Of a stretch of 64,000 bases of DNA, positions 1-64,000 are shown piece by piece. A program made the translations under genes and the position numbers. Numbering within the stretch: position 1 is the first letter of the stretch; every line of letters starts with the position of its first letter. Source of the DNA: Phycisphaeraceae bacterium (lineage in GTDB: Bacteria; Planctomycetota; Phycisphaerae; Phycisphaerales; UBA1924); contig JAHBXK010000015.1 of the NCBI GenBank assembly GCA_019636535.1, positions 1 to 64,000 of the forward strand, given 5' to 3'. Under the pieces are notes generated by a model. The model made no database searches and was not told the DNA's origin. It saw only the letters and a program-made list of their open reading frames with translations.

Positions 1-21
1 GCGCGGTTCGAGCCCTGCGGA

Positions 22-257
22 GGGGTCTTTCAGGGCAGCGCGGGGGTCTTGAGGGCCGTCAAGGGAGTCTTGAGGCCGGTCAAGGAAACCTTGAGGGCCG
101 TCAAGGAAGTCTTGAGGGCCGTCAAGGAAGCCTTGAGGGTCGTCAAGGAAGTCTTGAGGGTCGTCAAGGAAGTCTTGAGGGTCGTCAAGGGAGTCTTGAG
201 GGCCGTCAAGGAAACCTTGAGGGCCGTCAAGGAAGCCTTGAGGGCCTGAAAGACCCC
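22..257. repeat. 21-bp tandem palindromic repeat array with flanking inverted repeats
   Basis: Nine full units of 21 bp run from 46 to 234, each close to GTCTTGAGGGCCGTCAAGGA plus one base, and a degenerate tenth begins at 235. Each unit contains a near-palindrome, CTTGA-6 nt-TCAAG, so the array can fold on either strand. A 13-bp sequence, GGGGTCTTTCAGG at 22-34, returns exactly inverted at 245-257. Because 21 is a multiple of three and the unit has no stops, the array is open on both strands. The plus frame is open from base 1 to a TGA at 247-249 and would encode heptads of the VLRAVKE type, so it could be the tail of a gene entering from the left. I favour a non-coding or structural element, but cannot exclude coding. 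Confidence 0.85.
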
Positions 258-468
258 CCTTCGGTTGGGATTCCTCCCCGGAACGGGTTCCGTCGGACGC
301 GCCCACGTGCTCCCCGAAACGTGCGTCCGCATCAGCCTCGTACCCCCATTCAGGTTCCCAGCGCAACCCCTCGCCACCCCTCGCCCCCCCACCCGCACGC
401 ACCCGGTGATGCCTCCGCGCGTTGGCGCGGCGCTGCCTTCCGGCCCCCTTCGCCGGTACCCTCCCTTC
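258..468. other. C-rich non-coding stretch before the aminotransferase
   Basis: No family-like protein is encoded here. An in-frame extension of the downstream aminotransferase is open through this stretch, but it is proline- and arginine-rich and does not resemble the family N-terminus. The only recognisable signal is the -10-like hexamer at its right end. Confidence 0.5.
457..462 (+). promoter_or_regulatory. -10-like TACCCT, 6 nt before the ATG at 469
   Basis: TACCCT lies 6 nt before the start codon and there is no purine-rich ribosome site between them. If this is a -10 box, transcription starts at or next to the ATG and the mRNA is leaderless. No convincing -35 is visible. Confidence 0.5.
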
Positions 469-1794
469 ATGCCCACCTCCTCAGCCTCCCGCGCATCCCC
501 CCCGACCCCCCCGACCGCCCCAGCCGCCTCAGACAAGGGCGGGCTCCGCGTCTCCAAGCGTGTCAGCGGCCTCAAGCCCTCGGCGACCGTCGCCGTGACC
601 AACCGGGCCAAGGAACTCGTGAAGCAGGGGGTGGACGTGCTCTCGTTCGCGGCCGGTGAGCCGGACTTCGACACCCCCGTCGCGATCAAGCGGGCCGCGA
701 TCGATGCGCTGATGGCCGGGCAGACCAAGTACATGCCGACGATGGGGGACGTTGAGACGCGGAGGGTGATCGCGGAGAAGGTGACGCGGGAGAACAGGAT
801 CCCCGGTGTGACGCCCGAGCACGTGGGGATCAGCGCTGGGGGCAAGCACGCGCTCTACACGATCTGCCAGTGCCTGCTGGACTTCCCCGAGCGCAACGCC
901 CGGGCGCCCGAGGTGATCCTGCCCGTGCCGGCGTGGGTGAGTTACGCCCCGCTGGCGGAACTGGCGGGCGGGAAGATCGTGGAGGTGCAGACCTCACCCG
1001 AGTCGGACTTCAAGGCCACCGCCGAGCAGATCGCCGCGGCGATCACGCCCGAGTCGCGGATGCTGATCCTGAACTCGCCGAGCAATCCCTGCGGGACGAT
1101 GTACACCGAGGCGGAGTTGCGGGCGATCGCGAAGGTGGTGGAGGAAGCGGCGGCGAAGACGGCGCCGGGGCTGGTGGTGCTCTCGGACGAGATCTACGAG
1201 AAGATCACGTACGGCGGCGTCCCGCACTTCTCGATCGGGAGCGTGCCGGAGATCGCCGAGCGCGTGATCACGCTCAACGGGCTGTCGAAGGCGTACGCGA
1301 TGACGGGATGGCGGGCGGGGTACACCACGACGAGCGGGGCGTGGGGGCTGGAGTTCATGAAGTCGATGACGACGCTGCAGGGGCAGATGACGACGAACAT
1401 CACGTCGTTCGTCTTCCCCGCGATCCGCACCGCGCTGAAGGAGTGCGAGGCGGATGCGCAGCGGATGTGCGCGGCGTTCGGTCGGCGGGCGGAACTCATC
1501 CACCGAAGGATGACGCGGATGCCGGGCTTGAAGTGCCCGCAACCGACGGGGGCCTTCTACGTCTTCCCCGATGTGGCTGCGCACTACGGGAAGCGCTCGG
1601 CGGGAGGGAAGCCGGTCGAGTGTGCGCTGGACTTCTGCGAAGCGCTCCTGGCGGAGAACAGGGTGGCGGCCGTGCCGGGGGAGGACTTCGGCGGGCGGGG
1701 TGTGCGGCACGTGCGGTTCAGTTTCGCCTGCTCGGAGGAGCACATCGCCAAGGGGATGGACCGGCTCGGCGAGTTTCTGGCCGGGCTGCGATAG
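469..1794 (+). CDS. Class I pyridoxal-phosphate aminotransferase (aspartate aminotransferase type)
   Basis: A 441-residue fold-type I aminotransferase that would move an amino group between an amino acid, probably aspartate, and a 2-oxo acid in the cytoplasm. The family landmarks are in order: AAGEPDFDTP near residue 61, the NSPSNPCG loop near 202, the SDEIYE aspartate near 240, and the PLP lysine K274 in NGLSKAYAMTGWRAGY. The HVRFSFACS arginine region is near the C-terminus. The ATG at 469 fits the family with only a 25-residue low-complexity leader; a longer in-frame extension to 265 is not family-like. The gene stands alone, with a -10-like box directly upstream. Exact substrate is not decidable from sequence; aspartate or prephenate transaminase are both possible. 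Confidence 0.9.
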   Translation: MPTSSASRASPPTPPTAPAASDKGGLRVSKRVSGLKPSATVAVTNRAKELVKQGVDVLSFAAGEPDFDTPVAIKRAAIDALMAGQTKYMPTMGDVETRRVIAEKVTRENRIPGVTPEHVGISAGGKHALYTICQCLLDFPERNARAPEVILPVPAWVSYAPLAELAGGKIVEVQTSPESDFKATAEQIAAAITPESRMLILNSPSNPCGTMYTEAELRAIAKVVEEAAAKTAPGLVVLSDEIYEKITYGGVPHFSIGSVPEIAERVITLNGLSKAYAMTGWRAGYTTTSGAWGLEFMKSMTTLQGQMTTNITSFVFPAIRTALKECEADAQRMCAAFGRRAELIHRRMTRMPGLKCPQPTGAFYVFPDVAAHYGKRSAGGKPVECALDFCEALLAENRVAAVPGEDFGGRGVRHVRFSFACSEEHIAKGMDRLGEFLAGLR

Positions 1795-1847
1795 ACGGGG
1801 TCGAGGGCGTCATCGGCCGGGTGTGAATCGGAGCGGTGGTTGGTGGA

Positions 1848-3386
1848 TCAGTTGCCCGGCCCCGACGGCAGATCGTGCGGGAGCGTGGCGACGTCGGGGA
1901 GGGGGGGCAGGCCGAGCGAAGCGCGGAGTTCGTTCTGTTCGGTGAGGGCTTCGGCCCAACGCTCAACGGGGATGGTCCGCGCTGCGCCCCGTGAAGGCGC
2001 AGCCAGATAGGCGAAGGAGAGTTCGGGATCGGCGATCTGCGCGGGGTCGGGGGCGAAGACGATGAGCCAGAGTTCGTCCGCCTCGGGCCTGTCGAGGATT
2101 GTGTTGTTGTCGAGGCCGAAGTGCGTGAAGACCATGTCGCCGAAGCGGTAGGCAACGGTGTCGGTGGGGAAGGCGCCCGCCGAGGAGGCGGCCTTGCGCT
2201 GGCGGTCGGCTCCAGTGAGCGCTTCGATCGGCTCACCGTCGATGGTGAGATTGGGCGTGCGGGAGGGATCGGCGACGAAGTCGGCGGGTCGTACGCCGGG
2301 GCGGAGCATGAGCGCTGCGGGGTGGTGCGGGTAGACCCTCCAGAGCGCAGCGTGATCGCGCATCGCCCCGGCGAGGTGGTCGGTCTTGGCCAGCACGTCG
2401 ACCCAGGCGTTGGGTTGGACAACCGGGGCGGGTGGAGGGGGGGGCGGGATGAACCCGGGTGCGCCCGCCAGGCCCCCACCGTACATGAACCTCGCCGCGG
2501 GGTAGAGGACCAGCGCAGCGAAGACGACGAAGCCGATGAGGGGGAGCATGAGCGTGGCGAGCGCTGCGCGGCCGGCGTTGATGCGCTGGGCGCGTGCGAG
2601 CATGGGTGTGGCGATGGCCAGGAGCAGGATCAGGTAGATCGGCCAGCCGAGAAACGGCAGGAGCAGGGCGAGCGCAGCGGTCGACGCGAAACAGAAGACG
2701 ATGAACGTGCGCTCGATGCCTCCCGTGGTGCGGAGTTCACGCCTGCGCTGGAGGGCTGCGACGAAGGCGATCACGAAGTGCGCGCAGAGCATGACCGCAA
2801 CCGTGGCCACGAACGGAGGGAGGAGGGCGTAGATCGTGTTCTCGGCAGCGCGGCGGGGGATGTAGAGCGGGTTGCCGCCTGCGGTGAAGGCCAGGCTCGG
2901 GATGGAGAGGAGAAGGAAGAAGAGAAAGAGCAGGATCGCGATGAGGACCCATGTGACGAGCGCGAAGCGGAAGGCCGAGCGCGCTGGCGCGTTCAGGCGG
3001 TGGAGGGCCTCTCCGAGCATCGCGGGGTTGAAGATCGCCATCCCGACGGTGTTGCGCCATCGCGCGAACACCGAGAGGCCCCGCTCAGCGCCGTGGACCC
3101 AGGGGATGGTCAGAGGCGCGGTGAGCACCTCGGAGACCCCCGCCGCGGGGACGAGGGTCATCTCGTCCATGGTGATGCGTGCGTGGCAGCGGACGCAGTC
3201 GAAGGCGAACGGTTCGAGGTGGCCTCTGATGGAGGTGCCCGCGTAGCCCTGTGCGCAGTGGGGGCACTTGAAGGCGACCGAGCCGCGGGCGAAGACGAAT
3301 TCGGAGGGTTTGAAGGCGAGTCCGCACTCGGGGCACTGACGGCCCGGCAGGTTCCAGAGTGCGTATTGGCACTGCTTACACCGCAC
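1848..3386 (-). CDS. Zinc-ribbon multi-pass membrane protein, function unknown
   Basis: A 512-residue protein of unknown function. It opens with a zinc ribbon, CKQC and CPEC, followed by a second CPHC/CVRC pair within about 70 residues, then several hydrophobic helices between roughly residues 150 and 310. A soluble C-terminal domain rich in charged residues follows. The chosen start is a GTG at 3386 whose reading overlaps the scpA stop codon by 11 nt, giving VRCKQCQYALWNL at the N-terminus, as expected for this planctomycete family, and suggesting translational coupling to scpA. The frame is also open upstream to an ATG at 3524, but that extension translates the scpA 3' repeats as MHP repeats and looks spurious. 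Similar zinc-ribbon membrane proteins lie at 43515 and 52341. Confidence 0.75.
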   Translation of the reverse strand: MRCKQCQYALWNLPGRQCPECGLAFKPSEFVFARGSVAFKCPHCAQGYAGTSIRGHLEPFAFDCVRCHARITMDEMTLVPAAGVSEVLTAPLTIPWVHGAERGLSVFARWRNTVGMAIFNPAMLGEALHRLNAPARSAFRFALVTWVLIAILLFLFFLLLSIPSLAFTAGGNPLYIPRRAAENTIYALLPPFVATVAVMLCAHFVIAFVAALQRRRELRTTGGIERTFIVFCFASTAALALLLPFLGWPIYLILLLAIATPMLARAQRINAGRAALATLMLPLIGFVVFAALVLYPAARFMYGGGLAGAPGFIPPPPPPAPVVQPNAWVDVLAKTDHLAGAMRDHAALWRVYPHHPAALMLRPGVRPADFVADPSRTPNLTIDGEPIEALTGADRQRKAASSAGAFPTDTVAYRFGDMVFTHFGLDNNTILDRPEADELWLIVFAPDPAQIADPELSFAYLAAPSRGAARTIPVERWAEALTEQNELRASLGLPPLPDVATLPHDLPSGPGN

Positions 3387-4395
3387 CCGCGGCGTCTCCG
3401 GCGGCTGTTGCCGCGGCGGTCGGTGTTGCGGCGAGATCGGCCGTGGCGTCGGCGGGGGCGGCGGACGCTGAGGGCACCTCGGGAGACTCGGGTGCATCGG
3501 GTGCATCGGGTGCATCGGGTGCATCGGGCTCGGCGAGTTCGAGCGTGATCAGCGTGGGATCGTCGGCCTGTTCGTGGCGGACGAGGACCTTGCGCTGCTT
3601 GACCAGTTCGAGCATGGCCAGGAAGAGGCCGATGGCTTCGGAGCGTGTGCGGCCGACGAAGAGTTCGGCGAAGAGGAGGTGGGGCTTGGCGGTGGTGGAG
3701 GGGGTGGGGGTGGGCCCGGGCGAGTCCGGTGAGCCGGTGAAGGCGAGCCGACGGAGTTGGTCGAGGATGTCCTCGGCGTGGACCTCGACCGGGGTGTCGT
3801 CGAAGACGACGCGGTGCTCTCCGACGCGGGAGAAGTCCACCGACTGCATGATCCGGGCGAAGGCTTCCACCAGATCGATCAGGTGGAGGTCCTCGACTTC
3901 GACGAGCGGCTCTTCTTCCGGCGCGGCCTGGTCCGGGTCGGGCTGCATCGCGGGGGCGCGGGCGGCCTCGTAGCGGTGGGTGTACTCGGTGCGCCAGTGT
4001 TCGAGGTGCTCGGCGGCATCGCGGAAGCGCTTGTACTCAAGGAGTTGGCGGACAAGGGCGGTTCGCGGGTCGCCGGGGTCGTCCTTGCGGGGCTGATGAA
4101 CTTCCGCGTCCGGGGCGTGGTCGGCTTCGGCAGTCTGTGAACGCGCGGGCGGCGCGAGCATGCGGGACTTGATCTCGACGAGCGTGGCGGCCATGACGAG
4201 GAACTCGCCGGCGTTCTCGATGTCGATCGGGCGTGCCGTGCGGGTGAAGTCGTCGAGAAAGGCGAGATACTGCTCGGTGATCCTGGCGATGGGGATGTCG
4301 GTGATCTCGACCTCCGCCCGGCGGATGAGGAACAGCAGCAGGTCGAGAGGACCCTCGAAGGCGTCGAGCCGGATGGTGTACTCGGCGGTGGTCAA
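3376..4395 (-). CDS. scpA: Segregation and condensation protein A
   Basis: ScpA is the kleisin that joins the two SMC heads and ScpB in the bacterial condensin complex, which compacts and separates chromosomes. The N-terminus, YTIRLDAFEGPLDLLLFLI, is the hallmark of the family, followed by the ITDIPIARITEQYLAFLDDF helix region and the typical middle ARILVEIKSRMLAPP-like stretch. The start is a TTG at 4395, which places the family motif at residue 6. The C-terminus is longer than usual and ends in a low-complexity tail of Asp-Ala-Pro and Ala-Thr repeats after the winged-helix region. The 339 residues compare with roughly 250 in typical members. It overlaps the downstream zinc-ribbon gene; no scpB is in the window. 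Confidence 0.93.
   Translation of the reverse strand: MTTAEYTIRLDAFEGPLDLLLFLIRRAEVEITDIPIARITEQYLAFLDDFTRTARPIDIENAGEFLVMAATLVEIKSRMLAPPARSQTAEADHAPDAEVHQPRKDDPGDPRTALVRQLLEYKRFRDAAEHLEHWRTEYTHRYEAARAPAMQPDPDQAAPEEEPLVEVEDLHLIDLVEAFARIMQSVDFSRVGEHRVVFDDTPVEVHAEDILDQLRRLAFTGSPDSPGPTPTPSTTAKPHLLFAELFVGRTRSEAIGLFLAMLELVKQRKVLVRHEQADDPTLITLELAEPDAPDAPDAPDAPESPEVPSASAAPADATADLAATPTAAATAAGDAAGAV
3491..3526. repeat. Four perfect 9-bp tandem repeats inside the scpA 3' end
   Basis: GGTGCATCG is repeated four times without change. On the minus strand it encodes Asp-Ala-Pro repeats in the disordered tail of ScpA. Perfect repetition suggests recent slippage expansion. Confidence 0.9.
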
Positions 4396-4483
4396 GGGTG
4401 AGGTGGTGGCGAGTGAAGCGGCGGGACGATGCCGGAAATCGCCCGGAGCGCGCCCGGTGCGCGTTTGGGGGATGGGCGCAGTC

Positions 4484-4489
4484 TACGCT
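4484..4489 (+). promoter_or_regulatory. -10-like TACGCT, 9 nt before kdsD
   Basis: TACGCT sits 9 nt before the ATG at 4499, with no Shine-Dalgarno in between, consistent with a leaderless or nearly leaderless mRNA. Confidence 0.45.
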
Positions 4490-4498
4490 TTTGGCCGC

Positions 4499-5578
4499 AT
4501 GAACGGGACGAATCGACACGGCGTGGAGGCTGGCGCGGTGGACCTTGAACCGGCGCGGAGGCTGCTGCGTGCCGAGTCGGCCACGCTCGCAGCGCTGGCG
4601 GACGGGTTGGGGGAGGCGTTCGCGAGATCGGTGGGCCTGGTGGCGGCGTGCGCGGGGGGTGGAGGGAACGTGCTGGTCAGCGGGCTGGGCAAGTCGGGTC
4701 TGATCGGGCAGAAGATCGCGGCGACGCTGTCGTCGCTGGCGATCACGAGCCACTTCGTTCATCCGGCGGAGGCCGCGCACGGCGACCTGGGGCGGTTCCG
4801 GCCGTCGGACCTGTGCGTGGCGCTGTCGTACTCGGGAGAGACCGACGAGGTGGTGAACCTCGCGGCAATTCTGAGACAGGATGGGATTCCGATCGTGGCG
4901 ATCACCAGGGGGAGCCGGTACGCAACGAACGGAACAGCGGCGGCCACTGGAGGGAGCGGCGTGTCATCGCTGGAGCGGCTGGCGAGCGAGACGCTCGCGA
5001 TCGGCGAGTGTGATGATCCGGCGCTCACTCCCGCGCCGATGTGCTCGACGACGGCGATGCTGGCGATCGGTGATGCGCTGGCGCTGTGCGCTGCGCGGCT
5101 GCGGAACTTCACGGACGACGAGTTCGCGCGTCGGCACCCGGGCGGATCGCTGGGAGGGCTGTTGCGTCCGGTGATGGACATCCTGCGATTCCGTGCGGGC
5201 GAAAACCTTGTGACGGTGCCGGACGACCTGCCGGTCGCCGAGGCGCTGGCCTCGGCGGATTGTGACCACGCCAGACGGCCTGGCGCGCTGCTGCTCACGG
5301 ACCGAGCGAGCGGGCGGTTGGCGGGGATCTTTACCGACGGCGATCTTCGTCGGTTGGTGCTGCGTGGTGTTGAGGATCTGCGCCGGCCGATCCGCGAGAT
5401 CATGACGCGAGACCCGGCGACGCTGCCGCACACGGCGGTGGTTCGCGATGCGGTGCGGATGGTGCGAGAGAACCGGCGGGACGAGATCCCGATCGTGGAT
5501 GATCGGCACGTGCCGGTGGGGATCCTCGACGTGCAGGACCTGATCGCGATGAGGCTGGTGCGGGACGATCGGGCGTGA
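4499..5578 (+). CDS. kdsD: Arabinose-5-phosphate isomerase (KpsF/GutQ family)
   Basis: Converts ribulose-5-phosphate to arabinose-5-phosphate, the first step toward KDO, the sugar joining lipid A to the LPS core. The 359-residue protein has an N-terminal SIS sugar-isomerase domain with SGLGKSGLIGQKIAATLSS near residue 65 and SYSGETDEV near 113, then the family signature HPGGSLG, then two CBS domains in the C-terminal third. The domain order matches KdsD exactly. The start at 4499 is the ATG nearest the fold; an upstream ATG in frame would add nine residues. It is divergent from scpA and stands alone. Its presence agrees with lptD and the O-antigen-type genes further on. Confidence 0.92.
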   Translation: MNGTNRHGVEAGAVDLEPARRLLRAESATLAALADGLGEAFARSVGLVAACAGGGGNVLVSGLGKSGLIGQKIAATLSSLAITSHFVHPAEAAHGDLGRFRPSDLCVALSYSGETDEVVNLAAILRQDGIPIVAITRGSRYATNGTAAATGGSGVSSLERLASETLAIGECDDPALTPAPMCSTTAMLAIGDALALCAARLRNFTDDEFARRHPGGSLGGLLRPVMDILRFRAGENLVTVPDDLPVAEALASADCDHARRPGALLLTDRASGRLAGIFTDGDLRRLVLRGVEDLRRPIREIMTRDPATLPHTAVVRDAVRMVRENRRDEIPIVDDRHVPVGILDVQDLIAMRLVRDDRA

Positions 5579-5609
5579 GCGTTGTGGACGGGCGCGGACT
5601 GGACAGCGC

Positions 5610-7136
5610 TCACCGACCTTCGAGCGAATCGTGACGGTATCGGAAGACGCCGCCGACCAACGTGCCGATGGCGCGGCCCGTGAGCCGTACACCGTGGTAG
5701 GGCGTGTTGCGGCTGCGCGAGGCGTGGGTTGCGGCGTCGACGGTCCACTCGAGATTCGGGTCGATGAGCGTGAGATCGGCCCATGCGCTGGGGGCGAGCG
5801 TGCCGAGGCCGTGCTTGAGTGGCTGTGGCGTTGCGGCCCAGGCGCTGGTGCCGGGGATCGGCTTGGGCTCGCTCATGGCGGCGAGGGTGGGACGGTCGAG
5901 TCGGCAGAGTCGGGCGGGGTTGATGGTCAGGAGTTCGATGAGGCGAGGCCAGTCGATGACGCCGGGCTCGATGAGCGACTTGATGTAGAGCGCCAGGGCG
6001 GTTTCGAGGCCGGTGATGCCGAAGGCGGCGTGCTCGAACTCGACGTGCTTGCGCTCGGGGGTGTGGGGCGCGTGATCGGTGGCGAGGATGGTGATGGTGC
6101 CGTCGGCGACGCCTTCGAGGATGGCGCGGACGTCTGAGCGCTCGCGCAGGGGTGGGTTCATCTTGGCGAGCGTCCAGTAGCGCGGGCCAGCGGAGGCCGG
6201 TGCGGTGCCGGCTTGCGCGGCTTGGCCGAGCGCTTCGGCGACGGCGGGCTCAGCGCGCTCGACGCACTCGTGCGTGAGCGTGAGGTGGTGGGGAGAGGCC
6301 TCTGCGCTGACGGGCAGTCCCGCTGCTCGAGCCTTGCGGATGAGATCGACGGAGCCCGCGCAGGAGAGGTGCTGGACGTGGTAGCCGGGTGGTGCTTCGC
6401 CCTTGCCTCCGCCCGCAACGGCCTTGAGCAGCCGGATGTCTCGCTCGACGATGAGTTCTTCGGCCAGGCGCGGCCAGCCGCCGAGGCCGAGGCGTGCGGC
6501 GACGGAGCCGGCGTGCATGGCGCTGCCGCGCGTGAGCGAGGGTTCCTGGCAGTGCTGCATGAAGGCCAGGCCGGTGGGCTGGATGTAGGTGAGGGCGCGG
6601 AGCATGAGGGCGGGCGACGCGAGGCAGTCGCCGTCGTCGGAGAACCCGACAGCGCCAGCGCGGGCCATGAGGGCCAGTTCGGCCAGTTCGTCGCCCTTGC
6701 GGCCCCTGGTCGCCGCGCCGACGGGGTAGACACGGCAGTGGGCGGTCTGCTCGGTGCGCGTGTAGACGAACTCGACCATGGCGTCGTCGTCGATGGCCGG
6801 GGACGTGTTGGGCATGCAGCAGACGGCTGTGAACCCGCCGGCGACGGCGGCTGCGGTGCCGGTCTCGATGGTCTCGGCGTCCTCGCCGCCGGGCTCGCGA
6901 AGGTGGACGTGCGGATCGATCAGGCCGGGGGAGCAGATGAGGCCCTCGGCGTTGATGACGCGGTCGAAGCCGGACGGGGCGGTCTTGGAGGCGGAGGCGG
7001 GGGAGACGGACTCGATCAGGCCGTCACGAACGGCGATGTCGGAGATTCGGTCGGTCCCGGTGGCGGGGTCGATCGCTCGGGCGGCCCGGATGAGCAGCGA
7101 GCGTGGCGCGTGGTGGGCGGTCTGGGCGTCGGGCAT
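5610..7136 (-). CDS. pyrC: Dihydroorotase
   Basis: Zinc amidohydrolase that closes carbamoyl-aspartate to dihydroorotate in pyrimidine synthesis. The 508-residue product carries the metal motif DPHVHLREPG at about residues 74-83, the CCMPNTSP segment, and the late ATDHAPHT aspartate motif, in the order of class I dihydroorotases. The ATG at 7136 was chosen because the family fold starts shortly after it and a -10-like box precedes it by 8 nt; 45 further in-frame residues upstream are proline-rich and not family-like. The protein is some 70-80 residues longer than typical bacterial members, with extra alanine-rich segments. No other pyr gene is adjacent. Confidence 0.92.
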   Translation of the reverse strand: MPDAQTAHHAPRSLLIRAARAIDPATGTDRISDIAVRDGLIESVSPASASKTAPSGFDRVINAEGLICSPGLIDPHVHLREPGGEDAETIETGTAAAVAGGFTAVCCMPNTSPAIDDDAMVEFVYTRTEQTAHCRVYPVGAATRGRKGDELAELALMARAGAVGFSDDGDCLASPALMLRALTYIQPTGLAFMQHCQEPSLTRGSAMHAGSVAARLGLGGWPRLAEELIVERDIRLLKAVAGGGKGEAPPGYHVQHLSCAGSVDLIRKARAAGLPVSAEASPHHLTLTHECVERAEPAVAEALGQAAQAGTAPASAGPRYWTLAKMNPPLRERSDVRAILEGVADGTITILATDHAPHTPERKHVEFEHAAFGITGLETALALYIKSLIEPGVIDWPRLIELLTINPARLCRLDRPTLAAMSEPKPIPGTSAWAATPQPLKHGLGTLAPSAWADLTLIDPNLEWTVDAATHASRSRNTPYHGVRLTGRAIGTLVGGVFRYRHDSLEGR

Positions 7137-7144
7137 ATCGGCGG

Positions 7145-7150
7145 AGGGTA
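7145..7150 (-). promoter_or_regulatory. -10-like TACCCT, 8 nt before pyrC
   Basis: Reads TACCCT on the minus strand, 8 nt before the pyrC ATG, with no ribosome-binding site between, suggesting leaderless transcription. Confidence 0.45.
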
Positions 7151-7228
7151 GCGGAATGGTGTGGCCTGGCGTATCGTTGGGCTTCGTCGGAGGTCTCGGG
7201 ACGTGGAAACGTGCCCGAACCGGCCAGA

Positions 7229-7302
7229 CGGGGTGTAGCGCAGCTTGGTAGCGCGTTTGACTGGGGGTCAAAAGGTCGTGGGTTCAAATCCCGCCACCCC
7301 GA
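7229..7302 (+). tRNA. tRNA-Pro (anticodon GGG)
   Basis: A 74-nt cloverleaf. The acceptor stem pairs CGGGGTG with CACCCCG, the anticodon stem pairs TTTGA with TCAAA around a loop CTGGGGG, and the T arm is GTGGG-TTCAAAT-CCCGC. The discriminator is A and the 3' CCA is not encoded, so a CCA-adding enzyme is required. It reads proline codons CCC and CCU. Confidence 0.96.
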
Positions 7303-7312
7303 TTTGAGATGA

Positions 7313-7332
7313 GACCCGCCGATCGGCGGGTC
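7313..7332 (+). terminator. Perfect 20-bp hairpin after tRNA-Pro
   Basis: GACCCGCC-GATC-GGCGGGTC is a perfect palindrome 10 nt after the tRNA, followed by TTGTCAT. The U tract is weak, but the position fits a terminator of the tRNA transcript. Confidence 0.65.
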
Positions 7333-7509
7333 TTGTCATAGGGAGCGAAAGGTGGCGAGAGGGCGCGGGGTCGAGGCATGCGCTCGGTGGTAGATGGAGG
7401 GAAACTGATTGGTGCCTGTCGGTTCGTGCTTCGACTGCCACGAATCACCTGATTCGCCGGACAGGCGATTGGACTTGGGCCTCTTGTGAGTGCGAGTTTG
7501 GAGAAGAGC

Positions 7510-8022
7510 ATGGCGAAGAAGGCGAGGTCGTCGTCAGCGTCGGGTTCGTCGAGAGAGCGCGCACGGTCAAAGCAGCGCTCTGGAATGGCAACGCCGACAA
7601 AGGAAAGGCGCGGATCAAAGGTCCGCACGACGAAGGACTCTGATGCTGGTGCGGGCGAGTTCATGCGGACGAATCAGCACCCATTGAAGGATGTTGCTGA
7701 GTTGCTGCGCAAGGTGGTCGCCGATGCGGATCGCCGGTTGGAAGAGAGTGTGAAGTGGAACGCGCCGAGTTTCGCGGTGAGGGGCGATCATCGAGTGACC
7801 TTGAACATGAGCGCCAAGGACCGCGTTCGCGTCGTGTTCCATCGCGGTGCGAAGGCCAAGGACTCGAAGGGCAGTGGTCGGCTGATCGACGATCCTCACG
7901 GTCTGCTCGAATGGGCATCGGATGATCGTGCGATTGTCAGTTTCTGTTCGGTGGAAGAGGTTCGCCAGGCTCGCTCATCGCTCAGGGCGTTGATTCGAAA
8001 GTGGATTGATGCGGCTGGTTGA
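7510..8022 (+). CDS. DUF1801 (YdhG-like) domain protein
   Basis: A 170-residue protein whose second half matches the DUF1801 pattern: LKDVAELLRKVVADADRRLEE, a VKWNAPSF tryptophan motif, a strand-rich central part with RVRVVFHRGA, and a C-terminal helix pair ending in ALIRKWID. The biochemical role of this family is not known; members are small soluble proteins. The first 50 residues are a basic, serine- and arginine-rich tail that looks disordered. The ATG at 7510 is preceded by GGAGAAG; a GTG at 7486 in the same frame would add eight residues. It follows the tRNA terminator and precedes the TPR lipoprotein gene on the same strand. Confidence 0.75.
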   Translation: MAKKARSSSASGSSRERARSKQRSGMATPTKERRGSKVRTTKDSDAGAGEFMRTNQHPLKDVAELLRKVVADADRRLEESVKWNAPSFAVRGDHRVTLNMSAKDRVRVVFHRGAKAKDSKGSGRLIDDPHGLLEWASDDRAIVSFCSVEEVRQARSSLRALIRKWIDAAG

Positions 8023-8102
8023 GGTGCGATGGGGTGGACCCGGAGTCAAGTTGCTTTCCGACACCGGCGGGTGCAAGACTTGCCGTGAAGCAGGAGGGCA
8101 AC

Positions 8103-9884
8103 ATGACGACGAACACATGGAAGCGGTCGGCTTGGGCGCTGGTTGGCGCAGTTGCGGTCCTTTCGGGGTGCGCTGGGCAGGCGGGGACTGGTGGAGCGGG
8201 CGATTCGAGCCGTGCCGCCGCAACGGCGGAGCACGCCCGAAACGGTGGCGCTGCGAGCACGGCGAATCCGGTTGCAACGCCCCCGCCGCTCTATGACAAC
8301 CTCGGCCCGCACACGCGGCGCGTGACGACGTCGTCGGCAATGGCCCAGCGGTACTTCGATCAGGGCCTGAACTGGATGTACGCCTTCAACCACGATGAGG
8401 CGATCCGCGCTTTCGAGCACGCGGCCCGGCTTGATCCGCGGTGTGCGATGGCGTGGTGGGGTGTCGCGATCTGCCACGGGCCGCACATCAACAACCCGAT
8501 GATGGATGAGGCGAGGTCGCGTGCGGCGTGGGCAGCGCTCAACAAGGCGCTGGAGCACGCCCACGCGTGCGAGCCGGTGGAGCGAGAGTTGATCGGCGCG
8601 CTGGCCGCGAGGTACGACGACCCCGAGCGTGACGGGGGGACGAAGATTCCGATGGACCCGCAGGCGCGTCGGCCGTTCGATGAGGCGTACGCCGGGGCGA
8701 TGGCCCGCGTGTACAAGCGGCATCCGACTGATCAGGACGTTGCCACGCTGTACGCCGAGTCGCTGATGGACCTGAGCCCGTGGGACTTGTGGTCGCTCGA
8801 CGGGCAGCCGCGGCCGCAGACGCCCGAGGTGTTGCGGCTGCTGCAGCAGGTGCTGGCCTCGAACCCCGACCATCCCGGGGCGAATCACCTGTACATCCAC
8901 GCGGTGGAGGCCTCACCGCATCCCGAACTGGCGGACGGTGCCGCAACGCGGCTGCGGACGCTCGTGCCGGGATCCGGGCACATGGTGCACATGCCGTCGC
9001 ACATCGACGTGCGCATGGGTCGGTGGAACCTGGCGGCGGACCAGAACGAGAAGTCGATGAAGGTGCACCGCGCGTACGAGAAGCGGTCGCCGAGGCAGGG
9101 GCTGTACCGGGCCTACATGTTCCACAACGTGCACTTTCTGTCGTACGCGTGCATGATGGCGGGACGGGAGAAGGACTCGATCGCGGCTGCGCGGCAGATG
9201 ATGGCGTCGATTCCGGAGGAGTTCTATCAGGACTTTGCGCCGGTGGTGGACGCGTACGCGGCGATCGAGGTGGAGTCGCTGATGCGGTTCGGGCGTTGGG
9301 ACGACCTGCTCGTCGAGCCCGAGCCGCGCGAGAGTCTGCCGATCACGCGTGCGTTCTGGTCGTTCGCGCGGGGCGTGGCGTACGCGGCGAAGGGTGAGGT
9401 CTCGAACGCTCGGCAGGAGCAGGCCCGGTTCCGTGAGCGGGTGCGGTCGATTCCTGAGGACGCGATGATGGCGATCAATCCGGCCCGGAAGGTGCTGTCG
9501 ATCGCGGACGAGATGCTCGAGGGGGAGATTCTGTATCGCGAGGGAGATCTCGAAGGGGCCGTTCGGCACCTTCGAGCGGCGATCGCGATCGAAGACACGC
9601 TGATGTATATGGAGCCGCCGGACTGGGTGCAGCCGGTGCGGCACGCACTCGGGGCGTTCCTGGTTGAGGCAGGGCGATTCGATGAGGCCGAGGCGGTGTA
9701 TCGCGAAGACCTGCGTCGTCTGCCTGAGAACGGCTGGTCGCTTCACGGGCTTGCCAAGTGCCTGCGCGCCACGGGGCGGGACGCGGAGGCGGAGCGGGTT
9801 GAGGACCGGTTCAGGCGGGCGTGGTCGAGGTCGGACGTGAAGTTGGAGAGCAGTTGCTTCTGCGTGCAAGGCCGGAAGCACTGA
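8103..9884 (+). CDS. TPR-repeat lipoprotein
   Basis: A 593-residue secreted protein with a lipoprotein signal, lipobox LSGC with the acylated cysteine at about residue 23, followed by a low-complexity linker. The mature part begins with RYFDQGLNWMYAFNHDEAIRAFEHAARLDP, a TPR-like pair seen in a family of secreted planctomycete and proteobacterial proteins, then the signature MAWWGVAICHGPHINNP. More TPR-like helices lie near the C-terminus, including RFDEAEAVYREDLRRLP. The start is the ATG at 8103 behind a strong AGGAGG. No enzymatic motif was recognised; a scaffold or binding role at the membrane is likely. The gene is not obviously in an operon. Confidence 0.8.
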   Translation: MTTNTWKRSAWALVGAVAVLSGCAGQAGTGGAGDSSRAAATAEHARNGGAASTANPVATPPPLYDNLGPHTRRVTTSSAMAQRYFDQGLNWMYAFNHDEAIRAFEHAARLDPRCAMAWWGVAICHGPHINNPMMDEARSRAAWAALNKALEHAHACEPVERELIGALAARYDDPERDGGTKIPMDPQARRPFDEAYAGAMARVYKRHPTDQDVATLYAESLMDLSPWDLWSLDGQPRPQTPEVLRLLQQVLASNPDHPGANHLYIHAVEASPHPELADGAATRLRTLVPGSGHMVHMPSHIDVRMGRWNLAADQNEKSMKVHRAYEKRSPRQGLYRAYMFHNVHFLSYACMMAGREKDSIAAARQMMASIPEEFYQDFAPVVDAYAAIEVESLMRFGRWDDLLVEPEPRESLPITRAFWSFARGVAYAAKGEVSNARQEQARFRERVRSIPEDAMMAINPARKVLSIADEMLEGEILYREGDLEGAVRHLRAAIAIEDTLMYMEPPDWVQPVRHALGAFLVEAGRFDEAEAVYREDLRRLPENGWSLHGLAKCLRATGRDAEAERVEDRFRRAWSRSDVKLESSCFCVQGRKH

Positions 9885-10064
9885 GCGATTCACTCGGTTG
9901 CGATCTGAGCAGCGTGACGTGAACGATGTGATCCGACCGCCGCCGTGGGCGTCGATCGGGCCAGCGGGCGTGCGTGCGCGGGCACGCATCGACATCGTTA
10001 CCATGTTGCTGGGACGCCGCATACGGCGGCTGGTTACGGCTCAGCGCATGGCAGGAGGCCGCCC

Positions 10065-12842
10065 GTGGCGGATCGAACCAACAACGGTGCTCCGTCGGCT
10101 CGCAGTGCGAAGTCCGTCGGTGCCGAACAGACAAGGCTGCTGGAAGACACCCAGCGCCGTGCCAACTGGAAGCGCTGGGGGCCGTATCTGAGCGAGCGGC
10201 AGTGGGGGACCGTGCGCGAGGATTACTCGCCGGACGGGTCTTGCTGGACGAGTTTTCCGCACGACCAGGCACGCAGCCGGGCGTATCGATGGGGCGAGGA
10301 CGGGCTGCTGGGCATTACCGATCGGCAGTGCCGGCTGTGCTTCGCGGTTGCGCTTTGGAACGGCCGCGATCCGATCCTGAAGGAGCGGCTCTTCGGCCTG
10401 ACCGGGCCCGAGGGCAATCACGGTGAGGATGTCAAGGAAGAGTACTTCTACCTCGATTCGACGCCGACGCATTCGTACATGAAGGCGCTGTACAAGTACC
10501 CGCAGACGGAGTTTCCGTACGCGCGGCTTGTGGAAGAGAACGCCAAGCGCGGAAGGTATGAGCCGGAGTATGAACTCAAAGACACGGGGGTGTTCGATGA
10601 GAGCCGGTACTTCGACGTCGAGGCCGAGTATGCCAAGGCCGGGCCGGACGACCTGCTGATCAGGATCAAGATCAGCAACCGTGGGTCGGAGCGGTCGGTC
10701 TGCCACGTGCTTCCGACGGCCTGGTTCCGCAACACATGGTCGTGGGGGTGCACGCACGAGGGGTGCTGGATCAAGCCGCACATGCGGTTGACCGGGCGGG
10801 AAGGTGCGCCGATCGCGATCGAGTGTGATCACGTATCGCTGGGCAAGTACGCGCTGTACGTGGACCATGACGACGCGGGGAAGCCGCCGGTCGAGGTGTT
10901 GTTTACGGAGAATCAGACGAACAACCGGCGCGTGTTCGATGTCGAGAACGAGAGCCGGTGCGTGAAGGACGCGTTTCATGAACGGGTGATTCACGGCCGG
11001 GCCGAGGCCGTGAACCCCGCGCAGACCGGGACGAAGGCGGCCGCGTGGTTCCGACTCGAGATCCCGGCGGGCGGGTCCGTCACGCTTCGATTGCGGCTTG
11101 CGTCGCAGGAATCCGGCGTGAAGCAGCCGTTCGGCGGGGAGTTTGAGCGGACATTCGAGGAACGTCTGCGCGAAGCGGACGAGTTCTTTGACTACGGCCG
11201 GTTGGCGGACATGTCGGAGGAAGAGCGGCGTGTGATTCGGCAGGCGTATGCCGGGCTGTTTTGGAGCAAGCAGTTCTACCACTACGTGGTCAAGGACTGG
11301 CTGGAGGGTGATCCCGGCCAGCCGACGCCGCCCGAATCACGCAAGTCGCCGGGTTCGCGGAACGTCGAGTGGACGCACTTGTTCAATCGCGACGTGATCT
11401 CGATGCCGGACAAGTGGGAGTACCCGTGGTACGCGGTGTGGGACCTGGCGTTCCATTGCGTTGCGTTCGCGAAGGTCGATGAGCACTTTGCCAAGGAGCA
11501 GTTGCTGCTGATGCTCCGCGAGTGGTACATGCACCCGAGCGGCGCGATTCCCGCGTACGAGTTTGCGTTCGGCGACGTGAACCCGCCCGTTCACGCGTGG
11601 GCGTGCTGGCGCGTGTACAAGATGACCGCCGCGCGGGGCGGTCGCGATCGGCAGTTCCTTGAGCGGTGCTTTCACAAACTGCTTCTGAACTTCACGTGGT
11701 GGGTGAACCGCAAGGACCCTGAGGGGCGGAACCTCTTTGGCGGGGGCTTCCTCGGGCTAGACAACATCGGTGTTTTTGATCGTGGCAAGCCGCTGCCGGG
11801 AGGGTGGAAGCTCGAGCAGGCCGACGGCACGGCGTGGATGGCGTTCTATTGCGGGACGATGCTGTCGATCGCGTTGGAACTGGCGCAGGAGAACCCCGCC
11901 TACGAGGACGTGGCCAGCAAGTTCTTTGAGCACTTCGTGGCGATCGTGGACGCGATGAACTCACTTGGAGGGTCGGGGCTGTGGGACGAAGAGGACGGGT
12001 TCTACTACGACCACGTGCGGTTGGATCATCGGGTTCATCCGCTAAAGGTCCGCAGCCTTGTTGGGGCGATGCCGCTGATCGCGGTCGAGGTGCTCGAGGA
12101 GGATCAGATCGATCGGCTGCCGGGCTTTAGAAAGCGGATGGACTGGTTTCTGGAGCACCGGAAGGATCTTGCGCAGCACGTCTCGTACATGTGCCAAGAT
12201 CGGAGCGAGTCGCATTCGCACCGACTGCTCGCGATCCCCAGCCGCGATCGGCTTGAGCGTGTGTTGCGACGGCTTCTGGACGAAGCGGAGTTTCTGGGGC
12301 CGAACGGGATCAGGAGCGTGTCGCGGTTTCATCGCGATCACCCCTTCGTCATTCGGGACAAGACCACCGGCAACGAGTATCGCGTGGCGTATGACCCGGC
12401 CGAGAGCACGACGAGCATGTTCGGCGGGAACAGCAACTGGCGGGGGCCGGTCTGGTTTCCGATCAACTTCCTGATCGTCGAAGCGCTCGAGCGATACCAC
12501 CACTTCTACGGCGATGACTTCACGTGCGAGCATCCGGTCGGATCGGGCCGGCGATGCACGCTGGCGGAGGTGGCGGCGGACCTGCGCAAGCGGCTGATCG
12601 CGACGTTTCTGCCGGACGGCACTGGTCGGCGGCCATGCCACGGCGAGGATGCGAGGTTCGCGTCGGATGTACATTGGAAGGACCTCGTGTTGTTCTACGA
12701 GTACTTCCACGGCGACACGGGCAAGGGGCTTGGCGCATCGCACCAGACCGGCTGGACCGCACTGGTGGCGCCGATGCTTCGCGACAAGACGCGACTTCGC
12801 ACGGAGCGGGGCGTCGGTGCGTCGACGGCCGCTCGGAAGTAG
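10065..12842 (+). CDS. GH63/MGH1-like glucosidase
   Basis: A 925-residue cytoplasmic protein of the (alpha/alpha)6-barrel glycoside hydrolase family related to mannosyl-oligosaccharide glucosidase. Members hydrolyse terminal glucose or mannose from small glycosides. Recognisable stretches are [22 protein letters not shown] near the N-terminus, [62 protein letters not shown] and the late [21 protein letters not shown]. The GTG at 10065 is preceded by AGGAGG at a 6-nt gap, which decides the start; the in-frame extension to 9945 is not family-like. It ends at a strong bidirectional terminator. No sugar transporter or other carbohydrate gene is adjacent, so the substrate is unknown; glucosylglycerate is one possibility in this group. 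Confidence 0.85.
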
Positions 12843-12874
12843 CGGATCTGGGCGATGTCCGGGAGTGGAAAGAG

Positions 12875-12902
12875 AAAGCCCCGCCGATGCCGACGGGGCT
12901 TT
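12875..12902. terminator. Bidirectional terminator between the glucosidase and the haloperoxidase genes
   Basis: AAAGCCCCG pairs with CGGGGCTTT around a 10-nt loop, with A and T runs on both sides. It lies between two convergent genes and can serve both. Confidence 0.85.
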
Positions 12903-12934
12903 GTACTTGTTGGGTGCCTCAAAGGACGGACTGG

Positions 12935-14362
12935 TCAGTTCCGACGGCGACGGCAGCCGAGGACGAACAGGCCGAGGAGTCCGATGGATGCGGCGCCGGG
13001 GGCGGGAACGGGCTGCAAGAGCGTCGAGAAGACGTGGTTCGCAACGTCGTAACCCAGGATGTTGCCGTCGAGCGCATCGAAGTAGAAGTGGACCCCGAGG
13101 TAGACTCGGCTCAGTGCGTTCTCCCAAGCCGCATCGGAGAATGAGGTGAACGAGCGGGTGAGGCTCGGGTCGTAGCCGAGGCCAAGGTTGACGCTGAACT
13201 CGTCGCTGCCGACGCTGAAGTTGTACGCATCGCCGAAGAGGGCGGCCATGATGCCGGCGTGCGCAGCGCCCATCGTTGCGTGGCCAGAGGTGTACGCCGG
13301 GAACGGGGGTGTGAAGTCGTTGAGCGGGAGCCAAGACGCGTCCGGCGAGGTCATCGGATTGCCGTCGTCGAGCGTCTCACGGATCGCGTCGATCGGCCGC
13401 CAGAGATCGAAGTCGGTGTTGTACTTCGAGTCCCACGAAGCGATGCAGGCGTCCGCCATCGCCATGTTGACCAGCGCGAACATGCGGGCGTTCTGCGAGA
13501 GCGTGAGCGACTCCTGCGCGGAGACGACCTTGCTGATCTCGACGAGTTGGCCGGGCGGTTTCGAGGTGCCGTCGCGGTCGTTCGCCCAGAACCATGCGAT
13601 TTGTGTCTGCTCGGCGGATCGCACGGCGCTGGTGCGAGAGCCCAGGTCTTTCACGCCGGGAATGCCCGGGGCGCCGTTGATGTTGTCCGCGTACTCCTGG
13701 CTCTGAAGCAGCGCGGCCATCGAGCCGTAGTCGGTGAGCCGAGTCGGACGGAACTGAGCGCCGTGCGTGAGCGCCCACGGCGTGGCGTTGCCCCAGTGCG
13801 GGCTGAAGGCCGGGACGTTCGGGCCGTCGGGAGTTACGCGGAAGTCACCGGGATTGCCGCCGTAGGTGTAGGAGGGGTCCGCGTCGAAGCCGTCGTTGGC
13901 ACGCTGTGCGAGCAGCAGCGTGGCGACCTGCTGTCCGTGGGCCATGCCCGCTGCCTTGGCCGGACCGTCCGGGATCGCGGCGATCTGGGCGTTGTACCTC
14001 GCCGTGATCAAATTCTGTGCGGGCACGTTGCCGACGTGCAGTTGGTTGAGCGCGTGGTACGCCGCGCTCGCCGCGGCCGCCTCACGGGAGGTGCCCGCCG
14101 CGGGAACGGGCAGGCCGGACGTGTACGGCTGGAACGATGCGTTGAAGTTCTCGACCGCGTCGATGCTGTTGATGGCGTCGAACATCGCGACGCTGAAGAT
14201 GGGGCCAGCGCGAGACACGGGGCATGGTGCCCCTCCGGTCGCCCGGATCACATCCTGATACGTGGATTGCCATTCGACAACGACGTCCGCACGAGCGGTT
14301 CCGCAAACTGCGAGCAGAACCATCGCGCACCCCACCATCTCGCGAGAGAGCGTTCGTTCCAT
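12935..14362 (-). CDS. Vanadium-haloperoxidase-like (PAP2 superfamily) secreted protein with PEP-CTERM-like tail
   Basis: A 475-residue secreted protein of the vanadium-dependent haloperoxidase/PAP2 acid phosphatase superfamily. The signal peptide is followed by the all-helical core. The anion-binding histidine motif PFPAYTSGHATMGAAHAG and the late SRVYLGVHFYFDALDG histidine are present, as in secreted bacterial members. Whether it uses vanadate and halide cannot be told from this. The C-terminus reads VPAPGAASIGLLGLFVLGCRRRR: a Pro-rich motif, a hydrophobic helix and an arginine cluster, the plan of PEP-CTERM sorting signals. The ATG at 14362 has AGAAGG upstream at good spacing; a GTG three codons earlier is the alternative. 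No exosortase gene is in the window. Confidence 0.85.
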   Translation of the reverse strand: MERTLSREMVGCAMVLLAVCGTARADVVVEWQSTYQDVIRATGGAPCPVSRAGPIFSVAMFDAINSIDAVENFNASFQPYTSGLPVPAAGTSREAAAASAAYHALNQLHVGNVPAQNLITARYNAQIAAIPDGPAKAAGMAHGQQVATLLLAQRANDGFDADPSYTYGGNPGDFRVTPDGPNVPAFSPHWGNATPWALTHGAQFRPTRLTDYGSMAALLQSQEYADNINGAPGIPGVKDLGSRTSAVRSAEQTQIAWFWANDRDGTSKPPGQLVEISKVVSAQESLTLSQNARMFALVNMAMADACIASWDSKYNTDFDLWRPIDAIRETLDDGNPMTSPDASWLPLNDFTPPFPAYTSGHATMGAAHAGIMAALFGDAYNFSVGSDEFSVNLGLGYDPSLTRSFTSFSDAAWENALSRVYLGVHFYFDALDGNILGYDVANHVFSTLLQPVPAPGAASIGLLGLFVLGCRRRRN

Positions 14363-14550
14363 TTCTTTCACCCTTCTGTTGACCTGCCCTGATGAGAGAG
14401 AGTTAACCGCGGTACTTGGTTATCCTGCCAAAGTGCATCTCCCAATGCAAGGGATTTTTTGCGATTTCGGTGGGCGAGTTGATGACCAGGAAGTCTGATA
14501 ACAGTGGCTGAGGCTGAAGGCGAAACGCGGGTGTTTGAACGGCAACGAAA

Positions 14551-14576
14551 AACCCCGCCGGAAGGCCGGCGGGGTT
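14551..14576 (-). terminator. Terminator of the first RRM gene
   Basis: AACCCCGCCGG and its exact complement are separated by four bases. Read on the minus strand it is followed by a run of T, 35 nt after the RRM stop codon. Confidence 0.88.
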
Positions 14577-14610
14577 GCTGAAGATCCAGAAACGATGAGG
14601 TGGTTGGTGC

Positions 14611-14949
14611 TTACCAACCGCCGCGGCCACGGCCACCGCCGCCGCCACCGCCACCGCCGCCCCAGCCGCCACGGCCACCACCACCGCCGCCGCCACGCGG
14701 ACGATCCTCGCGGGGCTTGGCCTCGTTGACCGTCAGGTCACGGCCGCCGACGTTCTGGCCGTGGACCGCCTCGATGGCGGCGCGAGCCTGGCCATCGTCG
14801 GGCATCTCGACGAAACCGAAGCCGCGGCTGCGGCCGGTCTCGCGATCCATGACGATGGACGCCGAGGCGACATCGCCGTGCTGCTCGAACAGTTCGCGCA
14901 GGTCAGACTCGCTGGTGTTGAAAGACAGATTTCCGACGTAGAGCTTCAT
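14611..14949 (-). CDS. Glycine-rich RRM RNA-binding protein (copy 1)
   Basis: A 112-residue single-RRM protein. RNP2 is KLYVGNLSF at residues 2-10 and RNP1 is RGFGFVEM near residue 47, both intact, so single-stranded RNA binding is expected. After DLTVNEAKPRE the last 30 residues are a glycine-rich tail ending in RGGW, as in cyanobacterial and plant cold-inducible glycine-rich proteins. In those, the role is RNA chaperoning or mRNA localisation; here it is inference. The start is the ATG at 14949 giving MKLYVGNLSF. A close paralogue is at 17617, with SCO1 and cystathionine beta-synthase between them. The region upstream is a long leader that resembles that of the paralogue. Confidence 0.93.
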   Translation of the reverse strand: MKLYVGNLSFNTSESDLRELFEQHGDVASASIVMDRETGRSRGFGFVEMPDDGQARAAIEAVHGQNVGGRDLTVNEAKPREDRPRGGGGGGGRGGWGGGGGGGGGGRGRGGW

Positions 14950-15139
14950 CACACGATACCTCAAGCCCGAGCAATCGAAACCAGAATCAGAACCGGGCAG
15001 GAACTCGGGCGAGGCCGTGCGTCGATCCAGGACAGGGGCCGTTTCCGCCAACACGGCGGACAACCGGCCGAAGCCCCAGATGCTAGCCCCAATCCGGATG
15101 TCAAGCGAGCGGCGGGCACGCGAAGGTCAACGTTTCGCC

Positions 15140-15145
15140 TAGACT
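15140..15145 (+). promoter_or_regulatory. -10-like TAGACT, 6 nt before the cystathionine beta-synthase gene
   Basis: TAGACT is 6 nt before the ATG at 15152 and no Shine-Dalgarno lies between, consistent with a leaderless mRNA. Confidence 0.5.
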
Positions 15146-15151
15146 GGCCGC

Positions 15152-16627
15152 ATGACCCAGATTGCCGCATCCGGACGCACCAAACCGCCCCTTGCCCCAC
15201 CCTATTCAGGGGTTTTGGACATGATCGGCAACACGCCCATGTTGGAACTGGGCAGGTTGGACATTGGGGGGGGCGGCGCAGGCAACTCGGGCTCCGTCAG
15301 GTTGTTTGGGAAGATGGAGTTGATGAACCCGGCGGGTTCGATCAAGGACCGCATCGGCCTGAGCATGATCGAGGCCGCGGAGCGGGAGGGGAAACTGAAC
15401 CCCGATGCCGACCCGAAGCCCACGATCATCGAAGCGACGGCGGGCAACACGGGGCTGGGGTTGGCGCTTGTCGGCAGGCAGCGCGGGTACACGGTCAAGT
15501 TCGTCATGCCCGACAAGATGTCGCAGGAAAAGATTCAGCACCTGCGGGCGATGGGGGCGGAGGTCATTCTGACGCGATCGGATGTTGAGAAAGGGCATCC
15601 TGAGTACTACCAGGATGTGGCGGCTGCGCTCGCGAAGCGCACACCGAATTCGCTGTATGTCAACCAGTTCGGGAATGCCGCGAACCCTCGCGCGCACTAC
15701 GAGGGCACCGGGCCGGAGATCTGGGAGCAGATGGAGACGGTGGGGGGGATCGACGCGTTCGTGTGCGGCGTGGGCTCCGGCGGCACGCTGAGCGGCGTCG
15801 GGCGATACCTGAAGGAGCGGAATCCGAACGTGAAGATCGTTCTCGCGGACCCGGCCGGGTCGATTCTCGCGCCGCTGGTGAACGACGGCAGAGTGGTCAA
15901 GCCGGGCTCGTGGCTGGTGGAGGGCATGGGGGAGGACTTTGTGCCGGACATCTGCGATCTGAAACTCGTGGACGAGGCGATCGCGGTGACCGACCGCGAC
16001 TCGTTCATGGCTTCGCGCGAACTGCTTGCGAGGGAAGGTGTGTTGGCGGGATCGAGCACCGGGTGCATCCTGCACGCGGCGATGGTGTATTGCCGAAGGC
16101 TGAACCGGGAGGGCAAGCGGGCCAACGTCGTGACGCTGATCTGTGACAGCGGTGCGAAGTACCTCTCCAAGCACTTCAACGACTTCTGGATGATCGACAA
16201 CGGCTTCATCGAGCGGCCGCGCACGAACGACCTGCGCGACCTGATCGCGAGAAGGCACGATCTTCGCGAGGACTACACGATCAGTCCGACCGACCCGATC
16301 CGGAACGTCATCAAACGCATGGGGATGTACAGCGTTTCGCAGATGGTTGTGATGGACGACAAGTCCGACGGGAAGGTGGAAGGGATCATCGACGAGGGGG
16401 ACATCCTGCTGGCGGTGCATACCGATCCCGCGGCGTTCGAGCGGCCGGTGAGCGACTTCATGACTCGGCGGCTGGAGACCGTCCGGCCGGAAGCGCCGGT
16501 CAGTTCGCTCATGCCGATCTTCCGTGCTGATCGCGTGGCGATCGTCGTGGACGCTGACGGCGAGTACTACGGGCTGATCACGAAGATCGACATGGTCAAC
16601 TACTTCCGGTCGAAGTTGACACGCTGA
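15152..16627 (+). CDS. Cystathionine beta-synthase (PLP enzyme with CBS domain pair)
   Basis: Joins serine (or O-acetylserine) and homocysteine to cystathionine in reverse trans-sulfuration. The 491-residue protein has the fold-type II PLP core with K65 in NPAGSIKDR as the expected Schiff-base lysine, the TAGNTGLGLA substrate loop, and the GSGGTLSGVGRYLKE phosphate loop. From about residue 370 to the end there are two CBS domains, which in relatives bind adenosyl ligands. That domain layout separates it from plain cysteine synthase, though a cysteine-synthase activity cannot be excluded. The gene is a single unit with a -10-like box directly upstream of its ATG. metK, which supplies the methyl cycle, is 4 kb away. 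Confidence 0.88.
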   Translation: MTQIAASGRTKPPLAPPYSGVLDMIGNTPMLELGRLDIGGGGAGNSGSVRLFGKMELMNPAGSIKDRIGLSMIEAAEREGKLNPDADPKPTIIEATAGNTGLGLALVGRQRGYTVKFVMPDKMSQEKIQHLRAMGAEVILTRSDVEKGHPEYYQDVAAALAKRTPNSLYVNQFGNAANPRAHYEGTGPEIWEQMETVGGIDAFVCGVGSGGTLSGVGRYLKERNPNVKIVLADPAGSILAPLVNDGRVVKPGSWLVEGMGEDFVPDICDLKLVDEAIAVTDRDSFMASRELLAREGVLAGSSTGCILHAAMVYCRRLNREGKRANVVTLICDSGAKYLSKHFNDFWMIDNGFIERPRTNDLRDLIARRHDLREDYTISPTDPIRNVIKRMGMYSVSQMVVMDDKSDGKVEGIIDEGDILLAVHTDPAAFERPVSDFMTRRLETVRPEAPVSSLMPIFRADRVAIVVDADGEYYGLITKIDMVNYFRSKLTR

Positions 16628-16721
16628 CGCGGGGGGATCTCGCAGGCTTGTGTCGCGACTGGGCCGGCGTGCGGCCGTGTCGCGGCGGCACCGTCGGTGG
16701 TGGTGGCGGAGGCCGGCTTGC

Positions 16722-16727
16722 TATTCT
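16722..16727 (+). promoter_or_regulatory. -10-like TATTCT, 6 nt before the SCO1 gene
   Basis: TATTCT precedes the ATG at 16734 by 6 nt with no ribosome-binding site between; a leaderless start is likely. Confidence 0.5.
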
Positions 16728-16733
16728 TCGAAC

Positions 16734-17483
16734 ATGCCGCGTGTGTTGAAGTTGATCGTTGCCATTGCGGGCGTGCTGGGTGTCGGCTCGGCGGTGCTGC
16801 TCGTTGTGCTGGTGAAGTCAACCGAACGGAGTGGGGATCCGATGGCTGATTCTTCTCGACCAGTCAATGCTCGACCCGCTGAACCCGACGAGGAAGTCAT
16901 CGGGCTCTCGATCCCCGAGTTTGCGATGATCGATCAGGACGGTCGGCCGTTCTCGCGGGCCGATCTCGCGGGGCATGTGACGGTGATCAATTTCATCTTC
17001 ACGAACTGCCCGCTGATCTGCCCCTTCATGACCGACACGATGTCCGAGATCGCCACGCGGCTTCGAGCGACGGACGCCCGCTTCGTGTCGTTCTCGGTCG
17101 ACCCTGTGCATGACACGCCCGAGAGACTGCGAGCGTTCGCCGCTCGATATCAGGCGGATCATCGGCGATGGAAGTTCGTGACCGAGCATGGGGCGCCGGT
17201 TTCGACTTTGCCTGATCCGGCGCACGAGCCCGACGCCAATACCGCGGATCGCCCCACCATCGTCGGCAACATTCTCCGCAACGGACTGCGGATGATGACT
17301 CGACCCAATCCGGACGAGCCGATCACGCTGAGCGACGGATCGACCATGGCCAACATCATCCATCCGGAGTGGTTCGTGTTGCTGGACCGGGACGCTCGCG
17401 TGCTGGGCATCTATCGGCGCTCGGACCCGGCTCAGGTCGATGCGCTGGTTGAACGCATCCAGCGCATCGATCGGGCCAAGTGA
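16734..17483 (+). CDS. SCO1/SenC family copper chaperone
   Basis: A 249-residue membrane-anchored thioredoxin-fold protein that helps build the CuA centre of cytochrome c oxidase. One N-terminal transmembrane helix (about residues 5-27) is followed by a periplasmic domain. The copper motif is C92-P-L-I-C96 in TNCPLICPFM, and the third ligand histidine is H210 in ANIIHPEWFVLLD. VDPVHDTPERL matches the family. An acidic insert of about 30 residues around 150-200 (DPAHEPDANTADRP) is longer than usual. No cytochrome oxidase gene is in the window. The upstream ATG at 16650 in frame is rejected because its product is only arginine-rich. Confidence 0.9.
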   Translation: MPRVLKLIVAIAGVLGVGSAVLLVVLVKSTERSGDPMADSSRPVNARPAEPDEEVIGLSIPEFAMIDQDGRPFSRADLAGHVTVINFIFTNCPLICPFMTDTMSEIATRLRATDARFVSFSVDPVHDTPERLRAFAARYQADHRRWKFVTEHGAPVSTLPDPAHEPDANTADRPTIVGNILRNGLRMMTRPNPDEPITLSDGSTMANIIHPEWFVLLDRDARVLGIYRRSDPAQVDALVERIQRIDRAK

Positions 17484-17527
17484 GCGTTCAAGAGACTCGA
17501 TGGCGTTCGCTCAGCGTTCAAATCGAA

Positions 17528-17555
17528 CAAGGCCGGAGCGTGTACCCCGGCCTTG
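17528..17555. terminator. Bidirectional terminator between SCO1 and RRM copy 2
   Basis: CAAGGCCGG and CCGGCCTTG pair perfectly around a 10-nt loop between two convergent genes. No long T tract is present. Confidence 0.7.
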
Positions 17556-17616
17556 CCTTCAACCTGCTTGGTGAGTCTGACAGCCGAGCAACACAATTTG
17601 GCTGCGCGATCTCGAT

Positions 17617-17919
17617 TTACCAGCCGCCGCGGCTGCGACCGCCGCCACTGCCACCACGCCCGCCACCGCCGCCGCCCTCGCGGGGCTTGGCCTCGTTGAC
17701 GGTCAGGTCGCGACCGTCGACGTTCTTGCCGCTCAGCGCGGCCATCGCGGCGCGGGCGTGCTCGTCATTGCGGAACTCGACGAAGCCGAAGCCGCGGGGC
17801 CGGCCCGTGTCGCGGTCCATGACCAGCGAAGCGGACGTGACCTCGCCGTGCTCGGCGAACAGGTCGCGCAGCTGGGACTCGGATGTGTTGAAGGAGAGAT
17901 TACCCACGTAAAGTTTCAT
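17617..17919 (-). CDS. Glycine-rich RRM RNA-binding protein (copy 2)
   Basis: A 100-residue paralogue of the protein at 14611. RNP2 KLYVGNLSF and RNP1 RGFGFVEF are intact, and the segment DLTVNEAKPREGG leads into a shorter glycine-arginine tail that also ends in RGGW. The two proteins agree at most RRM positions and diverge mainly in tail length, so they arose by duplication. The start is the ATG at 17919. A leader of more than 100 nt without another gene lies upstream and shares TCTGAATCTG and TCGGG-TTG(G)AG elements with the leader of copy 1, so shared post-transcriptional control, for example by temperature, is possible. Confidence 0.92.
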   Translation of the reverse strand: MKLYVGNLSFNTSESQLRDLFAEHGEVTSASLVMDRDTGRPRGFGFVEFRNDEHARAAMAALSGKNVDGRDLTVNEAKPREGGGGGGRGGSGGGRSRGGW

Positions 17920-18094
17920 GACTTTACTCCAACCCGAAGAACAGATTCAGATGATGCCGGTGCTTGGGCTCGGGTAGACGAAGCGTCGGGAGACCAGAGA
18001 GGACTCGACCAACGCGGCCGGGACCAGACAGAGATCTACAGGGCAAGTATAGGCACGCCGGGCGTGTTCGTGGCGTGCCGGCGGCGTGACCAGA

Positions 18095-19087
18095 TCAATG
18101 CCCGACGTAGACCACGAAGTCTGCCCGATCCCGGTCCTCCTCGTCCAATGTGATTCCGGCCCGAGGCACGACGCTGATCGTGACGATCCGAGCCTGTGGT
18201 CGCATGAGCGAGACGGCTTGCCAGGTGCCGCCGCGGAAGTCGGAGTGAAATCGTCCCACGACGTGCACGACCGGCGCTGATCCTTCATCCAGACCATGCA
18301 CCACACTGTCGGCCATTGTCCAGTCCCACAGGTACTGCGCTCGGAAAGCGCCCTCCAGTCGCGAGCGCTCCGCGGCTTGTGCCTCGGGCGATTCCGGCTT
18401 GGCCCGTGACATCAGGCCTTCAAAGTCGGCTTTGTACCTTTCGCTTGCATCGACCAGCGGCACACGAAAGAGCCGGCGCTGCTCGGCAGTCAGCGCGTTC
18501 AGGTCGTCGTAGGTCTTGCCGCGCAGGTACCGGATGATCTCCCACGTCGTGTTCGCGGCGATCACCGGCCGTCCCCCGGCTTTGGCGGCTTCCACCATTC
18601 GTCGGTGTCCCGCCGGGTAGTTGCCTTCGCTTCTTGTTGCGCGTTTGAGGAACGTCGCTTCATCGGTCAGGCCGAGCAGGTAGTCGTCCAGGCGGGTCTG
18701 GTCGTCACGCTCGAAGAACTCCATGCTGAGCGCGGCGGATGGTGATCGTTGGAGCAGGGCCTCGAACAACTCTGCCCCCCATGCCAATCCGACCGGATGG
18801 CCGTGCGTCTCGCCCAGAAGCACGACGTCGGCCCGGGCCGTCGCGTCGACCACCTCCGCGAATCCGGCTGGGGTGCCATCGCCGCGGAAGACGGCCGATG
18901 CGAGAGCCCGCTCCGATGTCACGGCATGACTTGTCGAACTCGAAGTTGATGTTCCGTCCGACGAGCAGGAAGCCAGTGGCACGATGCTGACCAGTGCGAA
19001 GACGGCGAGGAGAACACCCGGTTGAGCGCGGCGGAGCCGCTCGATGTTTACGGTCGTTCCGATCAAGTCACGAACGTTCGCTCGCAT
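18095..19087 (-). CDS. ChaN-like lipoprotein
   Basis: A 330-residue lipoprotein with an N-terminal hydrophobic segment ending in the lipobox LASC (cysteine at about residue 41). The mature part has ADVVLLGETHGHPVGLAWG, the signature of the ChaN/Tiki-like fold, then AALSMEFFERDDQ, RPVIAANTTWEIIRYLRG and VVHVVGRFHSDFRGG. ChaN-type proteins bind haem or act in iron uptake, but the function is not settled. The ATG at 19087 has AAGGGA upstream. A GTG at 19126 in the same frame overlaps the purM stop as GTGA and would add 13 residues, so translational coupling to purM is a real alternative. No iron-uptake neighbours are seen. Confidence 0.82.
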   Translation of the reverse strand: MRANVRDLIGTTVNIERLRRAQPGVLLAVFALVSIVPLASCSSDGTSTSSSTSHAVTSERALASAVFRGDGTPAGFAEVVDATARADVVLLGETHGHPVGLAWGAELFEALLQRSPSAALSMEFFERDDQTRLDDYLLGLTDEATFLKRATRSEGNYPAGHRRMVEAAKAGGRPVIAANTTWEIIRYLRGKTYDDLNALTAEQRRLFRVPLVDASERYKADFEGLMSRAKPESPEAQAAERSRLEGAFRAQYLWDWTMADSVVHGLDEGSAPVVHVVGRFHSDFRGGTWQAVSLMRPQARIVTISVVPRAGITLDEEDRDRADFVVYVGH

Positions 19088-19122
19088 CGCTCTATTCCCT
19101 TTGCTTCGTGCTTGCCCCGTCG

Positions 19123-20367
19123 TCACAGCTCGTATCGCACTTCGCCCTTGCCCTTCACGACTTTCCCGATCACGTGCACGCGCTCACCGAGTTTCTCCAA
19201 CTTCTCCTTGACGGCCGCGGCGAACTTGGGCTTGACGATCAGCGTGTATCCCACGCCCATGTTGAACACTCGGCGCATCTCGTCCGTGCTGATGTTGCCG
19301 TGCGTTTGCAGGAACGTAAACACCGGCGGCACGGGCCATGACGCCGGATCGATCAACGCGTCGACCTTCGGGTGGAGCGCACGACAGAGGTTGCCTTCGA
19401 GGCCGCTCCCGGTGATGTTGGCCATCCCGGTGATGATCTTCTTGACTTTGTACTGGCGGAGCAGCCTGGTGATGGCAGGTGCGTAGATCCGAGTCGGCGT
19501 GAGCAGCACTTCGCCGAGCGTTGGTTCGTCTGGTTGGCTTGTACTCTTGCCGGTCGATCCCGCGCGTCGGTCGTCGATCTTGCCGTTGCGACCTGTGGCT
19601 GTCTTGGGAGCGGGCCCTTTGCTTGAACGCCGACGACCTTTGGTGCGATCCTCTCCAACCAACTCCTCGTAGGCGGCTCCCAGGTCCAATCCCGCCGACG
19701 AGACCACTTTCCGAACGAGCGAGTAGCCGTTGGAGTGGATCCCGCTCGACTCGAGCCCGAGCACGAGGTCGCCCTTCTCCACGCGTTCGGGGTCGGTCGC
19801 TCGCTTCAGTTCGACCACGCCGACCGCGAAGCCGGCCAGATCAAACTCGCCGGGTGCGTAGATGTCGGGCATCTCCGCCGTTTCGCCGCCGAGCAGGGCG
19901 CACTCGCTCTGCCGGCACCCCTCGGCCACGCCCCTGACGATGTCGGTGAGCATCGGACGATCGACCTTGCCGACCGCGATGTAGTCGAGAAAGAAGAGCG
20001 GCTCAGCGCCCTGCACGATGAGGTCGTTGATGCTCATCGCGACCAAGTCGATGCCGACCGTATCGAACTTGCGGTACTCCGAGGCGAGTTTCACCTTCGT
20101 GCCGACACCGTCGCAGCAGGCAACCAGCACCGGGTCCTTGTAGTTCTTGGCAAAGAGCTTCTGGTTGAAGTCCAGCCGGAACATGCCCGCAAACCCGCCG
20201 GGATTATCGATCACGCGCGGCCCGAACGTCCGCCGCATGGTCGAGACCAGCGACTCGGTGAAGGCGTCCTTGTCTTCCAAGTTGACGCCCGAGTCGGCGT
20301 AGGTCAGGCCTCGAGCGGACCGACCGGCGCCGGATTGACGGGACGGGGAGGGCGTGGTTCGGGGCAT
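19123..20367 (-). CDS. purM: Phosphoribosylformylglycinamidine cyclo-ligase
   Basis: AIR synthetase closes the imidazole ring in purine synthesis using ATP. The 414-residue protein begins with a short leader and then TYADSGVNLEDKDAF, the PurM N-terminal motif. VACCDGVGTKVKLA, MSINDLIVQGAEPLFFLDY, LLGGETAEMPD, LGLESSGIHSNGYSLVRKV and ITGSGLEGNLCRAL are all in place. Between YEELVG and LGEVLLTPTRIY there is an extra, basic, low-complexity stretch of about 44 residues (239-282) that ordinary PurM lacks. The ATG at 20367 has a -10-like box 5 nt upstream. The ChaN-like gene follows immediately. Confidence 0.94.
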   Translation of the reverse strand: MPRTTPSPSRQSGAGRSARGLTYADSGVNLEDKDAFTESLVSTMRRTFGPRVIDNPGGFAGMFRLDFNQKLFAKNYKDPVLVACCDGVGTKVKLASEYRKFDTVGIDLVAMSINDLIVQGAEPLFFLDYIAVGKVDRPMLTDIVRGVAEGCRQSECALLGGETAEMPDIYAPGEFDLAGFAVGVVELKRATDPERVEKGDLVLGLESSGIHSNGYSLVRKVVSSAGLDLGAAYEELVGEDRTKGRRRSSKGPAPKTATGRNGKIDDRRAGSTGKSTSQPDEPTLGEVLLTPTRIYAPAITRLLRQYKVKKIITGMANITGSGLEGNLCRALHPKVDALIDPASWPVPPVFTFLQTHGNISTDEMRRVFNMGVGYTLIVKPKFAAAVKEKLEKLGERVHVIGKVVKGKGEVRYEL

Positions 20368-20372
20368 GAATC

Positions 20373-20378
20373 AGCGTA
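20373..20378 (-). promoter_or_regulatory. -10-like TACGCT, 5 nt before purM
   Basis: Reads TACGCT on the minus strand, 5 nt from the purM ATG, again without a ribosome-binding site. Confidence 0.5.
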
Positions 20379-20453
20379 GGGATGCGATCGCGAGGCGTAA
20401 CGCTGAGGGCGTTGGTGCTGTCGGTCGGGCGCTCTTCCGTGTGCGGCTTCGCC

Positions 20454-20459
20454 TACTCT
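20454..20459 (+). promoter_or_regulatory. Possible -10 box of metK (TACTCT)
   Basis: TACTCT would place the start of transcription about 30 nt before the metK ATG, leaving a short leader that includes an AGGAA ribosome site. The leader is too short for any known SAM riboswitch. No good -35 is seen. Confidence 0.35.
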
Positions 20460-20495
20460 CCCGGCTTTCCCCGGGAACACTTCAGGAACCGTCCG

Positions 20496-21701
20496 ATGTC
20501 CAGCAGCGCCACCCGACTGTTCACCAGCGAATCCGTCTCGATGGGTCACCCTGACAAGGTGTCCGATCAGATCTCCGACGCGATCCTTGACGCCATGCTT
20601 GCCGACGATCCGCGCTCGCGGGTCGCTTGCGAGACACTGTGCTGCACGGGTCTGGTCGTTGTTGCCGGCGAGATCACCACCAACACCTACGTCAGCATTC
20701 CCGATCTGGTCCGCGAGGTCATCCGCGACATCGGCTACACGTCCGGGGAGATGCGATTCGACGCCGATTCGTGCGGCGTGATGGTCGCGTTGAACAAGCA
20801 GTCAAACGACATCGCCATGGGCGTCGACAAGGAGGGGGCGGGCGATCAAGGGATGATGTTCGGCTACGCCTGCAACGAGACGCCGGAGTTCATGCCGCTG
20901 GCCATCCAACTCAGCCACCGGCTCGTCGAGCGGCAGGCGCAGGTTCGCCGCGAGGGCATCATTCCCGGTCTGCGACCGGATGCCAAGAGCCAGGTCACCG
21001 TTGAGTACGAGAACGGCAAACCCGTCCGGATTGATACCGTCGTGCTCTCAACGCAGCACGACGCCAATTGGAACGAGCGTCAGAAGCAACTTCAGGACGA
21101 GGTGAAGCGGCACATCATCGATCCCGTTCTGGGCGAGTGGAAGAACCCCGCGGTCACGCACTGGATCAACCCCACCGGCCGATTCGAGATCGGCGGTCCG
21201 CACGGCGACACCGGCCTGACCGGGCGCAAGATCATCGTCGATACGTACGGGGGGATGGGGCGGCACGGCGGCGGCGCCTTCAGCGGCAAGGACCCGACCA
21301 AGGTCGATCGTTCCGCGGCGTACATGGCTCGCTACATCGCCAAGAACGTTGTGGCGGCCGGGCTCGCCGATCGATGCGAGGTTCAACTCAGTTACGCCAT
21401 CGGCGTGGCGAAGCCGACCAGCGTCTATGTGGACTGCTTCGGCACCAACAAGACCGATGAGGGCAAGATCAGCCGCGTGATCGGAGAGTTGTTTCCGCTC
21501 ACGCCGCGCGGCATCATCGAGCACCTCAAACTTCGGTCACCCATCTACTCTCCGACCGCGCGCCATGGGCACTTCGGCCGGGCGCCCTACGAGGGTCAGT
21601 ACTTCGATCGCGTTGCACGCGCGAACAAGGGCCAGAAGCTTGAGTTCTTTACGTGGGAGAAGACCGACAAGGCCGAGGCGTTGCGCAAAGCGTGCTCGTG
21701 A
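20496..21701 (+). CDS. metK: S-adenosylmethionine synthetase
   Basis: Makes S-adenosylmethionine from methionine and ATP. The 401-residue protein has the usual length and motifs: [21 protein letters not shown] at the N-terminus with the ATP-binding histidine, [21 protein letters not shown], and [19 protein letters not shown] with the phosphate-binding lysine, ending in a typical [10 protein letters not shown] tail. The ATG at 20496 has AGGAA upstream; the in-frame extension to 20382 is rejected. It is divergent from purM and ends only 12 bp from the convergent O-antigen-ligase-like gene. Confidence 0.97.
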
Positions 21702-21713
21702 TCCGCGGTGCGG

Positions 21714-24338
21714 TCAGTTGTATGCGATCCGTCGGAGTCGTTCGGCGCGAGATTCGGCGAGTGCACGGCCCACGGGATCGAGTCGCGTGAGTTCGTTGAG
21801 TTGCAGCGCCTTTCCGGCCCACATCGCCGGTTCGCTTGGGTCGGGATGTGACAGGTGCGGTCCACCCGAGCCGGGCGATGTTGGGGGGAAGCGATGGAGG
21901 ATGGCCAAGGTGAGTTCGGCGATCGTGGCGGGGTGGTCCGGACTGGTTGGGTCCAGTTCGTGGGCGCGCTTCAGGCTGCGCAGTGCTTCGAGCATGTCGC
22001 TCACGATTTGTTGAGTCATCGACTGCTGTTCGGACTCGCTGGTTGATCGTGTGCGCAACTGCTCGATCAGATCGGCTCTCGCGAGCAGTATCAGGGACTT
22101 GGTTCGCAGGAGCGGCACGTTCATTCCCGCGCGGGCGCTCATTGCATGCGAGAGGGTTGTTCCCTGTTGGACAACCGCTTCGCGATTTGAGAACGAAGCG
22201 GACACGGCGTCGTGCATGTGTCGTTGAGCGACGCTGTCTACTCGGGCATCGCTCGCGGCAGTTGCCACTCGTATATGTACTTCCGCTAAGGCGCGGTCGA
22301 AGCGCCAATCGCGGTACGCTGCCGGCAGGTTCAGTCGTTCCGTAGCGGCAGCCCCCAGGGCGATCGTTGCACGGGCGAGTTCCCGCTGAATCGGATCTTC
22401 GACGTGCTCGCACGAGGGGGCTCGGCTCGGGTCGTACGACTTGCTCAGCGAGCGCATTATGTCTTCCAACTCGGCCCGCAGGTCGGCGGGGGTCGCTTCG
22501 CCGCGCAGCGTTCGCAGTCGGAGGTCTGCCAGATGGGTATTCGCCTGACCGAGCGGCGCGAGCAGAGCGGAAGCGGCACGGGCGCTTCGTTCGGAACGCA
22601 CGCACCAGGTGACATTCGGCAGCAAGAACTTCGCCACAAAGATCACCAACACCACGATCCAGGCCGCCGATCGGAAGCGTGACCAGAGACTCTCGGCTTG
22701 CGAAACGGGGATTGGGTTCCAAGGCGCTCCACGCCACCATGCCACCCCGATCATCATGCCCGCCAAGCCCACGGCCGGCGTCCATGTGAGCGTGACTTCG
22801 ATCTGCCCGTGCGCGATCAGTGTCAAGGCACCGGCGGCGAACGCCGCGTACACGCGGCCGCGCGTGCGGCCGTCTGCGGATGAGAACGCCTTTGTCAGGG
22901 GTTGCCACAACAACCCCGCGATCATGCACCAACCGATCAACCCGGCCACGCGCGCCATGGCTGACGCGGGCGACATTCCCGGCGTCTCGATCCACGCGGG
23001 AACGATCGTTGCGAGAGCGGGGATCAGCAGCACGAGTCTGGGAGACAGCATTGTGGAGGTGTGAGTGTCGGGTTGCGGCGACCTGTCGTTCATCGCACGG
23101 AACGGCGAAGCCGAGATGAACACGGAGAGCGCGATCAACGTGAGCCCCAGCACCAACCCGGCCAATCCCAGACACGCGGCCCAGTCGAACAGGACGGAGT
23201 GTGCCGACGATGGATCCTCTGGGCAGAGCGCCGGCTTGGTCAGGAGGAACGCTTGCTGGAAGCCGTCCGGCCCGATGCCGGTCAACGGGAACTTCGCAAG
23301 GATTCCCGCCGCGCCCTGCATGTAGAACCAGCGGAACAGGAGCGAGAGTTCGCCGAGTCGCTCGCCGAGCAAGCCTCTGGCGACGACCAACGCGATCGGT
23401 CCAACGATCGCGCCGAGACCAACGGCCAGCACGGTCGGTAGGCGCCAAGGCCGGCAACGACCGGTCATCGCCACGAGCATCGCCAACAACGCCAGCTGAC
23501 CCGTGATCAGGGCGATCACGCCACCCTTTGAGTGTGCGAACCAGAGTGCTGCGATGCTTGTGGCGACGCCAAGTGCGACGGCCGCGCAGAATCTCGCACG
23601 CGGTGTGTTGCGTTCCTTCTGATTGGCGCGGACCAGTGCCCAAGCCAGTCCCGAGAACACGACGGTGACGGCCGCTGCGAAACTGGCCAACACGTTCGAT
23701 AGCGCGAACCACGCCGAGGCGTCGGGCTGCGACAGCCTTCTCTCATAGGCCCGTGCGCTGGTTGAACCTTCCGTCCATCCCCGGCTGAGCAGAAACTGTT
23801 CCTTGTTCCGCTGAAAGTCGGCAACGGTCTGCGGGTGCTCAACGAGGAATTGGAGTCCGGCCCGACAGGCGAGCAACGCCAGGAACCCGAGCGTGAGCGC
23901 CCCCACCAAACCTCGCACGCGGGTATCGGCTCGTGATGCGGCGGCGACGGTGCACAGGGCGACGATCGCGCTCAGCCACGACATGCCGATCCGAAGGTCC
24001 TGTTCGGTCCAGCCGACGGCGAGACTGAGCAGCGTCGGGACGGCCAACAACAACACGCCGGTAGATGCCAAGCGGCCGACGGTCTCCCACCACCAGCCGG
24101 CGGCTTGCCGACCGTGATCCTGCATCTGTCCTGCCGTGCTCCACACCGCTGCGCCAGTGAGGACGCAAGCATCCAGCGCCAGCGAGCCGGCCGGACCCAG
24201 CGTCCCCATCGCGCCCGCGTCGTGTGTCAGCATCGGGTCAGAGTCCCACCCCGGCATGATCGAGAACGGGACGCTCGCGCGCACGAACAACGGTGTGAGC
24301 ATCATGACGGGCGCGATGTTCAGCAGCGCTTGCTTCAT
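21714..24338 (-). CDS. O-antigen ligase/polymerase-like membrane protein
   Basis: An 874-residue protein with about ten or more hydrophobic segments in its first 600 residues, and a soluble C-terminal part of roughly 270 residues, helix-rich and TPR-like, ending in ALAESRAERLRRIAYN. The loop ILAKFPLTGIGPDGFQQAF matches the conserved GxGxxxF region of the Wzy/WaaL (O-antigen ligase) superfamily. These proteins join or polymerise glycans on a lipid carrier in the periplasm. The ATG at 24338 overlaps the stop of the WecA-like gene as ATGA, so the two are translated together. A longer frame to 24467 would run backward into the upstream gene and is rejected. The exact activity, ligase or polymerase, cannot be decided. 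Confidence 0.8.
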   Translation of the reverse strand: MKQALLNIAPVMMLTPLFVRASVPFSIMPGWDSDPMLTHDAGAMGTLGPAGSLALDACVLTGAAVWSTAGQMQDHGRQAAGWWWETVGRLASTGVLLLAVPTLLSLAVGWTEQDLRIGMSWLSAIVALCTVAAASRADTRVRGLVGALTLGFLALLACRAGLQFLVEHPQTVADFQRNKEQFLLSRGWTEGSTSARAYERRLSQPDASAWFALSNVLASFAAAVTVVFSGLAWALVRANQKERNTPRARFCAAVALGVATSIAALWFAHSKGGVIALITGQLALLAMLVAMTGRCRPWRLPTVLAVGLGAIVGPIALVVARGLLGERLGELSLLFRWFYMQGAAGILAKFPLTGIGPDGFQQAFLLTKPALCPEDPSSAHSVLFDWAACLGLAGLVLGLTLIALSVFISASPFRAMNDRSPQPDTHTSTMLSPRLVLLIPALATIVPAWIETPGMSPASAMARVAGLIGWCMIAGLLWQPLTKAFSSADGRTRGRVYAAFAAGALTLIAHGQIEVTLTWTPAVGLAGMMIGVAWWRGAPWNPIPVSQAESLWSRFRSAAWIVVLVIFVAKFLLPNVTWCVRSERSARAASALLAPLGQANTHLADLRLRTLRGEATPADLRAELEDIMRSLSKSYDPSRAPSCEHVEDPIQRELARATIALGAAATERLNLPAAYRDWRFDRALAEVHIRVATAASDARVDSVAQRHMHDAVSASFSNREAVVQQGTTLSHAMSARAGMNVPLLRTKSLILLARADLIEQLRTRSTSESEQQSMTQQIVSDMLEALRSLKRAHELDPTSPDHPATIAELTLAILHRFPPTSPGSGGPHLSHPDPSEPAMWAGKALQLNELTRLDPVGRALAESRAERLRRIAYN

Positions 24339-25528
24339 GGCGTCCGCGCCCACTCGTACGCACCCAGCACCCCCAGCACGCACGCCGTCTGCGCCGCGAT
24401 CAGCACCGCCTCCACCGCCGACGCCGTCGCCAGCAGCACCCCGCCGATCGACGTCGCCATCGCGCACCCGCAGATCACCAGCACCGCCGCGCGCTTCGTC
24501 AGCCCGTGCCCCACCAGCCGGTGCGAGAAGTGCTGCAAATCCCCCACGAACGGCGATTTCCCCTGCGACAGCCGGATCACCGTCACCGACACAAAGTCAT
24601 ACAGCGGGATCGCCATCACCACCAGCGGCGTGAACAGTGCCGGCAGCGCCTCCGACGACAGCAGCCCCGACACGCCCCTCCCCCCCCCTGACCCGCCGCC
24701 CGCGTCCACCAACCCCGCCGCATCATCAACCGGCAGGTACGTCAGCCTCGCCGACAGAAACGCCAGCAAGAACCCCACCACCAGCGACCCCGAATCCCCC
24801 TGGAAGATCGTCGCCCCGCGCCGGCTCAGCGGGAAGTTGAACCGCAGGAACCCCAGCAGCGAGCCGATCAACAACGCCAGGCATGCCGCCACAAACCACT
24901 GCGGCTCCGGCCGCGATAAGGTCGACGCCAGCAGCGCCCCCGCGCACACCAGCGCCACGCCCCCCGACAGCCCGTCCATGTTGTCCAGAAAGTTGAACGC
25001 GTTGGTGATCACCACGAACCACGCCACCGTGATCACGATCGACAGCCACGCGCCCCCCGCCCAACCGTCCAGCGCCGTCAACAGCCGGGTGTCCGTCCGC
25101 CACGACACCACCCCCGCCACCACGAGCATCACCACCAGCTTCGGCCACGCGGGCAGCGCACGCCGATCATCGATCAGCCCCATCACGTGCAGCACCGCAG
25201 CGCCCCCCAGGAGCGCCCACGCCGCAGGCGTCCGCGCGGTGATCCCATCCATGTGCTCGTGCAGATCCGCCGGCACGATGTTCCAATCGTTCGGGTCGAG
25301 CTCCGCGCCCGTCAGCAACGACAGCAGTCCCGCGAACGGCAACGCGAACGCCCAGAAGATCGCGATCCCCCCCGTGTTCGGCACCCGCCGCATCGGCGCC
25401 TTGACCTGCCCCGCCACGCCCGCCGAGTCCAGCGCGTTCAGCCCGTGCCCGATCCAGCGCGCCACCCGCGTGAGCACCAGGCTCAGCAGCAGCGCGAACG
25501 GAATCAGCCCCAGCGTCAGTCGGTCCAT
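24335..25528 (-). CDS. Undecaprenyl-phosphate GlcNAc-1-phosphate transferase (WecA/MraY family)
   Basis: A 397-residue integral membrane glycosyl-1-phosphate transferase that starts glycan synthesis by loading a sugar phosphate onto undecaprenyl phosphate. The family motifs are present: RRVPNTGGIAIF, GLIDDRRAL with the aspartate pair, NAFNFLDNMDGLSGG, GATIFQGDSGS and the HFSHRLVGHGLTK loop, which is the WecA/TagO-type histidine loop rather than that of MraY. An alanine- and glycine-rich insert (about residues 270-285) is unusual. The ATG at 25528 has a -10-like box 8 nt upstream. It is followed by the O-antigen-ligase-like gene with ATGA overlap, giving a two-gene operon for surface glycan or O-antigen. 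Confidence 0.9.
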   Translation of the reverse strand: MDRLTLGLIPFALLLSLVLTRVARWIGHGLNALDSAGVAGQVKAPMRRVPNTGGIAIFWAFALPFAGLLSLLTGAELDPNDWNIVPADLHEHMDGITARTPAAWALLGGAAVLHVMGLIDDRRALPAWPKLVVMLVVAGVVSWRTDTRLLTALDGWAGGAWLSIVITVAWFVVITNAFNFLDNMDGLSGGVALVCAGALLASTLSRPEPQWFVAACLALLIGSLLGFLRFNFPLSRRGATIFQGDSGSLVVGFLLAFLSARLTYLPVDDAAGLVDAGGGSGGGRGVSGLLSSEALPALFTPLVVMAIPLYDFVSVTVIRLSQGKSPFVGDLQHFSHRLVGHGLTKRAAVLVICGCAMATSIGGVLLATASAVEAVLIAAQTACVLGVLGAYEWARTP

Positions 25529-25536
25529 GCCGCGTG

Positions 25537-25542
25537 AGTGTA
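25537..25542 (-). promoter_or_regulatory. -10-like TACACT, 8 nt before the WecA-like gene
   Basis: Reads TACACT on the minus strand, 8 nt from the ATG at 25528, with no ribosome-binding site between. Confidence 0.45.
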
Positions 25543-25604
25543 ACGACCGGCGAACCCCGCCGCGCCCTCTTCCCGCGCGACCGCGACCGCGACCAAACCG
25601 GCGC

Positions 25605-26414
25605 TCAACCCGTGGCGCTCTTCCGCCGAGCCAGCCACGCCCATGGCGCCCACGCCGCTACGAACGCCAACGCCACCAGCCCACCCAAGGGAACCAGCCG
25701 CCGCGGCCACGACCCCAACTGATCGATCACCGTCGTCGGGCCGGGGGTGCTCTGCCCAACGTACCCGTAGTTCCATCCCTGCCACAGATTGACCATCAGG
25801 ATCAAGACGCCGTAGCCGAACGTAAACACGAACGCCGCTCGGACGTCACGCAACGTTGGCCGATAGCCCCGCACGGCAACGACGTACACCGCGCTCCCGA
25901 CGATCAGCGTGTGACTCTCCCAGAACAGCCAGAATTCCGTGAAGAGCGGCCCCTTCTCAACCACCGGCGTGATGAACGCCTGCGTGCTCAGGGCGATTCC
26001 CCAGAAGTACAGGATCACGGTCCAGAACCGCGACCCCGAAATGAGCGCAACCGCCCCGATGAGCCCCGCGAGGTCGCACACGTGCAGCGGCAGCGACTGG
26101 GCCAACTGTTCCGGACCTTCCATCACTGCTCGACGAACCCAGTAGAACTGGATCGCGACCCACACGCCCAGCCCGAGCACCCCCAGCATTCGGCCGGGCG
26201 CATCTACGGTGAGTTCGCCGGATCTCATCGCTCGCGGCGAAGGTCCTTGCCCCACGGCGGACATCATTCGACCCGCGACCACCACGATCGTGATGACGAT
26301 CAGGCAGATCCCGAGGGTTACCCAATGAGTTGCTGAATAGGCCTCGAACGTGGTGAACTCGGCCGGCGACTCCGCGGCCTCGAGCAACGCCTGCGCGTGT
26401 TCACCGAGTTCCAA
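25605..26414 (-). CDS. TIGR02206 (YwaF-like) integral membrane protein
   Basis: A 269-residue protein with about six or seven transmembrane helices. The stretch AQSLPLHVCDLAGLIGAVALI and the later LYFWGIALSTQAFITPVV and FWESHTLIVGSAVYVV match the TIGR02206/YwaF family, whose function is unknown. It starts with a TTG at 26414 only two bases after the lptD stop codon, so it is probably translated from the lptD transcript. That neighbour suggests an envelope role, but nothing in the sequence shows it directly. A second start inside the first helix is not better. Confidence 0.75.
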   Translation of the reverse strand: MELGEHAQALLEAAESPAEFTTFEAYSATHWVTLGICLIVITIVVVAGRMMSAVGQGPSPRAMRSGELTVDAPGRMLGVLGLGVWVAIQFYWVRRAVMEGPEQLAQSLPLHVCDLAGLIGAVALISGSRFWTVILYFWGIALSTQAFITPVVEKGPLFTEFWLFWESHTLIVGSAVYVVAVRGYRPTLRDVRAAFVFTFGYGVLILMVNLWQGWNYGYVGQSTPGPTTVIDQLGSWPRRLVPLGGLVALAFVAAWAPWAWLARRKSATG

Positions 26415-26416
26415 GG

Positions 26417-29400
26417 TTAACGCCCCAGTTCCCGCAGTCGGAATTGTCGCAGTTGGTTGTTGGCGATTTGGGGCTCGAAGACCACGCTCACGCTTGTTTC
26501 GCTCGTGATGTTGTTGTAGCGAACACCAACGCCCATCACTCCCTCACCCATTTTGCGGCGAACCGTGCCGCCGATGGACTGCACTTCGTTGCGATCGGTG
26601 TCATACACGCCCGCTACCGCGAGGCTGTAGCGGCGGGTGAGTTCGTACGCGCAACCCGCATCGACATAGGTCACATCGAGGGCGTTGATGTAGCGAACCT
26701 CCGCGAAACTCGAGAAGTCCGGCGTGTGTTGGACGAGCCCGCCCGCGGTGGTCAGTGCGGGCTGGTGGATGTCCAGATCGTAGATGTGACTCGCCGACAG
26801 CGCGATCGAATCCGTGAACTGCCAGATTGCCTCGACGTTCGCGAAATCTCCGAGTTGCGAGTACTCGGGCCGGTAATCGAAGAAGCGCTTGATCGGGCTT
26901 TCGCGATCCGCATCGTCCGTGCTGAAAACGAGATTCGTGTCGAGCGTGATCCAGTCGACGTTCCGCCAGCGTCCCGGCCCGCCGCGCTTGGTTTGCCAGA
27001 CCTGTCGCACGCCCGCGCGGACTGCGGAACCTGTGGTCAGACTCTCGACGTTCGTGTCGTACACGGGCAAGTCGTTCTGGCTCGCACTGGCTCCGGCGTA
27101 CCAAACGGTCATGCTCGGTTCGATGATGTGCCGGATTCGGTGAAGGTCAAAAAAGTCGGAATCCACCGAATCGTCAACTCGCTGGATCTGAGTGCTGAAT
27201 CGCGTGCCCAACGAGTAGTAGTAGCGATACTGATCGTCAAAGTCGGAAGTGAACGTGTCGAAGTCGGTGTCGTACGCGGTGAAGCGCCCCACCGCGAACG
27301 GCGTGACCTTCAGCCAGTAGAAGTCAACAGTGCTTGAGAGTTCCTGGCGAGTGTCGAAGCGCAGAACGTCGTCCTGATTCAGTCCTGCCGCGCGGAGGAC
27401 ATCCGCCGGCGATTGATTCGGGTCAATCCCGAGCGCTGCCTGGGACCGGCTCGAACGATTGAACCCCAGTTCGTCCGCCGTGGGTTCCACGAAGTTCAAC
27501 GCCATCCGACCCACCCGATACTCGTGGGTCCACATCAGCAGCCCCGCGTTGGCGCCGCCGAGCAGGTCGTCGGCAACCCGGTAATACGCGGCCTCGGGTA
27601 GTTTTTCGACCGTGTATCCCTGGCTGGTGAGCAGGTACTGATTCGGCGTGAAATCGTTGAGATTGGTCTTGATCTGCGCGGTGAACGCGGCGTTGCCTTC
27701 GATGTGACGCAGGTACGCCCCCGTCGAGTATTCTCGCTCCTGGAATCCGAGCGGTCGGAAGAACGCATCGACGAAGTTCTCATCCGAGAAGTACGAAGCC
27801 TCGGTGAAGAGCGTCCAACCGGCTCCGAGAGTCCAACGGTCGCGTGCGAGGATCATGCCCCGAGTCTCGTCACTGCGTCCGCGCCGGGCGCCCGAACTCA
27901 GCACGTCCTCTCCGTCATCGCTCGGGACGATGTACCCGAACACCTCGCCCTCGTGGCGGTCGGTGTTCCAGTCGGTCCGATTGCCGACCGCGATTCCACG
28001 ATCGAAGTACAGGTCGAGCAAGAGTCGGGAGTCGATGTCGCGAGGGTCCTCGACGCCGAGCAAGCCGAAAATGTCCCACCCCGTTTTGACTGCAGCGCCC
28101 GATCCTGACGAGTTCTCAACGCGGAAGTCCTTGAGTGGGATGTTGTCCGCGAAGCCGCGGTAACGCGGAAGCCAGAAGAACGGCAGGTTCATCCCTCTGA
28201 GCGTCAGGTCCTGGGCGTCGATGAAACTCCGAGTCTGCCCCGGAGATTGCGTGTCGGCCTTCTGGGTGATCGTGATCGACGAGGCTCCGACACTCAGAAC
28301 CGGATCGAAGAACGACGTCGTCGCGAGTCTCGCAGAACCGGCAGAGAACTGATCAGCCGATTGCTGCCGGAGCTCCTTGGCTCGCACGTAGATCGGCATC
28401 TGCAGTCGCTGGTCGAAAGTGAAGAACACCGCGTCGACCATCAGGGCCTGATTGTTCTGGACGTCGTAATAGACCCTCGGACCTCGCACGGTGTATTGAC
28501 CGTCGGTTGCGACCACGTCGCCCTCAACATAGACGCCCTTCACGCTGCGTGCGTTGAATCGTCCGAGATCGGTGAGAGGTCCGGGTTCGAGGAAAATCAC
28601 CGCCCGCTGCGCGGTGATCTGCAGGTTTCGGATCTGTCGAATGTCCTGATACGTCAGACTCACGCCGCCGGTCAGCAGCAGCGCGTTGTCCTCGCCTTCG
28701 CCGCCTCGAACAAGCCTGATCTCAGGAGAATCGGCCGTGCCTGCGGGCACGGCGGGGTCGCTCGGCGTGGCGCGTTGCGTTCCGACCGCGATCGTGAACA
28801 CCCCCTCGCGCGAGAAGATGGGCTCCGGGGCTTGTTCGCGCTCGGGCGGAGTTGGGGCGGGTGTTGGCTGGGTACGTGTGGGGGCATAAGGCGAATTCGG
28901 CTCGAACGGACGAGACACGCCGGGGCGGATCCCGCGCTGCGCAGGCCCCGAGTCGATTGGATCTCGTGAGGGGTCGTCGGAGGGATCGGCGATGCCCAGA
29001 ATCGCACGGAGGTGTTGCGCCAGACGTCGCTCCCCCTCCAGCACGAGTTGCCCGCCGGGGATCGGCGGTTCGGGTCTGCGTGAAACGACCGAGTCTGAGC
29101 GTAGTGACACGCGGCCGTCGATCACCGCGGTGATGAGCAGCCGGTCGGCGGCCTGTGCGAATCCCGCTTCGGCACCAGGGTCCGCCACGCGGTCGAAGAA
29201 GATCGCCACTTGGTACCTAGAAGCGGGTGGACGTGCGTGCATGCCCAGGGCCTCGGGACCCAGCGCTGACTGCGCTTCCGCATCCGCCGCAACAATCCGT
29301 GCCGGTGTTTCGGTCAGTCGCTTGATCCACACCACCGCCTGAGACGCGGTGAACGAGTACCCGCTCGTCACGGCGTTCGCGTAATCATCCGGTCGGCGTG

Positions 29401-29740
29401 GTCGGATTTCGACGCGCACGTCACCCTGCAGAAGTACCCGCTCCGCACCGATCGGATCGCCGCCGGTAGGATCGCGGTCTGTCCAGACGGTGGCCCGGAG
29501 GCTTGAGAGCGTGATGTCAGCGGCCTGTGCGTCGGCTGGGAATCGTACATTGCCGAAGTCGCGGCCCTCAAGGGTGGGGGCAGCCACCGGCTGCTGGGCA
29601 TGGGTTTGCGCGAGCGGACCGGTGAGAAGCAATGTGCTGGCGCAGAGCGCTGTGGTCGCACGCGACAAGCCGATCGCGCTGCCGGCAACGAAAGGGATCA
29701 GCCGACGCGCGGCGGAGCGGTCTGTGAGGCATCCGTGCAT
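26417..29740 (-). CDS. lptD: LPS-assembly outer-membrane protein LptD
   Basis: LptD is the outer-membrane barrel that inserts lipopolysaccharide into the outer leaflet. The 1107-residue protein begins with a secretion signal, has a beta-jellyroll (OstA-like) N-terminal domain with repeated short strands such as KGVYVEGDVVATDGQYTV, then the signature MNLPFFWLPRYRGFADNIPLKDF, and a long barrel of aromatic-rich strands to the C-terminus. It is larger than Escherichia coli LptD (784 residues), with a proline-rich linker near residues 270-300. The ATG at 29740 has a -10-like TACCAT 6 nt upstream. Together with kdsD and the WecA-like gene it argues for LPS in this organism. Confidence 0.9.
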   Translation of the reverse strand: MHGCLTDRSAARRLIPFVAGSAIGLSRATTALCASTLLLTGPLAQTHAQQPVAAPTLEGRDFGNVRFPADAQAADITLSSLRATVWTDRDPTGGDPIGAERVLLQGDVRVEIRPRRPDDYANAVTSGYSFTASQAVVWIKRLTETPARIVAADAEAQSALGPEALGMHARPPASRYQVAIFFDRVADPGAEAGFAQAADRLLITAVIDGRVSLRSDSVVSRRPEPPIPGGQLVLEGERRLAQHLRAILGIADPSDDPSRDPIDSGPAQRGIRPGVSRPFEPNSPYAPTRTQPTPAPTPPEREQAPEPIFSREGVFTIAVGTQRATPSDPAVPAGTADSPEIRLVRGGEGEDNALLLTGGVSLTYQDIRQIRNLQITAQRAVIFLEPGPLTDLGRFNARSVKGVYVEGDVVATDGQYTVRGPRVYYDVQNNQALMVDAVFFTFDQRLQMPIYVRAKELRQQSADQFSAGSARLATTSFFDPVLSVGASSITITQKADTQSPGQTRSFIDAQDLTLRGMNLPFFWLPRYRGFADNIPLKDFRVENSSGSGAAVKTGWDIFGLLGVEDPRDIDSRLLLDLYFDRGIAVGNRTDWNTDRHEGEVFGYIVPSDDGEDVLSSGARRGRSDETRGMILARDRWTLGAGWTLFTEASYFSDENFVDAFFRPLGFQEREYSTGAYLRHIEGNAAFTAQIKTNLNDFTPNQYLLTSQGYTVEKLPEAAYYRVADDLLGGANAGLLMWTHEYRVGRMALNFVEPTADELGFNRSSRSQAALGIDPNQSPADVLRAAGLNQDDVLRFDTRQELSSTVDFYWLKVTPFAVGRFTAYDTDFDTFTSDFDDQYRYYYSLGTRFSTQIQRVDDSVDSDFFDLHRIRHIIEPSMTVWYAGASASQNDLPVYDTNVESLTTGSAVRAGVRQVWQTKRGGPGRWRNVDWITLDTNLVFSTDDADRESPIKRFFDYRPEYSQLGDFANVEAIWQFTDSIALSASHIYDLDIHQPALTTAGGLVQHTPDFSSFAEVRYINALDVTYVDAGCAYELTRRYSLAVAGVYDTDRNEVQSIGGTVRRKMGEGVMGVGVRYNNITSETSVSVVFEPQIANNQLRQFRLRELGR

Positions 29741-29746
29741 GGCCGC

Positions 29747-29752
29747 ATGGTA
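29747..29752 (-). promoter_or_regulatory. -10-like TACCAT, 6 nt before lptD
   Basis: Reads TACCAT on the minus strand, 6 nt from the lptD ATG, with no Shine-Dalgarno. Confidence 0.5.
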
Positions 29753-29785
29753 CCGAACATTTTGAAGCTGTGTGCAGCCGCGGGC

Positions 29786-30544
29786 TCAACTCCGCCTGCG
29801 GGCCAGATGCGCCCGGATCGCGGCGGCCGCATCGAGAAGCACCCATGCCGAGCGGCGGTCGGGGGAGCCGGAGCCGACGATCGAGTTGTGAACCAACTGC
29901 CCAGCGAACAAGTCGGATACGGCGTCATTGGTTTCTGCGGCCGCGATCGCGAAGACATGCACCGCCCAGGGCGTGTTCGTCGCGTTGTCCGGCTGAATGT
30001 GCTCGACCAGCCACGCCCGCGCACGATCGATGCGGCGCGACAGCCACGCGTCGTCTCGCTCGTGGGCGAGCCACCAAAGAGCGTGCAAGCCTTGCAGTTC
30101 CGTTTCGGTCCACACCTCCAGACCGGCCTGCTCCGGCTGGACCAGCGCAGGGGCAGGCCCATCGTCAGCGTCAGCCTCAGGGTTTCCCACGAGCAGGGGC
30201 TTGGCGTCCGTTGTCCGATCGTTACGGGCCAGCATCCGCCAAAGCAACACATCTTGTGTCTGGGGTGACTGGTGGAGGCTGTCGGTATCTACCAGAACTT
30301 CCTGCGAGACTCGGAGTCTCGCGGCGATCCGCATGAGCAATAGTCGGTCAACGCAACGGGCATTGCCGCGTTCGTCTCGGAAGCTGAGTGGATCACGCAG
30401 GGTGCGAATCGAATCCCGGGAGAGCCCCCATGGACATCCCGACCCGCATTCATCGGCGTTCTCGGACGGGCTTCCCAACGTGACTTCTGCCATGCGTTGC
30501 AGACGATCCGCCACGGTTTCGAGATTTTGGGCTTCGGCAGGCAT
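29786..30544 (-). CDS. Hypothetical protein upstream of lptD
   Basis: I do not recognise this 252-residue protein. It has no signal peptide or membrane segment. The N-terminal half contains ERGNARCVDRLLLMRIAARLRVSQEVL, and the C-terminal half is helical and rich in Trp, Ala and Arg (GLHALWWLAHERDDAWLSRR, then AWVLLDAAAAIRAHLARRRS), which could be a solenoid or a cap domain. It lies 45 bp upstream of lptD on the same strand, so co-transcription is possible although lptD has its own -10-like box. Coding is supported by third-position GC and a clean ATG; there is no clear ribosome site. Confidence 0.6.
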   Translation of the reverse strand: MPAEAQNLETVADRLQRMAEVTLGSPSENADECGSGCPWGLSRDSIRTLRDPLSFRDERGNARCVDRLLLMRIAARLRVSQEVLVDTDSLHQSPQTQDVLLWRMLARNDRTTDAKPLLVGNPEADADDGPAPALVQPEQAGLEVWTETELQGLHALWWLAHERDDAWLSRRIDRARAWLVEHIQPDNATNTPWAVHVFAIAAAETNDAVSDLFAGQLVHNSIVGSGSPDRRSAWVLLDAAAAIRAHLARRRS

Positions 30545-30596
30545 GAAGTTCGCCGCACTCTGTCGGATGGGATTGAACGCAGGCCGATTCGTCGGG

Positions 30597-30602
30597 TATA
30601 TT
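30597..30602 (+). promoter_or_regulatory. -10-like TATATT, 10 nt before a small zinc-ribbon gene
   Basis: TATATT is the most AT-rich hexamer of the stretch and precedes the ATG at 30613 by 10 nt. A divergent promoter for the minus-strand gene at 30544 may overlap it. Confidence 0.45.
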
Positions 30603-30612
30603 CACGGAATCG

Positions 30613-30981
30613 ATGACAAGGGCATCGGTCCAACTCGCGACATGGATGCAGGTTCGGTTCTGTCCCCGCTGTGGACACGAATCGCCCGGCATGCAATCGG
30701 GGTCCGACCATCCGATCTTCGAGTGCCCGAGTTGTGGTCAGGATCTGTACGCTCGTCCTCCCGTGTGCTATGCGTCGATGGAGGGCTTCGAACTGCAGCG
30801 CTCATCGCATCGTTCTTCCAGAGCCGCGGTCGTCAGCGTGAGAGTTGCTCCGGACTCGGTTCGATTTGGTGGACCAGACTTGACATCCATTGAAGCCAAC
30901 CCAGGTGCTCCGATCCGAGTTCGATTCTGTGGGTGGTTACGCAGTCTGTGGTCCAATTTCACGAACCGACGGTTCGTGTAG
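30613..30981 (+). CDS. Small zinc-ribbon protein, function unknown
   Basis: A 122-residue protein with a four-cysteine zinc ribbon: RFCPRCGHES around residues 16-25 and FECPSCGQDLYARPP around 36-50. The middle is polar. The C-terminal GAPIRVRFCGWLRSLWSNFT is basic and aromatic and might contact a membrane or nucleic acid. I do not recognise a family. An ATG at 30646 (MQVRFCPRCG) is the alternative start and is closer to what zinc ribbons usually look like. Divergent from the hypothetical gene at 29786. Confidence 0.6.
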   Translation: MTRASVQLATWMQVRFCPRCGHESPGMQSGSDHPIFECPSCGQDLYARPPVCYASMEGFELQRSSHRSSRAAVVSVRVAPDSVRFGGPDLTSIEANPGAPIRVRFCGWLRSLWSNFTNRRFV

Positions 30982-31246
30982 CGGCCGTCACCGGGTTCCC
31001 CCAAGCATGCCAATCGTGATCGGACTTGAGCCGGACCGAGAGTACAAAGCGGTCCAGACGTCGCAAACTCACCCATTGGATCGTGAGGGCGCATGTCGGG
31101 GATGGCACGTTCGCATCCCAAACGCCATGCTTGAGTGAGCGGCAATCTTGAGGTCGCCCTGATCGCGGATCGACAGTGGGGTGGGGGGGGGAGTCGGGCG
31201 ATTGGATGCACATTACAGGCATCGGCGAATTTGGTCCGCGGACCGG
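30982..31246. other. Intergenic stretch without a recognisable gene
   Basis: Short frames on both strands are not protein-like. A G-run (GGGGGGG) lies near 31181. No tRNA or convincing hairpin terminator was seen. Confidence 0.5.
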
Positions 31247-31411
31247 GTGTTGAGCGGCGTGTGGGCCTTGGTGCTCGCCACGTGCCCTTTCATGGCGATA
31301 GGTTGTTCGTCCGGACCCTGGCAGTCACAACGCGACTGGCCACCTCCGGGGCTGCTTCCCGAGCCGTTCGGGCCAGAATTCGTCGGAATCCCCCCTAATG
31401 TGGAGGACTGA
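31247..31411 (+). CDS. Tiny putative lipoprotein
   Basis: From a GTG at 31247 the frame encodes 54 residues: LSGVWALVLATCPFMAIGCSS is a signal peptide with lipobox AIGC, and the remainder, about 35 residues, is proline-rich and ends in EFVGIPPNVED. The signal-plus-lipobox plan in a GC-rich frame is the only support. No family is known to me. A TTG at 31202 is a longer alternative start. It is upstream of rpsP, separated by the rpsP promoter. Confidence 0.4.
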   Translation: MLSGVWALVLATCPFMAIGCSSGPWQSQRDWPPPGLLPEPFGPEFVGIPPNVED

Positions 31412-31474
31412 CCGGCTCCCCCTCGTTCTGGCAAGGTGGGGGGGTGGCTTGTCGCCTGGTTGTTCGTGTGGCGC

Positions 31475-31503
31475 TTGGATCGGCCGGTTGAGTGGTCTAA
31501 ACT
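31475..31503 (+). promoter_or_regulatory. Sigma-70-type promoter of rpsP
   Basis: TTGGAT at 31475-31480 and TAAACT at 31498-31503 are separated by exactly 17 nt. Transcription would start near 31510, giving a 90-nt leader before rpsP with a GGAG ribosome site. This is the clearest full promoter in the window. Confidence 0.75.
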
Positions 31504-31599
31504 CCCTGCCCTGCGGGATCGCCCGTGATCCGTCGCTTTGAGGACAGATTGCAGGTCTTTGGCCGCGCAGATTTCAACGGCTGGATTCAGGAGTGAACT

Positions 31600-31971
31600 G
31601 TGGTTCGGATTCGCCTCAAGCGCATGGGTCGTCGGCACCTTCCCTTTTATCGCATTAACGCGGTGGACAAGCAGACCAAGCGGGACGGCAAGGTCCTTGA
31701 GAACCTTGGCTGGTACGACCCGTCCGCGGCTGATGTGTCCAAGCAGGTCTTCTTGAAACCCGAACGCGTCAAACACTGGCTCCAGCAGGGGGCGCAGCCG
31801 AGCGACACCGTGATGGACATGCTCGCCAAGCAAGGCTTGGTCGATGCCGCGGGCTGGAAGGCCGTGCGTCAGTCCCGAGTGGATGCCAAGAAGAAGCGTG
31901 AGGAAAAGGCTGCCGCAGCAGCCGCGGCCGCTGCTGCGAAGGCGGCCGACGGGGGCGCGAAGAAGGAGTGA
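31600..31971 (+). CDS. rpsP: 30S ribosomal protein S16
   Basis: Binds 16S rRNA in the body of the small subunit. MVRIRLKRMGRRHLPFYRIN is the conserved S16 N-terminus, followed by RDGKVLENLGWYDP and VKHWLQQGAQPSDTV. The 123-residue protein has an unusual C-terminal tail of alanine and lysine after residue 100 (a run of nine or so alanines). The start is GTG at 31600 with GGAG upstream. It heads the rpsP-trmD-rplS cluster found in many bacteria. Confidence 0.97.
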   Translation: MVRIRLKRMGRRHLPFYRINAVDKQTKRDGKVLENLGWYDPSAADVSKQVFLKPERVKHWLQQGAQPSDTVMDMLAKQGLVDAAGWKAVRQSRVDAKKKREEKAAAAAAAAAAKAADGGAKKE

Positions 31972-32005
31972 GGCGTTGCAACGCCCGCTCAACATGAATC
32001 GTCGT

Positions 32006-32035
32006 AACGCCGCCCGAGTCGGGGCGGCGTTTTTT
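32006..32035 (+). terminator. Strong rho-independent terminator between rpsP and trmD
   Basis: ACGCCGCCC pairs with GGGCGGCGT around a 6-nt loop, followed by six T. It ends 24 nt before the trmD ATG, so it should make trmD expression lower than rpsP. Confidence 0.9.
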
Positions 32036-32058
32036 ATTGCGGTGAGGGAGCGGACGCC

Positions 32059-32967
32059 ATGGCCGCACTGCGGTTCGACATTCTGACGACCTTCCCGGGC
32101 ATGTTCGCGTCGGATGCGCCGGCAGCGCTCGGGTTCAGCATTCCCTCGCGTGCTCGCGCTGCGGGGCTTGTCGAATGGCACGCGCACGACGTTCGTGCGT
32201 TCACAACCGACAGGCACGCCAAGACCGACGATCGACCGTTCGGCGGCGGTCCGGGGATGGTCATGACATGCCGACCCCTCTGGGATGCGATTCAGGCGGT
32301 TGAAGCGCAGGACGCTCGTAGGCCGTTGCGAGTGCTGCTGACCCCTCAGGGCGAACGGCTGACGCAAAGGCGCGTGGAAGCGCTGGCCGGACTGCCGAGG
32401 ATCCTGCTGATCGCCGGGCACTACGAAGGGATCGACGACCGGCTGGTGAAGGCCGTGGAGCCGCTGGAACTGAGTCTGGGCGATTACGTGCTGAGCGGGG
32501 GCGAACTGGCCGCGCTCGTGCTTATGGATGCGATCATCCGTTTATTGCCGGGCGCCGTCGGGCACGAGGAATCGACCGGGCAGGACTCGTACTCGCTGGC
32601 ACGCTTGCCGAAGCCGAAACGCATCCGAAGGACGAGGGCGACGGGCAGGGGGCAAGGCGGAGGCGACTCCGGCACGATCGTCGAGTGGCCTTGCGAAGTG
32701 CCGCTGCTGGACTGCCCGCACTTCACGAAACCCAGGGTCTGGGATGGCCGTGCTGTGCCCGAAATCCTCCTTTCGGGGGATCACGAAGCGGTGGATGCCT
32801 GGCGACTGGAGCAGCGGATTCTGGCAACCGAGGCGCGCAGGCCGGACATGATTCCCGATGATCTGCGGCGGGGGTTGCCTGCGCTACTCGAGCAATTGCG
32901 TTCGGTTTACGGGCGGGCCCTGAACACCGAAGGTACGGACATAGACCCTGCTGGGGACAGGGCTTAG
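32059..32967 (+). CDS. trmD: tRNA (guanine37-N1)-methyltransferase
   Basis: Methylates G37 next to the anticodon to prevent frameshifting, using S-adenosylmethionine bound in a trefoil knot. The 302-residue protein has FDILTTFPGMF at the start, the GGGPGM loop at residues 62-67, LIAGHYEGIDDR near 118 and GDYVLSGGELAALVLMDAIIRLLPG near 141, all diagnostic. An arginine- and glycine-rich insert (residues 179-212) separates EESTGQDSYSL from VPLLDCPHFTKP, where ordinary TrmD has a shorter loop. The ATG at 32059 has GGGAG upstream. It lies in the conserved order rpsP-trmD-rplS. Confidence 0.96.
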   Translation: MAALRFDILTTFPGMFASDAPAALGFSIPSRARAAGLVEWHAHDVRAFTTDRHAKTDDRPFGGGPGMVMTCRPLWDAIQAVEAQDARRPLRVLLTPQGERLTQRRVEALAGLPRILLIAGHYEGIDDRLVKAVEPLELSLGDYVLSGGELAALVLMDAIIRLLPGAVGHEESTGQDSYSLARLPKPKRIRRTRATGRGQGGGDSGTIVEWPCEVPLLDCPHFTKPRVWDGRAVPEILLSGDHEAVDAWRLEQRILATEARRPDMIPDDLRRGLPALLEQLRSVYGRALNTEGTDIDPAGDRA

Positions 32968-33131
32968 TATTGCGGCTCACTTCGGACTTGTGAGGCACTG
33001 GCGACTCAGCCCCTGAAGGTGCCTGTCCGCTACGTCTTGTTGCTGACTTCGCGCTCTCTCCTCAAGAGTTCGGCCCGAACCAACAGCGCTTGACGAACGA
33101 ACGTTGACCCCCTTTGGATCGAGATTGAGCC

Positions 33132-33563
33132 ATGGCCAGCAGCGTTGAAATCATCGAGAGCCTGAACAAGGACACCCTCAAGACGGACATCCCCGTGATG
33201 AACGTCGGCGACACGTTGAACGTGCACTTCCGGATCGTGGAGGGCGAGAAGGAGCGCATCCAGGTTTTCCAGGGGGTGCTGATCGCCCGTTCTGGCCGGG
33301 GCATCAACGAGATGATGACGGTTCGCCGCATCGTTGACAACATGGGCGTCGAGCGCATGTTCCCGGCCCATTCGCCGCGCGTGGCGAAGTACGAGGTGCT
33401 GCGCCGCGCCGATTCGCGCCGGGCCAAGTTGTACTACCTGCGCGATCGTCAGGGCAAGTCGCGACGCCTGCGTGACCGCCGCCGCGGCATGAAGTTGGTG
33501 GACGGCGTGCCCACGGTGGGTGGCGCCGTAGTCGAAGCGTCCGCTCCCGCCGCCGCGGAGTGA
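33132..33563 (+). CDS. rplS: 50S ribosomal protein L19
   Basis: Large-subunit protein at the inter-subunit face. The 143-residue product has the L19 core, IPVMNVGDTLNVHFRIVEGEKERIQVFQGV, then RSGRGINEMMTVRRI, GVERMFPAHSP and RRAKLYYLRDRQGKSRRLRD. The C-terminal 25 residues are a valine- and alanine-rich tail not usual in the family. A leader of 164 nt separates it from trmD. The start is the ATG at 33132. Confidence 0.97.
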   Translation: MASSVEIIESLNKDTLKTDIPVMNVGDTLNVHFRIVEGEKERIQVFQGVLIARSGRGINEMMTVRRIVDNMGVERMFPAHSPRVAKYEVLRRADSRRAKLYYLRDRQGKSRRLRDRRRGMKLVDGVPTVGGAVVEASAPAAAE

Positions 33564-33620
33564 TGTGCTGGCGGTATCGCCTATCAGCGAGTGGACGGCA
33601 CTTTGATCTGATCTTGATTC

Positions 33621-33650
33621 GAGCGGCCCCCGTCGGGCCGCTCATTTCTT
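33621..33650 (+). terminator. Rho-independent terminator after rplS
   Basis: GAGCGGCCC and GGGCCGCTC pair around a 5-nt loop, followed by ATTTCTTT. It closes the rpsP-trmD-rplS cluster. Confidence 0.88.
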
Positions 33651-33754
33651 TCAGGTACGAACGACATCTCACAGGCGGTGCGGAGAGGGGAGCATCAGAA
33701 CTCTTGCCGAAGTATCAGAGTCTGTGGCGTTCATGGTAAAGTGCCCGGGTCCGC

Positions 33755-35056
33755 ATGGCAGCAGCGTTCGTTTGTGCGGGGGGCGATGACTGCATGGCCG
33801 GACACCCGGAGAGGTGTGCGTTGCGTCACAGTGTCTCGGATCGTCTGGCGGCGTTCGGCACGACGGTGTTCACGCAAGTTTCCGCGTTGACGATCAAGCA
33901 CAACGCGGTCAACCTGGGTCAGGGCTTTCCGGACTTCGACGGCCCGGCCTTCATGAAACTCGCCGTCGCTCGGGCGATGGGTCTGAACGAGGCGGGCCGC
34001 TTCGATCATGGCACGAACCAGTATGCCCGAATGGCGGGAGTGCCTGCCCTGGCTCAAGCCGTGGCCCGTGACTGGCACGCACGAACAGGCCAGGCTGTCG
34101 ATGCGGATTCCTGCGTGACCGTGACGAGCGGGTGTACCGAGGCGTTTGCCGCGGCCATGTTGGGGCTGGTGAATCCGGGTGATGAAGTTGTGTTGTTCGA
34201 GCCCTTCTATGACTCGTATCGGGCTTGTGTGTCGATGGCGGGCGCTACGCCCCGCGTCGTTGCGCTCAGGCCTGGGATTGGCGGTCTGTCGGCGGGCTTC
34301 GACTTCGATCCCGACGAACTGGCGGCGGCTTTCACGAAGCGAACTCGTGCCGTCGTCTTGAACACGCCGCACAACCCGACCGGCAAGGTGTTTACTCGGG
34401 ACGAACTTGCACGGATCGCCGACCTCTGCGTGCGGAACAACGTCGTGGCCATCACGGACGAGGTGTACGAGCATCTGGTCTACGACGCCGATCGTCCGCA
34501 CCTGCACCTTGCGAACTTCGACGGGATGGCGGAGCGAACACTCACGCTCTCAAGCCTCGGTAAGTCTTTCAGTTGCACCGGCTGGAAGGTCGGTTGGGCG
34601 ATCGGTCCAGAGCGTCTCTCCGCGGGTGTGCGTGCTGCGCATCAGTTCCTAACTTTCGCCACCTGCACACCGATGCAGGTCGCGGCGTCTGCGGCGGTGG
34701 GGACGCCGGATGGGCTGAGCGCGATCAGCGAATTGAAAGCGCTGCTTCGATCGAATCGAGACATGCTCGAGCAGTCACTCCGCGACCTTGGATTCGCCAC
34801 CGCGCCCGCATCCGGAGCGTACTTCCTGATGGCCGACTGGACGGGCAGTGAGTGCCTGGGCGGCCGTTTGCACGGTGTGGGCAGTGATATCGATGTCTGT
34901 CGATCGATGATCGAGCATGCGGGCGTCGCGGCGATTCCGTCGAGCGCTTTCTATCAGCGGCCGGAAGAGGGTCGACGGTTCGTCCGCTTCGCGTTCTGCA
35001 AGAAGCCCGGAACGCTTGACGAGGCGGTTTCTCGCCTGCGAGCCTGGGCACGGTGA
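33755..35056 (+). CDS. Class I aminotransferase of the kynurenine/methionine type
   Basis: A 433-residue fold-type I PLP aminotransferase. VNLGQGFPDFDGP near the N-terminus, TSGCTEAFAAAMLGLVNPGDEVVLFEPFYDSY, NTPHNPTGKVF, ITDEVYEHLVYD and the PLP-lysine motif SLGKSFSCTGWKVGW identify the branch of kynurenine-oxoglutarate transaminase, glutamine transaminase K and bacterial methionine aminotransferase. RRFVRFAFCKK near the end carries the carboxylate-binding arginine. The substrate is probably an aromatic or sulfur amino acid, inferred from the branch. The ATG at 33755 has a TAAAGT hexamer 12 nt upstream (33737-33742); an ATG at 33794 is a shorter alternative. It is a single gene. Confidence 0.85.
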   Translation: MAAAFVCAGGDDCMAGHPERCALRHSVSDRLAAFGTTVFTQVSALTIKHNAVNLGQGFPDFDGPAFMKLAVARAMGLNEAGRFDHGTNQYARMAGVPALAQAVARDWHARTGQAVDADSCVTVTSGCTEAFAAAMLGLVNPGDEVVLFEPFYDSYRACVSMAGATPRVVALRPGIGGLSAGFDFDPDELAAAFTKRTRAVVLNTPHNPTGKVFTRDELARIADLCVRNNVVAITDEVYEHLVYDADRPHLHLANFDGMAERTLTLSSLGKSFSCTGWKVGWAIGPERLSAGVRAAHQFLTFATCTPMQVAASAAVGTPDGLSAISELKALLRSNRDMLEQSLRDLGFATAPASGAYFLMADWTGSECLGGRLHGVGSDIDVCRSMIEHAGVAAIPSSAFYQRPEEGRRFVRFAFCKKPGTLDEAVSRLRAWAR

Positions 35057-35376
35057 TCGCACCCGGCGAGTTCGTGCGGTCGCATGGCCCACGCCCTGCG
35101 GCCGTGTTCCGGCCGATCTGACCGATCCCTGTGCGAGAACGTCCGCTTCAATCAACACTCGGACTGAATGACCGGGTCGTGTAAGGCGTGGTTCACCGTC
35201 CGATCACGGTGCACAATTGTTCTGCGGGCATGAACAGTGTGGGCAGGAAGCGGGTAGAACGTGGAGCATGCCCCACTCCGGGCTTAGTGTGCGTACGGAC
35301 AGGTCTTGAGCGGAGCGAAGCGGGTTTGGTGCCATGGCCAGCACAAAGCCCATCGTCCCAGTCGAAGAGGAACGAG
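35057..35376. other. Intergenic stretch upstream of the LEPR/CAP gene
   Basis: No protein-like frame of its own. CACCGT at 35194-35199 and ACGGTG at 35206-35211 form a short inverted repeat, just before the AT-rich CACAATTGTTC, and could be an operator or promoter element. The stretch ends in the AGAGGAAC ribosome site of the next gene. Confidence 0.4.
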
Positions 35377-37515
35377 ATGCCGAAGGCACCTTTCAGAAGC
35401 AGCAGTCGGAATCGCACCTTGCGAGCAGAGTTGGAAGTGGGCTCTGTGGGGCTGTGCGAGCAACTCGAGCCGCGTGTGCTTCTGACCTTCAACCCGACCG
35501 CTGACGAGCAGTACATGCTCGAGTTGGTCAATCGGTTCCGCGCCAATCCGCAGGCGGAACTTGGGCTGTTGACCAGTTCTCTCGCGTCCCAGGCCCGATC
35601 GGCTGATCCGGACGTCGATGCGGCACTCCGTTTCTTCAGAACCAACGGGATCGTTCTGCAACAGCAGTGGTCGAGCCTGACCGCCGCGCCACCGCTCGCC
35701 TGGAACGCGGCATTGACCTCCGCGGCGGAGTTTCACTCGCAGGCGATGATCGCCGCGAACATGCAGGAGCACCAGTTGCCGGGAGGGCCGGACCTGGCGC
35801 AGCGCGTCACGAATGCCGGTTACACGCAGTACCGCGCGCTCGGGGAGAGCATCTTCGCGTTCGGCCGATCGGTCGTGCACGGGCACGCCGGCTTCCTTCT
35901 CGACTGGGGTCAGGGACCGAACGGCATTCAGGATCCGCCGGGTCACCGCAACACCGCGATCAGCACGTCCTTCCGCGAGATCGGGATCCGGATTCTGCCG
36001 GAGAACAACCCCGCAACGGCGGTGGGTCCGCTCGTGATGACGCTGGACTTCGGCAACCGCTTCAACTTCGGCCACTCGTACCTGCTCGGCGTGGTCTATA
36101 CCGACGTGAACAGCGACGTCGCATACTCGCCGGGAGAGGGTCTCGGCGGCGTGCAGATTCAGGTCAGGAACACGGGCAACGACTTCGGGCCGGTGATCGC
36201 GACGACGACGACGATGTCCGCCGGTGGCTACCAGCTGCAGCTGGCACCGGGCATGTACAACATCACCTTCAGCGGTGCGGGGTTCGGGTCGGCCGTGACT
36301 TATCGCAACGTGGTCGTCGGAGCACACAACGTCAAGCTCGACGCCCGGCGCGGGTTTGTTCCACCGACTCCCCTGTTGGAACTTTGGGGAGGTGCCGGTC
36401 AGCCCTATCAGATGTTGCTGAACGGTGATTCCGCGCCGACGCACGGAAAGGGAACGTACTTCGGTGATGCGGAACTCGCTCGAGGCTTCGTCGATCGGAC
36501 GTTCTTCATCTTCAACGGCGGCAACGCGCCGCTGTTGCTCCAAGGGATTCGAGTGCAGATCACCGGAGCGAACGCCTCCGACTTCGTGATCATCAGCGCA
36601 CCAGACCCGGTCGTTGCGCCCGGCACGCAGAACACGTTCGTCATCAGATTCGATCCGACCGACACGCGGCTGCGCAACGCGTCCGTGAGCATCTTCTCGA
36701 CCGATGTGCAGTCCCCGGTCTTCACGTTCGCGATCCGTGGGCGAGGCATGGCGCAGCCGATCCTGCAGGTTCGCGGCATGGGCAAGAACATCCCGGACGG
36801 GTTCGGCACGCCGACGACAGCCAACCTCACCAACTTCACCGGTGTGAACATCGTGTCGGGCTTCCGTGACCGCGTGTTCCGCGTGTTCAACCTCGGTTCT
36901 GCAGACCTGACCATCACGGCGGTGACGATCGAGGGCGAAGCGGCCGGCGATTTCCAGGTTCGCATGCTCTCCGCTTCGACGGTTGAACCCGGGCGTGCCG
37001 TGAACCTGCGGATCCGGTTCGACCCGACCGCACCCGACTTCCGGCACGCCAGCATCAGGATCGTTACGAACGATGCAACACGTTCGCCGTGGACCTTTGC
37101 GATCCGCGGGTTCGGCGTGGCGACACCCGCGATCGCGATTCTCGGCGGTCAACAAGCCGCCGATCTCGGGGCGGTCGGCCCCGGCTCGCCGCCGAGCATG
37201 GAACTTGGCACTGACTATGGCCTGGTCCGAGTCGTCAATCACACGCGGCTTCGCACGTTCACAGTGGTCAACGACGGCTGGGCCGCGCTGCTTCTGATCG
37301 GATCGCCGCGTGTACGGATCAGCGGCCCGCACGCCTCGGACTTCAAACTTGCACAGAATCTGCCGACGGGCTCGCTGTTGCCCGGGCAGCGTGCCGAGTT
37401 CGCCGTTCGATTCAACCCATCCGACAACGGCTTGCGAGTCGCGACGGTGACGATCGCGAGCAACGACCCGTGGGCTCCCGCCTATTCGTTCCAGGTTGTT
37501 GGTTTCGGAGTGTGA
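35377..37515 (+). CDS. Secreted LEPR-XLL protein with CAP domain and choice-of-anchor D repeats
   Basis: A 712-residue extracellular or surface protein. The N-terminus is basic and then reads LCEQLEPRVLLTF, the LEPR-XLL motif that marks many large secreted planctomycete proteins. Next comes a CAP (SCP/PR1-like) domain: EQYMLELVNRFRANP, then ALTSAAEFHSQAMI with its histidine, and GHRNTAI. A carboxypeptidase-regulatory-like domain follows near residue 240 (GVVYTDVNSD...GGVQIQVRNTG), and then three choice-of-anchor D (ASPM-SPD-2-hydin-like) repeats, each with a FNxG core and FVIRFDPT or NLRIRFDPT strands. The ATG at 35377 has AGAGGAAC upstream. It may bind a surface or act as a lipid or peptide binder; function is unknown. 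Confidence 0.85.
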   Translation: MPKAPFRSSSRNRTLRAELEVGSVGLCEQLEPRVLLTFNPTADEQYMLELVNRFRANPQAELGLLTSSLASQARSADPDVDAALRFFRTNGIVLQQQWSSLTAAPPLAWNAALTSAAEFHSQAMIAANMQEHQLPGGPDLAQRVTNAGYTQYRALGESIFAFGRSVVHGHAGFLLDWGQGPNGIQDPPGHRNTAISTSFREIGIRILPENNPATAVGPLVMTLDFGNRFNFGHSYLLGVVYTDVNSDVAYSPGEGLGGVQIQVRNTGNDFGPVIATTTTMSAGGYQLQLAPGMYNITFSGAGFGSAVTYRNVVVGAHNVKLDARRGFVPPTPLLELWGGAGQPYQMLLNGDSAPTHGKGTYFGDAELARGFVDRTFFIFNGGNAPLLLQGIRVQITGANASDFVIISAPDPVVAPGTQNTFVIRFDPTDTRLRNASVSIFSTDVQSPVFTFAIRGRGMAQPILQVRGMGKNIPDGFGTPTTANLTNFTGVNIVSGFRDRVFRVFNLGSADLTITAVTIEGEAAGDFQVRMLSASTVEPGRAVNLRIRFDPTAPDFRHASIRIVTNDATRSPWTFAIRGFGVATPAIAILGGQQAADLGAVGPGSPPSMELGTDYGLVRVVNHTRLRTFTVVNDGWAALLLIGSPRVRISGPHASDFKLAQNLPTGSLLPGQRAEFAVRFNPSDNGLRVATVTIASNDPWAPAYSFQVVGFGV

Positions 37516-37516
37516 G

Positions 37517-38944
37517 TCACTCAGGCTCGGTGTCGTCTTCGGAATCCACCGGTGACAGCCCATCTGAATCGTCACGGGACGGTTTCATGACTTCGGCCAT
37601 GACGGTCGTTGCGAACGCGCCGCGGGGAAGTTCGAACACGCACTTGATGAAGGTCCCGTGTTCATCCACTCCCGACTCGATGTCGGGTTGGGTCAGCGGT
37701 ACTCGAAGCGGTCGCCGGGCACCCTGGACGGCGGATCTTCCTCGCTTGGCCGCGAATTCGGCCAGATCGGACTCGGAAACGCCGCACTGAATCAGTGCCT
37801 CGTGCTCGGTCTTGGCCGTAGCCGAGCCTTCCACGGCCGTCATCATTCCGGCGGCCCACATCGGTCCGCTCGGCGAGATTTCCAATCGCTGTAGGCGTTT
37901 GATGAGTGTCGGATCGTTCGCGGTGGCGTCATCAACGATGAAGCACCCTCCGTTCTCGTGCTTGAATGCAACGTCGCCCGACAGCAGCCGGTCGATGGTA
38001 CCGTCGGCGAGACGACGATCGAGCACGCGGTTGAACACCGCGGACTGAAACGCGGCAATGAAGTACGCGTGCTCCATCGGCTCGATGGCCCGAACGGCAC
38101 GCTTTGGTGGCTCACCCCGACGAAGCGCAGACAGGACACGTCGCTCGGTGTGAGCGGCGTGCGGGAGGAGGTCAAACGCTCTCGCATGTTCACCGTTCAG
38201 AAAGGCCGAACGCGCCTCGAGTTGGGCGTCGGGCATGGCCGCGCTCGGCCCGAGGAGGTGACGTAGCGCCGCCTGATGATCGTGAAGCAGCAAGGCCCGG
38301 CCGATGAACGCGTTGTGCAGCAGGTGACCGAATCGCTGTGGCCCGAACCGATTGGGAACGCCACGCTCGGCGAGCGTTCGGAGTGTCTTTGCCGCGTGAA
38401 CGACTTTGACCGGATCGACATCCCGAATGCGGATAACGAACCGGTTGCCTCGCAAGTGTCCCCGGCGCAACTTGTTGGTGTGAAGATCGGCCCAGTGCAC
38501 CGAGAGCGAGTGGTGAGGGATGGCTTTCGCAGAGTCGACTGCGTCGCGAACCCCGGGCAGGTGAATGCTCACCAGTTGGCGGGTAATCGCGCGCTTGTCC
38601 TTTAAGCCGGCGACACCGATGTGATCTCGACGCACACCGAAGTGCTCGGCGAGCAGACGGATCATGTGGCCCGTGGAGAGATCCCGCTTCTCGATGAAGA
38701 GATAAAGGTGTTCGCCCTGGCCGCACGGCTCGTACGCGGGGACCTCTTCAACCAGAAAGTCCTCAGGTCGAACGCGCAACCTGCCACCCACGCCGGGCAC
38801 ACCATCGGTCAGATAGCAAGAGGGCGCGATGGCCGAACGCAGGTGAGGTTCGTGCTCGTCCGAAGATTGGGCGGCGTGCGGTGAGCGAGATGTGGAGGGA
38901 GACTGAGAGGATGGTGCGGGGGTCGAGTCTGTTCGCTCGGTCAC
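37517..38944 (-). CDS. truD: tRNA pseudouridine synthase D
   Basis: Makes pseudouridine at position 13 of tRNAs. The 475-residue protein contains the TruD signatures RVRPEDFLVEEVPAYEPCGQGEH-like start, IGVAGLKDKRAITRQ with the catalytic aspartate, GNRFVIRIRDVD, and PNRFGPQRFG with the NRFG motif. The first 40 residues are a serine-rich extension. It starts with a GTG at 38944 whose first bases overlap the stop codon of the DUF151 gene (GTGA), so the two are coupled. It ends one base from the stop of the convergent LEPR/CAP gene with no terminator between. Confidence 0.93.
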   Translation of the reverse strand: MTERTDSTPAPSSQSPSTSRSPHAAQSSDEHEPHLRSAIAPSCYLTDGVPGVGGRLRVRPEDFLVEEVPAYEPCGQGEHLYLFIEKRDLSTGHMIRLLAEHFGVRRDHIGVAGLKDKRAITRQLVSIHLPGVRDAVDSAKAIPHHSLSVHWADLHTNKLRRGHLRGNRFVIRIRDVDPVKVVHAAKTLRTLAERGVPNRFGPQRFGHLLHNAFIGRALLLHDHQAALRHLLGPSAAMPDAQLEARSAFLNGEHARAFDLLPHAAHTERRVLSALRRGEPPKRAVRAIEPMEHAYFIAAFQSAVFNRVLDRRLADGTIDRLLSGDVAFKHENGGCFIVDDATANDPTLIKRLQRLEISPSGPMWAAGMMTAVEGSATAKTEHEALIQCGVSESDLAEFAAKRGRSAVQGARRPLRVPLTQPDIESGVDEHGTFIKCVFELPRGAFATTVMAEVMKPSRDDSDGLSPVDSEDDTEPE

Positions 38945-39429
38945 TCCGGCTCCTCCCGTTGGGCCTCGTTCAGGACTTTCTCTTCCACGAACAGTGGGAC
39001 GTTCGAGGCGATGCCCAATGCGATTGCGTCGGACGGTCGGGCATCGACTTTCAGAAGTTCGCCCTTGGAGTTGCGGATCCGTAACTCCGCAAAGAACGTG
39101 TGTTCCGTCAGATCGTGGATGCAGATTGACTCGAGTCGACCACCGAGGGCTTCCATGACGTTGACGAGCAGGTCGTGGGTCTGGGGTCGTTTGACGCCGA
39201 TGCCCTTGAGCCGGCGCTCGATCGCTTGAGCCTCGGGCAGGCCGATCACGATCGGGAATGAGCGGCCGTTCTCGACTTGGGAGTAGGTGACTTGGCCGGT
39301 GGACGATCCGGTGGAGCCGTTCTCGCGAGCATCGTCGTCCTGAACGGGCGCAACCTCACGAAGTTCAATGACTTGGTAGTCATTGAGTTCGCGGATCAGG
39401 ATCCGGGCCAGTTCCATCCGCACCGCCAT
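38941..39429 (-). CDS. Bifunctional nuclease (DUF151) family protein
   Basis: A 162-residue protein of the DUF151 family, some of whose members have DNase and RNase activity. The conserved core is FPIVIGLPEAQAIERRLKG near residue 57, RPQTHDLLVNVMEALG, and VDARPSDAIALGIASNVPLFVEEKVL, the most typical segment. An acidic, serine-rich insert occupies residues 30-45. A GGAG lies 9 nt before the ATG at 39429. It is coupled to truD by a GTGA overlap and follows nnrE by 131 bp. Confidence 0.88.
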   Translation of the reverse strand: MAVRMELARILIRELNDYQVIELREVAPVQDDDARENGSTGSSTGQVTYSQVENGRSFPIVIGLPEAQAIERRLKGIGVKRPQTHDLLVNVMEALGGRLESICIHDLTEHTFFAELRIRNSKGELLKVDARPSDAIALGIASNVPLFVEEKVLNEAQREEPE

Positions 39430-39560
39430 GGGCGCGATCTCCGGTGGGGTCCGCGCGATTCTTACCCTCGGGTTGCCGAGTGCAGGTTTCGCGCCGGGTC
39501 AGTGTTCGGTTCGGTCGAGGGTATGTCAGACAATCATTCGGCTGTGTCCGGGGGGGAGGT

Positions 39561-40337
39561 TCACCCTGAACCGGGCGGCTTGGTCGATCCGGAAGCATGG
39601 TCTTCCAGTAACTCGCGAGGTACGCCGATGTCGCCCACGATCACGGTGCCGGCGAACTCCGATGCGTGAACTTCCAAGAGGCCTTGTTTCAGGCCTCCGA
39701 GTGTGACCGTGAGATCGGCTTTCACGCACGTACGGCCGCTGACATCGATGGGGCGACCGGTGTCGCCGTTGAGACCGGAAGGTAGATCCACGCTCAAGAC
39801 GAGCGGTCGTGGGTTCGCCCGCAGACGCTGGGAGTTGATCACATCGATGAGAGCGGCCGTCGACCCGGCTGGCGGGCGGCTCAAACCTGTCCCAAAGAGG
39901 GCATCCACGATCAGATCGGCCCCTTCAAATCCCTGCAGCACATCCACTTGATTAGGGGGTGTTGCGACCGTTGTCGGCAGGCCCATTCGCAGGGCCACTT
40001 TGGCGTTCGTGCATGCGTCGCCTGAGAGTTCGTCCAGTGTTGTCGTCGCGACGATGAGCACTTCCCAGCCCGCATTGTGCAGGTGTCGGGCGAGGGCATA
40101 CCCGTCGCCCCCGTTGTTTCCCGGGCCGCAGCAGATGACCGACGCACCCGGCATGAGTCGTGCCTCAACGACGGCCGCGATCGATCTGGCGGCGTTTTCC
40201 ATCAGGACGATGGAAGGGATGCCGAACCGCTCCACGGCGAGCCGATCGACCACTCGCATCGCCGCAACCGTGAAGACCGGTTGGCCGGCCTGTTCCAACG
40301 AGCGGAGGTCGTGGGCACTACGCTGGCGATCGGACAT
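39561..40337 (-). CDS. nnrE: NAD(P)H-hydrate epimerase
   Basis: Interconverts the R and S forms of damaged, hydrated NAD(P)H so that a dehydratase can repair them. The 258-residue protein has the YjeF-N fold: AVERFGIPSIVLMENAARS, CCGPGNNGGDGYALARHL, DLIVDALFGTGLSRPP and VLSVDLPSGLNGDTG. The dehydratase domain that is often fused (NnrD) is absent. The ATG at 40337 has a -10-like box 6 nt upstream; an ATG at 40352 would lie within that box. It is divergent from the glycosyltransferase gene. Confidence 0.92.
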   Translation of the reverse strand: MSDRQRSAHDLRSLEQAGQPVFTVAAMRVVDRLAVERFGIPSIVLMENAARSIAAVVEARLMPGASVICCGPGNNGGDGYALARHLHNAGWEVLIVATTTLDELSGDACTNAKVALRMGLPTTVATPPNQVDVLQGFEGADLIVDALFGTGLSRPPAGSTAALIDVINSQRLRANPRPLVLSVDLPSGLNGDTGRPIDVSGRTCVKADLTVTLGGLKQGLLEVHASEFAGTVIVGDIGVPRELLEDHASGSTKPPGSG

Positions 40338-40343
40338 CCGGGG

Positions 40344-40349
40344 AGGGTA
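40344..40349 (-). promoter_or_regulatory. -10-like TACCCT, 6 nt before nnrE
   Basis: Reads TACCCT on the minus strand, 6 nt before the nnrE ATG, with no ribosome-binding site. Confidence 0.5.
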
Positions 40350-40375
40350 CACGTGGAGCAGGGAGTTCGCGGTCG

Positions 40376-41674
40376 TTGAACATCGATCATCCGATCATCC
40401 ACGTGCTTCTCTGGATCGGTTCGGGGGTGGTGGCCTTTCACGCGGTTTACTGGGGTGCTGCCTGGTACCAGGTCGTCATGACGATGGCACGATTGCCGAC
40501 CGGTATGAGCGTGGCCAAGCGTCTTGGCGCTGGACGAAACGGGCGTGTCGGGTCTCGCGTGTGCGTCGTTGTGCCAGCGCACAATGAGGAATCACAGATC
40601 GGGACGATCGCGAAGTCGCTGCTTCAACAGACACATTCCGATTTGCACATCGTGTTTGCGCTCGATCGATGCACCGACCGGACTCGCGAACGGCTCGAGC
40701 AGGTCATTGGTGCCGACGCCCGTGTGACCGTGCATTTCGTCGAGCATTGCCCTGACGACTGGGCTGGCAAGCCGCACGCCATGTGGCGGGCGATCAACGA
40801 TACAACAGCGGCACGCGATGCCGATTTCATCGCAACGGTGGACGCGGATACTGAGTTGGATCCGAGGTGCATCGAGGCTGCGTTGGTCGTGATGAAACAA
40901 CGGTCGCTTGATATGGTCAGCCTGCTCAGCACGCTGACCAGCGCGGCGTGGTTCGAGCGCGTTGTCCAGCCCGCGGCGACATTCGAGTTGATGCGGCAGT
41001 ATCCGATCCGCCGCGCGAATGCGACGGTGGGAAACGGACAGAAGGCGCGCCCGGCTCGCAGGCCGTTTGCCAACGGGCAGTTCATCATGGTGCGGCGAGA
41101 GGTCTACTTCGAACTCGGCGGGCACGAATCGGTCAAGGATCAGATCCTGGAAGACGTGGCGCTCTCACGGCGGTTCGCCCGCGCGGGCAAGCGTACCGGC
41201 CTGCTCATTGCCAACGGACTGATTCGGTGCCGAATGTACAACTCGTTCGAGGAGTTTCGGTTAGGATGGAACCGCATCTACCGGGAGAGCGTGCACAGAA
41301 ATCCTAAACGATTGAGGTCGTACGCTCGCCGACTGCGGACGTTGAGCGTGTATCTTCCGATCGCGGTTGTGCTCACAACGGTCCTTGCCGGGGTGTGTGC
41401 CATGTTCTTGCAGGCGGGGACGGGTGACGGTCTTCTTCGGGGGCTGCTCTGGTGGAACATCCTCGTTGGTGGAGGAGGACTCACCGCCTTTGCCTTGCTG
41501 ATCGCGGTGGCGTACCGGCTTGGCCAGTCGCCGTGGCTGTGGGCCGCTTCGTATCCCTATGGCTCTTGGGTAGTTGCGCGAATCCTCGACTCCGCAGCGG
41601 CTGACATTGAATCGGGAAGGCCGATCCGTTGGGGCGGCCGAACGTACTATTTCACAGCCGCGAACAAGGCTTGA
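40376..41674 (+). CDS. Family 2 glycosyltransferase, membrane-bound
   Basis: A 432-residue glycosyltransferase with an N-terminal membrane helix (about residues 8-30), a GT-A catalytic domain, and two or three C-terminal membrane helices from about residue 320. The catalytic domain has RVCVVVPAHNEESQIGTIAKSLLQQ, the nucleotide-sugar DxD in ATVDADTELD, and the acceptor-site GGHESVKDQILEDVALSRRF with its ED pair. The layout resembles hopanoid- and carotenoid-associated transferases (HpnB, CruC), but the acceptor is unknown. The start is a TTG at 40376 with GGAG 11 nt upstream. It is 50 bp ahead of the TonB-like gene on the same strand. Confidence 0.82.
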   Translation: MNIDHPIIHVLLWIGSGVVAFHAVYWGAAWYQVVMTMARLPTGMSVAKRLGAGRNGRVGSRVCVVVPAHNEESQIGTIAKSLLQQTHSDLHIVFALDRCTDRTRERLEQVIGADARVTVHFVEHCPDDWAGKPHAMWRAINDTTAARDADFIATVDADTELDPRCIEAALVVMKQRSLDMVSLLSTLTSAAWFERVVQPAATFELMRQYPIRRANATVGNGQKARPARRPFANGQFIMVRREVYFELGGHESVKDQILEDVALSRRFARAGKRTGLLIANGLIRCRMYNSFEEFRLGWNRIYRESVHRNPKRLRSYARRLRTLSVYLPIAVVLTTVLAGVCAMFLQAGTGDGLLRGLLWWNILVGGGGLTAFALLIAVAYRLGQSPWLWAASYPYGSWVVARILDSAAADIESGRPIRWGGRTYYFTAANKA

Positions 41675-41724
41675 AAGACCCGCGATCCGGGATTGATCAG
41701 TCCGAAAGCGTGGGCGGTGGGATC

Positions 41725-42900
41725 ATGGCCAGCAAAGGAAAGGACCGAGTCCGGCTCTTGGCTTGCATCGCGAGCGTTGCCTTGCACGCAACGATCGTGG
41801 TGGGCTTTGCGCAACAAACGCTCGCACGCGATGCCGAAACCGCAGCGGCACGCCGGGACAGCGCGGCGTTGCGGAACGCGCTGATGAGTTTGCAGTTCGA
41901 GCCGAGCCCAGTGCCCGAACTCGCTCAAGAGTCCGAGTCCAGGCCAGAACCGGCGGTCGTGCCTCCCGTGGTGCAAGAGGAGATCGTGCTCGGAGCGGCG
42001 GACGGTGGCGACTTGCCGAGCGAGAATTGGATGGGGTTCGCGCAACCCACACCGCACAGCGCGCCTTTGGGCAGAGTCAACCAGCCGCAACTCGATCTGC
42101 AGTCCGGCGGCGGTACGGAAGTGGAGTTCGGACCGGAGGGTCAGGATGCAAATTCGACTCCCGCGAGTGCGAGCGCTCCTGTATCAACACCGCCTCAGCC
42201 TCCACCCCCAAGCCTATCACCCCAGCCGCAGGTCGAGTCCACAATCGCTCCGGAACCGCGCGAAGCCTCAGCTGAATTGCCAGAAACCGAAGCGCCTGTC
42301 GTTGAGGCGAAGCCGGTTGTGCGAGTGAGCGAGGGCGCGGACGAAGGCCTGCCGTCCGCCGAACAAGAAGCACCTCCGGCCAAATCGGACGCAGCAGAAG
42401 AGGTCGTTCTGCCACCAGAACTCGAGAGGCTCCTTTCAAGCCCGCCGGTTGAGTTCTCGCCCGTTCAACCCTCCGTGGCGCCGACTCCCCCGTCTCCCGC
42501 GCCGACTCCTCCACAGACGGGCGGCGGAGGCCGCGGAGAAGGGATGGGTGAACCGTCTGATCGACAAACCGACGCCAGTTCGACCGAACGCGCTGAGATC
42601 GTCCGGCCCGGTCATCCTGTTGCGGCCAAAGGACTGGAGATCGTGACCCGTCGGCCGGTGTTCTCAAAGGTCACGCGCGTGACCGCGTTCCCCAAGAACC
42701 CAACGGTGGAGGTCACCTTCGGGCGCGACGGGCGTGTGAACAAGGTTCGGCTTCTGGAATCCAGTGGTTACAGCGAGGTTGATCAGCCGGTCTTGGACGC
42801 GGTCTATGCGTGGACTGCTCGGGGCGAGGCGTTGCGGAAGATCCCCGCTCGCGACGCGCAGGCCGGCATCACGATCAAGTTCACAATCCTGCTCAGGTGA
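41725..42900 (+). CDS. TonB-like energy transducer
   Basis: A 391-residue protein with one N-terminal transmembrane helix (LLACIASVALHATIVVGFA), a long proline- and glutamate-rich periplasmic spacer with many Pro-Glu and Pro-Ala repeats, and a C-terminal TonB fold: TAFPKNPTVEVTFGRDGRVNKVRLLESSGYSE followed by ITIKFTILL. TonB proteins pass inner-membrane energy to outer-membrane transporters. No exbB, exbD or TonB-dependent receptor is adjacent. The ATG at 41725 was chosen because the membrane helix begins 10 residues later. Confidence 0.78.
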   Translation: MASKGKDRVRLLACIASVALHATIVVGFAQQTLARDAETAAARRDSAALRNALMSLQFEPSPVPELAQESESRPEPAVVPPVVQEEIVLGAADGGDLPSENWMGFAQPTPHSAPLGRVNQPQLDLQSGGGTEVEFGPEGQDANSTPASASAPVSTPPQPPPPSLSPQPQVESTIAPEPREASAELPETEAPVVEAKPVVRVSEGADEGLPSAEQEAPPAKSDAAEEVVLPPELERLLSSPPVEFSPVQPSVAPTPPSPAPTPPQTGGGGRGEGMGEPSDRQTDASSTERAEIVRPGHPVAAKGLEIVTRRPVFSKVTRVTAFPKNPTVEVTFGRDGRVNKVRLLESSGYSEVDQPVLDAVYAWTARGEALRKIPARDAQAGITIKFTILLR

Positions 42901-42939
42901 GCGCTCGCCAACTCTGGCTGGGTTGCGTGCTGGACCGTT

Positions 42940-43422
42940 TCAGCCGTCGGTCTCGAGGGGGTTGTTCTCGAAGGTCATGCGCCTGTGGGGGATGCCGGCT
43001 TCCTCGAACGTGTCGGAATCGAAGTTCCATCCGAGCGAGGAGTAGAAGCCGTAGGCCGTGTCGCGAGCGTGGCAGAAGAGCCGGCGCAGGCCGAGTTCTC
43101 CGAATGCGCGTCTCTCGATCGCGACGACCAGTCGGGTGCCGATGCCCTCGCCCTGTCGCTGCGGGTCGACCGTCATCTGCATGAGTTTGCCGGAACCGGG
43201 TTCGGGGTGGTTTGGGACCAGCATCGCGGTGCCGACTACGCGGGGGCCCGACGGATGGTCGAAGACCGCCACGTAGTGTTCTCCGGCTGTTTCAAGCAAA
43301 GGGAAGAGGTCTTGGAGCCGACCGACGTCCAGGCCGATCGGGTTGAGCAGGACCGAGTTGCGCAGGGCGACTTCCTGCGGGTAGAGGGGGTGGTCGGGGG
43401 TGATGCGATGGATCTGGATCAC
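42940..43422 (-). CDS. GNAT-family N-acetyltransferase
   Basis: A 160-residue GNAT. The acetyl-CoA motif A reads LMQMTVDPQRQGEGIGTRLVVAIERRA, followed by LRRLFCHARDTAYGFYSSLGW and a C-terminal IPHRRMTFENN. Substrate unknown; such proteins often acylate small molecules. It begins with GTG at 43422 after a possible -10 CATAGC 5 nt before. Confidence 0.85.
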   Translation of the reverse strand: MIQIHRITPDHPLYPQEVALRNSVLLNPIGLDVGRLQDLFPLLETAGEHYVAVFDHPSGPRVVGTAMLVPNHPEPGSGKLMQMTVDPQRQGEGIGTRLVVAIERRAFGELGLRRLFCHARDTAYGFYSSLGWNFDSDTFEEAGIPHRRMTFENNPLETDG

Positions 43423-43514
43423 GTTTCGCTATGAATGCAGGGAGATCGCGGCATGTGGGATCGTGCGGGGGTGAGAGAATAGCCGATTGCGGGGTGGGGA
43501 GTCGAAGGAGACGG

Positions 43515-44354
43515 ATGGCATCGAGCGCGGCGAACGTCGGGCATCGGACACCCTTCGGGGCGGACTTGCTCTGCGAGTCTTGCGGCTACGCGCTCGAGGG
43601 GACGCCCAAGGCGGCGGCTTGCCCCGAATGCGGAAGGCCCGTAGCCGAGTCGCTCCCTGATAGGCGTGAAGGCACTCCTTGGCAGCAGAAGCCGGGCATT
43701 CGGGCGTGGGCTGAGACTGCGTGGGGAACACTGCGGCATCCAGCCAGAACTTACCGCGGGGCGCGGGTTGATCCCGAGATGCACTGGCGCGATGTGGCCT
43801 TGCTTTGGGACAATATTGCACTGGCTTCGTTTCTCGGGTTGATCGCTCTATTCGTTCCCTTCTCCGGGGTTCGGATCGAGTCCGTCTGGTTGTTCGGAGC
43901 CGCTGTCGTCCTGACTCCGGTGTTGATGCTGCCGTTGCTGATGCTCACCGAGTTGGAGCAGATCGGAATTCGGTACTTCGGCCGACGACGGGGCTGGCGG
44001 ATTGACCGCACGGTTTCGGCAGTCGTCTGTGCGCACGCATCGATCGGGTGGACGCTGGCGATGGTACTTGGCGCGGTGGGATTCCATCTGGGGTGGCCGG
44101 CGTACCACTGGCTTCGAGGATTGGTGCTCAAATCGTGGTCCGGTGGTGCATCGCCAATGGGCCCACGATCCGTAACACTGATGGCCGTGGTTGAGTGGAT
44201 ACCGGCCGCTCTGCCGGTGCTCGGTTTCGGCGCGGGCTTGCTGGTGTTCGAGACGCTCGTCTGGATCGGGATGCGTCAGTGTCGGTTCGCCAATCGCCCG
44301 ACGACGTGTGCTCGCTCTCCAACTCCCGCGCAAGACGCCCACAATGCCGCCTAG
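43515..44354 (+). CDS. Zinc-ribbon membrane protein, function unknown
   Basis: A 279-residue protein. The N-terminus has a zinc ribbon, LLCESCGYALEGTPKAAACPECGRP, at about residues 18-43. A short polar linker then leads to four or five hydrophobic helices (about 95-260) that look like a Yip1-type membrane domain. The same plan, zinc ribbon plus membrane helices, occurs at 1848 and 52341 in this window. An AAGGAG lies 4 nt before the ATG. It is followed after 47 bp by the MFS gene on the same strand. Confidence 0.72.
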   Translation: MASSAANVGHRTPFGADLLCESCGYALEGTPKAAACPECGRPVAESLPDRREGTPWQQKPGIRAWAETAWGTLRHPARTYRGARVDPEMHWRDVALLWDNIALASFLGLIALFVPFSGVRIESVWLFGAAVVLTPVLMLPLLMLTELEQIGIRYFGRRRGWRIDRTVSAVVCAHASIGWTLAMVLGAVGFHLGWPAYHWLRGLVLKSWSGGASPMGPRSVTLMAVVEWIPAALPVLGFGAGLLVFETLVWIGMRQCRFANRPTTCARSPTPAQDAHNAA

Positions 44355-44401
44355 CATCGTTTGTCCGGCCGCTTGAAGCCGGACACAGGAACGGAGTCCG
44401 C

Positions 44402-46027
44402 GTGGTCACGCCGTCAGAACGGGAGTCGGATGGGGGGGCGGTCGAGACAGAGTCTCAGAATGGGGCGGGTGGGGGCGCGGTGGTTGACTCGCCCCGTGCC
44501 GGGACGATTGGGGATGTTCGCACGCCGGGCGCCCTGACCGGCGCTCATGCCGGTCCCTTGGCAGAGCGGTCGATCGAGGGGGCCGACGACTCATCGGGTC
44601 CATCGCCGGACGCTGGGCAACGGGGGCTGGAGGGAACCAGAGACGCCGTTGTTTCGACGCGACGTCGGGGCGTCCTGCGGCATCGCCACTTCCGCAACGT
44701 GTGGTTCGCCGCGTTCGGGTCCAGCGTCGGGGGCTGGATGGAGATGGTCGGCATCCAGTGGTCGATGGCTCAGGTGACGCTCTCGCCGGAATGGGCTGCG
44801 GGTGGAGGGTCCAGTGCGCCGGTGATGATGGGGTACCTCGCGGCGGCCCACCTGGGTCCGACGCTCGTGCTGGGCATGGTCGGCGGGGTGCTCGCGGACA
44901 GAGTCAATCGCAAGAAACTGCTTGTCTGGACTCAGATCATGCTCATGGTGGTGGCGGTGGTGCTGACCGTCGAATCGGCCCGGGGCGCGATCACGCCGGG
45001 GCTGTTGCTGATTCTGAGCCTGATCAACGGAGTCGTGGCGGCTTTCAACATTCCGGCGTGGCAGGTGCTGACGCCCAGACTGGTGCCCAGAGATGAACTT
45101 ACCGCTGCAATCACGCTCAACGGGGTTCAGTTCAACCTTGCGCGGGTCATCGGCCCGGCGGCGGGTGGCGTGATTCTGTCGCAGTTCGGGCCCACGTGGC
45201 TGTACGCGATCAACAGCCTGAGTTTCCTGGGTGTGATCGTGGCGGTGCTTTCCACACCCGATGCGCCCGCACTGCCGCGTTCAGGAAGACGGGCGTGGCG
45301 GGAGATCGGTGAAGCCGTCAGGTTCAGTCTCGTCGACAAGGGGGCACGCTGTCTGCTGCTTGGGCTCTTCCTGTTCTGCCTCTTGGCGACCCCGATGATG
45401 AGGCTGCTGCCGATCCTCGTCAGCGAGGTGTATCACGCTGAGGCGGACGCGTTCGGGATGCTGCTGGCGGTGATGGGCGTCGGGGCCGTGACCGGGTTCT
45501 TCGTGTTGCGATCGATTCCTCGCTGGTATCCCAAGCACCACAGCATCCCTGTCGCGATCATGCTGGGCGGCGTGTTTGTCACGTTGCTCGCGGCGGCGAC
45601 GGACCTCTGGTGGGCCGCCGGGGCGATCTTTCTTTGCGGCGTGACATGGCTTCTGAGTTTCAACCCGAGCTTTGCTGCACTCCAGATGCTCGTGGACGAC
45701 CGGATGCGCGGACGGGTGCTCGCGTTCGCGAATGTGCTGACGTTCGGCGCCATGCCGCTGGGAGCGGTGGTTGCGGGGCAGATCGGCGAGTTTGTTTCGG
45801 GCCGCGAAGGGGATGGCGTGGGCACACAGGTGGGCTTAGGAGCGCTCGGAGTGACCTTGGCCTTTGCGGGCTTTGTCATGTTGGCCTGGCGGACGCCGGA
45901 AGTTGACGGGATCAAGCCGGGTCAGCCTGGTTACGACCGCCAGCCGGGGCTCTGGCGTGGTCTGACGGGCGGGACACACAGGCCCAACGATCGCGGGGCG
46001 GCGGCGAACGGCCGAGTGAATGAGTGA
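44402..46027 (+). CDS. Major facilitator superfamily exporter (EntS-like)
   Basis: A 541-residue transporter with about 12 transmembrane helices from residue 100 on. The first helix pair begins HRHFRNVWFAAFGSSVGGWM, and the loop VGGVLADRVNRKKLLVW is the MFS motif A. NGVQFNLARVIGPAAGGVIL matches the DUF894/EntS group of exporters. The first 90 residues are an acidic, glycine- and serine-rich cytoplasmic tail. It starts with a GTG at 44402 behind GGAACGGAG. Substrate unknown. It may be co-transcribed with the zinc-ribbon gene before it. Confidence 0.85.
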   Translation: MVTPSERESDGGAVETESQNGAGGGAVVDSPRAGTIGDVRTPGALTGAHAGPLAERSIEGADDSSGPSPDAGQRGLEGTRDAVVSTRRRGVLRHRHFRNVWFAAFGSSVGGWMEMVGIQWSMAQVTLSPEWAAGGGSSAPVMMGYLAAAHLGPTLVLGMVGGVLADRVNRKKLLVWTQIMLMVVAVVLTVESARGAITPGLLLILSLINGVVAAFNIPAWQVLTPRLVPRDELTAAITLNGVQFNLARVIGPAAGGVILSQFGPTWLYAINSLSFLGVIVAVLSTPDAPALPRSGRRAWREIGEAVRFSLVDKGARCLLLGLFLFCLLATPMMRLLPILVSEVYHAEADAFGMLLAVMGVGAVTGFFVLRSIPRWYPKHHSIPVAIMLGGVFVTLLAAATDLWWAAGAIFLCGVTWLLSFNPSFAALQMLVDDRMRGRVLAFANVLTFGAMPLGAVVAGQIGEFVSGREGDGVGTQVGLGALGVTLAFAGFVMLAWRTPEVDGIKPGQPGYDRQPGLWRGLTGGTHRPNDRGAAANGRVNE

Positions 46028-46081
46028 TGGGTATGCCGAGAATGTCCTGACATCTCGCCTGCACGATGGACAGGGCTTTCG

Positions 46082-46087
46082 TACCCT
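46082..46087 (+). promoter_or_regulatory. -10-like TACCCT, 5 nt before the GNAT gene at 46093
   Basis: TACCCT is 5 nt before the ATG, with no ribosome-binding site, as at other genes in this window. Confidence 0.5.
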
Positions 46088-46092
46088 CGCGT

Positions 46093-46599
46093 ATGCGTGT
46101 GCGGACTTTCTCGGAATCAGACATCGGCCCGGCCTGCCGGATCACCAATCACTACATCGAGCAAACTTCTGTTCACTTCGGTGCTGTGCCGATGACGGAA
46201 GACGAGTTTGCTCGGATGTGGATCGAGAGTCGGTCCGCGTACCCGTGGCTCGCCGCGGAGGTTGCGGGTCTTCATGGTGGCGAGGCCAGCGTGGTGGGAT
46301 ACGCCAAGGCCGGTGTTTGGCGGGCAAGGGCCGCGTACGCCCGCACGTCCGAGGTGTCGATCTACCTCGATCCGGGAGCACGGGGGCAGGGGATCGGACG
46401 GGCGCTGTACGTCGAGTTGCTCGATCGGCTTCGCTCGGCGGGCTTTCACACCGCCGTAGCCGGGGCAACGCTACCCAACGAGGCATCTGCCAGGCTGCAC
46501 CACGCCATGGGGTTCGAGTTCGTGGGGGTGTTCCGAGAAGTCGGACGCAAGTTTGATCGTTGGCATGATGTGGGTTGGTGGCAGAAGATTCTGAATTGA
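46093..46599 (+). CDS. GNAT acetyltransferase (phosphinothricin-acetyltransferase type)
   Basis: A 168-residue GNAT. NHYIEQTSVHFGAVPMTEDEF and SEVSIYLDPGARGQGIGRALYVELLD (acetyl-CoA motif) and HHAMGFEFVGVFREVGRKFDRWHDVGWWQK match the phosphinothricin/methionine-sulfoximine acetyltransferase group, which acylates amino acids or their analogues. The true substrate is unknown. The ATG at 46093 fits better than one at 46066 because the family begins at MRVRTFSESDIG. Confidence 0.88.
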   Translation: MRVRTFSESDIGPACRITNHYIEQTSVHFGAVPMTEDEFARMWIESRSAYPWLAAEVAGLHGGEASVVGYAKAGVWRARAAYARTSEVSIYLDPGARGQGIGRALYVELLDRLRSAGFHTAVAGATLPNEASARLHHAMGFEFVGVFREVGRKFDRWHDVGWWQKILN

Positions 46600-46695
46600 G
46601 GCTTCGCTCGGGCTTTCGATCTCGCGGGGCACGAAACTCGCGGCGAATGATCGTCGGATTACCGCAAAACGGACCGGATCGACCGTCCGGCTGCG

Positions 46696-46721
46696 TATAG
46701 ACGTTGTCGAGGTCGACCTCG
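46696..46721 (+). promoter_or_regulatory. -10 box TATAGA with a 14-bp palindromic operator-like site
   Basis: TATAGA at 46696-46701 is followed at 46708-46721 by CGAGGTCGACCTCG, a perfect palindrome that would cover the transcription start of the DUF2726 gene. The arrangement suggests a repressor site; a chance palindrome in GC-rich DNA is possible. Confidence 0.4.
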
Positions 46722-46742
46722 GCCTGGAGTTGCGTGCGTCTC

Positions 46743-47807
46743 ATGATCGAGTGGGTATTGCTCATCCTGATGCTCGGCGTCGTCGGCTTCGCCGCGTGGC
46801 TGGCGATGCGAGGTCGCGCGGAAGAGCGCGGAAGGGCCGATGAACGTCGGCGCCGGTTCCTTATCCCCGAGAGCGATGAGCGAGTGCCCGTGTACGACGA
46901 TCGGCACGCTCGTCAGGATCCAGACGCGCCGGATCGGATTTCGATCGCGGAACGTCCCGGCTCGATTCAGGCGATTCTGCGAACGATCCAAGAGGAAGAG
47001 GCCGCTTCGAAGGCGGACGAGCGGTTGGCGGAATCACCGGCCGGTTCGATCGCTCCACTCGTCTCCCGGCGACCTCAACCCGAGCGGGTGTTTCTTCCCG
47101 GCACGCCCAACGGCTCGCTGGGACGGGTAGTGAAGACGCCGGACGGAGAAATGGTGCTGACGGCCCCTCCGTTTGTTGCGAGAGATTCGATTTTCAGTCC
47201 TCGGCGGGGTCGGTACGTCATGGACCTGTCGCGACGATTGCCACCTTGGATCGCCCTTTGTCCCAGGGTTCGGTTGGACGCACTGGTCAAGGCGACTCCA
47301 CCGCAAGGGCGTGATCCGGCCGACTGGCGCGAGTGGCGCAGGCGCGTCCGCTGGCGAGCGGTGGATGTGCTGCTGTGCGATGCGCGGTCGTGGCGACCGA
47401 TTTTGGCGATCGAGATCGGCCGGCCGGACCCGGCGCCGGATGTGCGGTCGCCGTGGCATGGTGCTGGCGGGACCGGTCCTTCTGGCAACACGAGAAGTGA
47501 ACCGCCGGACCGGATCCTTGAGGAGGTGTTCATCGCCATCGGAATCCCGTTCTTGCGAGGTTCAGGTGTGGTCTCGAGCGATTGGCCGCTGATCCGTCCG
47601 TACGTGGAGGAGTCGATCCTGACGACTCGTGATGTGTGCGTTGAGGGCGATGGGGTCATGCACATCGCTGCCATGCCGATTGAGCCGGACGAGGAAGTGC
47701 CGGCGCCGCGTGAGGAGGGGCTCATCGGGTTGCTCGCAGAGGGGCTGCTCTCCGATTCCGGAGACGAATCGCCGGGTGACGGCAAATCAACGCAATCGGG
47801 CGCGTGA
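46743..47807 (+). CDS. Membrane-anchored DUF2726 protein
   Basis: A 354-residue protein with one N-terminal helix (MIEWVLLILMLGVVGFAAWL), a charged linker of about 100 residues, and a C-terminal DUF2726-type domain: PRVRLDALVKATPP, then RRRVRWRAVDVLLCDARSWRPILAIEIGRPD and RILEEVFIAIGIPFLRG. This pattern of an acidic residue pair and an xEI strand resembles the restriction-endonuclease-like fold of DUF2726, but the catalytic lysine of ordinary nucleases is not obvious here, so nuclease activity is doubtful. The ATG at 46743 places the membrane helix at the very start. Confidence 0.7.
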   Translation: MIEWVLLILMLGVVGFAAWLAMRGRAEERGRADERRRRFLIPESDERVPVYDDRHARQDPDAPDRISIAERPGSIQAILRTIQEEEAASKADERLAESPAGSIAPLVSRRPQPERVFLPGTPNGSLGRVVKTPDGEMVLTAPPFVARDSIFSPRRGRYVMDLSRRLPPWIALCPRVRLDALVKATPPQGRDPADWREWRRRVRWRAVDVLLCDARSWRPILAIEIGRPDPAPDVRSPWHGAGGTGPSGNTRSEPPDRILEEVFIAIGIPFLRGSGVVSSDWPLIRPYVEESILTTRDVCVEGDGVMHIAAMPIEPDEEVPAPREEGLIGLLAEGLLSDSGDESPGDGKSTQSGA

Positions 47808-47875
47808 ATCTCTCAGGGGCTGAACGGCGGTCCGCACTCACTTTCCAACGGCATTTTTGCGATGAATCTGTGCGT

Positions 47876-47891
47876 TTCACCGAGCGGTGAA
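47876..47891. repeat. Inverted repeat upstream of the Y-family polymerase gene
   Basis: TTCACC-GAGC-GGTGAA. It lies about 100 nt upstream of the polymerase start. It does not resemble the LexA site of Escherichia coli. It may be an operator or a weak terminator of the previous gene. Confidence 0.4.
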
Positions 47892-47996
47892 CGAACTTGA
47901 TCCAAGATTGTTGCCGGAGGAGCGAGGAGCCCCTTTGATCGGCGTTCGTAATCTGTGGAGTCGTTGCTTGTCGGCAACGGTTGGTTCGAGGATACT

Positions 47997-49289
47997 GTGC
48001 CCGTTCGCACGCTCTATCTCGACTTGAACTCGTACTTCGCGTCCTGCGAGCAGCAGGATCGGCCCGAGTTGCGAGGACGGCCCGTAGCCGTGGTCCCCGT
48101 CGAGGCGGAAACGACATTCGTCATCGCCGCGAGCGTCGAGGCCAAGCGGTTTGGTATCAAGACCGGAACACGAGTGAGCGACGCCCGGCGCATGTGCCCG
48201 CCGTCATGCGACGCACCGAAGGGACTGATCACCGTTCACGCTCGGCCGGAGCGTTACGTTGAGTTGCATCACGCGATTTTCACCGCTGTCGAGACGGTTC
48301 TGCCCATCGAGCGGGTTTGGTCGATCGATGAGTTTGAGTGCAAACTGCTCGGTTCGCAGCAGGAACCCGACGAGGCGACACGGCTGGCATTGGCGTGCAA
48401 ACGAGCGATCCGAACCTGCGTTGGAGAGAGGTTGACCTGCTCGATCGGGCTGGCCCCGAACCGGGTATTGGGGAAACTGGCCAGCGACATGCAGAAGCCC
48501 GATGGGCTCGTGCTGCTGAGGCCCGAGGATTTGCCCGGGGCGATCGAACGACTGGGCGTGCGGGAACTCGCCGGGATCGGGCCGAACATGGAGGCTCGGC
48601 TGCACAAATTCGGGGTGCGGACCATTGGCGATCTACTGGCTCGCAGCGAGCGAGACCTGCGATCCGCCTGGGGGTCGGTGATCGGCGCGGAGTGGTATCA
48701 CTGGCTGCGTGGGCGAGTTGTCAGCGAACACGCCGTCGTGACGCGATCGATCGGCCACGAGCACGTGCTCGCCCCAGATCTTCGAACGTCCGAGCGCGCC
48801 CGCGGCGTGTTGATCAGGTTGTTGCACAAGGCCGCGACGCGTGCCCGCCAGAAGGGCTTTGTTGCCGGCGAAATCTCGGTCGCCGTTCGGGGGTTTGCGC
48901 CGGGCGAGACGACCGGCGGTTGGGGCCTCAGCGCTCGGCGCGAGGCGCCGAAGGCGATGGCGCGCGCGTTGCTCTCGGTGCCGACGGCGGACACGCTCCA
49001 ATTGGTGCGGATCGTGTCGGGGCTCTTCGACGACGCGATCGCGGGGCTGGAGGGCATTCCACCCATAAAGGTCGCCGTGACGCTCGGAGCGCTCGAGCCC
49101 ATTTACTCAGCCAGCGGGTCGCTGTTTGATCAGAGGCCGATCGACTCGCCGTTGGGGAAAGCGATGGATCGGATTAACGGCAAGTTTGGCCGGCACACCG
49201 TCTACCCCGCGTCGATGCACGCGGCTAAGTCCTCCGCACCGATGCGGATCGCGTTCGGTTCGATTCCCGACCCGGAACTCCCCGCGTAA
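47997..49289 (+). CDS. dinB: Y-family DNA polymerase (Pol IV/DinB type)
   Basis: A 430-residue translesion polymerase. The palm has RTLYLDLNSYFASCEQQ with the metal aspartate D9, and SIDEF with D111 and E112, the two catalytic acidic residues. The helix-hairpin-helix of the thumb (VRELAGIGPNMEARLHKFGVRTIGDLL) and a little-finger domain follow. It makes errors but copies damaged DNA. The GTG at 47997 follows GAGG and gives a family-like N-terminus; a GTG at 47955 is the alternative. A TAATCT at 47949-47954 may be the -10 box. No lexA, imuA or dnaE2 gene is adjacent. Confidence 0.88.
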   Translation: MPVRTLYLDLNSYFASCEQQDRPELRGRPVAVVPVEAETTFVIAASVEAKRFGIKTGTRVSDARRMCPPSCDAPKGLITVHARPERYVELHHAIFTAVETVLPIERVWSIDEFECKLLGSQQEPDEATRLALACKRAIRTCVGERLTCSIGLAPNRVLGKLASDMQKPDGLVLLRPEDLPGAIERLGVRELAGIGPNMEARLHKFGVRTIGDLLARSERDLRSAWGSVIGAEWYHWLRGRVVSEHAVVTRSIGHEHVLAPDLRTSERARGVLIRLLHKAATRARQKGFVAGEISVAVRGFAPGETTGGWGLSARREAPKAMARALLSVPTADTLQLVRIVSGLFDDAIAGLEGIPPIKVAVTLGALEPIYSASGSLFDQRPIDSPLGKAMDRINGKFGRHTVYPASMHAAKSSAPMRIAFGSIPDPELPA

Positions 49290-49420
49290 TGGCCGTGCTT
49301 GGGGTGGTTGTCGGCCTCACGGCAAGGGGGAAGCCAAACCGATAAACTGGAGACTTGAGGGACAGCCGCGTCCTTGTTGGTGCGGGGGTGATTGGTCGAA
49401 CTTGGAGGAGACTCTCCCGC

Positions 49421-50944
49421 ATGCGCCGCTTCGATCTCGTCGTCATCGGCTCGGGACCGGGCGGTCAGAAAGCTGCGATCCAAGCGGCCAAACTGGGCAA
49501 GAGCGTGTGTGTCGTCGAGCGAATGGACGTAGTGGGGGGCGTGGCGATTCACACGGGCACGATCCCCTCCAAGGCTCTTCGAGAGGCCGTGCTTGAGGTG
49601 CTTGCAGCCAGAAAGGCGCTCGGATCCGATGGGCAATACAAGCCGGTTGATCGCAAGAAGACGTTGGAGGAACTCAGCCGGGCGTGTCAGCGCGTGATCA
49701 GGGCCGAGGTCGATCTGGTTCGTGCGCAGTTCGCGTCGAATGGAATCGAAATGCGCCGAGGCACCGGAACGTGCGGCTGGATCGAAGAGCCCGGCGCGCC
49801 GGGCGATCCGGCCGCAACGAACGCCGGCGGACTCGACATTGCACCCACACCGGGCGACAAGGTGGTCAACGTCATCGGCCACGACGATTCGGTGGAGACG
49901 CTTCGTGCACGCGCGGTGCTGATTGCGACCGGTACCTCCCCCGCCAAGCCCTCGAACATTGAATTCGATCACCTCAAGGTTATCACCTCGGACGAACTGC
50001 TCAACCTGCCGTACTTGCCGAGCACGATGATCATCGTCGGCGGCGGCGTCATCGGGACCGAGTACGCGTCGATGCTCGCCGCGCTCGGCGTGCGCGTAAC
50101 GCTGGTCGAGGGACGGAATCGACTGTTGGAGTTCATTGACGCTGAGATCTGCGAGGCGCTGCAGTATCACCTTCGACAGATGGGCATGACCTTGCGGCTC
50201 GGTGAGAAGGTCGTGAGCATCAAACGCGTGCCTCCGCCTCCCGGCTCGCGTCCGGCCATGGAGGGGACGGATGAGTTGGTGGAGGCGGTGTTGGAGAGCG
50301 GCAAGACGCTCCGTGCCGAGTGTTTGCTCTACTGCATCGGCAGGCAGGGGGCAACCGATCGGCTCAACCTGTCCGCGTTCGGCCTTGAGGCTGACAACCG
50401 TGGCCGCATTGCCGTGAACCCGAGTTTCCAAACCCTCGGTAAGGATGAACAGCCTGTTTCCGGGGTCTATGCGGTCGGCGACGTGATCGGCTTTCCCGCT
50501 TTGGCCAGCACAAGCATGGAGCAAGGGCGGCTCGCGGCGTGCCACATGTTCAAGGAACGTGCTGAAAGCGTGCCGGAGCTGTTCCCGTACGGCATCTACT
50601 CGATCCCCGAAATCTCCATGGTCGGCTGGACCGAAGAGCGTTTGACCCAAGCCGGCATTCCATACGAGGCGGGGATCGCGCAGTACAAGGAAACCGCTCG
50701 CGGCAACCTCTTGGGTGACGAGATCGGCATGTTGAAGATGCTGATCCACCAAGAGTCGCACGCGGTGCTCGGCGTGCATGTCATCGGTACCAACGCCACG
50801 GAGATCGTCCACATCGGCCAAGCGGTGATGGCCTATCAAGGGACCGTCGAGTACTTCATCAACACCGTCTTCAACTACCCCACCCTGGCCGAGTGCTACA
50901 AGATCGCCGCTTTCAACGCCCGCAACAAATTGCGGAGCATGTGA
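49421..50944 (+). CDS. sthA: Soluble (Si-specific) pyridine nucleotide transhydrogenase
   Basis: A 507-residue FAD flavoprotein that passes hydride between NADPH and NAD+ in the cytoplasm. The FAD-binding Rossmann motif VIGSGPGGQKAA is at residues 8-19, and the NAD motif VGGGVIGTEYASMLAALG is in the centre. The segment that in dihydrolipoamide dehydrogenase holds the redox CxxxxC pair reads GGVAIHTGTIPSKAL here, without cysteines, which is the mark of SthA. The GDVIGFPALAS motif and the late dimer interface are conserved. It has GGAGGAG before the ATG at 49421. A small glycine-rich insertion (about 120-145) is unusual. Confidence 0.93.
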   Translation: MRRFDLVVIGSGPGGQKAAIQAAKLGKSVCVVERMDVVGGVAIHTGTIPSKALREAVLEVLAARKALGSDGQYKPVDRKKTLEELSRACQRVIRAEVDLVRAQFASNGIEMRRGTGTCGWIEEPGAPGDPAATNAGGLDIAPTPGDKVVNVIGHDDSVETLRARAVLIATGTSPAKPSNIEFDHLKVITSDELLNLPYLPSTMIIVGGGVIGTEYASMLAALGVRVTLVEGRNRLLEFIDAEICEALQYHLRQMGMTLRLGEKVVSIKRVPPPPGSRPAMEGTDELVEAVLESGKTLRAECLLYCIGRQGATDRLNLSAFGLEADNRGRIAVNPSFQTLGKDEQPVSGVYAVGDVIGFPALASTSMEQGRLAACHMFKERAESVPELFPYGIYSIPEISMVGWTEERLTQAGIPYEAGIAQYKETARGNLLGDEIGMLKMLIHQESHAVLGVHVIGTNATEIVHIGQAVMAYQGTVEYFINTVFNYPTLAECYKIAAFNARNKLRSM

Positions 50945-50988
50945 CCGAGTAAACGACCCCCGCGGTCCGATCGTCGACTGTGCCCGAC

Positions 50989-50994
50989 TACCCT
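50989..50994 (+). promoter_or_regulatory. -10-like TACCCT, 5 nt before holB
   Basis: TACCCT precedes the ATG at 51000 by 5 nt, with no Shine-Dalgarno in the gap. Confidence 0.5.
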
Positions 50995-50999
50995 GAGGC

Positions 51000-52310
51000 A
51001 TGGCGAAGAGACCGACCGGGCGTGAGGGCAAAGCCGATTCTGGGGACGGGTCGAGGAGTGGGCATGCCGGCGACATGTTCGCCGAGGCGGAGATCAGGCC
51101 TCCGCGATCCGGCAGCACAAGCGGATGTGGGCAAGCGGCGCGGGTCGATTCGGACCAGCACGGGCATGGCGCCGACGCTGACCACCGACGCACAACGGTC
51201 CCCACTTTCGATTCGATCATCGGTCAGGAGCGTGCACTGCAGACCCTCACCGCGGCGATGCGGTGTGGCCGGGTGCATCACGCGTGGATCTTCGCCGGGC
51301 CGCCGGGTGTCGGCAAGCGGACCACGGCCTTGGCGTTCGCCGCGGCTCTGTTAGATCCGACGACCACCGAAGATCTGTCGGGTGTGCCACGGCCTGATCC
51401 CAACAGTCAGACGCAACGACTGATCGCCTCAAAGTCGCATCCGGACATGCACCTGATCACGAAGGAACTGGCCACCAAGTCCTCCGACGACGTGGTTCGT
51501 CGAAGCAAGCAGACTTCGATCGCCAAGGAGGTGGTGCAGGAGTTCCTTGTAGAGCCGGCGGTCAAGGCTCGCGTGATTCACTCGGGAACACCGATCGGCA
51601 AGGTCTTTGTCATCGACGAGGCGGAGTTGCTCAACGACTCCAGCCAGAACGCGCTCTTGAAGACGATCGAAGAGCCACCGGCAGGAACGCTCCTGATTCT
51701 CGTCACCTCAAGCGAGGAGCGGCTGCTGACGACGATCCGGTCGCGATGTCAACGAGTTGAGTTCACAGCGCTCGACCACGAAGGCATGATCGAGTGGGTC
51801 AGGCGATCGGGGATCGACGTGCCGCCTGTACAGGTCGACTGGATCGTGCGTGTCAGCGCGGGCTCTCCCGGAGAGGCCAGACTGGCGGCGGAGCGCGGAC
51901 TGTTCCGGTGGGAGGAAGAACTTGGACCCTTGCTCGATGCTGCGATTCGCGACAAATTCTCGATCGGTCTCGCCGGGACGATGGCGAAACTGATCGACGA
52001 ACAGGCCGCAGCGGAGATCAAGATCAACGCCGAGGCGAGCAAGGACGGTGCGAACAAAGTCTGGGCGCGAAGGATGCTCGCCTTTGCGGGCGAGCGATTG
52101 CGGCGGTTGCTTCACGAGCATGCCAGGTCGCTCCGGTCGGCTCAGTTTGAACCCGCTTCATTCGCCGACGATCCGAAGACAGTCCGCCTTCTTCACATGA
52201 TTCAGGCGGTCGCCGAAGCCGATCGTCACATCGCGACCAATGTCAGCCTCGGGTTGGCGCTCGAGAACTTGGTAACGCAGTTCGTTGCCGAAGCCGAATC
52301 GGTGGCGTGA
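51000..52310 (+). CDS. holB: DNA polymerase III delta' subunit-like AAA+ protein
   Basis: A clamp-loader subunit that helps place the sliding clamp on DNA. The 436-residue protein has FDSIIGQERALQTLTAAM, Walker A GPPGVGKRT at residues 100-108, DEAELLNDSSQNALLKTIEEPP (Walker B and sensor region), LVTSSEERLLTTIRSRCQRV and a C-terminal helical domain. No zinc-binding cysteine cluster of the gamma/tau type is seen, so delta' is favoured over DnaX. The first 65 residues are a hydrophilic extension with no match to the family. It is directly downstream of sthA. Confidence 0.85.
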   Translation: MAKRPTGREGKADSGDGSRSGHAGDMFAEAEIRPPRSGSTSGCGQAARVDSDQHGHGADADHRRTTVPTFDSIIGQERALQTLTAAMRCGRVHHAWIFAGPPGVGKRTTALAFAAALLDPTTTEDLSGVPRPDPNSQTQRLIASKSHPDMHLITKELATKSSDDVVRRSKQTSIAKEVVQEFLVEPAVKARVIHSGTPIGKVFVIDEAELLNDSSQNALLKTIEEPPAGTLLILVTSSEERLLTTIRSRCQRVEFTALDHEGMIEWVRRSGIDVPPVQVDWIVRVSAGSPGEARLAAERGLFRWEEELGPLLDAAIRDKFSIGLAGTMAKLIDEQAAAEIKINAEASKDGANKVWARRMLAFAGERLRRLLHEHARSLRSAQFEPASFADDPKTVRLLHMIQAVAEADRHIATNVSLGLALENLVTQFVAEAESVA

Positions 52311-52328
52311 GCCGGGTGAGGATTCGGG

Positions 52329-52334
52329 TATGCT
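52329..52334 (+). promoter_or_regulatory. -10-like TATGCT, 6 nt before the gene at 52341
   Basis: TATGCT is 6 nt before the ATG, with no ribosome-binding site between. Confidence 0.5.
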
Positions 52335-52340
52335 GATCGC

Positions 52341-53630
52341 ATGACTGAACCCGCCGGCGGGATAAACGATCAGCAGGTGGACTCGACGAGCGCACGCTTC
52401 TTCGATCGTGTGACCGTACCGCTGTTGACCGTGCAGATCGTGACGCTTCTCACGGCGATCGCGTTTCGGCCGATTCTGCCGATTCGGATTGTGTGCATCG
52501 GGATCGTGTTCGCATGTCTGTTTGCGATCACAGGTCGTTGGAAACGAACAGTCAAGCCAGAGTCGATCGAGGTCGGCCGTCGCGGCTATCTCACACTGGT
52601 GCCGGTGTTCGTCGCGGTCGCCAGCGCGAGTCTGATCATGCCGTCGCGAGGCATCCTCACGACACTTGGCTGGATCCTCATCCCGGCCGTGATCGCGGTC
52701 AGCATGCTTCTGATTGGCTGGGGGCTTCGGTTTCGCGTGCAGAAAGGGCTGTTCTGTGCGAAATGCCGCTATCCGGTTGATGCCCAGACACAATCGGGTG
52801 TGTGCGCTGAGTGTGGCGCAGCGCTCAATCGTGTTGACGCGACTGTCAAGGAGTATTACGAGCGTCAGCCGTGGTTGATCGCGGCGGGCGCGCTGACGCT
52901 CGTGCTCGGCGTTGGGAGCATGTTCACGACGATGTTCAGTCCGTCGCGGCTCTCGGCTTACCGTTTGATACCAGACGCGATGGTTGTTCGGATGGCAACG
53001 AGCGAGCCGGACAACTTGGGACTCTGGCAGAACATCGAGTCGAGAGCGCTCGATCCGGAACTGCGCGAGGTCCTGATCGATGGGTTGCTCGGTGCACGCT
53101 CTCATCGCACTCGCTCGACCGACCAATCCGAGCGGTGGCTGACGATGCAGGTTGCGGCGGGCGTGCTGACAACCGAGCAATTGAGCTGCTTTCTCCAGAC
53201 CTACGCCACGTTGGAGCTGCGCATCGAATCGTCACCGGGGTTGGCGGGAACGAGCGAGCGACGGCTCGTTCTCGACGGAGTCACTCGCGGGAGTTGGTTT
53301 CCAAGCGTGCATGTGTTTGCGCACGTCATTGATGCCGAGGCGAACGGTGCTTCGATCACATTTGCGCCGAGGTCGTTGAATCTGTTCGATATCACGCCCG
53401 GCATCCGGAGAATCAAGGCCCGCCGCGATGGTCCGATCCAACTTCCGACGGCTCACCTGAGCCCGGGTCTCGCCTCCACGAATGTCACGATGCGTGTGCT
53501 GCTTGTGGCGGCCGGCTTTGGAGATGCGCAGGAGGCCCCGAGATTCGCGACCAACGGTGACTTGATCCCCTCTGCCTCGCACATCGCGTCCGAGTGGATG
53601 GAACTGCAAATTAAGATCCAGGTGGATTGA
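52341..53630 (+). CDS. Zinc-ribbon membrane protein, function unknown
   Basis: A 429-residue protein with four hydrophobic segments in the first 130 residues, then a zinc ribbon, LFCAKCRYPVDAQTQSGVCAECGAAL, at about 136-160, one further helix (LIAAGALTLVLGVGSMF), and a C-terminal domain of about 230 residues that is probably extracytoplasmic. Here the ribbon is in the middle, unlike the N-terminal position in the relatives at 1848 and 43515, yet the cysteine spacing is similar. No function is known. It converges on pstB with 64 bp between the stop codons. Confidence 0.7.
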   Translation: MTEPAGGINDQQVDSTSARFFDRVTVPLLTVQIVTLLTAIAFRPILPIRIVCIGIVFACLFAITGRWKRTVKPESIEVGRRGYLTLVPVFVAVASASLIMPSRGILTTLGWILIPAVIAVSMLLIGWGLRFRVQKGLFCAKCRYPVDAQTQSGVCAECGAALNRVDATVKEYYERQPWLIAAGALTLVLGVGSMFTTMFSPSRLSAYRLIPDAMVVRMATSEPDNLGLWQNIESRALDPELREVLIDGLLGARSHRTRSTDQSERWLTMQVAAGVLTTEQLSCFLQTYATLELRIESSPGLAGTSERRLVLDGVTRGSWFPSVHVFAHVIDAEANGASITFAPRSLNLFDITPGIRRIKARRDGPIQLPTAHLSPGLASTNVTMRVLLVAAGFGDAQEAPRFATNGDLIPSASHIASEWMELQIKIQVD

Positions 53631-53694
53631 TCCGCAGGCACCGTGTGCAGTCTGAGGCCTCGATCACGGCTCAGCGTCAGACGCGGCGGTTGAC

Positions 53695-54606
53695 TCAGCC
53701 GAACCGGCCGGAGATGTATTGCTCGGTCAGTGTGTTCGCGGGGTTCTGGAAAATCCTGTCGGTCTTGTCGACCTCGACCAGTTCAGCCAGGTACATGAAA
53801 GCGGTGAAGTCGCTCACTCTCGCGGCCTGCTGCATGTTGTGCGTAACGATCAGGATGGTCACGCGCGACTTGAGTTCGTGAACGAGTTCTTCGATTCTGC
53901 CGGTCGCAATCGGGTCGAGCGCACTCGTCGGTTCATCGAAGAGGATGATCTCGGGATCGACGGCGAGCGCCCGGGCGATGCAAAGTCGCTGTTGTTGTCC
54001 CCCCGAAAGAGCGTACCCGGGCTTTTGCAGGCGGTCTTTGACTTCGTCCCAGATCGCCGCACCCCGCAGCGCGTACTCAACGCGGTCGCGGAGTTCCTGA
54101 CCGTTGCGCAAGCCGCGCAAACGCAAGCCGTAGGCAACGTTCTCGAAGATGCTCTTCGGGAACGGATTGGGCTTTTGGAAGACCATCGAGATCCGCATCC
54201 GCATTTCCAGCGCGCTTGTCGCGCGATCGACGATGTCGACACCCCGACCGTCATGCGGATTCAGGATGATCGAGCCTTGGTACCTGTTCCCTGGGTAAAG
54301 GTCGTGCATGCGGTTGAAGCAGCGGAGCAGTGTTGTCTTGCCGCAGCCGGAGGGGCCGATGAGCGCGGTGACAGCGTTCTCCGGGACTTTGAGGTTCACG
54401 TCCTTTACGGCCTGCACGGATCCGCCGTAGAAGAAACTGAGTTCACGCACCTCTGCCTTGATGCGTGTGTCGGCGTAAGGATCGGCTTGGGCCATGGAGC
54501 CTGTTCCGACGGGTGCGAGTGCGATGCCCGACACCGCGCCCGGGCGCGGCTCGATGAGCGTTGCGGCATTGTTGGCTCGGGACGTGCTCCGGGGCTCCAG
54601 GATCAT
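53695..54606 (-). CDS. pstB: Phosphate ABC transporter ATP-binding protein
   Basis: The ATPase of the high-affinity phosphate importer. The 303-residue protein has [14 protein letters not shown], Walker [10 protein letters not shown] at 84-92, [20 protein letters not shown] (typical PstB), the ABC signature LSGGQQQR and Walker [13 protein letters not shown]. The N-terminal 45 residues are an extra hydrophilic stretch. The ATG at 54606 was preferred over a GTG at 54639. It is the last gene of pstSCAB in the window; no phoU follows. Confidence 0.95.
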
Positions 54607-54708
54607 GGTGGTCGGTTCCGAGGTGGTGAGAAAGAGCACTCGAAGACGATTGGTCGAGAGAACATGGTACGAATGCCGGGTGCAACACCTGGTCTCAGGT
54701 GCGGCGGA

Positions 54709-56097
54709 TCACCACTTGATTCTCTTTCGTAAGCGGTACCGTAACACGATCGCGACGGCGTTCATGCCGAGGGTCGCGATCATGAGAATGACGCCGGCTG
54801 CGGCCGCGTTGGCCATGAAGTCAGTGCCCGGTCTCGATACCCAGTTGAACATCTGTATGGGGAGCACAGTAAACCCGGAGTTGAGCCAGGCGAGAGGTCC
54901 GTGCCGGCCACCGCCGGGGGGAATGCCGAGGGCGTGAAGCACGCCGGTGGGATCGCGGACGAATCGGAACTCCTGATCGTCCTCTGAACGAAGCGTGAGG
55001 CGCCAGCCGACGTCGATCTCGGCGTCGACACCCTCAACGCTGTTGAGAGCAGCGGCGAATCCACGGAGCGTGCTTTCAGCGCCAGCTGGGCTCAGGTCGA
55101 TGGCGACCGTTCGTTCAACGACCGGCCGCTGCGCATCCGGGTTGTCTCGTTCCTCACGCGGTCGAACCTGCAGCAGAATCGTGCCCGAACTGAACGATCC
55201 GGGGAGCACGCGAGGTCGATCCTCGGACTTCGACACCGAGAGATCCCAGTCGATCGGAGCCGACTCGATTGGAACGTCCGCTGCGATGACGATGTTGGCG
55301 TTTTCTGCAAACAGCCAAGCTCTCTCCTGGAATGGCGCGGGTGGCAAGTAGGCGATGAATGTGAGCGCGCCGATCGTGATCAAAGGGGCGGTCTCGCCGA
55401 TGGCGCGAGAGAGCGCGATTATGACTCCGGTGGAAATGCCGCCGAGCGAGTAGGGAAGCAGGTGCTGTCTGATGACTTGCCACCGGCTGGCGCCGAGCGC
55501 GTACGCGGCTTCTCGGATGGCCTGCGGGATCGCGCGAAGCGCCTCCCGCGTTGCAACGATCACGATCGGGAGAATCAGGAAGCCCAGCGTGATTCCCCCG
55601 GTCAGGATGCTCTGACCGAGTTCGAACGTGTATACCAGAAGCCCGAGCGCCATCAGACCGTAGATGATCGAGGGAACCCCCGCCAGATTGGCGATGTTGA
55701 CCTCGATGATGGTTGTGAATTTGTTCTTCTTGGCGTACTCCTCGAGGAAGATCCCCGCGCCGATGCCCAAGGGAATGGCGGTGCTCGCGGTCACAAGCAT
55801 GACCAGAAGTGAACCCACCCACGGCGAGAGGATTCCAGCGCGAGCGGCATTGCGAGATGGAAAGCTGGTCAAGAACTGCCAGTTGATCCTTGAGAGGCCC
55901 GCCGATGCGAGATTCCACATCAAGAGGGCCAACACGCTGAGCGACAGAACGAGCAGCAGCCATCCGAGCACGTAGAAAGCCCGATCCGCGACTCGACAGC
56001 GACCGATGGTCTGGTCGATCGGACGGATCGCGGAGGCCGAGCGGTTGAGGCGCTCCCGGAGCGACTCGAGCGCGGACACGGCGGGGTTGGCCGACAT
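54709..56097 (-). CDS. pstA: Phosphate ABC transporter permease PstA with large periplasmic insert
   Basis: Inner-membrane half of the phosphate importer. The PstA core is clear: [16 protein letters not shown]-like region, [29 protein letters not shown], the EAA loop [21 protein letters not shown], and the C-terminal [19 protein letters not shown]. Between residues about 258 and 407, in the loop that faces the periplasm before the last helix, there is an extra stretch of about 150 residues that PstA normally lacks, making the protein 462 residues long compared with about 290. Part of it resembles a module of flagellar hook-associated proteins. The ATG at 56097 lies one base after the pstC stop. 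Confidence 0.93.
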
Positions 56098-56098
56098 G

Positions 56099-57064
56099 TC
56101 AGTAAGCCTCCCGGAATCGTCTCTTGAGCGCTATGCCCAAGAGGTTGAAGCACATGGTCATGACGAAGAGCGTCAGGCCCGCGGCGAAAATCGATTGATA
56201 ACCGATCTCTCCGTGGGGAAGGTCTCCGAGCGCCACCTGCACGATGTACGCCGTGATCGTCGCGGCCTGGTCGCGAGGATCGAACGTCAGCAAGGGTTGC
56301 TGCCCGGCGGCGATTGCCACGATCATGGTCTCGCCGACGGCTCTACTGATCGCCAGTGTGTACGCGGCGGCGATGCCGCTGAACGCTGCGGGAAACACGA
56401 CGCGCAGCGCGGTGGTCAGGCGGTTCGCCCCCATGCCGTACGATCCTTCGCGGAGGAGCATGGGCACCGCGCGCATCGCGTCTTCGCTGAGTGAACTCAC
56501 GTACGGGATGATCATGAAGCCCATGACCACACCCGCGGTGAGCATGTTGAACGTCGGCAAACCCGGGATGATCTTCTGAAACAGCGGCGCGACGAACCCG
56601 ATCGCGAAATAGCCGTACACGACGGTCGGGACAGCCGAGAGCAGTTCGAGCACGGGTTTGACCAACTCACGCACGTTCGCCGGTGCGAATTCGCTGAGCC
56701 AGATCGCGAGTGCGGTGCCGATCGGCATGGCCACCACCAGCGCGATCGTGGTGGTCATCAGCGTCCCGGTTACGAGCGGCATGATGCCGTACTTTGGATC
56801 AGCGAAGAGCGGCGTCCAGTACCTGCTGGTGAAAAACTCGACAAGCGAGACTTCGCGGAAGAACGGGATGGAATCCTTGACCAGGACAAAGACGATCCCG
56901 GTCGTGATGAAGACGCCGAAGATCGCCGAGAAAAGCAACAAGACCTCGACGATGCGATCGGTGGGCCGGCTGACACGAAACGCCGGCAAGGGGCGACGGA
57001 CGAGCGGCGAGCCCTTCAAGTCGCCAGAGTCGTCAGCCCTTGTCTCGGGAACCGTCGCGCTCAT
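56099..57064 (-). CDS. pstC: Phosphate ABC transporter permease PstC
   Basis: The other permease half. The 321-residue protein has [21 protein letters not shown], the [27 protein letters not shown] segment, and the EAA loop [27 protein letters not shown], followed by [17 protein letters not shown]. Six helices are expected and seen. It starts at the ATG at 57064, downstream of a hairpin after pstS. Confidence 0.95.
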
Positions 57065-57137
57065 GCTGGTCCTGTCGTATCAACGCTGGTGGCGAGCAGG
57101 ATACCCCAACCGCCTGGGAAGAGACCGGCCAACGAAT

Positions 57138-57167
57138 GCGGGAGGTTCCCTGTCGGCAACCTCCCGC
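57138..57167 (-). terminator. Hairpin between pstS and pstC
   Basis: GCGGGAGGTT and AACCTCCCGC pair perfectly around a 10-nt loop, 30 nt after pstS on the minus strand. Without a good T tract it may act as an attenuator or mRNA-stabilising element, so the binding protein is made in excess over the permeases. Confidence 0.7.
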
Positions 57168-57197
57168 GGCTGTTCGGCTGACTGCTTGCCGGATCGA

Positions 57198-58220
57198 TCA
57201 GTTCTTGAGCGGACGCTTCATCAGGTCGTGGATCGAAACGCCGACCTCGGACTCTCCACCGAACGCCGTGCCCGTTTCCATCTTGGAAAAACGAGACTGC
57301 GCCAACTCGTAGACACTGTCTGGCAATTGGACCATTTTCACGTCCTTCGACAGCTTGGGCGCGTTCTTGAGGTAGAACTCAACGAATTGCCGTACCTCTG
57401 GCTTGGTCTGCGCTGACCGGCGGTTGACATAGATGAACAGCGGACGCGAGAGAGGGTTGTATGTACCGTTGATCACGGTCTCCATGCTCGGCCCGACCGG
57501 ACCGAGCTCGTCCTTGTCCCAGTCAACCTTGACGGCCTTGAGCGACTTGTCGTGCGCCGCGTAGTACGAATACCCGAAGAAGCCGAGCGCGTACTTGTCG
57601 CCTTCCACACCGCGAACGAGGATGTTGTCATCTTCGGAGGCGGTGAAGTCACCGCGGCTGGACTTGGCCTTGCCGACGATGGCCTCCGTGAAGTAATCGA
57701 ACGTTCCGGAATCGGTGCCCGCGCCGAACAACTTGATAGGTTGGTTCGGCCAGTCGGGGCGGATGTCGCTCCACCGCATGACTTTGCCTTGGGCCGCCGG
57801 TTCCCAGAGCTTCTTGAGTTCGGTCGTGGTCATCGTTTCCGCCCAGGTGTTCTCCTTGTTGATGACGACCGTCAGCGCGTCGAAGCAGACCGGCAACTCG
57901 ATGAAATCCACGCCGTTCTTCTTCGCATCCTCGATTTCCTTGGCAAGTATCGGACGCGAAGCGTTCGAGATGTCGGTCTCGCCGCGGGTGAACTTCTTGA
58001 AGCCACCTCCGGTGCCTGAGACGCCAACCGTGACATTGATGCCGCGATTGGCCTTCATGAACTCTTCGGCAACGGCCTCGGTGATCGGATAGACCGTCGA
58101 AGAGCCGTCGATCTTGACTTCCTTCTCGGCATGGGTGGCCGACGATGCGGCGATGCTTGCGGTCGCGGCGATGGCCATTGCAGTCCCAGCCAACAGTCCT
58201 TTGAACAGTCCGCATTTCAT
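57198..58220 (-). CDS. pstS: Phosphate-binding protein PstS
   Basis: Periplasmic phosphate-binding protein of the Pst importer. The 340-residue precursor has a cleavable signal ending around ASSATHA, then KIDGSSTVYPITEAVAEEF, GTGGGFKKFTRGETDISNASRPI and GAGTDSGTFDYFTEAI, the residues that bind phosphate. No lipobox is present. The ATG at 58220 is behind GGAGGAA; an ATG five codons before it is less well placed. It heads the operon pstS-pstC-pstA-pstB. Confidence 0.95.
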   Translation of the reverse strand: MKCGLFKGLLAGTAMAIAATASIAASSATHAEKEVKIDGSSTVYPITEAVAEEFMKANRGINVTVGVSGTGGGFKKFTRGETDISNASRPILAKEIEDAKKNGVDFIELPVCFDALTVVINKENTWAETMTTTELKKLWEPAAQGKVMRWSDIRPDWPNQPIKLFGAGTDSGTFDYFTEAIVGKAKSSRGDFTASEDDNILVRGVEGDKYALGFFGYSYYAAHDKSLKAVKVDWDKDELGPVGPSMETVINGTYNPLSRPLFIYVNRRSAQTKPEVRQFVEFYLKNAPKLSKDVKMVQLPDSVYELAQSRFSKMETGTAFGGESEVGVSIHDLMKRPLKN

Positions 58221-58687
58221 GATCGATTCCTCCAATTTCGTGCGTTCGAGGTGCTCGGGAGCCTACGTGCGAGCACAGTTGCAGCCAATCGACGCGATCG
58301 GCGCACTCGCCCGCTCAGTGCCCGACCACCGAAGCGCGTGGAAGGCTAACGCGTCCGGCGGCGAGTTCGATTCGAGGAGTGTCATGGTTGTGTGAAGATT
58401 GTAAAGATTGGAATGTGTTAGGATAGGATGGTGGAAGTCAACCCAAGACTGGCGTCATGGATCGCCTTGGGATCCCCCCTAAACAGGTACAAATCGTCCT
58501 GCGATTGGAACGCGAGGTACTCGAATCGGTTACCCAGACAGTCAATTCCTGGCGACTCAATGCCATTGAACCGATTCAAAGGGCTACCATCTTGTCCCCG
58601 GGTCGGTGCTTTCGGCTTGTGTCGGAGTGATCAGGCGGCTCGGTGAGGGTGTGTTGTCGCTTGATCGCGCGCCTGAAGGGGTGTTGC
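58221..58687. other. Divergent control region between pstS and sucA
   Basis: No convincing gene. It holds the pstS ribosome site at its left end, a tandem 9-bp repeat at 58393-58410, an AT-rich stretch at 58400-58430, and a 9-bp inverted repeat, GAATCGGTT at 58523-58531 with AACCGATTC at 58569-58577. Promoters of both operons must lie here. A 72-residue frame at 58428 is not protein-like. Confidence 0.5.
58393..58410 (-). promoter_or_regulatory. Tandem 9-bp repeat upstream of pstS (possible phosphate-control site)
   Basis: On the minus strand CAATCTTTA is followed directly by CAATCTTCA and then CACAACCATGACA. Tandem T-rich repeats upstream of pstS are what PhoB/PhoP-type regulators bind, but the sequence does not match the enterobacterial Pho box. 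Inference from position only. Confidence 0.35.
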
Positions 58688-61669
58688 ATGTCCGGTTCAG
58701 AGGCTGTTTCACCTTCGGTGAACAGTTGGAACGCTGAGTATCTCGAAGCCCAATACCTCGCATGGAAGCGAGATCCCTCCGCGGTCTCTCATGATCTGCG
58801 AGCGTTTTTTGCAGGCTTCGATCTGGGAGCGGGCCGCGGCATAACGCTCGGCGAGAGCGCTGGTTCAGGCCAGAAGGCCGTACCGGCGGAAAATGTCGAC
58901 GCGTTCCGATTCCAGTCGGCGGTCTCCGACCTCATTGAGTCGTACCGATCGGTGGGTCATCTGTGTGCGAAGACCGACCCTTTCGGCCGCGAGCCGCCCA
59001 AGCCGCCCGAACTGACGCTTGAAGATCACGGGTTGAGTGAGGCCGATCTCGATCGAAGGATCGCTACCGGCACCACGCCACTACCGGAGATTTCAACGCT
59101 GCGGGATCTTGTCGCGTTCTTGGATCGCACGTATTGCGGCAGTATCGGCCTGCAGACCGCGCACATGACCGACGCGCAGGAGCGGCGCTGGATACAAAGC
59201 GCCTTCGAGCGGCTCGGTGGCCGTATCCAACTCTCCCGCGGCGATAAGGCTCACATCCTTGAGCGATTGATCCGCGCTGAGCAGTTCGAGAAATTCCTTC
59301 AAAACCGATATCCGGGCGAGAAGCGGTTCTCGCTTGAGGGCGGCGAATCGCTGATCGCGTTGATGGACCGCATGATCGAGGCTGCGGTTGACCTGAACGT
59401 CCAGGAGATGGTCATCGGCATGGCCCACCGCGGCCGGCTGAACGTCCTGAACAACGTGATTGGCAAGTCCTTCGAGCAGATTTTCACCGAGTTTGAGGAC
59501 GCGTGGGCCTCGCTGGTGGTCGGTGGCGGGGATGTGAAGTACCACCGGGGGTACTCGGGAGAGCGAACGCTCCGCAACGGCCGCAAGATTTGGCTGGCCA
59601 TGGCGTCGAACCCGAGCCACCTCGAAGCCGTCAACGGACTCGTGCTGGGACGCTGCAGAGGCAAGCAACGGCTGGCGGGCGATGTGCCCGGCCGAAGCCG
59701 GATCGTCCCGCTGCTGATCCACGGAGATGCCGCCGTGATCGGGCAGGGCTCCGTTGCTGAGGCGCTGAATCTCTCCCAGTTGCAGGGATACACGGTCGGC
59801 GGTTGCTTGCACATCGTGGTGAACAACCTGATCGGGTTTACAACCGGGCCGCAGGACGCCCGCTCGACGCGCTACTGCACCGACATCGCCCTGATGCTCG
59901 AAAGCCCCGTGTTCCACGTGAACGCCGAGGATCCCGAGGCGGTCGTCACGTGCGGGCAGTTGGCGGTGGAATACCGTCAACGGTTCAAGAAGGACGTGTT
60001 CATCGACCTCGTGTGCTATCGCAAGTACGGTCACAACGAGCAGGATGAGGCGTCTTTTACGCAGCCGATCCTCGCTTCGCTCATCCGCGCCAAAGCACAG
60101 GAAACGGTGCTCAAACGCTACGCCGCGCAGCTGCAGACCGAAGGGGTCATCACCGAGACCGACCAGGTGGCGATCGCCTCGCGGCTGGACGAGACGCTGG
60201 AGGCTGCACAGCGGGCCGCCCGAACCAAGCCGTACGACCCGACGATCGATCCCGGTTCGCGTCGGTGGAGCGGCATGGGCAAGCCGTACACACTCGACCC
60301 CGTGCCGACCGGCGTGCCGATGGCGATGATCGAGGAAGTGTGCGAGGCGATGGGTCGTGTGCCCGAGGGCTTCAACCTCAATCCGAAGTTGCAGCGGCTG
60401 CTGACCGATCGCGCAGCGCTCCCCAAGACCGGCTCGATCTCATACGCGGATGCCGAGTCCATCGCGTGGGGAACACTGCTTGTCGAGGGTTACAGCGTCC
60501 GTTTGTCTGGGCAGGACTCGCGCCGCGGGACGTTCTCGCACAGGCACGCGGTCCTGCGCGACATGCAGACCGAGCGTGCGTTCATGCCGCTCAACAACAT
60601 CCGGGCGCTCGCCCCGCACGCCGATCAGGCCGGCAATCCCGGTCCCGATGGCCGGCCCATGCAGGGTCACTTGTCCGTGTGGGATTCACCGCTCTCCGAG
60701 GCGGCGGTGATGGCCTTCGAGTACGGATACTCGCTCACCGACCCGAAACTTCTGGTCTGCTGGGAGGCACAGTTCGGAGACTTCGCGAACGGCGCCCAGA
60801 TGATCATCGATCAGTTCCTCGCGAGCGCAGAAGCCAAGTGGGAACGCTGGTCCGGCCTGACACTCCTGCTACCCCACGGCTACGAAGGGGCCGGCCCTGA
60901 GCACAGTTCGGCACGCATCGAGCGATTCCTGAAACTCTGCGGCGAGAACAACATGCAAGTGGTCTATCCATCGACCGCCGCGCAGTGCTTCCACATGTTC
61001 CGCCGTCAGTTGCATGCAAGGTATCGCAAACCGCTCATCGTGTTCACGCCCAAGAGTCTGCTGCGAGTCCCGACAAGCGGCATCGACGAACTCACGCGTG
61101 GCGCGTTCGAACATCTCATTGATGATCCGAGGTACGCAACGGACAAGTCGGAGCGGAAGTCCGTCACGCGCATGCTCTGGTGCACCGGCAAGGTCTACCA
61201 CGAACTCGCCGCGAAGCGTGAGGCCATCGGCAACGCTTCCACCGCCATCGTCAGGATCGAGCAGTTGTATCCGTTCGATGCTGCCCGTGCTGCCGAGATC
61301 ATCAGCCGGTACCCGAGCGCGGGCGAGCATGTGTGGGTTCAGGAGGAGCCTCGGAACATGGGGGCGTACCTGTTCATCGCCGACCGCTTCCGTGTTGAGT
61401 CGGATCTGGGCGTCGAGCTCAAGTACGTGGGCCGGCCGGCCAGCGCGGTAACCGCCGTCGGATCGAAAAAGGTGGATAAGAAGCAACAGGAACAGATGCT
61501 GACTGAAGCGTTCGCCGGCCAACCCTCGTCGCTGAGTGCGGGCGATTCGCACGTCCACGACAGCGCCAATCAGAACGGTGGCGCGCCGAAGGCCGGTCCT
61601 GCTCACTCAAAGTCCGCTGCCGCGCTCTCCGCTTCGCCGGCCGCGATGGGCAGGAAGATCAAATCATGA
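58688..61669 (+). CDS. sucA: 2-oxoglutarate dehydrogenase E1 component
   Basis: Thiamine-diphosphate enzyme that decarboxylates 2-oxoglutarate in the citric acid cycle and passes the succinyl group to E2. The 993-residue protein has the small N-terminal domain with AEYLEAQYLAWKRDPSAVSHDLRAFF, then MVIGMAHRGRLNVLNNVIGK, the TPP-binding region GDAAVIGQGSVAEALNLSQL, RYGHNEQDEASFTQP-like histidine loop (KYGHNEQDEASFTQP), and the C-terminal transketolase domain with FEYGYSLTDPKLLVCWEAQFGDFANGAQ. The last 45 residues are a low-complexity tail. The ATG at 58688 has GAAGGGG upstream. sucB follows after 53 bp; no lpd gene for E3 is present. Confidence 0.96.
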   Translation: MSGSEAVSPSVNSWNAEYLEAQYLAWKRDPSAVSHDLRAFFAGFDLGAGRGITLGESAGSGQKAVPAENVDAFRFQSAVSDLIESYRSVGHLCAKTDPFGREPPKPPELTLEDHGLSEADLDRRIATGTTPLPEISTLRDLVAFLDRTYCGSIGLQTAHMTDAQERRWIQSAFERLGGRIQLSRGDKAHILERLIRAEQFEKFLQNRYPGEKRFSLEGGESLIALMDRMIEAAVDLNVQEMVIGMAHRGRLNVLNNVIGKSFEQIFTEFEDAWASLVVGGGDVKYHRGYSGERTLRNGRKIWLAMASNPSHLEAVNGLVLGRCRGKQRLAGDVPGRSRIVPLLIHGDAAVIGQGSVAEALNLSQLQGYTVGGCLHIVVNNLIGFTTGPQDARSTRYCTDIALMLESPVFHVNAEDPEAVVTCGQLAVEYRQRFKKDVFIDLVCYRKYGHNEQDEASFTQPILASLIRAKAQETVLKRYAAQLQTEGVITETDQVAIASRLDETLEAAQRAARTKPYDPTIDPGSRRWSGMGKPYTLDPVPTGVPMAMIEEVCEAMGRVPEGFNLNPKLQRLLTDRAALPKTGSISYADAESIAWGTLLVEGYSVRLSGQDSRRGTFSHRHAVLRDMQTERAFMPLNNIRALAPHADQAGNPGPDGRPMQGHLSVWDSPLSEAAVMAFEYGYSLTDPKLLVCWEAQFGDFANGAQMIIDQFLASAEAKWERWSGLTLLLPHGYEGAGPEHSSARIERFLKLCGENNMQVVYPSTAAQCFHMFRRQLHARYRKPLIVFTPKSLLRVPTSGIDELTRGAFEHLIDDPRYATDKSERKSVTRMLWCTGKVYHELAAKREAIGNASTAIVRIEQLYPFDAARAAEIISRYPSAGEHVWVQEEPRNMGAYLFIADRFRVESDLGVELKYVGRPASAVTAVGSKKVDKKQQEQMLTEAFAGQPSSLSAGDSHVHDSANQNGGAPKAGPAHSKSAAALSASPAAMGRKIKS

Positions 61670-61711
61670 TCGATCCCGAATCGTCGCGATGATCGCGGCG
61701 ACCGGTGCCTC

Positions 61712-61717
61712 TAATCT
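61712..61717 (+). promoter_or_regulatory. -10-like TAATCT, 5 nt before sucB
   Basis: TAATCT lies 5 nt before the sucB ATG, in the 53-bp gap after sucA. It suggests that sucB has its own leaderless transcript besides any read-through from sucA. Confidence 0.5.
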
Positions 61718-61722
61718 CAACC

Positions 61723-63027
61723 ATGCCCACCAACATTGTTATCCCCGAACTCGGCGAATCGGTCACCGAAGGCGTCATCGCGACTTGGCGGAAGAAACCC
61801 GGCGAGTTCGTCAAACAGGACGAAACAGTTCTGGATCTCGAGACCGACAAGATCACGATGGAACTCCCCGCGCCCGCTTCGGGCGTACTTTCGCCGAGCA
61901 ACAAGGTCGGTGACCGCGTGAAGGTTGGGTCGGTGGTCGGAACGATCGACGATTCGGCCAAAGTGCCCACCAACGAGACTAAAGCCACAACGACTTTGCA
62001 GCCTGTAGGGGCTTCGGTGGTGGCACCGCCTTCCCCGGCACCCGTCACAACGTCGAACGGTTCGGCCAGCACCGCCAGTGCAGGTCACGCCGACGGGGAC
62101 GTTCGTGCCACGCCACTGGCCCGCAAACTCGCACAGGAACACGGAGTAGACCTGTCCAAGGTCCACGGCAGCGGCGCTGGGGGTCGAGTCCGTGAGCAGG
62201 ACGTTCTCGAAGTTGTCCGCGGCGGTGGCGGTGGGGGGGCCATCGTGGTCGAGTCCAAAGCCCCGCCCACGAGCGTCTCGGCACCAACCCCAGCGCCGAC
62301 GAATGGTGGCGTGCGCCGCGAGCGCATGTCCACGCTCCGCCAGCGCATCGCCCAGCGTCTCGTCGAGGCCCAGCACAACGCCGCCATGCTCACCACCTTC
62401 AACGAAGTGGACATGAGCGCGGTCATGGCCTTGCGCACACGTCACAAGGAGGCGTTCGAGAAGAAGCACGGCGTCGGTCTGGGCTTCATGTCGTTCTTCG
62501 TCAAGGCCTGCGTGCAGGCCCTGTCGTCCTTCCCGCTGGTCAACGCCTCCATCGTGCGTTCCGCCGAGGGCGAACTTGAGGTCGAGCACCACGACTCAAA
62601 GGACATCGCCATTGCCGTTGGTACACCCAAGGGGTTGGTTGTCCCCGTGCTGCGCAGCTGCGAGGCCCTCTCGTTTGCGCAGATCGAGTCGGGCATCAAG
62701 GAACTGGCGGTCAAGGCCCGCGACGGCAAGCTGACGCTCAACGACCTGCAGGGCGGCACCTTTACGATCACCAACGGCGGCATCTATGGCTCGCTCATGA
62801 GCACGCCGATCCTCAACCCCCCCCAGACCGGCATCCTCGGCATGCACGCGATCAAGAACCGCGCGGTGGAGGATCCAACCAACCCCGGCCACGTCGCCAT
62901 CCGCCCGATGATGTACCTGGCGCTCAGTTACGACCACCGCCTGATCGACGGCGCAGAGGCTGTGCAGTTCTTGGTAACGATCAAGAACGCGCTCGAGCAG
63001 CCCGAGCGTCTGCTGATCGGCGTGTGA
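61723..63027 (+). CDS. sucB: Dihydrolipoyl succinyltransferase (2-oxoglutarate dehydrogenase E2)
   Basis: Moves the succinyl group to coenzyme A. The 434-residue protein begins with a lipoyl domain, lipoylated lysine K43 in [16 protein letters not shown], followed by an alanine- and proline-rich linker, the peripheral-subunit-binding domain ([23 protein letters not shown]), a second linker, and the catalytic domain with [20 protein letters not shown]. The active-site histidine is H405 in SYDHRLIDG. Only one lipoyl domain is present. The ATG at 61723 gives the standard [14 protein letters not shown] start. Confidence 0.96.
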
Positions 63028-63177
63028 TCACTTCATGCCGTCGTGCAATCATCAGGCGACCCGGACGTCGTGAACCGATCGGCGTGCCGATCGCGGCGAG
63101 GTCTATTCTCTTGAAGTCGATCCGTTCATCGCGGCCGCGTGATTCCGGCCGCTCGGACGATGGAAAGGGGCACTCAC

Positions 63178-64000
63178 ATGTTGCGCTGGTCTCCGACGTC
63201 GCGAGCCTCCTCCGCGTGGCCGTTGCTGCTGGCATTGCTCTGCCTGCTGATGTCCTGCGACAACGCCCGCACCAACGGGCCCGCCGCCGCGGCGGGGGCG
63301 CCGACCGGCACGCCACGGACCGAGACTGATCCCTACGCCGGAGTCAACACGATCGCCGAGGATCGATCGGTGTGGCAGCAGTTGCTGAGCGATCACCGCG
63401 CGATCGTGCGCGTGGTCACGTACACGCCGACGGGTGTTGAGGCCACGACCGAATCGCTTGACTCGACGGTGCGGGCCCGCATCGTCGATCATGCGCGCAC
63501 GATGCAGGAACGCATGAAGGCCGGCGTGCCCGTGCGGATCTGGGATCCGGTCTTCTCGGATCTCTTCGGCGCGCACGCGTCCGTCAAGCTCGAGGTCAGC
63601 CAGACCGAGCTGGGCGTCAGGATCGTCGAGTCCAGCGCGGATCCCGACGTTGTGGACTTGCTCTGGTCGCACGCGGCGGGCGTCAGCGACTTCGTCCGCG
63701 ACGGCCACCGCGCCGGCCGGCGCTCGACGCACCGCATCGCCGCCGGTTCGGAGCCGCCCCCCGCGGAGGTCGCCATCGGCGGATCACCCCACAAGATCCT
63801 CCTCGCCCAACCGACCGCATCGCAGCTCTTATGGCTCAGATCGACCGGAGCGGGCGAAGTGCTGAACCTTCGCAAGCCCGACGAGCACCCGGAGTACGAC
63901 GAGTCGGCCGCGGCGGAGAAGGCCGGTCTGGACTACTGCTCCTTGCCGTACAAGACGCTCGACGAACTCACCGACGAGGTCTTCGACACCGCTCGCCGAC
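63178..64000 (+). CDS. Lipoprotein with phosphatase/DUF442-like domain (runs off the right edge)
   Basis: The frame is open from the ATG at 63178 to the window end, giving 274 residues without a stop. A lipoprotein signal ends in lipobox LMSC with the cysteine at residue 27, followed by an alanine-glycine linker. Residues 50-190 form a domain I do not recognise. From about residue 205 (KILLAQPTASQLLWLRSTGAGEVLNLRKPDEHPEYDESAAAEKAGLDYCSLPYKT) the pattern resembles the start of the DUF442/dual-specificity-phosphatase-like (beta-lactamase hydrolase-like) fold, whose catalytic HCxxGxxR would lie beyond the edge. It has AAGGGG 7 nt before the ATG. Downstream of sucB by 150 bp. Confidence 0.75.
   Translation, partial: MLRWSPTSRASSAWPLLLALLCLLMSCDNARTNGPAAAAGAPTGTPRTETDPYAGVNTIAEDRSVWQQLLSDHRAIVRVVTYTPTGVEATTESLDSTVRARIVDHARTMQERMKAGVPVRIWDPVFSDLFGAHASVKLEVSQTELGVRIVESSADPDVVDLLWSHAAGVSDFVRDGHRAGRRSTHRIAAGSEPPPAEVAIGGSPHKILLAQPTASQLLWLRSTGAGEVLNLRKPDEHPEYDESAAAEKAGLDYCSLPYKTLDELTDEVFDTARR

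Follow-up and report, generated by a model that had tools for sequence, protein, structure and literature searches.

Organization of the locus

The window analyzed here is a stretch of 64,000 nucleotides from a Phycisphaeraceae bacterium (G000:C7:1-64000), and its first base is the first base of its contig. A block of tandem repeats lies at this contig end, and the first gene 3' of it encodes an aminotransferase (Table 1). The original prediction, made from the letters of this DNA, had described an array of nine 21-bp palindromic units bracketed by a 13-bp inverted repeat. Both elements were recovered: TRF fitted a period of 21 with a 90% match, 0% indels, and a score of 311, nine exact CTTGA-N6-TCAAG sites were found (48, 69, 90, 111, 132, 153, 174, 195, and 216; span 48-231), and the two arms of the inverted repeat were exact. 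The units were contiguous, without spacers between the repeats, and a looser TRF register extended the array to 22-245. Given the dyad symmetry of the unit, a half-site recurs at every helix turn (10-11 bp), with CTTGA and TCAAG in alternation. The dyad symmetry of the array was significant against column shuffles (p = 0.0045), and the self-complementarity of the 236-nt strand was far above chance in comparison with dinucleotide shuffles (z = -13.7 for RNA folding and -10.8 for DNA folding).

The left-arm sequence had one further match in the window, with two mismatches, as expected by chance. A flanking 13-bp inverted repeat was found in none of the other arrays of the class described below and is thus private to the window array; inverted repeats of at least 13 bp occurred in 0.06% of mismatched flank pairs. 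The plus-strand frame at 1-249, noted earlier as open together with the opposite strand, was confirmed, and a second plus-strand frame (3-659) and minus-strand frames were also open. These frames are expected, since a stop-free unit with a length divisible by three produces them automatically.

Table 1. Features of the window array and further period-21 arrays of the source genome.
Feature	Position	Strand	Source
Left arm, exact 13-bp inverted repeat GGGGTCTTTCAGG	22..34	+	Pattern search
Degenerate first unit, overlapping the left arm	22..45		TRF register 22-245
21-bp tandem array, consensus GTCTTGAGGGCCGTCAAGGAA, 9.6 copies, nine CTTGA-N6-TCAAG dyads	46..246		TRF and pattern sites
Right arm, 13-bp inverted repeat (CCTGAAAGACCCC on the plus strand)	245..257	-	Pattern search
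211-bp gap, array to aminotransferase ATG	258..468	+	Promoter and Rfam searches
Class I/II aminotransferase, 441 aa, first gene 3' of the array	469..1794	+	Pfam PF00155, E = 6e-52
Period-21 array, unit GCTCCTCCGCGCCAGTGCTGT	C4:41046-41239 (L107 11046-11239)		Survey
Period-21 array, unit TGCGCAGAACATTTGCATGCA	C1:219050		Survey
Period-21 array, unit GTGCGCTCCGCGTGTTCGAAC	C40:19730		Survey
Period-21 array, unit CTCCTCAGGATCGATCGCGCG	C2:106453-106641		Position derived from locus L232

No match to a sigma-70-type promoter was obtained in the gap between the array and the aminotransferase gene, and Rfam searches of the array and of this gap gave no match. Orthologues of the aminotransferase were present in all family-f1 genomes searched, and a 21-bp array was found upstream of none of 20 orthologues, which makes a conserved role of the array in the control of this gene unlikely. 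A genome of the same genus (locus L102) retained the gene order aminotransferase, zinc-ribbon-like protein, and ScpA-like gene (window 469-4395); the gene to the left of its aminotransferase was divergent (ORF L102 3-1073), and the space between the two lacked an array. Given its absence from the 20 orthologues, the window array is a private acquisition at the aminotransferase locus and does not represent a conserved means of controlling this gene. The ScpA-like gene (3376-4395, minus strand) contained a perfect 9-bp repeat of 4.6 copies (window 3488-3528), encoding an Asp-Ala-Pro repeat near the C-terminus.

Occurrence of the unit elsewhere

A functional role had been considered doubtful in the original prediction if the array occurred only once and varied freely between close strains. 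A genome search for the unit identified two further arrays of the CTTGA/TCAAG family in the same genome, at C14:58246 and C4:45793, in unrelated surroundings. Genome-wide, 19 of the 25 sites with the unit core fell in these three arrays. The C14 array was intergenic. The C4 array was intragenic, being read in frame as LTGLKET heptads inside a glycosyltransferase-like gene (L005 3985-6294, minus strand; C4:44985-47294), which was named by inspection and had no Pfam hit. The heptads belong to an insert (about 125 aa) that the same-genus orthologue lacks; there, residues 401 and 527 matched at sites 28 bp apart. This gene adjoins a truB-like gene.

None of 162 other genomes of the family contained the unit pattern, and a search by sequence alone would therefore class the window array as an orphan. 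A unit scan in other lineages detected no arrays. Matches in Bacteroidales were mutually similar stretches around a two-unit match and were judged by eye to be coding, and two cyanobacterial matches comprised two units each and were not arrays.

Arrays with a period of 21 bp

A survey of tandem arrays was performed on a 1.5-Mb sample of the source genome, the remainder being covered by searches. Within the sample, all arrays of seven or more copies whose unit was at least 20 bp long and whose match reached at least 84% had a period of 21, and they comprised at least four unrelated units. Other periods (12, 15, 16, 18, and 24) were seen in shorter or simpler repeats, mostly of low complexity by eye. 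The GCTCCTCCGCGCCAGTGCTGT array was located 4.7 kb from the C4 array mentioned above, had an unrelated unit, and lay upstream of a small lipoprotein-like gene.

Arrays of the same period with new units were also present in intergenic regions of other genera: four at three loci in 0.41 Mb of a g28 genome (G050), and one in 0.2 Mb of a g2 genome (G002). A period-20 array in the latter (CCGTTGCGTCGTTTCTCGCG, 4.6 copies; L206 7469-7559) was the sole near-miss to period 21 seen. The property common to the class is the period and not the sequence, the units being mostly locus-specific. With 10.5 bp per turn of B-DNA, no whole-number period shorter than 21 bp stays in register with the helix. No description of such arrays was found in the open-access literature.

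An orphan gene family downstream of the arrays

Two of the period-21 arrays were found upstream of paralogous genes, both belonging to one orphan family (alignment A1, L230-L293). In the members, which are about 240 aa long, N-terminal helices are combined with an fn3/Ig-like domain, and the C-terminus is an invariant Ala-Ala (within a terminal [LM]AA) that resembles the end of the ssrA/ClpXP degron. The fn3-like fold was supported by the predicted structure (pLDDT 90), while the N-terminal helices were unmatched among the top hits. Searches gave no Pfam or NCBIfam match above cut-off and no convincing match to PDB sequences or PHROGs.

The family was present in 52 of 163 genomes of the bacterial family, with copy numbers from 1 to at least 17, and occurred sporadically in two further families of the order; elsewhere in the phylum, it was not seen among 392 sampled genomes. 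It was dispersed, multi-copy, and patchy, and conserved neighbor genes were found only at evidently orthologous loci. The source genome harbored six members, four of which had an upstream array (one degenerate). The family HMM identified no member in the window, which begins at the contig end; a member may be located to the left of the window array, but none of the six genes found in the source genome is truncated at its 5' end by a contig boundary.

An array at lag 21, defined as one beating 12 control lags, was carried by 34 of 59 upstream regions of the orphan family, although some of these loci are orthologous and the number of independent cases is therefore lower. The corresponding count was 0/28 at other control loci, and a loose threshold returned 11 of 970 1.5-kb tiles of the source genome, two of which were orphan-family arrays. 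Period-21 arrays are thus strongly concentrated just upstream of this family. One of the 34 arrays lay upstream of an orphan-family gene in another family of the order (L271), with the same arrangement. Arrays were also found upstream of ordinary genes, such as the aminotransferase gene of the window, and their presence was patchy between relatives.

The upstream arrays were mostly 110-300 bp long, and at nearly all loci the array was on one side only. The distance from the array end to the start codon was 95-559 bp (usually 95-360, median 248), compared with 211 bp for the window array, which shares with the class the exact 21-bp period, the few indels, and a distance of 95-560 bp to a downstream start codon. 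No conserved motif beyond composition was found between array and start codon. Global alignments of this gap region barely beat shuffled controls and were dropped as evidence of conservation.

Sequence properties of the arrays

TRF fitted 33 of the 34 orphan-family arrays, and the period was 21 in all 33. The arrays contained 5-17 copies. They differed by mismatches (mean 23%) far more than by indels (mean 3%; none in 13 arrays), a result to be read with the gap-free lag test used for detection, which favors indel-free arrays. Dyad symmetry was significant (p < 0.05) in 23 of 43 arrays, leaving about half without significant symmetry, and the palindrome score of the consensus was 0.61 compared with 0.51 in flanking 21-mers (p = 1.5e-8). 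Covariation between paired arm positions was marginal (p = 0.045), and compensatory covariation between arms is accordingly not claimed.

Variability between units of the 43 arrays had no period of 3 and leaned to 21 bp (z 2.5) and 10.5 bp (z 2.0); this lack of codon periodicity disfavors a coding origin. The purine content of the arrays carried some unexplained period-3 signal (z 4.1), which fits coding better than binding. There were 75 open frames in the arrays, equally on both strands, against 67 ± 4.5 in shuffled sequences, and no translation of an array had a Pfam match above cut-off. AT-phasing at 10.5 bp was not elevated, and simple A-tract curvature is therefore unsupported. With respect to turnover, the unit persisted with drift between the close orthologues L278 and L284 (19/21), and the units of the orthologous pair L281 and L289 were unrelated (10/21, the chance level).

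Possible function and origin of the arrays

With a probability of about one half, the window block belongs to a lineage-wide class of helically phased, non-coding 21-bp cis arrays upstream of genes. The constant period, the mostly locus-specific units, and the concentration just upstream of the orphan genes together suggest a control or binding element of a type not described before. Because the units repeat every 21 bp, dyads would recur about every 10.5 bp and all sites would lie on one face of the helix, along which a dimeric or shape-sensing DNA-binding protein could bind cooperatively. Such a protein might wrap, loop, or coat about 200 bp upstream of the promoter and thereby change the expression of the downstream gene. 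Tandem duplication would copy and homogenize the units, which would drift fast under a selection that preserves their phase. A binding or DNA-shape element would explain phase, symmetry, position, and turnover together, but not what reads such different units: the unlike units within one genome would require either many binders or one shape-sensing binder. Among the roles put forward in the original prediction, a multi-site protein-binding array fitted best, in view of the phase, the dyads above controls, the upstream position, and the many loci, although the dyads were not universal. A cruciform is possible by sequence at the window array; dyad symmetry is missing from some arrays, and a cruciform cannot be the universal property of the class.

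More tentatively, the arrays and the orphan genes might form a two-part system, in which multi-copy genes often possess a private, fast-evolving, helix-phased 21-bp array upstream. The reader could be the encoded protein or a shape-sensing nucleoid protein, phase and not sequence would be under selection, and gene-less arrays, including that of the window, would have been recruited or orphaned. An element defined by its period and not by its sequence would be invisible to annotation based on sequence similarity. If the phase is selected, the arrays would allow one to test in a natural setting whether helical phasing serves as a signal to bacteria. They also offer an entry point to an unannotated gene family that reaches at least 17 copies per genome.

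The arrays might instead be functionless minisatellites, produced by slippage and hairpin-driven template switching, with 21 bp being a quirk of replication or repair in this lineage. Mostly locus-private units that turn over, as at L281/L289, and the patchy presence between relatives agree with such an origin, and template switching can yield both dyads and whole-array hairpins. It is nevertheless rather unlikely, as it predicts neither the upstream concentration (34/59 versus 0/20 at the aminotransferase orthologues), nor a fixed period across genera, nor old arrays (57-70% match) with few indels. Transcription of the array as a leader or small RNA, folding either into serial 16-nt hairpins or into a single long one, would suit the 236-nt stem of the window array, but the symmetry is lacking in about half of the class, covariation is weak, and the Rfam search gave no match. 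Moreover, in A-form RNA, with about 11 bp per turn, a spacing of 21 bp would not be distinctive, and the gap of 200-300 bp could house a promoter downstream of the array; we consider an RNA element improbable.

A mobile repeat, also proposed originally, would make the arrays scars or targets of a mobile element or recombinase with a 21-bp target duplication, the orphan gene being its present or past cargo and gene-less arrays its left-overs. The occurrence of the window unit at three unrelated loci lends limited support to it, as do the dispersed, patchy family without conserved neighbors and the weak palindromy of the arrays, which is typical of integrase targets. It is distinctly improbable given that no transposase or recombinase neighbor was common to the loci, that arrays were one-sided at nearly all of them and had no common terminal repeats, and that members of the orphan family were absent from phage and plasmid collections and none was confirmed in viral contigs. 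Finally, the array had been suspected to be the repeat-containing C-terminus of a gene left of the contig, and a coding heptad repeat could also lie in a small upstream ORF. Open frames on both strands and the in-frame LTGLKET insert at C4 are compatible with this, and coding can hold locally, as at C4, where the array is read within a gene. For the class it is very unlikely, since unit variability had no period of 3, open frames were near the shuffled expectation, and array translations had no Pfam match above cut-off; in addition, the aminotransferase of the same-genus genome has no array on its left, where a different gene is located.

Comparison with known repeat systems

Plasmid iterons and partition arrays (the 22-bp iterons of R6K, incA of P1, incC of F, parC, and sopC) are short direct repeats with near-helical spacing. 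As in the period-21 arrays, the repeat block adjoins a gene and its sequence is private to each system. In contrast, no Rep or Par protein was present here, there were many chromosomal copies, and some arrays were gene-less; the orphan-family protein is helical and fn3-like with no recognized DNA-binding domain, and the gene downstream of the window array encodes an aminotransferase and not a cognate DNA-binding protein (the left side of the array being beyond the contig end). CRISPR arrays are likewise found near genes, but the constant-length spacers between identical repeats were absent here.

REP/BIME elements with RAYT share intergenic, partly tandem palindromic units tied to a gene family. 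In the period-21 arrays, however, the units mostly differed between loci, the period was exactly 21 bp, no RAYT-like neighbor was shared, and there was no genome-wide common core, that of the window unit being mainly confined to three arrays. The Rickettsial palindromic elements resemble the window unit in that a palindromic repeat occurs both between genes and, as at C4, in frame within a gene; they differ in being a single long element and not tandem 21-mers. Bacterial VNTRs and minisatellites are also tandem arrays with similar copy numbers (5-17) and unit drift, whereas the arrays described here had a single fixed period across genera and were strongly concentrated upstream of one gene family.
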